A stretch of DNA of 23,075 nt from a virus, in the IMG/VR virus record IMGVR_UViG_3300046816_000057, positions 1-23,075 of that record; one strand, 5' to 3'. The position numbers and the translations under genes are program-made. Positions within the stretch are counted from its first letter, which is position 1, and each line of letters starts with the position of its first letter. This document shows, one piece after another, positions 1 to 23,075 of the stretch. The notes beneath the pieces are model-generated. The model had not been told where the DNA came from, searched no databases, and saw nothing but the letters and a program-made list of their open reading frames with translations.

Positions 1-114
1 CACCGCGAGGATGCTGAGGAACCCGATCATCTGGATTTTCATATGGTTGGCGATCTTCCCGCTCGCGCTTTGGATCGAGCGGAAGGCACCTGGCAAGCAC
101 TGGCACATGATCAT
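1..114 (-). CDS. Possible start of next leftward gene (partial, runs off the left edge)
   Basis: A minus-strand frame is open from an ATG at 114 to the window edge (38 codons), with a second in-frame ATG at 42. Nearly all codons end in G or C, as in the neighbouring genes. From the second ATG the frame begins MKIQMIGFLSILAV, which resembles the start of a signal peptide or membrane segment. It would continue the leftward operon 55 bases after the 532-aa gene. Shine-Dalgarno support is weak: AGG nine bases before the ATG at 114. It competes with a plus-strand frame over the same bases, so only one is likely real. Function cannot be told. Confidence 0.28.
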   Translation of the reverse strand, partial: MIMCQCLPGAFRSIQSASGKIANHMKIQMIGFLSILAV

Positions 115-328
115 TTGGGTTTGCCTATGGATGGTAGTTCTGAGCGTTGGCCCAGGCTGGACGGCCGCCCTATTCCTTGGCATTGCCGGCGGGCTGGAGT
201 GGGACGGCATTTGCGTTCGGGCTCGCCGACATACGTTTTACTATGTTAGCGACCGGAACGCCGAGATTGCTTGCGAGATTCCGAGTGGCGATGTTCAGCG
301 CCGCCTGCCGGGCGGTAGTTGGGGCTGA
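11..328 (+). CDS. Possible small membrane protein (doubtful, opposite strand)
   Basis: A 105-codon plus-strand frame whose first 60 residues look like a two-helix membrane protein. Hydrophobic stretches lie at about residues 5-21 and 33-60, separated by a short basic loop (ERKAPGKHWH). It is very rich in tryptophan. The frame may extend upstream beyond the window. It would be the only rightward gene here, and its last 53 codons lie antisense to the end of the 532-aa gene, which argues against it or at least against its C-terminus. If real, a small two-helix protein beside late genes could be a holin or another membrane protein, but nothing specific supports that. Confidence 0.27.
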   Translation: MLRNPIIWIFIWLAIFPLALWIERKAPGKHWHMIIWVCLWMVVLSVGPGWTAALFLGIAGGLEWDGICVRARRHTFYYVSDRNAEIACEIPSGDVQRRLPGGSWG

Positions 329-1768
329 CGTGTAGGCGTAGTTCGCGCGTCCGAATTTTGCCATCGCCGATGCCTTGGCCGGATTCGACAGCCAGCGCAT
401 GAGCATAATAGCAGGGGCCGCCATTGCGGCGCCGCCAAGAGCCGAACCGGCCCCTACTGCTCCGGTTCCGATCGCCACGCCTCCCAGAATCGCATCCCGC
501 GCCAGATCCATCATGATCAGCGGCGTTGATGTGTGCGAGGTGTTCTGCTCGCGCATCGACGATTTGATGTGCGAGCCCATCTGAAAAATATCCTGGATAT
601 TGCTGGCATGCTGCGGTGCCGGAACGAACGGTCGTGACTCCGGCTTGATCTTGTTCCATGAGGTCACGAACTTATCGAGGCTGAATTGCCCAGTCGCCGG
701 GTTGAATCCAAGCTCGTCCAGGCCAGCTCCTGGGCCACGCTGCCGGGAAATTCGGGAAAGCACTGCGTTCGCTTCCGAGATCGGGCCGAAGCTTTGTTCC
801 GCGCGGTCGAAGCCGGATAGCGCACGCTGGCCGCCCTGAACTTCAAGGTTGTTTCGGATGTCTGCCGTCATAGCCCGGCTGATCGCGTTGTAGTCGGCAG
901 CGTTGAAGCCGGGATTTGGAGTTAGCGAGTTGCCGGCCTCCCGCGCATCCACCCGCGCCCTCTGCGCCCCGTTGAAACTTGCTCCATCAGTCGCCAGGTT
1001 CTCGAATTGCTCGAGCCCCTGGCTGGGATTTTGCCACCCGGCGGCTGTGCGCTGCGCCTTGACGCGATCGAGCACCGCTCCGGTGCGAAGCATCGGCATG
1101 GGCCGGTCAGGATCGATTTGACCGCGCACGCCGTCATAGAGGTCATTGATGCGCTGCTTGTTGGCGGCAATCGCATCATCGACGCCAGATTGCCCGACAG
1201 CCTCGCCAGCAGCTTCCCGCGTGGCGTCCACCGCATTGCGGATGCGCGATCCGATGATCGGAACGGAAGCCGCTGCCGATGTCGTCGATTGCAGGGCACG
1301 GCTATCACTCGCCACGCCCCTTGGGAGTGGCGCGCCAAGGCGCTCCGCGGTGGCCGCGGCCTGCTGGCCCGGAGACAAAGCCTGGGTGGTGGCGCGGCCA
1401 GCGTTCGGAAGGAGCTTTCCAAGCGCTCCAGGCGTCGGCGGCCCGAAGGTAAGGGCTGCATCAGCGCCGGCCAGCGCGCCCTCCGGTGTGGACGGATCAA
1501 TCTCGCCGGACCCGAGTTTTGACCCCAAGTGATAGGCGTGGCCAATCATGCCGATCAGTCCGCCGCCGGACTCGTTATTGAAACGGTTCTTGATCTCATC
1601 CCATGCGCCAGCGAGGCCGCCTGGCTTGGGCGGAGCGGAGTTCGCTATGTCTGTGAACCCGGCCGCCGCCCAAGGGTCTCCGGTGGCCGGCGGCGCTGAA
1701 GGCTGCGGAAGTTCCCTGAAGCCAGCCCCCGACCATTCATCTGGCGATACGGTGACAGCGTCAGTCAT
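170..1768 (-). CDS. Putative DNA ejection / internal virion protein (532 aa)
   Basis: Last full gene of the leftward operon. Its ATG overlaps the stop of the preceding gene (ATGA, 1765-1768), so it is probably translationally coupled. The protein is rich in Ala, Gly, Pro and Ser, with long probably helical stretches in the middle. Near residues 425-460 is a glycine/alanine-rich hydrophobic segment (AILGGVAIGTGAVGAGSALG) that could insert into a membrane. No enzymatic motif is visible. Third in a row of large low-complexity proteins after the gp4- and gp10-like tail genes, it occupies the place of the P22 ejection proteins (gp7, gp20, gp16), which leave the virion and form a conduit across the host envelope. 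The role is inferred from position and composition, not clear homology. Confidence 0.75.
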   Translation of the reverse strand: MTDAVTVSPDEWSGAGFRELPQPSAPPATGDPWAAAGFTDIANSAPPKPGGLAGAWDEIKNRFNNESGGGLIGMIGHAYHLGSKLGSGEIDPSTPEGALAGADAALTFGPPTPGALGKLLPNAGRATTQALSPGQQAAATAERLGAPLPRGVASDSRALQSTTSAAASVPIIGSRIRNAVDATREAAGEAVGQSGVDDAIAANKQRINDLYDGVRGQIDPDRPMPMLRTGAVLDRVKAQRTAAGWQNPSQGLEQFENLATDGASFNGAQRARVDAREAGNSLTPNPGFNAADYNAISRAMTADIRNNLEVQGGQRALSGFDRAEQSFGPISEANAVLSRISRQRGPGAGLDELGFNPATGQFSLDKFVTSWNKIKPESRPFVPAPQHASNIQDIFQMGSHIKSSMREQNTSHTSTPLIMMDLARDAILGGVAIGTGAVGAGSALGGAAMAAPAIMLMRWLSNPAKASAMAKFGRANYAYTSAPTTARQAALNIATRNLASNLGVPVANIVKRMSASPNANAVPLQPAGNAKE

Positions 1769-3369
1769 AGGTTCATAGGCCTCTTACTTACGCCGCCCTT
1801 ACTTACGCCGCCATAGTGGAGATACTTGAAGTCCAGCATACCGGGACCGGTACGGACTCGAATTGTTTCCCCAGGCTGCACCTTGGCCTTCATTGCCTCT
1901 TGCGGCGAACTAAACTCCCGACTGGAAAGCAATGTCGGGTCCTGTCTCTCCTGGTCCGTCATGGCGTGGTGGCTTCCGAGTTTGTCTGATAGTTCCTGAT
2001 CAAAGCCAGCATCGAGGATGCCGCCATGTTCTTTTTTGTATTTGATAGCCATTTGACCAATCTGACTGAGAAACGAGCCGGTACGCTCCTTGAGCGTAGT
2101 CAAGTAAAGATTTGCCGCCGTCGGGTTTTCTATACTGGCCGAGGATTTGATCATCTGCTCGACTTCGGGGGCGAATATCCGGCCCGCCGATCCGGCCCCG
2201 CCTTCCTCCGAAGATGCCTTCAGGAGCGACATTTGATTGAGAACGGAGTTCGATGTGCTTTTCAGCAATTCGGCCTGCAAATCAGGTAACTTGCTGGTTG
2301 CCGGAAGGCCGATCAACTTGGCGAGTTGAACCGTCTTCCCTGCCGTTTCAGCCCCAAGGCCTGTAAACATATCAGGATGTTGCAGGAGAGAGCGCGCCTC
2401 TTGGGCGTCATGCACCATCGTGCTACCGGTGCGACCTTGGCCAACAAGGCTTTGATAGAGTTTCCCGGATTGATCGATCTCCTGCTTTTGGATCGCGGTT
2501 TTTTCGGAGGCGCCCGAAGTAAGGTTCTTTTGCTCAGGCGTGGCCTCCGTGTCCTTTAGCGCCGCCTCGCGATACTGCTTGGCCTGGTCCGTGAGTTGTT
2601 GCGCGCGGTCCTGCAACGTCTTCACGGCGGCCGGCGATTGACCATAGCGCGATGCCTGCTGCAGAATTAGTGCGGCATGCGCGTCGAGACGATCGGCTGC
2701 CACAATGCGCCGGTCCTGCTGGCCATTATTTGCCGTCTCGCGCGATGATGTAGGTACCGCAGGCTGGCCGGTGGTGCCGTCCTGGGTGATCGTGCCGCCA
2801 CCTACTGGACCAGGAGGCGCACCCTGCTGATCGCGATTGCCGGCAAACGGCGCTGGCTGGCCGCCAAGGCCGGCGCCACCTTGCGGGCCGCCGCTCATGA
2901 TCTGCGGCGGCGACGTTCCCGGCTTGTACGGGAAGATCGAGCCGCCGCCCGTGCTCGGGTGCTCGCCCGTGATGCCGCTGGGGCCGGTCGCTGCATTCGG
3001 CGCCATCGGCGTGAATGTCTGCGGCGGATTGCCTTGGCCACCTTGCGGCGCCGGCTGGCCGCCGAGAACTGCCTGATTGCCGGCTGCATTGCCCTGCTGC
3101 AAGCCCATTTGGAAATATGGCTGCGCGGCTTCAGGGCCGCCGATCGCCAGCAAGCGGGTTGCCATTGCATTGTAATCGGGATTTCCCTGCTGATCGGTAG
3201 GAAACCCGTCCTTGAACGCCGTCTGCAGGGCGCGCTTGACGCCGTACTGCTGGCCCTCCTGATACGAAGTCGGGAGCGACGCGATCTGTGAGCCGAGGTC
3301 GAATTTCGGCAGCGAATAGCTGGCGCCTTCCGGTCCTTTCACCGTCAGATAGTCTTGGGGACCGGCCAT
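1765..3369 (-). CDS. Putative DNA ejection / internal virion protein (534 aa)
   Basis: Starts at ATG 3369 behind a good AAAGGA ribosome site, 11 bases after the previous stop. The N-terminal 90 residues contain a short helical, possibly repeat-like stretch (DYNAMATRLLAIGGPEAAQP). Residues about 95-215 are a Gly/Pro/Gln-rich low-complexity linker, and the C-terminal 300 residues are mainly helical and polar, with likely coiled coil around 225-290. The last 15 residues contain GGVSK twice, from a perfect 15-bp tandem duplication. No muramidase or transglycosylase motif is visible. Context (middle of three large proteins after the tail hub) points to an ejection protein of the P22 gp16/gp20 kind; this is inference. 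Confidence 0.75.
   Translation of the reverse strand: MAGPQDYLTVKGPEGASYSLPKFDLGSQIASLPTSYQEGQQYGVKRALQTAFKDGFPTDQQGNPDYNAMATRLLAIGGPEAAQPYFQMGLQQGNAAGNQAVLGGQPAPQGGQGNPPQTFTPMAPNAATGPSGITGEHPSTGGGSIFPYKPGTSPPQIMSGGPQGGAGLGGQPAPFAGNRDQQGAPPGPVGGGTITQDGTTGQPAVPTSSRETANNGQQDRRIVAADRLDAHAALILQQASRYGQSPAAVKTLQDRAQQLTDQAKQYREAALKDTEATPEQKNLTSGASEKTAIQKQEIDQSGKLYQSLVGQGRTGSTMVHDAQEARSLLQHPDMFTGLGAETAGKTVQLAKLIGLPATSKLPDLQAELLKSTSNSVLNQMSLLKASSEEGGAGSAGRIFAPEVEQMIKSSASIENPTAANLYLTTLKERTGSFLSQIGQMAIKYKKEHGGILDAGFDQELSDKLGSHHAMTDQERQDPTLLSSREFSSPQEAMKAKVQPGETIRVRTGPGMLDFKYLHYGGVSKGGVSKRPMNL
1783..1812. repeat. Perfect 15-bp tandem duplication
   Basis: The unit CTTACTTACGCCGCC occurs twice without a gap (1783-1797 and 1798-1812). 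It lies in frame near the 3' end of the 534-aa gene and encodes GGVSK twice. Slipped-strand duplication is the simplest origin. Confidence 0.95.
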
Positions 3370-3380
3370 CGATCAGTCCT

Positions 3381-4235
3381 TTACGCCGCAGCAATTTTGG
3401 CGGCGGCATTGGCGCCGCCGAGGAGCGTATTCCACAAGTTGCCGGACGCGGTGTATTGAGCGAGGTCCGCGTTGGCCTGGGCGTTGCCGATGCCCGTGGC
3501 CGCGCCATAAGCCGCATTGCCCTGGCCCTGCAGGCTCTGGTTCAGTTGACTGCCGGTGCCCTGATTGAGCGCGGCAAGGAGCTGCCCGACATTGACGTTG
3601 CTTCCGGCGAGGCCCGAGGCGGTGCCGAGATTGGCGCCCGCAACCTGATTGCCGTAGTTCTGATTGGCGCCGGCGATACCCTGCGCCGCTGCATTTGAAG
3701 CGCCGATATACGGCTGCAGATTTTGCAGGTAGCTTTGCCAGCCCTGATTGGCGAGGCCGGAAGCCTGTTGCAAGGTGTCGACATTCGTCGCACCCGAATT
3801 GGCCTGTCCTGTCGCCTGCTGATTGCGCAGCAGGTTCTGCATCATCTGATCCATCTGGAACTGGTAGCCGGGGTTGTTCTGAAACCCCGAGAGCGCCTGA
3901 GCATTACCGGCTGCGCCGCCAAGACCGAGCGCATTCCCGTACTGCGCTTGCCCGGCCTGTGCCTGCTGCAAATTGGTCTGGAACGGCGCCGTCGAGTTGG
4001 CGAGCGATTGCCCGAGCGCGCCGGTCGCGCCGGTCAGGCCTGAACCATAAGCATTCGTCGCGTTGCCCAGCGCGGTATTCAGCGCGCCGGTGCCGGTGCC
4101 GAGCGCGCCCGTGAGCGCATCGCGGCCCTGGCTGAAAAACGGCGTTAGATTGGCGTAGCCCTGTTGAATGCCGGCTTTCTGCGCATCCGCAGCGTTCTGC
4201 GCGTCCTGCCCGCTAAAGTAGTCGAAGAGGCCGAT
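3381..4235 (-). CDS. gp7-like DNA transfer protein (about 284 aa, apparent ATC start)
   Basis: Almost entirely Ala/Gly/Gln/Asn-rich and helical. It contains the segment FQNNPGYQFQMDQ, followed by a stretch resembling the conserved core of phage DNA-transfer proteins of the P22 gp7 type (known pattern: PGYQFQ..., then a Gly/Gln-rich helical region with LQPYIGAS). Such proteins are packed in the head and ejected with the DNA. The N-terminus expected for this family, GLFDYFSG, is preceded in frame by ATC (4235-4233), eight bases after AGGAG. The only in-frame ATG is at 4331; it lacks a visible ribosome site, overlaps the preceding gene by 83 bases and adds an arginine/proline-rich extension of 32 residues. 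I prefer the ATC start; a sequencing error is the alternative. Confidence 0.7.
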   Translation of the reverse strand: MGLFDYFSGQDAQNAADAQKAGIQQGYANLTPFFSQGRDALTGALGTGTGALNTALGNATNAYGSGLTGATGALGQSLANSTAPFQTNLQQAQAGQAQYGNALGLGGAAGNAQALSGFQNNPGYQFQMDQMMQNLLRNQQATGQANSGATNVDTLQQASGLANQGWQSYLQNLQPYIGASNAAAQGIAGANQNYGNQVAGANLGTASGLAGSNVNVGQLLAALNQGTGSQLNQSLQGQGNAAYGAATGIGNAQANADLAQYTASGNLWNTLLGGANAAAKIAAA

Positions 4236-4243
4236 GACACGTA

Positions 4244-4248
4244 CTCCT
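4244..4248 (-). promoter_or_regulatory. Strong ribosome binding site before a non-standard start
   Basis: AGGAG on the minus strand immediately follows the TAG stop of the 74-aa gene. No in-frame ATG, GTG or TTG lies at normal distance. The in-frame codon at the right spacing (eight bases) is ATC; a GTG five bases nearer is out of frame. Confidence 0.75.
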
Positions 4249-4473
4249 CTAGACCAGCCGTACCTGCACGGCGTTGCCGACCCTATAGAGGCCTCCGATT
4301 GGCACCCCGGCCGCCGCGGCGGCGGCGTCATTGGCCGCGCTCACGAGCGGCCCCGGTGCCGCGATGAAGCGATTGACGTAATCGAGCCACGCCCCGAATT
4401 CGGTGGTCGGGACGCCATTCTGATGCACGACCGACATGCCGGCCGGGCCGAGTGGCTTTGCTCCTGCCGTCAT
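4249..4473 (-). CDS. Small phage structural-module protein (74 aa)
   Basis: Coupled to the hub gene by an ATGA overlap (4470-4473). The first half (residues 15-35) is polar. The second half contains an alanine run and ends in GVPIGGLYRVGNAVQVRLV. This kind of short ending (VP.GG.YR.GN...VR) recurs in small unnamed proteins found beside phage tail genes. No function is known to me; a minor virion or tail-assembly component is plausible from context only. The gene ends directly at the ribosome site of the next gene. Confidence 0.8.
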   Translation of the reverse strand: MTAGAKPLGPAGMSVVHQNGVPTTEFGAWLDYVNRFIAAPGPLVSAANDAAAAAAGVPIGGLYRVGNAVQVRLV

Positions 4474-6209
4474 GGCGGCGGCTCCAGCGGATTGCTCGAC
4501 ATCGTACCGCCGAGGAATCCGTCATAGACAGGATCGCTGCAATCGACCCGCCAGCGCACGCCCTGGATGCCCGACATGCCGCGCGACTTCACCGAGGCGC
4601 GCACGCCCTTGACGTGCTGCTGCGTCCCGATCTGCCGGATTGCGGGATAGTCCCAGGTAATGCCGCCGTCCTTCGAGCACGAGATGGCGCACACAGGCGC
4701 GATCATATTCGGCGGCGCCGTGACATCGGTCACCGTTCCGCCCGAGGTCCATGCATTGGCCCACAACGAGCCCTGCAGATCGATGTGCATCGGATCGACT
4801 ATGGTTGCCGGCCAAGTCCCGTTTGCCTCAGTCGTGCCGCCGACGCCATTGACGTTGACCTGATCGTTGTTCTTCATGCCCGAGCTCGAGATGACTTGCA
4901 GCCGGACCAGATGCGAGGGCGAGGCCGCCGTCCCGACCACATTGGTAACGAAACTGGCGACATTCTCGCCGACGCCGAACACGAAATTGAAATCCGCGCG
5001 CGCGATCCTGGTCTGGCCGGGGAATGCACTTACTGGTCCGCTCTCGATCCGCGAGCGTAGCGGTGCTCCGTCCTCGGTGAAGTTCTGGCTGTCGGCGAAG
5101 ATCAGGTTTCCCGACTGCGTATCGCCCATAAGCCATTTGCCGAAGGCGTTGTGACCGCCGACGCCGCGCCACGGGCCGTAAAGCCCGGTCAAGGCATTGA
5201 GGCTCTGCCGCTCGTTCCACTTCTGCGTCGAGAGGTTGAACTGCCAGGTCCAGGTGGATGACGTGAGCGTCCAAAACTTGCGCCCGGCCGAGATGTGGAC
5301 TCCGGCCTTGATCGTGTCGTTGGTCTTGACCGCAAACTCGATTAACGTATTGAGCGCGGGCGGCGAGATCGCCGGGCCTGGTTGCAGCGTGTTGTATGGC
5401 AGATGATAGACGTTGAAGTCCTGCGCCACCCAGATCAGGTCATCGAAGCCGGTTTCCCATCCCGCGATTGCGCTCTGCTGCACTAAACCATACGGCAGCG
5501 TCATGAATCTTGTATAGGGATAGGCCGGCGTCGGAGCCGCGGTGTCCTGCCAGACCTCGCAGCCGCCCGTGGTGAAAAAGTACATCATGCCGTTGAAGGC
5601 AATGCCGCGGAGCAGGACGACATCCGACTTCGATTGCAGCTTGACGAAGGTGAGCGCGTTCTGCGTCAGCGCATTGATCCCCGAAGCAAAGACGCGGCCG
5701 TCCGCGATCGTGAAGTGAAACACGCCATCCTGGAACGCCACGCTGTTGGGCTGCGGCAGCACGCCGCCGCCGTTGTAGGCGACCGGGGCTGCTCCTCCGG
5801 TCGATGAGAATGCTCCATCTCCGGGGCTGACGATCACGACATCGACGGTGACGGCCAGATCGCGCGCGATGCTGATAGGAGCCGTCCCCGGTATGCTGCC
5901 GAGCGAGGTCACACCGCCGCCGGCGTCGACCGTCGAGAGGTTGTTGTTCCACACCTCATAGGACAGATTGTTGACGATCAGGCCACCGCGATAGCCGGTT
6001 TGGGACGTGACGGCGTGGCGTGTCAGCCCAGGCGATCGTCGCCAGACCTGGGCCGATGGTCCGGTCGGATGCTGCGCCTCGCCTAACGCCTCCGCATAGC
6101 GATTGATGACCCGGCCCGCGCTCTCCTGCGTATTGTCGCCGGGATGCAGATTCGATCCAGGGAACGAGCTCAACGGCCATGGGATCGGGACGTGCGGGGT
6201 ATTCGGCAT
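4470..6209 (-). CDS. P22 gp10-like tail hub / packaged-DNA stabilization protein (579 aa)
   Basis: In P22, gp10 seals the portal-gp4 channel and forms the hub on which tailspikes and needle sit. Here the order adaptor then hub matches P22. The protein is beta-rich with propeller-like repeats. Visible blocks include an N-terminal NRYAEALGE-type region (residues 36-44), a central NGMMYFFTTGGCEVWQ block (206-221) and the C-terminal SKDGGITWDYPAIRQIG...GVRWRVDCSDPV block (512-561), resembling the conserved end of this family. At 579 residues it exceeds P22 gp10 (about 470 aa). The excess is explained largely by an inserted domain at about 418-495 with the NGTW motif of FCCH-type modules. Start ATG shares one base with the previous stop (TGATG). 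Confidence 0.85.
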   Translation of the reverse strand: MPNTPHVPIPWPLSSFPGSNLHPGDNTQESAGRVINRYAEALGEAQHPTGPSAQVWRRSPGLTRHAVTSQTGYRGGLIVNNLSYEVWNNNLSTVDAGGGVTSLGSIPGTAPISIARDLAVTVDVVIVSPGDGAFSSTGGAAPVAYNGGGVLPQPNSVAFQDGVFHFTIADGRVFASGINALTQNALTFVKLQSKSDVVLLRGIAFNGMMYFFTTGGCEVWQDTAAPTPAYPYTRFMTLPYGLVQQSAIAGWETGFDDLIWVAQDFNVYHLPYNTLQPGPAISPPALNTLIEFAVKTNDTIKAGVHISAGRKFWTLTSSTWTWQFNLSTQKWNERQSLNALTGLYGPWRGVGGHNAFGKWLMGDTQSGNLIFADSQNFTEDGAPLRSRIESGPVSAFPGQTRIARADFNFVFGVGENVASFVTNVVGTAASPSHLVRLQVISSSGMKNNDQVNVNGVGGTTEANGTWPATIVDPMHIDLQGSLWANAWTSGGTVTDVTAPPNMIAPVCAISCSKDGGITWDYPAIRQIGTQQHVKGVRASVKSRGMSGIQGVRWRVDCSDPVYDGFLGGTMSSNPLEPPP

Positions 6210-6619
6210 CAGAAATAGTCAACCTTGAGCGGCTCGAGCGTGGGCTTGAGCCTGGTCATTTGCTTGAGCGACTTCGCGGCCGCGCCGCCGCCGACCTCGA
6301 CTGTCACGCCATCGCCGAGGCCGGCATTCATCATTTCGGAGCGGTCCTGCCCGGTGTAGCTGAATTTCGCGCACACCTCGCCGGCGATGATCGCTGCGAG
6401 GTCCATGAACCAGGCGCCGGGAATGGAGGTCGTGTCGTAGCTCGACAGCGTGACGATCTCCAAGCCGGCAAGCTTGCGCAGGATGCCGTCATAGGCCGAG
6501 AAGACATAGTTATAGTCCTCGGGGTCGACGGGCTGGCCGGCCGACAGAATGCCCAGATGTGCCAGCACCTCGGAGATCAGATCGTTGAGCGTGCGGTACT
6601 GGCCAGCGTAGGGAGCCAT
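6209..6619 (-). CDS. P22 gp4-like head-tail adaptor (136 aa)
   Basis: Short helical protein beginning with LNDLISEVLAHLGILSAGQPVDPED, the pattern of gp4-type tail accessory factors that bind beneath the portal ring and recruit the hub protein. A second helical block (residues 70-95) includes AAIIAGEVCAKFSYTG. The glycine/alanine-rich patch GVTVEVGGGAAA precedes the C-terminus. A ribosome site GAGGT lies six to seven bases before the ATG. It is immediately followed by the gp10-like hub, the same neighbourhood as in P22-type phages. It is a little shorter than P22 gp4 (about 165 aa) and no murein hydrolase motif is obvious. Confidence 0.82.
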   Translation of the reverse strand: MAPYAGQYRTLNDLISEVLAHLGILSAGQPVDPEDYNYVFSAYDGILRKLAGLEIVTLSSYDTTSIPGAWFMDLAAIIAGEVCAKFSYTGQDRSEMMNAGLGDGVTVEVGGGAAAKSLKQMTRLKPTLEPLKVDYF

Positions 6620-6622
6620 GGG

Positions 6623-6922
6623 TTACCTCGGGGATCGGGTTGTCCCGGAAGGATGCAGCATGTCCTCATGGTCCGCGTGGAACATGATAGCCGTTTTGAC
6701 GTTATGGCCCTTGGCCTTTAGATCGTCCACGAACACCCGCAACAATTGATTGATGTCGTGCGGATTGCTCTTGTTGTGGTGGTTCCCGGTCACCTGAATG
6801 AAGATACCTGTGTCACCGGTTATTTGCGCGCCGCTCGTGCGCAGAAATGCCTTGCGATCTTCGGAGGCGTACCGTTCTGGATCATTGAGCCGGTCTTGTT
6901 CTGCTTGGGTGGTATTGGCCAT
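6623..6922 (-). CDS. Hypothetical phage protein (99 aa)
   Basis: Begins at ATG 6922 behind AAAGGA, and ends three bases before the adaptor gene. It is acidic/polar at the N-terminus (TQAEQDRLNDPERYASED), followed by a likely beta strand (TGIFIQVTG), then a helix (INQLLRVFVDDLKAKGHNV) and a histidine-rich tail (FHADHEDMLH). No known family recognised. Its place between capsid-associated genes and the head-tail adaptor suggests a head-completion or assembly role, but that is only context. Confidence 0.75.
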   Translation of the reverse strand: MANTTQAEQDRLNDPERYASEDRKAFLRTSGAQITGDTGIFIQVTGNHHNKSNPHDINQLLRVFVDDLKAKGHNVKTAIMFHADHEDMLHPSGTTRSPR

Positions 6923-6946
6923 CTGATTGTCCTTTCATGTTGAAGT

Positions 6947-7534
6947 TCACATATCGCCGCCGTCATTGCTGGCGTGCTTGATGCCGAGGTTGCTGTTCAT
7001 CTGCTCGACCTTCATGTCGAAGAACGGCCGCAGCATCGCAATATCCTCCTCGCCGACGCCGATCCGCTCGCGCAGCAACTTCTCGTCGTCCCAGCGATTG
7101 ACCATTTCCCGCGGGGTCTGCTCGTCGCTGCCATCGGTCCCCGCCGCCGCGAACCAGGCTTGCGCCCAGGAACGGTATTCTTCCGCGGTTTGCGGCTTGC
7201 GGCCGTGCGCGATCGGTTTGATGAATCGCGGGAACCCTTCGACCTCGAAGAACGGATTGTCCTTCAGCCGATCCGGCATGAAGGTGAGTGTCCTCACGGT
7301 GCGCGTGGTATGGGTTCCGTCGGCCGCGACATGGTGTTGGGGCATGTCGTCCTCGAAGTAATGCCGCTTGTTTTTTCGTGACATCACGACAGGCTTGTTG
7401 GCGACAAAAAGAACCCCGTTCACGGTCGCCTGCGACTTGTCCTCGGGGCCAGGATGGAACGTGACCTTGAGTTCAGCTTTCGGCTCCGATTTCTCGGCGG
7501 TCTTGGCGCGGGTCAGTTCTGCGGTGCTGTTCAT
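6947..7534 (-). CDS. Hypothetical phage protein (195 aa)
   Basis: Starts at ATG 7534 with AGGTG five bases upstream. The N-terminal 30 residues are charged and alanine-rich. Residues 25-60 contain a beta segment (VTFHPGPEDKSQATVNGVLFVANKPVVMS) of the kind seen in short phage neck or tail-associated proteins, followed by NPFFEVEGFPRFIKP. The C-terminal half is mostly helical and acidic. There is no catalytic motif I can identify. Located two genes before the head-tail adaptor; probably a virion or assembly protein, function unknown. Confidence 0.78.
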   Translation of the reverse strand: MNSTAELTRAKTAEKSEPKAELKVTFHPGPEDKSQATVNGVLFVANKPVVMSRKNKRHYFEDDMPQHHVAADGTHTTRTVRTLTFMPDRLKDNPFFEVEGFPRFIKPIAHGRKPQTAEEYRSWAQAWFAAAGTDGSDEQTPREMVNRWDDEKLLRERIGVGEEDIAMLRPFFDMKVEQMNSNLGIKHASNDGGDM

Positions 7535-7541
7535 TTCTCAC

Positions 7542-7928
7542 CTATGGGACGACTGCTGACCGCCATCCGCTGCTGCTCCCCGCGAGATTGTTCGGGACGC
7601 GCACGAAAATGGCGGATTGCCCTGCTGGAACGGCGAGCACCTGATTGACGGTGCCGTTGTTGAACTCGCCCACCGCCGGGAAGGCGTTGATCGAGCTGGG
7701 GCCGTCATTGATGACCCACACCATGGGTCCGGCATCACCGGAGAGCACGCTCTTGAGGATGACGCTGGTTCCGGCGCCACCGCGCACCACGCGGACGCCT
7801 TCTCCGAGTATCGATGTAGCGCCGGCTTGCACGGTCACGCCGGTGGCGCCGCCGGCGGTCTGATTGTCGTCGAGCACCGTACCGGCGAGCGAAAGGCTAT
7901 TCAGCACAGCGTTATTGGCTAGGCTCAT
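7542..7928 (-). CDS. Beta-rich protein, candidate capsid decoration protein (128 aa)
   Basis: Glycine/valine/serine-rich sequence of alternating short beta strands with no helix-forming region and no cysteine. It includes TGVTVQAGATSILGEGVRVVR and NQVLAVPAGQSAIFVRVPN, a cadence seen in small phage capsid-binding or beta-sandwich proteins. It is the second gene after the major capsid protein and has a ribosome site (AAGGA, eight bases from ATG). Size, composition and position fit a capsid decoration protein, but no diagnostic motif is present. Unlike the preceding gene product, it has no signal peptide. Confidence 0.75.
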   Translation of the reverse strand: MSLANNAVLNSLSLAGTVLDDNQTAGGATGVTVQAGATSILGEGVRVVRGGAGTSVILKSVLSGDAGPMVWVINDGPSSINAFPAVGEFNNGTVNQVLAVPAGQSAIFVRVPNNLAGSSSGWRSAVVP

Positions 7929-7951
7929 GGATTTATCCTTTCATGGAGGAA

Positions 7952-7972
7952 GGGGCGGGGAGATCCCGCCCC
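7952..7972 (-). terminator. GC-rich hairpin between two late genes
   Basis: Perfect inverted repeat GGGGCGGG / CCCGCCCC with a five-base loop, in the 51-base gap between the 196-aa and 128-aa genes. In the leftward transcript it is followed by TTCCTCC, not by a U-run. A full intrinsic terminator is therefore unlikely; partial termination or protection of upstream capsid mRNA is more plausible. Confidence 0.5.
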
Positions 7973-7979
7973 GTTGCCC

Positions 7980-8570
7980 TCAGCATCCGGGAGCGGTGGC
8001 GCCGAGTGCGACCGGCCCGCATAGTCCGTCATTGGGAGCGGCGTATTCCAGCACGATGGCGGCGGCTCCAGCCGTTGCGGGCGAGGCGCCCGTGTACGCG
8101 AGATTTGCCCAGATATCGAAGCCGCCATTGCTCCCGGTCTGGGCAATGCTGTTGCCGGTCGATTGCACACCGAGGCCGGTCGCCGTGACGATGGTCAATT
8201 GCGTGACCCCGGCGGCGCCGTGCGTCGAGGTGCCAGCCACGAGCAATGCACCCGTGCCGGAGGCCGTGCTCAATGCAACGGTGTCGGTGGTGGTGGAGTT
8301 GAACGAGGTGAATACCTCAAGGACGCCGCGCAGGATCCATGAATTGTATGGAACTGCGCCGACTTTATAGGAGCAGTTGCCGGCCGTGGCAGGGAGTGGG
8401 CAGGAATTGAAGTTGACCGGGAACCGCATGTAGTGGACTTGCTGGGTCGGGAATATGCGCGGCGAGAACACGGGTTGAGCCGCGACATAGAGCCCAGATC
8501 CGACGACAAGCAGAGCAAGAGCGAGGCCGGCAAGTAATCCGCCGCTCACCCGCGAGATCAAGTTCTTCAT
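7980..8570 (-). CDS. Signal-bearing beta-rich phage protein (196 aa)
   Basis: The N-terminus is a typical Sec signal or anchor: basic MKNLISR, a hydrophobic stretch of about 20 residues, then YVAA/QP as a possible signal peptidase site near residue 31. The rest is Thr/Ser/Ala/Gly-rich and beta-like (TVALSTASGTGALLVAGTS). Four cysteines occur after the signal, two spaced ten residues apart (NSC...GNC) and two near the C-terminus. It directly follows the major capsid gene, where a decoration protein might be expected, yet it appears built for export. Ribosome site is weak. No family recognised; it resembles in style the exported cassette at 11093-16934. Confidence 0.78.
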   Translation of the reverse strand: MKNLISRVSGGLLAGLALALLVVGSGLYVAAQPVFSPRIFPTQQVHYMRFPVNFNSCPLPATAGNCSYKVGAVPYNSWILRGVLEVFTSFNSTTTDTVALSTASGTGALLVAGTSTHGAAGVTQLTIVTATGLGVQSTGNSIAQTGSNGGFDIWANLAYTGASPATAGAAAIVLEYAAPNDGLCGPVALGATAPGC

Positions 8571-8663
8571 GGGATTGGCTTTCGTTGATGTGGATGGAAC
8601 GGCGGAACCGACGCTGCCGTCTCCTGACGAGCAGCAGCGCCGGGCCGATAGAACCGCGAGGGC

Positions 8664-8673
8664 AGCCGCGGCT
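8664..8673. repeat. Palindrome just after the capsid gene
   Basis: AGCCGCGGCT is a perfect 10-bp palindrome beginning two bases beyond the capsid stop in the 104-base gap before the 196-aa gene. A second weak inverted repeat (ACGGC...GCCGT) lies further along the gap. No U-run follows, so this is at most a transcript-end or processing structure. Confidence 0.35.
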
Positions 8674-8674
8674 C

Positions 8675-9823
8675 TTATGTGTCATTCGCCGAGGCGAAAT
8701 ACCCGTAGAAGATGCCCCAGCTCTTGTAGTTTCCGGCCGGGTTCGCCTTGGCTATGGTCTTGAGGCCATAGGCCATTTCGACGCCGACGCCGCGGAAGAA
8801 CTGGTAGTCGTCCTCTTTCAAGAACGTCGGGCGAGGCATTCTGCCCCATGCCCAGGCCATGGCGGATTGTCCGCACATGAACACGGGCGCGATCTGGATG
8901 CCGCCGGCGCCTGCGGTGGTGTAGGTCGTGGGCAGCCGGATATCCAACTCCGGGATCTCGCGGAAGATCATGCCGTTGTAGAGCAGGTCGCCGTCTTGGA
9001 AGAGCGGGTTCTTGTCGAGCCCGTCGCCTTCACGCGGACGCGCCTGGGTATTGGCGTTGATGATCGTGGTGTCGAGCTGGATGTCGCGGAAGCAATTAGA
9101 CCCCACGAAGACCACGAAATATTCCCGGCCGTTTTTCAGCTTGTAGGGTCTGATCCTCGGGTTGGCTTTTTTGGCCAGCCGCTTCATCTTATTTGCCGCG
9201 GCGGCGCTGAAGGTCATGCCGGACGTGACATTAGCGGCCGAGGTTGCCCAGTTGCCGGGCGACAGGTTGCCTTGGCTGCCACCAAACAGGATGCGATCGT
9301 TGTTGTCGGTGGTGAATGTGTTGCGTTGTGCTGGGGTTGCCGCGTCGAAAAACGCGCCGTTGACGCGCTGGCCGCCGGCAGAGCCGAGACCGGCGGGCTG
9401 TGTGTTCTGGATCGGGATTGTGTTGAACGTGTCCACGATCTCGTTGCGCTGGAGCTCCTTGCCCCAGTCTTCGAGCAGCGGACGCGCCTGGCCGAATAGA
9501 TCGATGCTCGACTTCTGCTCTTCTGACTTCGGGATGCGGACGGCGTTTCTCGCCCAGTCGATCCACATCCGATCGCCGAAATTGTCGATATTTTCTTCGT
9601 TGCCGACGAGCGTTCCGGTCGAGATCGCGTTGGCCTTGAGCCTTGCGACCAGCGGAATATTGATCTGCTCGCCGCCTTTTTTCAGGTCATTGATGACGCG
9701 GATGATCGCGGTGAGTTCTGTGCCCACATACGGGCTAAACAGGTTCTGCCGGATGTATTCTCGTGTGACTTCCTTGCGGAAGACGATGAGTTTATTTTGG
9801 GCTTGTACGGTAGTGATGGCCAT
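8675..9823 (-). CDS. Major capsid protein, N4-gp56 family (382 aa)
   Basis: Full-length HK97-fold-type coat protein. Features matching the N4-gp56/DUF4043 family: an N-terminal region ending in INIPLVARLK, then a loop with ISTGTLVGNEE, then WIDWARNAVRI; a central segment YFVVFVGSNCFRDIQLD; and a C-terminal block FFRGVGVEMAYGLKTIAKANPAGNYKSWG. Such proteins form the icosahedral shell. The ribosome site AGGGG lies seven bases before ATG. It directly follows the acidic scaffold gene, as expected. The pairing of an N4-type coat with a P22-type portal, adaptor and hub marks the module as mosaic. Confidence 0.9.
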   Translation of the reverse strand: MAITTVQAQNKLIVFRKEVTREYIRQNLFSPYVGTELTAIIRVINDLKKGGEQINIPLVARLKANAISTGTLVGNEENIDNFGDRMWIDWARNAVRIPKSEEQKSSIDLFGQARPLLEDWGKELQRNEIVDTFNTIPIQNTQPAGLGSAGGQRVNGAFFDAATPAQRNTFTTDNNDRILFGGSQGNLSPGNWATSAANVTSGMTFSAAAANKMKRLAKKANPRIRPYKLKNGREYFVVFVGSNCFRDIQLDTTIINANTQARPREGDGLDKNPLFQDGDLLYNGMIFREIPELDIRLPTTYTTAGAGGIQIAPVFMCGQSAMAWAWGRMPRPTFLKEDDYQFFRGVGVEMAYGLKTIAKANPAGNYKSWGIFYGYFASANDT

Positions 9824-9875
9824 GGCCAGACCCCTTCAAGGGTTGGCTACGGACTTCTTAGCGGAGCGCGCCGAA

Positions 9876-9888
9876 CCGGCTAGGCCGG
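9876..9888 (-). repeat. Short hairpin in the scaffold-capsid gap
   Basis: CCGGC-TAG-GCCGG forms a five-base stem with a three-base loop inside the 81-base gap between scaffold and capsid genes. This is the second longest gap inside the operon. It could tune the different expression levels of scaffold and coat, but no promoter is evident. Confidence 0.3.
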
Positions 9889-9904
9889 GAAGCGCGAAGC
9901 GTAG

Positions 9905-10900
9905 CTAGTTGAATGCGTCTCGGAAGATGCTTTCCTCGGAACCGTCGAAGCCGCGCGGGTCGAGGTTACGGCTATTGCCGCCCTCGCGTCCGACGCCGCC
10001 TGCTGAGTTCAATGAGGGAAGCCGGGGACTAGTCCCCCTGCCGCGTTGTGCGGGCGCGCGGTCCTGTTGACCGCGTTGCTGGCTCTCTGATGGACGCCGC
10101 TGCGCTTGTTGCGGGGCAATGCCTTCAAGGTCTGCCGGGTCTACGCCGAGCAGGCGTGCTGCCTGCTCGCGGTTGCGTTCCGCCTGCTCCTGGCGGAAGT
10201 TCTCCAGGTCGAGGGTATCCTCGGCCCATTGCATCAGCGCGTAGCCGGGATCGGGTGCGTTCACGATGCCGCGTACCGTAGCCGCGGCATTCGGGTCCGT
10301 CCTGGCGCGAAACGAAAGCTCGTTTAGCTGGCTTGCTGCCAGCGTGAACTCGTCCCTTCGGTTCTCACGCGAATAGGCCGCCTCGGTTGCCTTGAAGTTG
10401 TTCTCCAGGATGGCCGTTCTGGTGGCCTGCTGATATTCGGCCCGCATCTGCGCCGCCATGCCTTCGCGGAAGCCGGCCGGGTCGAGGACGGGGTCGGGCA
10501 GTTCCTGCGGGGGCGGCGCCGGCTGTTCTTGCCGGGGCGCTTCCATGCGTGCCAGCCGGGCTTCGAGCTCGGCAATGCGTTGGGCGGAAGGGTCGACTGG
10601 CGGCAGGCGGTAACTCGGGCGTTCCTGCGGAGGAGGCTCACGGGCGCCTTCCTGCGGTGCCTCGTCACCGGTCTCCTCCTGGCCTTCCTCGTCACCCTCC
10701 TCCTCGCCGGCGTCCTCCTCGTCGTCGCCTACCGGATCGTCCATCTGTTCGAGCGAGGTATCGCCGTCATTCTCGTCCTCGTCGTCGCCCATCGCCTCGG
10801 TGAAGATCTCGCTCTCGGTATTGGCCATGGCGGCGACCAAGAGGCTTTCGTCCTCGTCGGATGTATCGGGCGCTGCTGCCCGCTGTGTTCTCGGTGCCAT
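9905..10900 (-). CDS. Scaffolding protein (331 aa)
   Basis: Strongly acidic N-terminal third: residues about 13-80 are dominated by Asp and Glu (DDEDENDGDTSLEQ, DDEEDAGEEEGDEEG). A proline/glutamine-rich hinge (85-140) contains a short helical AQRIAELEARLARME segment. A helical middle (145-250) and a basic Gln/Arg/Gly-rich C-terminal tail (255-331) follow. This charge layout and the place directly before the capsid gene match phage scaffolds, which guide coat assembly and leave the maturing head. The basic tail would be the coat-binding end. GAGG lies about ten bases before the ATG. Confidence 0.85.
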   Translation of the reverse strand: MAPRTQRAAAPDTSDEDESLLVAAMANTESEIFTEAMGDDEDENDGDTSLEQMDDPVGDDEEDAGEEEGDEEGQEETGDEAPQEGAREPPPQERPSYRLPPVDPSAQRIAELEARLARMEAPRQEQPAPPPQELPDPVLDPAGFREGMAAQMRAEYQQATRTAILENNFKATEAAYSRENRRDEFTLAASQLNELSFRARTDPNAAATVRGIVNAPDPGYALMQWAEDTLDLENFRQEQAERNREQAARLLGVDPADLEGIAPQQAQRRPSESQQRGQQDRAPAQRGRGTSPRLPSLNSAGGVGREGGNSRNLDPRGFDGSEESIFRDAFN

Positions 10901-10904
10901 TGCT

Positions 10905-11096
10905 TTAATTCCTCAATAGTTCGTCCTGGCGGCGTTCACGCCATGTTTCCAGGTCGGTCTTGACGGCGTGGTAGCCGCCGTCCTCGTCGCGCATTTCCTT
11001 GACGATCTTGAAGCCGTATTCGTAGGCGAGCTCGCGCCACCGTTTCGGCCACTTGTCGAGCGCGGCCATGTGGGCGAATTGCGCGTTGTAGGTCAC
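10905..11096 (-). CDS. Small hypothetical protein, GTG start (63 aa)
   Basis: The frame is open further upstream, but that part lies out of frame over the end of the spike gene. A GTG at 11096 overlaps the spike stop (GTGA), giving a coupled 63-residue protein beginning MTYNAQFAHMAALDKWPKRW. It is helical and charged, with aromatic-rich WPKRWRELAYEYGFKIVKEM and a basic/acidic tail. It ends four bases before the scaffold start. No family recognised. A small assembly factor is possible, but only from its position. Confidence 0.72.
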   Translation of the reverse strand: MTYNAQFAHMAALDKWPKRWRELAYEYGFKIVKEMRDEDGGYHAVKTDLETWRERRQDELLRN

Positions 11097-14000
11097 GGCG
11101 TCATCCCGTAGCCCTGTCTGATGTAGTGGTTTAGCGCCGCCGCCGTTAAATTTTGGGTCCAGTTCCATTTCGCGTTGGCGAGCGCGGCGGTCATGTAGCC
11201 GTCGATCGATGCCGTCAGACCGAGCGAAGCTGCATAGGTTTGTACAGTCCGATATGGAGCGGAGAAAACCGTCGTTGGCGCGCATGTATAGGAATACATC
11301 GTCGCGCTAGGCGCGGTCTGGTTTGGCGAAACGGTCCAGCTTGTGCCAGAGCCGCCGGTGATTGTGGTGCTCGGGCTAACGCCGGGACCAGCGAGACTTT
11401 GGCCGATAGCGATCGTGCCCTGAACCAGGGCACTCGTCGTTAGGGTATTCGTTCCTGTTATTACTCCAGTGAACTGCGCGGTTGGGCAGATCGTGTTGGG
11501 AGTCCAGATGTTGGCCGCGCCGGTACCGGCTCCACCCGGTGAAGGTGAATCATGCGTTCCGCCATCATCGCCAACTGAGGGTGGTCCCACCCCTATCCAA
11601 TTAAAAACAGTATTGCCGGTGAAGGTCAGTGCATGAGTACCGGCCGAAAGTATTCTGGAGACAGTCTCTGTCCACCCGCTCAGATGGGCCACCGAGTTGA
11701 CCGTGATCCGCAGCCCGGTCCCGCCACCAAATGATGCCGTCAAAACATCACCGGCCACATAGTTCTTGCCGGTCTGTATGATCGTGTATCCGGTAAAGGA
11801 ACCCAGTACGGTCACGGGACCGGGATCGGTCATGGTCCCCAACGACCATATCGCCGTGCCGTTGGGTTGATTGATACCGGTTACAGTCCAGGTGCCATTA
11901 TAAGCAGAAGGAGTGACGCCACTGACCAGGATTTTGCTGCCTACGTTGAGGGAGTGAGCACCGCTCCCCCCGAAATCAACGAATGCGTTATTGGCGTTGG
12001 CTTGGGCAAAATACAAGCCACTGCCACTATCCATAAATCGTGTAATGCTGCTCCAGTTGTCAACCACAAACGTGGCACGAGCTTCTGACCCCGCCATACT
12101 GCCACTGAAATTGGTCAGTGCGATCCCTCCAGCAAAGCCAGGTAATGCTGCGGCGGGATCATCGGGACATATGCCGAAAGGGGTTCCGTAAGTTCCTACC
12201 GTAGCTCCGCTGTTTGCGGCGGTAATCGTCGTGCCAGACGTTTGCAGGCTGGGGTAATTGGCGACCGGCGTCAGCACGTCTCCGATCGCAAAGAACTCAT
12301 TACCATTCGGTTCTTGCAGTGTCGGGTCGCCGGTTATTGATCCGCCTGCACCAACCACCAGATTGAATGTACCCGCATTGGTTCCATGTCCCCCGGTAAA
12401 ATCGGTACCACCTATGCATCCATAATTGCCTGGTGCTCCGCCAGTCCCGGCATTGGATGTCGTCAGGGCATTGATGCCACCATCATAATTATCGGTCGCG
12501 GCAAACAAGGCACTCCCGTCGTTCACATGGGCAATGAGGTTGTTGGAAGCCGTCACATTGTTGGAGTTGGCAAAATTCAATCCCGTAGGATGAGGCCCGC
12601 CTCCAAAAGGAGTAATTGGAAGCACAGTTACGTTGTTATGGACAACCGTAGAACTCGTCAATGTCGGCTCACCCTCCTTGTGTCCGACATCAAGACCCAA
12701 ACCGTTGTAGGTGAAATTGTTGTCGATGTCGCCGCCACTGCGAAACTGGAAACTCTCTGATCCGCTTCTAGTGCTCGTGTTTCCTCGCCTGTTGCCGAAT
12801 GCGGTATTACCCTGGAAGTAGGCATTGCGTGATCTGGAGTCGCCAAAGGCAAACATTCCTGTGGGGTCTGGATAGCCGCACAGATCGATCACGTTTTCCT
12901 CAAACGAATACCCCGCGAGCGCGCCGCCGGAGGTGCCTACGTTGTGTATCGAAGCTCCGATTGGATGGCCTGCACCTACTGCATAACAATGATCAATCTG
13001 ATTGCGCCGAATAACGATGTCAAAGTTTCCACTTTGATCGCCTACAGAAACACCGTCCATCCCCCAACTGGAATGGACATCTTCGACCAGCAATCCGGTC
13101 ATTCCGCCCGCAACGTCAACGGCAGATACATCTGTCAAATTGACCTGCCCGACATATGCCGGATCACTCGGGTTTTTCTGCGGTTGCTGGAAGTCAATCC
13201 CCATGATGGCGATAAAACTAGATCCGCTCTGTAGCCGTATCCCGGCGCGGCCAGCAAACAGATGCACGCTGCCTGCTGGTTTGCCGCCCGCAAAAGTGGC
13301 GCTGCCGGTTGGCACGAGAACGATTGGACGCGCGCGTGTGCCAGATCCGACATTGGGCGTCGTCACCGTGACGGCCTCGTCATAGGCCGAGATGACCATC
13401 GGTTCCTGTTCTGAAAACCCGGCCTTGGTGAAATTGTTAGAAGAACCGCCGATAAACTCGGTCTCAAATGCCTGCCCGGTCCAGGTATCGCCCATCCGCA
13501 GCAATACCCAGTCTGGTTTTCCACTGCGCAACGCAAAGCTGCTGGCAATGCTCCCAGTCGTGCGCCAGGTGCCGCGAGTTCCAAGGCCGGTGCCGTCGCC
13601 ATTGTTCAAAAGTGGCAAAGCGGTATTGTCGGGATCGAATGCTCCCGGACCACCACCGCCAACGGCCTTGACCAAGGTCTTGACCGGGCCATGAATGCCG
13701 AGGGTGGCAGAGGTGTATGCCATCGTCATGGGGCCGGAGCAGGAGCCGACGCAGGTCAGGGTTCCGCTGGCGTTGGGAGTTCCAGTGCGGTTTTTCATCT
13801 GCGCAAGGGTGACGGCTGAACCGCTAATTGCGAATGAGTTGGTTACAGCGACCGTGAATTGCGTTGTGTTCGGAGCTTGATAGACATCGTTCGCAAACAG
13901 ATTCTGCTGCGCGCTGAGTTCAAATTGGGCAGTGTTGCCGTCATCGACAAAGGTCGGGGTCGAGCCGTCGCGGCTGTCGCTGCCCATGGAATCGGAGACG

Positions 14001-14206
14001 TAGATGATGTTGGTGAAGGCGCCGCTGGCTAGGGTGCCGTTGCTCGGTCCGATGGTGGTCCAGCCCGAGGCGGTGGTGGAGCCGTAGGTGCCGAGCACGA
14101 GGCCAGGGGCTACCGCACCGCCGCCGGTGGGTGCGCCGTGCCGCGGCCAAGCTCCTACGGAGACACAAAGCCCAAACAGGACCAGGAATGCCGCTATGAT
14201 CCGCAT
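11093..14206 (-). CDS. Secreted-type beta-helix tailspike-like protein (1037 aa)
   Basis: The chosen start ATG at 14206 overlaps the previous stop (TAATG) and places a signal peptide first: MRIIAAFLVLFGLCVSVGA, with cleavage likely near residue 19. A longer frame from 14296 adds 30 non-homologous-looking residues. Residues 65-90 carry the IYVSDSMGSDSRDGS motif typical at the start of beta-helix proteins, but about 90 residues intervene before its usual partner GPVKTLVKAV. A right-handed beta-helix spans roughly 320-570 (repeating asparagine-rich turns such as IVIRRNQIDHC, FEENVIDLC). An FCCH-like module (SGVTPSAYNGTWTV, ~762-775) and a TGVITGTNTLTTSALVQGTIAIGQSL repeat domain (~913-938) follow. 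Likely binds or degrades surface polysaccharide. The mature part has eight cysteines. Confidence 0.82.
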   Translation of the reverse strand: MRIIAAFLVLFGLCVSVGAWPRHGAPTGGGAVAPGLVLGTYGSTTASGWTTIGPSNGTLASGAFTNIIYVSDSMGSDSRDGSTPTFVDDGNTAQFELSAQQNLFANDVYQAPNTTQFTVAVTNSFAISGSAVTLAQMKNRTGTPNASGTLTCVGSCSGPMTMAYTSATLGIHGPVKTLVKAVGGGGPGAFDPDNTALPLLNNGDGTGLGTRGTWRTTGSIASSFALRSGKPDWVLLRMGDTWTGQAFETEFIGGSSNNFTKAGFSEQEPMVISAYDEAVTVTTPNVGSGTRARPIVLVPTGSATFAGGKPAGSVHLFAGRAGIRLQSGSSFIAIMGIDFQQPQKNPSDPAYVGQVNLTDVSAVDVAGGMTGLLVEDVHSSWGMDGVSVGDQSGNFDIVIRRNQIDHCYAVGAGHPIGASIHNVGTSGGALAGYSFEENVIDLCGYPDPTGMFAFGDSRSRNAYFQGNTAFGNRRGNTSTRSGSESFQFRSGGDIDNNFTYNGLGLDVGHKEGEPTLTSSTVVHNNVTVLPITPFGGGPHPTGLNFANSNNVTASNNLIAHVNDGSALFAATDNYDGGINALTTSNAGTGGAPGNYGCIGGTDFTGGHGTNAGTFNLVVGAGGSITGDPTLQEPNGNEFFAIGDVLTPVANYPSLQTSGTTITAANSGATVGTYGTPFGICPDDPAAALPGFAGGIALTNFSGSMAGSEARATFVVDNWSSITRFMDSGSGLYFAQANANNAFVDFGGSGAHSLNVGSKILVSGVTPSAYNGTWTVTGINQPNGTAIWSLGTMTDPGPVTVLGSFTGYTIIQTGKNYVAGDVLTASFGGGTGLRITVNSVAHLSGWTETVSRILSAGTHALTFTGNTVFNWIGVGPPSVGDDGGTHDSPSPGGAGTGAANIWTPNTICPTAQFTGVITGTNTLTTSALVQGTIAIGQSLAGPGVSPSTTITGGSGTSWTVSPNQTAPSATMYSYTCAPTTVFSAPYRTVQTYAASLGLTASIDGYMTAALANAKWNWTQNLTAAALNHYIRQGYGMTP

Positions 14207-15168
14207 TACCAAACACCATAGGCTGCATGGCGGTTGGCGTTCATAGCCGTCAGGTTGGCGCCGGAGAATGCCACGCCCCATATCCCGAGATCGCACATAT
14301 ACCCTTGCGAAGCACTCGTGCCCCCGTCAAACAGCACGTTCACGCCGCCACCGACGGACATCGATCCACCGCCAGGGTCGGCGGCGCCGAGCGTTTGCGT
14401 GCTGTCAACCTGGAAGTCCGAGTTTGGCGTGCGGTCAACGGCCTGGATGGAATGGAACGCGCTGTCGCTCGCCGTCGCGGTCACCAGCGTTCCGCCGTAG
14501 GTGGTCACCGTATTCGCGCTGCTGCTTTGCAGGAGCGGGTACAGTGTGTTGGACTGGAGGTAGACGCCCTGTGTGGTGAAATGAGAGTTCCTCTCCGTGA
14601 CAGCCAGTACAGTCGTCGGCTGGGATTGGTTGAAACCGGTGGCGATGGAATAGCCGTTCCCCGAATTTCCAGGCTGGAATGCGCAAGGTATTGTGCTGAT
14701 GATTGCGTTAAATGCTACAATCGCGCGATTGGTTGCGGAAGTCTCCACCACATTGCAAGGCGCTCCACCACAGCTATTGCTCCCGCTTCGGTCATAGAAA
14801 GTTCGTATCGTGCAGGTCACCATGGTGCAATCGGCTCCGCCTACTAATGCCGGGGTCACGTAGCCGCTAGCGCCGATTGCCCAATTAACACACGTCGTGT
14901 TGGTCGGCTCGCAGACTTCCATGGCGTTGCCGGTGTCGGTCGAGGTGTAGCCGCTCGACCCCCACCAGGCCTTGGCGCCCGAGACGACATTGCCGGGGCC
15001 GACGTAGCCGCCACCGCCGCCTGCTACCGCGCACGGCTGGAACAGCAACGTCCGCTGCCCCACCTGCCCGCAACCGAGCACGCCAAGCTGCGCGCGCGAG
15101 GCCGGCTGCTGCGCAAGCCAGACGATGCCGATCAGCAGAATTAGCGCCGTGAGAAAACGCGCCTGCAT
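14206..15168 (-). CDS. Secreted-type lectin/LamG-like protein (320 aa)
   Basis: Begins one base after the previous stop. The N-terminus is a signal peptide: MQARF, then a hydrophobic core, then PASRA/Q with likely cleavage near residue 26. The remainder resembles concanavalin-like modules of phage fibres and of arabinofuranosidase-B-type proteins. It has AKAWWGSSGYTST near residue 65, the IRTFYDRSGS motif (compare YDQSG) near 120, and the terminal strand CDLGIWGVAFSGANLTAMNANRHAAYG common to such folds. Ten cysteines follow the signal, many in close pairs (CEPTNTTC, CTMVTC, CGGAPC). A carbohydrate-binding, receptor or adhesion role is likely; catalysis is not evident. Confidence 0.8.
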   Translation of the reverse strand: MQARFLTALILLIGIVWLAQQPASRAQLGVLGCGQVGQRTLLFQPCAVAGGGGGYVGPGNVVSGAKAWWGSSGYTSTDTGNAMEVCEPTNTTCVNWAIGASGYVTPALVGGADCTMVTCTIRTFYDRSGSNSCGGAPCNVVETSATNRAIVAFNAIISTIPCAFQPGNSGNGYSIATGFNQSQPTTVLAVTERNSHFTTQGVYLQSNTLYPLLQSSSANTVTTYGGTLVTATASDSAFHSIQAVDRTPNSDFQVDSTQTLGAADPGGGSMSVGGGVNVLFDGGTSASQGYMCDLGIWGVAFSGANLTAMNANRHAAYGVW

Positions 15169-15169
15169 G

Positions 15170-16351
15170 TCAGTTCGCCTGAGAGTGCAGGAACTTGCCA
15201 GTCGAGGCTGCCGTCAGCACCGGGCAGTCGGTCGAGGAGATGGCCACCACGATGCCGGTCGAGAAGTGCTCCCATGGACCAGGATTGTAGTTGATGCTTG
15301 CGCCCCAATCGGTGACGCCCTTCTGGAGCTCGAAGCATCCTTGCAAGTTTCCTGAGGCGGTCCCGATCGTGAGCGTGGCATTGGCCGGAAGCGAAGCCGC
15401 GTTGATGATGAAGACCCAGCCGGCCGCCGAGCTGGTCACGTAGGCGTTCTGCAAATTGCCGGCCGATGCCTTGGCCACCACGCTGGAGGCTGTCGTTCCG
15501 GCGACCGCCGTGGTGCCGGAAGTACCGGCGGAGCTATCGGGAAAAATAGTGATCCCATCGGTTGTTCCCGGCGTGGTGTGATCGATGCCGATCCGCCCGA
15601 TGGTGGTGACGCAAGGACTCGCCGCGCAGGCCGGAATGGGTGCGATCATGTCGGCGTGCAACTGATTGCCGGTCGTGTCCACGTCGATGACCTGCGCACG
15701 CTTGGTGGTCATGCGGAAGGTGCCCTGCTGACCGGTGGTCAGTGTGGCGGCATCGTTGAACACGCCGCCGCCAGGGGTGAAGTTGGAAGAGCCGGCCGTG
15801 AATGCCGCGGTGTCCATAACGGAGAGGCCGCCGCCGCCCCCGCCGCCTACCATTACGTTGACGCGGAGGTTGCCGTTCGCGTCAAGCTGGAACGGCGCCA
15901 TGTTGGTGGTGGTCAGGGTGCCGGGGGCGGTCAAGAACTGCCCGAGCGCGACCTGCCCATTGGCGACAAGCGCACTGTTGTAGGTCGTGGTGCCGATGCC
16001 CCAGTTCGCCGCAGTGGTCGGGCTCACCGGTTGCGTGACGGCCGAGCCGTCCACCTTCCAGGCGGTCGTGTTAGCGGTGTTGCCGGGTTGGACCGTCCAG
16101 GTGCCTGTCTGCGTTGCATTGACCGGCTGTGGCGTAGTGCCGGTGGGATCGACCCGCAGCGGGTTGCCGGCGGTCGCCTTCTCGACGTTGGTCGAGTCGA
16201 TCAGCACGAATGCCGGGCAGACCTTGGTGGCCGAGCAGACGAAGGCAAACACCGTGGTGGCGCCGCCTGCCGTGGCCAGATAATCCGCCAGCGCCACCGG
16301 AGGGGCCAGCACGATCGCCGCATAGACTATGCGCAGAAGCCATTTTCTCAT
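15170..16351 (-). CDS. Secreted-type phage fibre-like protein (393 aa)
   Basis: The ATG at 16351 overlaps the previous stop (ATGA) and gives a clean signal peptide (MRKWLLR, hydrophobic core, PPVALA/D). An in-frame ATG 33 bases upstream would add 11 residues and is less likely. The mature protein is Thr/Ala/Gly-rich with short repeats (PQPVNATQTGTWTVQPG) and a seven-glycine run around residue 170. The C-terminal 110 residues (KASAGNLQNAYVTSSAAGWVFIINAAS ... STGIVVAISSTDCPVL) resemble a domain often seen at the ends of phage structural proteins. Six cysteines occur in the mature part, four as close pairs. Probably a surface or fibre-associated protein. Confidence 0.78.
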   Translation of the reverse strand: MRKWLLRIVYAAIVLAPPVALADYLATAGGATTVFAFVCSATKVCPAFVLIDSTNVEKATAGNPLRVDPTGTTPQPVNATQTGTWTVQPGNTANTTAWKVDGSAVTQPVSPTTAANWGIGTTTYNSALVANGQVALGQFLTAPGTLTTTNMAPFQLDANGNLRVNVMVGGGGGGGLSVMDTAAFTAGSSNFTPGGGVFNDAATLTTGQQGTFRMTTKRAQVIDVDTTGNQLHADMIAPIPACAASPCVTTIGRIGIDHTTPGTTDGITIFPDSSAGTSGTTAVAGTTASSVVAKASAGNLQNAYVTSSAAGWVFIINAASLPANATLTIGTASGNLQGCFELQKGVTDWGASINYNPGPWEHFSTGIVVAISSTDCPVLTAASTGKFLHSQAN

Positions 16352-16533
16352 CGCGCTAACCCCAACATTAAGGGAAGGATGCACAGATTTGTCCCGCTGA
16401 CATCGATCGTGCCAGTGCCGCAGGGGGCGACCACGACGGTGCTAAAGCCACCTGAGCCATATTCCGTGGTCAGCAGTTGCGCCGGCGCCGACGATGCCAG
16501 GGCGATGAGAAGCGCCGTTATGAGCATTCTCAT
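16348..16533 (-). CDS. Small exported protein (61 aa)
   Basis: Coupled on both sides by ATGA overlaps. A signal peptide occupies about one third of the protein: MRMLITALLIALASSAPA/Q, cleavage near residue 18. The mature part of about 43 residues holds two cysteines thirteen residues apart (APCGTG...NLCILP) in a Gly/Thr/Val-rich sequence. The precise overlaps and the signal peptide support a real gene, though it is short. Function unknown. It could be a periplasmic partner or stabiliser of the neighbouring exported proteins; this is inference from arrangement only. Confidence 0.68.
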   Translation of the reverse strand: MRMLITALLIALASSAPAQLLTTEYGSGGFSTVVVAPCGTGTIDVSGTNLCILPLMLGLAR

Positions 16534-16934
16534 TGTTTGATGCCGAAATTGAGCGCCAGGCCGGTGGCTGCCACCGTGGTGTCGCTGTCGGCCTGCAGTC
16601 CGGTGAGGCAGAAGCCCAGCCCGTTGGCGAATGCCAAGCCATCGGAAATCGGCATGACGGCGCCGCCGCCGGCATTCGAGGCCGCGAACGGGATCGGCAC
16701 CTTCCACTTCACGACCGAGGTGCCGCAGGTCGGCGCCACGGCAAGATCGTAAAGCTTCAGCCAATAGATCGAGGTCGTGGTATTGAACAGGCCGAGCACG
16801 CGAAGCTGCACGGCGCCGGAAACGACCAGGGTCGAGTTGGTGGAGGCGAGGCTGTCGTATTTGAGCGGCGCCGACTGCGCAAACGCGGCCGAGCACCACG
16901 CTGTTGCCAGCGCGGCGAGAAGCAATCTGAGCAT
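16530..16934 (-). CDS. Exported small beta-rich phage protein (134 aa)
   Basis: ATG 16934 has GAGG six bases upstream and follows the portal stop by ten bases. A longer open frame upstream lies over the portal gene and is not used. The signal peptide ends at AAFA/Q (residue 19). The mature part matches in style a widespread small phage virion family: GLFNTTTSIYWLKLYDLAVAP, then TCGTS, IPFAASNAGGGAVMP, then LAFANGLGFCLTG and ADSDTTV. Family members I know of usually lack a signal peptide, so the secreted form is notable. Two cysteines lie in the mature part. Likely a beta-sandwich fibre or decoration protein. Confidence 0.76.
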   Translation of the reverse strand: MLRLLLAALATAWCSAAFAQSAPLKYDSLASTNSTLVVSGAVQLRVLGLFNTTTSIYWLKLYDLAVAPTCGTSVVKWKVPIPFAASNAGGGAVMPISDGLAFANGLGFCLTGLQADSDTTVAATGLALNFGIKQ

Positions 16935-16944
16935 GGGGAACCTC

Positions 16945-19056
16945 TTAAGCTGGCCGCCGCATCGGGGCTGGTGCGAAACGCCGAGGCGCTGCTGGCCGGG
17001 CGAACGGCTGGACGCGCATGGGCTGTGGTTGCTGCACGGGCGGCGGCAGTCCAGATGGCGGCTGCTGGCCACCCTGCCCAGGCTGGTCCGGTGTATTGGC
17101 ATCCAGCACGCCCGCCTGCGTGATGCCCATGGCTTGATGCACCAGCGCCGTGACGTTGGTGTGCGCCTCGGACGCCGCCTTGGCGGCCTGCGCATAGCGG
17201 TGAATGGTGCCGGCCTTCTTCTCGTCCACCTCGGCGCCGAGCCGTTGGTTGGTCAATTGCTTGGCCTGCTGCGCCATCGGGTCTTGCTGGCTCATCATCT
17301 GCACGAGCTGCTTCTTGATGCTGTCCGCGATCGGCATCATCTGGATCAGGACTTGCGGCGGGATCGTCCCCGGCGGCTGTTGCGCCAGCACCTCGTAGGC
17401 GTCCTGCATCAGGTTGGCGTTATCCGGCCCTTCGTCCAGCACGATCTCGACCTCGATGTCGCCGATCGCATTGATGAAGCCGGGACGGCCGAATTGGTCT
17501 TTGCCGAAACCGTTGATCTGAATCAGCTTTTGGGTGTCGTCGGTGCCGACCCGGATGAACCGCTCCTGGTTCCAGGTGCGTTTGACGATATTCCACACGG
17601 TACGATAAACACGCAGTTTCCACGCTCGATACGCCAATATAAACGAACCGAGTTCAGCGATGCCGGCCTTCTGAAGGTAATTAATCGCCACCCCTGAATG
17701 AAACGTTGAGTCATCCGCTCCGATGGCGTCGGGTCGTATGTTGGCAAACCCATCGATTTCGCTCGTCGCTGTCTGCATGAGTTGCAGTTGCGCCGCCAGG
17801 TCGGCCTGCCGATCGTCCGGCATCGGCTTCTCGAAGCCCTTGTTGTATTCTACCCATCCGTCTGGGCGCGAGCTTTCGCGGCGAGCTGTTTCCACATCGT
17901 CAACCGAGCCTTTCTGCGCGAAAGTGCGCGTAACGTTCGAGATAAAGAGCGCCTTGGACCGTCGTTGGTTGACTTCGTCTTGCGGGCCTTTGAGGTTGCG
18001 GACGAAACCATATCTGTCTCCATCGTGGTCGACCGCGGCAGAGAACATGACATACCGGTTCATCGGGCGGTTGCGCTCGTCGAGGAACGGCGACACGCCC
18101 TGATCAAGCAAAATGAAGCTGCAATAGAACGCCCAGTACCATTTGCCTTTGTGCTTGTACCAGTGCTCGATCAGTCGAAGTCTTTGCTCGTTGACGTAGA
18201 CCCACTTGAACTCGCGATCCGAATGTGTCGTGAGATCGAAGCCCGTGTCGACCATGAGGGTTCTAAGCTCTTCCTCCTTGTCGGGGAAAAGCTCGATCGC
18301 CGCCTCCACGTCCAGCCATTTAGCAATGCCCATATAACGGGCGTCACTAAAATCAGGCTTGTAAGAACGAGGATCGTAGAAAAAATCATCGCCGAAAATA
18401 AAATCACCGCCAATATCCGGGTCGCCATGGTCGCCTTCGATCAACTTGAGCTCGATCCCGCCGATGCCGTCGATGGCGGCCTGCTTGGTGCATTCGAAGT
18501 CGAGGTATTTGAAATCCATCCCGTCGAGCGCGGCGCGGATGCATTGCGTGGCGAGCTCGGCGCCGCCGGCATTCTTAGGCGATCGGGGAAAAGCCTTCGG
18601 GTCTTGGCGAAGTCGCTGCACAAGCGCTGTGATGCCGTCAACCTTTCGGTTGATCCGGTTGAATGTGATGATCGGCTGCTTGCGCTGCCGGAGGATGCGG
18701 ATTTCCTCGGCCGTCCAGTGCGCGCCGTGATAGTAGTGGCGCGAGACTTTCTGCTCCTCATATTCCAGCACCTTCGTTGCCAGATAGTCGGTATATTGTT
18801 GCCGTAGTCGCGTGACCGGGAAATAGCCGTCCTCGTCGCCCGAGAAGTCGTATTCGTCGGGCGCCTCGGTGCCCCAGTTGCCCACTGTCCCGGTCTGCGA
18901 CTTGAAGCCGGAGTTATTGCGCGCGGCGTTGCGCCCCATGGTATCGCCGCCGAATTGCCGCCCGCCGAGCACGCCGACGCCCGAGAGAATATTGCGCCTC
19001 GGGAGCTGATCGCCCGGATTGCTCTGCGATCGTGCCGGAAGGCCGCCGAATGCCAT
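16945..19056 (-). CDS. Portal protein, P22 gp1 type (703 aa)
   Basis: The portal is the dodecameric ring at one capsid vertex through which DNA is packaged and ejected; it binds terminase and later the gp4-like adaptor. Length is close to P22 gp1 (725 aa). Visible blocks include YDFSGDEDGYF and a helical region (LRQQYTDYLATKVLEYEEQK), RKQPIITFNRINRKVDGI near residue 130, then GHGDPDIGG-like loop and FFYDPRSYKPDFSDARYMGIAKWLD (about 225-250), and RYVMFSAAVDHDGDRYGFVRNLKGPQDEVNQRRSKAL (about 330-370). A C-terminal proline/glutamine/arginine-rich tail follows. AGAGG lies six bases before the ATG, nine bases after the terminase stop. The segment around 17600-17750 is less GC-rich than flanking DNA. 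Confidence 0.93.
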   Translation of the reverse strand: MAFGGLPARSQSNPGDQLPRRNILSGVGVLGGRQFGGDTMGRNAARNNSGFKSQTGTVGNWGTEAPDEYDFSGDEDGYFPVTRLRQQYTDYLATKVLEYEEQKVSRHYYHGAHWTAEEIRILRQRKQPIITFNRINRKVDGITALVQRLRQDPKAFPRSPKNAGGAELATQCIRAALDGMDFKYLDFECTKQAAIDGIGGIELKLIEGDHGDPDIGGDFIFGDDFFYDPRSYKPDFSDARYMGIAKWLDVEAAIELFPDKEEELRTLMVDTGFDLTTHSDREFKWVYVNEQRLRLIEHWYKHKGKWYWAFYCSFILLDQGVSPFLDERNRPMNRYVMFSAAVDHDGDRYGFVRNLKGPQDEVNQRRSKALFISNVTRTFAQKGSVDDVETARRESSRPDGWVEYNKGFEKPMPDDRQADLAAQLQLMQTATSEIDGFANIRPDAIGADDSTFHSGVAINYLQKAGIAELGSFILAYRAWKLRVYRTVWNIVKRTWNQERFIRVGTDDTQKLIQINGFGKDQFGRPGFINAIGDIEVEIVLDEGPDNANLMQDAYEVLAQQPPGTIPPQVLIQMMPIADSIKKQLVQMMSQQDPMAQQAKQLTNQRLGAEVDEKKAGTIHRYAQAAKAASEAHTNVTALVHQAMGITQAGVLDANTPDQPGQGGQQPPSGLPPPVQQPQPMRVQPFARPAAPRRFAPAPMRRPA

Positions 19057-19065
19057 TATGTGCCT

Positions 19066-20556
19066 CTACATTGCCAGGAAGCTATCGGTGACGGGCTCGT
19101 TCTCGAACGGCTTGTAGCCGACCTCTTCCTCGAGGATCGGCGCCTTGGGCTTGCGCCCGCTCGACACCTGGTCGAGGAGCTGCCCCAGCAGCCCCAGCGC
19201 GTCCACCTGGTCGTCGTGCTTGCCGGCCGGGAAGCTCAGGAGCTCGGAGCGGAATGCCGCATACCAGGGCGCCGCGGTCGGGACGTGCAGCCCCTGCAGC
19301 GCCATGCGGCCGCGGATGGACTGCGCCCGCACCGCCTTATCGCCGCGGGTCGGAAACTGCTCGCGACCGATCCAGGCCTTGCGCTCGATCAGCCTTTGAT
19401 CGAGGAACGGCCCGATGCCGGACTTGATCTGGCCCTGCTCCTCGGCCCACAGCCACGGCTTCCATTCCAGGACGAGGTCGCAGACGCCCTCGACCCAGAC
19501 ATCGGACGATGCCTGCTTGCGCCACAGGTCGAGCAGCCACATCTTGCCATCGGGATCGACGCCCACGATCACATGCACCGTGTAGTCGCCGCCGTCGCTC
19601 GTTACCGCGTAGTCGCTCGCGCCATAGACGTTGAGCGTGGCGCGCGCCGGCGCCTTCGTATACGGCCGCAGCCACTCCTCCTTGAAGTAGTCTCCGGTCT
19701 CAGGCGTCGGGCGCTGCTGGTAGAGCGCCGACCAGTTGCGCGGTATCTGGGTGGCCTTCTCCCGCGCCAGGAACCTGGCATAGCCGTAGGCATCATCCCA
19801 CAGCCATTCGCCGGGCGCGCGGCCCAGCGGGTCGTTCTCCTCGGCCTCCGCCGGCAGCGACAGCACGCTCCAGCGGTCGCCACCGCGCTCCATCTCCTCG
19901 AGCACCATGCCGGCGAGGTCCACTTCGTGCCATCTGGTCTGAATGAGCACCACGAAGCCACCTGGGCGCAGCCGCGTCAGCAGGTCCGATTTGTACCACT
20001 CCCAGGTTCGCTCCCTCACCGTCTCGGAGTCCGCGTCCTCGCGCGACCGGATCGGGTCGTCGATGATGGCGCCATCGGCGCGGAAGCCGGTGATGCCTGT
20101 TCCAACGCCTGCCGCATAGTATTCGCCACCCGACGCAAGCGCCCAGCGTCCCGCTGCTTGGCTGTCTTGCGAAAGAACCGCCGCCAGCGTCGGGCCATGC
20201 TCGGCGATCAGATTGCGGACCTTGCGGCCCCATTTCTGCGCAAGCTCGGTGGTGTGCGAGGCCGCAATGATCGAGCGGCCAGGCGAGCGAGCCATGAACC
20301 ACGGCGGAAACAGTATCGAGCCGTAAGTCGACTTGGCCGAGCCGGGCGGCATAAAGACAGCCAGACGATCGATTTCGCCATTGGCAACCTGCGTCAGCTT
20401 CTCGATCAGCAACCGATGGTGCCGCGCCGGCTCATAGCCGCAGTGGCGCGCCCAGGCTACCAGCGAAGCCCTAATGCGTCGTCGTTTCAGGAGCTGGCGC
20501 GCCGCCGTCTGTGGTGAGATAGGCGGCAAGCTCGTCGTCGGTGAGCTGTTCAACAT
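19066..20556 (-). CDS. Terminase large subunit (496 aa)
   Basis: ATPase-nuclease that drives DNA packaging and cuts concatemers. The ATPase half shows Walker A MPPGSAKST (69-77), Walker B AIIDDP (163-168) and the coupling motif LIQTRWH (204-210). The RNase H-like nuclease half shows candidate acidic residues D315 (ASDYAV), E372/E373 (AEEQG) and D448-D452 (HDDQVDALG). The N-terminal block TAARQLLKRRRIRASLVAWA...HHRLLIEKL is part of the family, which supports the ATG at 20556 although its ribosome site is weak. That start overlaps the small terminase by 86 bases, so coupled translation is likely. Confidence 0.96.
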   Translation of the reverse strand: MLNSSPTTSLPPISPQTAARQLLKRRRIRASLVAWARHCGYEPARHHRLLIEKLTQVANGEIDRLAVFMPPGSAKSTYGSILFPPWFMARSPGRSIIAASHTTELAQKWGRKVRNLIAEHGPTLAAVLSQDSQAAGRWALASGGEYYAAGVGTGITGFRADGAIIDDPIRSREDADSETVRERTWEWYKSDLLTRLRPGGFVVLIQTRWHEVDLAGMVLEEMERGGDRWSVLSLPAEAEENDPLGRAPGEWLWDDAYGYARFLAREKATQIPRNWSALYQQRPTPETGDYFKEEWLRPYTKAPARATLNVYGASDYAVTSDGGDYTVHVIVGVDPDGKMWLLDLWRKQASSDVWVEGVCDLVLEWKPWLWAEEQGQIKSGIGPFLDQRLIERKAWIGREQFPTRGDKAVRAQSIRGRMALQGLHVPTAAPWYAAFRSELLSFPAGKHDDQVDALGLLGQLLDQVSSGRKPKAPILEEEVGYKPFENEPVTDSFLAM

Positions 20557-20953
20557 TGCGGTTCAGATGCTCGCTCTTCTCGATCCGCATGCCCGAGAGA
20601 ATGCCCTTCTCCTTGATGGCGGCGACGGCTGCGGCGGGATTTTTGATCTTCATCGCCAGGACACGGGCCTCCTCGGCCTCGGCGATCAGCGAGGCTACGG
20701 TGGTCGCGGAGCGCACCGCGGCGATGGCCTGGAGCTTCAGGGTGCGGGCCATGGCGGTGGCCTGGATTTCGTCAATGCGCGCCCTCACCGCGGGATGGTG
20801 CGCGAGGCGATGGCCGTTCGTGCCGGTGCAGGGCTTACCTTTCGCATAGCCGGCGAGTTCATTGGCCTCCACCATGCTCTTGCCGGATGCCAGCGCCTGG
20901 GCCAGCAACTCACGTCGGGTGTCTTTCAGTGGTCCGCTCATTGATGATCCCAT
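20471..20953 (-). CDS. Terminase small subunit (160 aa)
   Basis: DNA-recognition subunit that selects the phage genome for packaging. It opens with a helix-turn-helix-like region (RRELLAQALASGKSMVEANELAGYAKG, about 13-40), then a basic HPAVRARIDEIQA helix. A long helical oligomerisation region (70-120) and an unstructured C-terminus (GGAPAPETTTH) follow, as usual for this family. An ATG four codons in (20941) has GGGA six bases upstream and may be the real start (156 aa). The gene overlaps the Acb2-like gene at its start and the large terminase at its end, and has the normal order before TerL. Confidence 0.85.
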   Translation of the reverse strand: MGSSMSGPLKDTRRELLAQALASGKSMVEANELAGYAKGKPCTGTNGHRLAHHPAVRARIDEIQATAMARTLKLQAIAAVRSATTVASLIAEAEEARVLAMKIKNPAAAVAAIKEKGILSGMRIEKSEHLNRNVEQLTDDELAAYLTTDGGAPAPETTTH

Positions 20954-21209
20954 CGACCGCCCAGTGGACGGCCTCCTCTATCCGCTGCCGGGAGATCGAG
21001 AACGATCGGTTGGAGCCGAGCTCCCGCAGCAATGCCTTGAACGCCTGCGCCTGCGCCCGGATGGCCTTGACCTTCTCAAGCTTGGCGGTCTGCGGGTCGA
21101 CCGAGAGCGTGGTCGGCACGGCATCAACGGCCTCGGCCGCGTCCGTGAACTGCTCGCCGCCGATCGTCTCGACCTTCATCCGATCAGCTCGTCGCAGCGC
21201 GTTGGCCAT
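20910..21209 (-). CDS. Acb2/Tad1-like cyclic-nucleotide sponge candidate (99 aa)
   Basis: The C-terminal 55 residues form a helical hairpin whose second helix reads NRSFSISRQRIEEAVHWA (67-84). It aligns without gaps to the Acb2/Tad1 hairpin pattern I know (R-E-x-S-L-A-x-T-K-L-E-E-A-x-M-W-A): conserved Arg68, Ser71, Glu78-Glu79-Ala80 and Trp83-Ala84. The first helix is about 43-64 (LEKVKAIRAQAQAFKALLREL). Such phage proteins oligomerise and trap cyclic oligonucleotides or cyclic ADP-ribose variants made by CBASS or Thoeris, blocking defence. The N-terminal 40 residues look flexible. It starts three bases after the previous stop and overlaps TerS. The fold assignment is fairly confident; its ligand is unknown. 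Confidence 0.7.
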   Translation of the reverse strand: MANALRRADRMKVETIGGEQFTDAAEAVDAVPTTLSVDPQTAKLEKVKAIRAQAQAFKALLRELGSNRSFSISRQRIEEAVHWAVDGIINERTTERHPT

Positions 21210-21212
21210 GGC

Positions 21213-21683
21213 TTACCCGCCCTCGGGTGGGTTGCGGTTGCCGCCGCCGTAGTAATTCCTGCCGCCGCCACCAGAGCCGCCGGTACGCTTGGCCGCCGGA
21301 CCCTTGACGCCGACGCTCTTCTTGCCCTTGGCGCTCACCTTGGCTCCCGCCGGAAACGTCTTGCCCTGGCCGCGCGGGAACTTGTCGATCTGATAGCGCG
21401 TCGGCGTCTGGCTCGCCCCGACGTGGCCGCCCTGCGGTGCGCTTGAGCGCCCCTTGGTGCTCGGCGCCGACCTGGCGCGGTCGGCCTGCGTGGCCTTGGC
21501 ATTGATCTCATTGACCCTGGCAATGGCGTGGCCGAGGCCGTGCGCCTCGCCCTCGTCCTTCTGGCGGCCATGAAACGGCGCCATCTTGGACTTCTGCACC
21601 TTGGTGGAGTTGTTGATGGCGTTCTGCACGCCCTTGGACGACACCAGGCCGCGCCGCGCCAGTGCATTCATCGATTCCGCCAT
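21213..21683 (-). CDS. Basic hypothetical phage protein (156 aa)
   Basis: Very strong ribosome site AGGAGG five bases before ATG 21683. The protein is basic and apparently disordered over most of its length: Lys/Gln-rich N-terminal half (NALARRGLVSSKGVQNAINN), Ser/Pro/Gly middle, and a C-terminal glycine run (TGGSGGGGRNYYGGGNRNPPEGG). No catalytic residues or known family are visible. Its basic, flexible nature would fit nucleic-acid binding or a virion-internal role, but this is not demonstrated. It belongs to the coupled block of small genes before terminase. Confidence 0.72.
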   Translation of the reverse strand: MAESMNALARRGLVSSKGVQNAINNSTKVQKSKMAPFHGRQKDEGEAHGLGHAIARVNEINAKATQADRARSAPSTKGRSSAPQGGHVGASQTPTRYQIDKFPRGQGKTFPAGAKVSAKGKKSVGVKGPAAKRTGGSGGGGRNYYGGGNRNPPEGG

Positions 21684-21692
21684 GATCGCCTC

Positions 21693-21965
21693 CTACTTCG
21701 GTTCCGGCTCGGTCGGCGTCCCGGCCGGCGCGTCCGCGATCTCGGCGTAGAGCGCCCGCAACTCGGCCACCACCGCCGGCGACGGCGCCGTGCCCTGTGC
21801 GTGACGAGCGGCTACATCGTCCACCGCGGCCTTGAACCGCTCCAGCCACGGCTTGGCCTGCTCGCCGAGCTCGGCTTGCTGCGCCGGCGTGAGGTCGCCC
21901 TCGGCCAGCGGCGCGTCCTCGTGCTCGGCGTACTTGTCCTCGTACTTGTCCTGCTTCTTGCTCAT
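21693..21965 (-). CDS. Acidic hypothetical phage protein (90 aa)
   Basis: AAGGAG lies six bases before the ATG, which overlaps the previous stop by four bases (21962-21965). The N-terminus is charged with a repeated DKYE motif. A helical segment (LTPAQQAELGEQAKPWLERFKAAVDDVAAR) and an acidic, proline-rich tail follow. It resembles no family I can name. The encoding DNA has a perfect 12-bp tandem repeat near the start of the gene. Confidence 0.72.
   Translation of the reverse strand: MSKKQDKYEDKYAEHEDAPLAEGDLTPAQQAELGEQAKPWLERFKAAVDDVAARHAQGTAPSPAVVAELRALYAEIADAPAGTPTEPEPK
21929..21952. repeat. Perfect 12-bp tandem duplication
   Basis: CGTACTTGTCCT occurs twice without a gap (21929-21940, 21941-21952). 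It is in frame within the 90-aa gene and gives the repeated DKYE/DKY motif. Confidence 0.95.
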
Positions 21966-22174
21966 GTCCGGCTCCTTGCCTTGTCCAGCGCCCGATCCGA
22001 GATCAGGCCGCGCTTCTGTAGTTTGTCGGCACGCTTGTTTGCGGTCGCGATCGCAATGCCCTCATCTACGCCTGAGCGCACCATGGCGCTCGCCTGGCGC
22101 GCCGCGGACGAGGCGACAGCGCCCTTGAGCTTCTTGTTGTGCTTCGACGCGAAGCTCTTGCCCGTCCACGGCAT
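21962..22174 (-). CDS. Small conserved phage/bacterial protein, MPWTxKSF family (70 aa)
   Basis: Starts MPWTGKSFASKHNKKLKG and contains GVDEGIAIATANKRADK, the signature of a short basic protein family common in phage genomes and in proteobacteria. The function is not established. The first ATG shares a base with the preceding stop (TGATG). It is basic, helical and has no cysteine or membrane segment. Confidence 0.82.
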   Translation of the reverse strand: MPWTGKSFASKHNKKLKGAVASSAARQASAMVRSGVDEGIAIATANKRADKLQKRGLISDRALDKARSRT

Positions 22175-22911
22175 CAGCGCTTGCCCTTTTCACGTGAAAC
22201 AAACCGCTCACACTGTCGGTTATTCCGCACCAACCCGCAGACCAGCTCGCACGTCGACAAGTCCTTGCCCGGATGCTCGTACATGGCGCAGTCGGCACAC
22301 TTGCGCCCCGCCATGCGATACATCACGGTCGGATCGCCCTTTGCCAGCTTGAAGGCGTCCACGACGCCCTTGGCCTTGAATATCCGCAGCAATTCCTTGT
22401 CGCGCGCGCTCGGCTCATCGAGGTAGGGGCCGCACCACAGATCCTTCGGCGGATTGGCCGGATCGCGCTTCTCGCACGCGGCCAGCGCGCCCTCTAGCGC
22501 ATCCTCGTAGCGATCGGCCTTACCCTTGCCGAGGATCGCCTCGGCCGCCTCGTACTCCTTGGCGGTCGCCATGCCGTGCGCCGCCTGGTAGACATCAACG
22601 GGATTGTCGCCATCGTCGACCGACTTCTCGGTGTGCTCGTGCTCGATGAAGCAGTTGACGATCTGTTTCCAGCCCATGCCGCGGACGCAGACCTTGCCGG
22701 CTCGCACATCGTCGTACAGCCGCCGATCGATGTAGACCATGCGGCTGTCGACCGACACGCCGCCCGCATACGGGATGTCGTGGCTGGTATCGAGCTTCAC
22801 CGGCTTGGCGTAGTGCTTCGAGGTGTCGGCCTCGCCGAGTATGAGATACAGCTCTTCGGTTGTTTTCGCCTCGCGCTTCAAATGCCCTACTGACATCGTG
22901 AAGCCATCCAT
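22174..22911 (-). CDS. Putative metal-binding phage protein with Cys-rich C-terminus (245 aa)
   Basis: First gene of the visible operon. Middle block HDIPYAGGVSVDSRMVYIDRRLY (about 44-66) is followed by FIEHEHTEKSV (around 88-98) and YQAAHGMATAKEYEAAE (~108-124). The HEHTE plus later His and Glu look like metal ligands, as in small zinc-dependent enzymes, but HExxH is not present. The C-terminus (208-240) holds five cysteines, C-x2-C-x12-C-x3-C-x8-C (CADCAMY...CELVC...QCERF), resembling a zinc ribbon or high-potential iron-sulfur type cluster site. A second ATG at 22896 is preceded by GGATG and may be the true start (240 aa). Function unknown. Confidence 0.8.
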   Translation of the reverse strand: MDGFTMSVGHLKREAKTTEELYLILGEADTSKHYAKPVKLDTSHDIPYAGGVSVDSRMVYIDRRLYDDVRAGKVCVRGMGWKQIVNCFIEHEHTEKSVDDGDNPVDVYQAAHGMATAKEYEAAEAILGKGKADRYEDALEGALAACEKRDPANPPKDLWCGPYLDEPSARDKELLRIFKAKGVVDAFKLAKGDPTVMYRMAGRKCADCAMYEHPGKDLSTCELVCGLVRNNRQCERFVSREKGKR

Positions 22912-22987
22912 GGGGTGAGGGAGTGGGGCCGTCCGCTAAAGCGGCCACACCCTAGGTCCGGCGGCGTGCTGCCGGCCGGGAAAAGAA

Positions 22988-23038
22988 ACGGGCGGTTCAG
23001 TGGGCTGAGGGCTGGGGGGGTGAGGATAAACCGCCCGT
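22988..23038 (-). terminator. Ten-bp inverted repeat, terminator-like for leftward transcripts
   Basis: ACGGGCGGTT (22988-22997) pairs perfectly with AACCGCCCGT (23029-23038) across 31 bases. In a leftward transcript the stem is followed by TTCTTTT (22987-22981), giving a terminator-like layout with an unusually long loop. If it works, reading into the operon would need antitermination or a promoter inside 22912-22987, where I see none. Confidence 0.45.
23002..23020 (+). other. G-quadruplex-type G-run cluster
   Basis: Plus strand reads GGG-CTGA-GGG-CT-GGGGGGG, which can supply four runs of three G with loops of 4, 2 and 1. It lies inside the loop of the 10-bp inverted repeat. The minus strand, and hence the leftward transcript, is the C-rich complement. 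Confidence 0.5.
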
Positions 23039-23065
23039 CTGTGCTGACAGGGCGCAACACAACAA

Positions 23066-23071
23066 TTTTAT
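23066..23071 (-). promoter_or_regulatory. Possible -10 element at the window edge
   Basis: The minus strand reads AAATATAAAATTG, including TATAAA, in the only AT-rich tract nearby. A -35 box would lie outside the window, so this is a weak suggestion. Confidence 0.2.
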
Positions 23072-23075
23072 ATTT

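Follow-up and report, generated by a model that had tools for sequence, protein, structure and literature searches.

We analyzed a 23,075-bp stretch of viral DNA (hereafter the window) that makes up a whole IMG/VR virus record, IMGVR_UViG_3300046816_000057, with a GC content of about 62%. On its minus strand, genes for the small and large terminase and the portal are followed by five open reading frames, here called the cassette (genes A to E), and by the scaffold, the major capsid protein (MCP), g196 and several small genes; past the small genes lie a gp4-like gene, a gp10-like head-closure protein and ejection-type genes (Table 1). The P22-type portal, Phage_capsid_3 MCP and gp10-like head closure, found in this order, place the region among the head modules of Pam1/P22-like podoviruses, and the MCP matched the solved capsid of cyanophage Pam1 (PDB 7eel, E 1.7e-57). 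As the related portals in named genomes come mostly from Hyphomicrobiales (Bradyrhizobium, Rhizobium, Mesorhizobium, Devosia and Methylobacterium), the host is likely a member of that order. Upstream of the terminase, positions 22174-22911 encode a cysteine-rich protein of 245 amino acids, with nine cysteines and without a signal peptide.

Table 1. Head, cassette and tail-fibre features of the window
Feature	Position	Strand	Properties
Portal, P22-like	16945-19056	-	PF16510, E 8.7e-90; no signal peptide
Gene A	16530-16934	-	134 aa; signal peptide 16878-16934 (MLRLLLAALATAWCSAAFA/Q); mature all-beta domain, conserved C70/C109
Gene B	16348-16533	-	61 aa; signal peptide (SAPA/Q); 2 Cys
Gene C	15170-16351	-	393 aa; signal peptide (VALA/D); 6 Cys; hypervariable
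Gene D	14206-15168	-	320 aa; Sec-type leader (PASRA/Q); 10 Cys; lectin-like/ArabFuran-catal-like
Gene E	11093-14206	-	1037 aa; signal peptide (VGA/W); 8 Cys; relatives retain WPRHG at the mature N terminus
Scaffold	9905-10900	-	By position and composition, homologues in relatives; no signal peptide, no Cys
Major capsid protein (MCP)	8675-9823	-	PF13252 (Phage_capsid_3), E 2e-37; no signal peptide
g196	7980-8570	-	N-terminal export-like segment about 8478-8570; 4 Cys (C57, C66, C184, C196)
P22 gp10-like head-closure protein	4470-6209	-	phrog_578, E 4.6e-44; no signal peptide
Tail-fibre gene start	1-42	-	First 14 codons, signal peptide MKIQMIGFLSILAV..., cut by window end

The initial annotation had described five consecutive genes with signal-peptide-like N termini between portal and scaffold. 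All five are present on the minus strand and tightly coupled: A and B as well as B and C overlap by 4 bases, C and D are separated by 1 base, and D and E overlap by 1 base. We scored the N termini with a home-made score combining a matrix of known Gram-negative signal peptides, the hydrophobic core and the charge of the n-region. The scores were 20.2 for A, 15.0 for B, 13.7 for C, 12.5 for E, 7.2 for g196 and -0.7 for D, and the remaining 20 complete genes of the window received no signal-peptide call from it. The portal, scaffold, MCP, head-closure and ejection-type proteins all lacked one. The description was thus upheld by score for A, B, C and E, and for D through its obvious hydrophobic core, the -3/-1 site PASRA/Q and several homologues with ordinary signals; the low score of D is due to a long c-region. 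The list of five exported genes was real but incomplete, as signal-peptide-like N termini were also found on g196, behind the MCP, and on a tail-fibre gene cut at base 1 of the window. The n-region charge, the core and the -3/-1 site are kept as properties, while the sequence itself is not conserved, as in Sec-type signals. Judged by these features, it is very likely that the proteins are exported from the cytoplasm by the Sec pathway, with a Tat-like route in some relatives.

Relatives of gene A with diverged leaders were found at more than 40 loci, and one leader changed by an insertion still ends in AFA/Q. An AF2 model of A (pLDDT 82) gave an all-beta mature part with the look of a jelly-roll; a Foldseek search against the PDB returned no match below 0.001, leaving only this generic resemblance. 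Gene B is 149 amino acids long in relatives L036 and L021, and the C-terminal part of the window copy seems to have been lost beside the start of C. The C-terminal part of C is distantly A-like, and a profile iteration begun with C drew in the A family. No Pfam match was found for E, nor any PDB match for its profile; family searches with A to E against Pfam, PHROGs, NCBIfam and PADLOC yielded no usable match, and C and E had no tblastn match in isolate phages.

The family profile of gene D (A7) matched arabinofuranosidase B in the PDB (E 2e-5), and Pfam ArabFuran-catal was detected in a homologue (E 8e-7). As the alignment is partial and does not cover a full catalytic domain, we rejected an assignment to GH54 arabinofuranosidases; D appears to be related to the ConA-like part of arabinofuranosidase B, and the relationship is ConA-like only. 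At the corresponding locus, a prophage of Bradyrhizobium sp. YR681 (contig NZ_AKIY01000059, L053/L081) carries a signal-peptide-bearing GDSL esterase; this prophage scores strongly for signal peptides in two genes and more weakly in a third, and its cement is signal-peptide-like as well. These two cassette types are predicted to be glycan-facing, and the lectin-like character proposed in the initial annotation stood up wherever a test was possible. Cultured phages of Rhizobium and Mesorhizobium have SGNH-hydrolase homologues, which we checked as carriers of signal peptides; they had none.

Related head operons fell into two kinds. With the same scoring, 34 of the 157 genes in head operons of the cassette kind had signal peptides, against 0 of 181 in operons of the minimal kind (Fisher 6e-13). 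In the portal tree, 18 of the 19 loci with signal-peptide cassettes belonged to a single clade (23 rows, support 100/100), and the lone locus outside it was on a contig of an Armatimonadetes MAG; the cassettes are nearly restricted to one clade. Relatives of A or D with signal peptides also occurred on contigs, up to 98 kb long, from diverse uncultured viruses. The surroundings of the portal gene vary among the relatives: in L017 and L018 an additional stretch of about 1.3 kb separates the portal from gene A, and in L021-L025 the portal C terminus varies such that residues 1-604 alone align. Short pieces resembling the MCP N terminus (48-73% identity) were seen near the portal gene at L028 9699-9971, L035 1594-1848 and G003 C1 16271-16387 and 13921-14004, the one in L035 overlapping a small open reading frame with a Tat-like leader.

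The cassette differs strongly among close relatives. In phages with portal and MCP 99-100% identical, C keeps 10-23% and E 54-63% of residues and D is missing, while the cement protein exists as two alleles, 54% apart. Diversification affects the exposed layer and spares portal and MCP. Within the proteins, the leaders change and the mature starts stay. The gene E leaders MRIIAAFLVLFGLCVSVGA, MLMRIAALLLSMLLAAPAYA and MRTKSFLLALVVASMSSFHAAA differ, and the WPRHGA after all three is invariant; C keeps its mature start ADY while the leaders diverge; and in the tail fibre, two different leaders precede QGSLPIALQQVSDQNG, with the mature start QGSLPIALQQ kept.

Exported proteins are known to favour an even number of cysteines (PMC7678975). 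Across 45 loci, the mature part had an even count in 85 of 93 signal-peptide proteins, compared with 154 of 349 proteins without a signal (p about 1e-17); collapsed to families, the counts were about 36 of 43 and 88 of 218 (p 8e-9). The signal-peptide proteins thus bear the signature of an oxidising compartment. In the A-domain family, 37 members had both a signal peptide and the cysteine pair, 11 had neither and five were exceptions (Fisher 2e-7), with the counts retaining L142 (pair but no signal peptide, at a contig edge), L162 (cut) and L094 (a false signal-peptide call inside the domain). Loci L157, L159, L160 and L164 each contain members with and without a signal peptide, every one with the matching cysteine state, and six further homologues from isolates had neither feature.

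Some cassette members have Tat-like leaders, assigned by an RR motif recognised by eye (L131 8694-11711, L154 7260-8162, L138 9419-10339, L028 12082-12333 and L035 1603-1848), and the same kind of protein is therefore apparently exported by two routes. In the D family, the Sec-type members contain 6-12 cysteines, whereas two Tat-like members have 0 and 1 and one member without a signal peptide has 0. The low counts with Tat-like leaders fit a Tat cargo already folded in the cytoplasm, a pattern seen in the D family only, as the other Tat-like candidates of the 45-locus survey do have cysteines. The changing leaders before kept mature starts, the contrast between operon kinds, the cysteine parity and the A-family cysteine pair agree in indicating that the signals are real. 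The signal features, the cysteine parity and the Tat-like variants lend good support to the initial proposal that the proteins leave the cytoplasm.

We built a cement profile (A3) from the cement proteins of Pam5 and minimal prophages. The profile recovered the Pam1 cement 7eel_H (E 1.6e-18) and the GP4 cement 8h89_J, and it matched g196 directly (E 2.2e-7) as well as its homologues in L043, G006 and G009 (E 1e-6 to 9e-10). A comparison of the g196 family (A4) with A3 using hhalign gave a Prob of 94 (E 8.8e-8). The AF2 model of g196 was weak (pLDDT 60), but its Foldseek list included the KHP30, KHP40 and GP4 cements, interspersed with viral coat jelly-rolls. The gene is located directly behind the MCP, syntenic with cement. 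By profile homology and synteny, g196 is predicted to be the capsid cement (decoration) protein. A PHROG match to an Rz-like spanin (E 1.5e-4) was set aside, because it falls within the mature domain and because synteny and the cement profile give the better assignment; the alternative candidate g128 showed no similarity to the cement profile. Neither g196 nor another cement homologue had a tblastn match in isolate phages.

In G001, G002, G006 and G009 (38-54 kb), there is no credible cement candidate other than a g196 homologue with an export-like N terminus; those of G001 and G002 were found through the family's own profile and marginally through the cement profile. The four cysteines are kept in most family members and are absent from the cements of the minimal clade, and the L051 cement has a hydrophobic N terminus and no cysteines. 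The cement signal and the cassette signals are not strictly tied, since L039 and L056 have a signal peptide on the cement and none called between portal and MCP.

Both G002 and G001 contain the whole tail-fibre gene, G001 with a different leader. The G001 protein matched the tail fibre gp16 of Pam5, which has no signal peptide, over the fibre body (39% identity, 221 residues, 39-259, E 8e-15), and the fibre matched a PHROG tail protein (E 3e-27). The tail spike of G001 is split into an adaptor of 198 amino acids without a signal peptide and a signal-peptide-bearing body of 393 amino acids with 12 cysteines. The spike gene of G009 is split in the same way; the adaptor and body coordinates are 35079-35675 and 35689-36870 in G001 and 47342-47872 and 47898-49454 in G009. 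In G002, the spike is one fused protein of 622 amino acids without a signal peptide, so export does not extend to all outer proteins. The original description took the cassette to be an addition within the head operon. This did not hold, as the export signal is also present on the capsid cement and a tail fibre; the signals instead suggest a class of outward-facing virion proteins, wider than the cassette alone.

Our preferred model is a short-tailed, Pam1/P22-like phage whose outward-facing proteins, the g196 cement, the tail fibre and A to E, carry Sec signals, Tat-like ones in relatives. These proteins would be made together with the head genes, exported, cleaved and disulfide-bonded in the periplasm. 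When lysis opens the inner membrane, the DNA-filled cytoplasmic particles would meet the periplasmic pool of cement and fibres and be decorated then. We give an even chance to the proposition that these are exported outer parts of the virion, disulfide-bonded in the periplasm, that join DNA-filled particles at or after lysis. The homologies of cement and fibre, together with the finding of no other cement gene, lead us to infer the joining step, which we would believe or doubt in equal measure; cleavage in vivo, incorporation into the virion and the timing at lysis are likewise deduced steps. Among the roles listed in the initial annotation, joining virions after lysis fits best, and coating of the cell or a block to superinfection, possible as well, make up the main rival.

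According to that rival, the proteins are exported and never enter the virion, forming instead a late envelope or extracellular layer for which the cement homologue and the fibre were repurposed. Such a layer could mask or destroy receptors, block superinfection or loosen surface polysaccharide before release. The export evidence, including the cysteine parity and the A-family cysteine pair, fits equally here, and the glycan-active look of D (ArabFuran/ConA-like) and of the YR681 GDSL esterase is in keeping with it. Hypervariability of the cassette across phages with near-identical heads is what surface interactions predict, and the fused G002 spike without a signal peptide also speaks for this reading. 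It has to explain why the sole credible cement candidate carries an export signal and occupies the cement locus behind the MCP, and also why a Pam5-type tail fibre is exported. No defence or exclusion family was matched: PADLOC models gave no hit for A, C, D, E, g196 or the fibre. We regard an envelope layer as a serious possibility that we doubt somewhat more than we believe.

The signals could also be uncleaved anchors that hold inner-membrane proteins with periplasmic domains and mark a membrane-bound site of assembly or release. The long N-terminal segment of the cement, modelled by AF2 as a helix at 5-24, and the atypical c-region of D would suit such anchors, but the leaders of A, B, C, E and the fibre are canonical and short, with small -3/-1 residues kept through sequence change, and homologues have Tat-like leaders; we consider this unlikely. 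That Ala/Leu-rich N termini of a GC-rich phage (about 62%) merely mimic signal peptides under a home-made scorer is highly improbable, given 0 of 181 calls in the minimal relatives and parity and cysteine-pair tests that examine the mature part and not the leader.

The decoration model departs from known systems in several ways. Textbook tailed phages complete their virions in the cytoplasm, and we know of no tailed phage with exported cement or fibres; no precedent was found in the open-access literature, to which the search extended. Lone exported proteins with signal peptides occur in tailed phages, among them lambda Lom (PMC12309495), P1 Sim and the Cor-type exclusion proteins. They are lone accessory genes, whereas here homologues of cement and fibre are accompanied by a multigene cassette. 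The capsid proteins of filamentous phages have signal peptides (PMC4823517), and the likeness lies in virion proteins passing through the Sec pathway, as predicted here from sequence. Filamentous virions, however, are assembled at the membrane and extruded, while a head that packages DNA and has a Pam1-type MCP should form in the cytoplasm.

Among closer relatives, Pam1 and Pam5 share the order portal, scaffold, MCP and cement and the homology of MCP, cement and fibre, but in Pam5 no annotated feature separates portal and scaffold, and neither its cement nor its fibre has a signal peptide. The minimal Hyphomicrobiales prophages of Rhizobium, Mesorhizobium, Devosia and Methylobacterium (L080, L082-L088 and others) resemble the window in their P22-like portal (35-50%), Phage_capsid_3 MCP and syntenic cement; they differ in having no signal-peptide genes in the head operon and a short cement without cysteine pairs. 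The Caulobacter phages S2B, KSC and Cr30 and other isolates have the same A-domain family, but without signal peptide and cysteine pair.

If the envelope-layer reading is true, the genes would form a multigene exported system of phage origin, undescribed in the open-access literature searched, and would be a variant of phage-encoded exported proteins and not a new assembly route. If the decoration model is true, a final assembly step would take place outside the cytoplasm, something unknown in Caudoviricetes, and the outer shell would be made in another compartment. We advance only tentatively, at a little under an even chance, the broader idea that a lineage of tailed phages splits its assembly, with heads and tail core built in the cytoplasm and exported cement, fibres and appendages snapping on at lysis. 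Such phages would gain disulfide-hardened surfaces and possibly keep sticky fibres from the cytoplasm until release, and a signal peptide combined with an even number of cysteines would be the sequence signature by which to seek the arrangement elsewhere.
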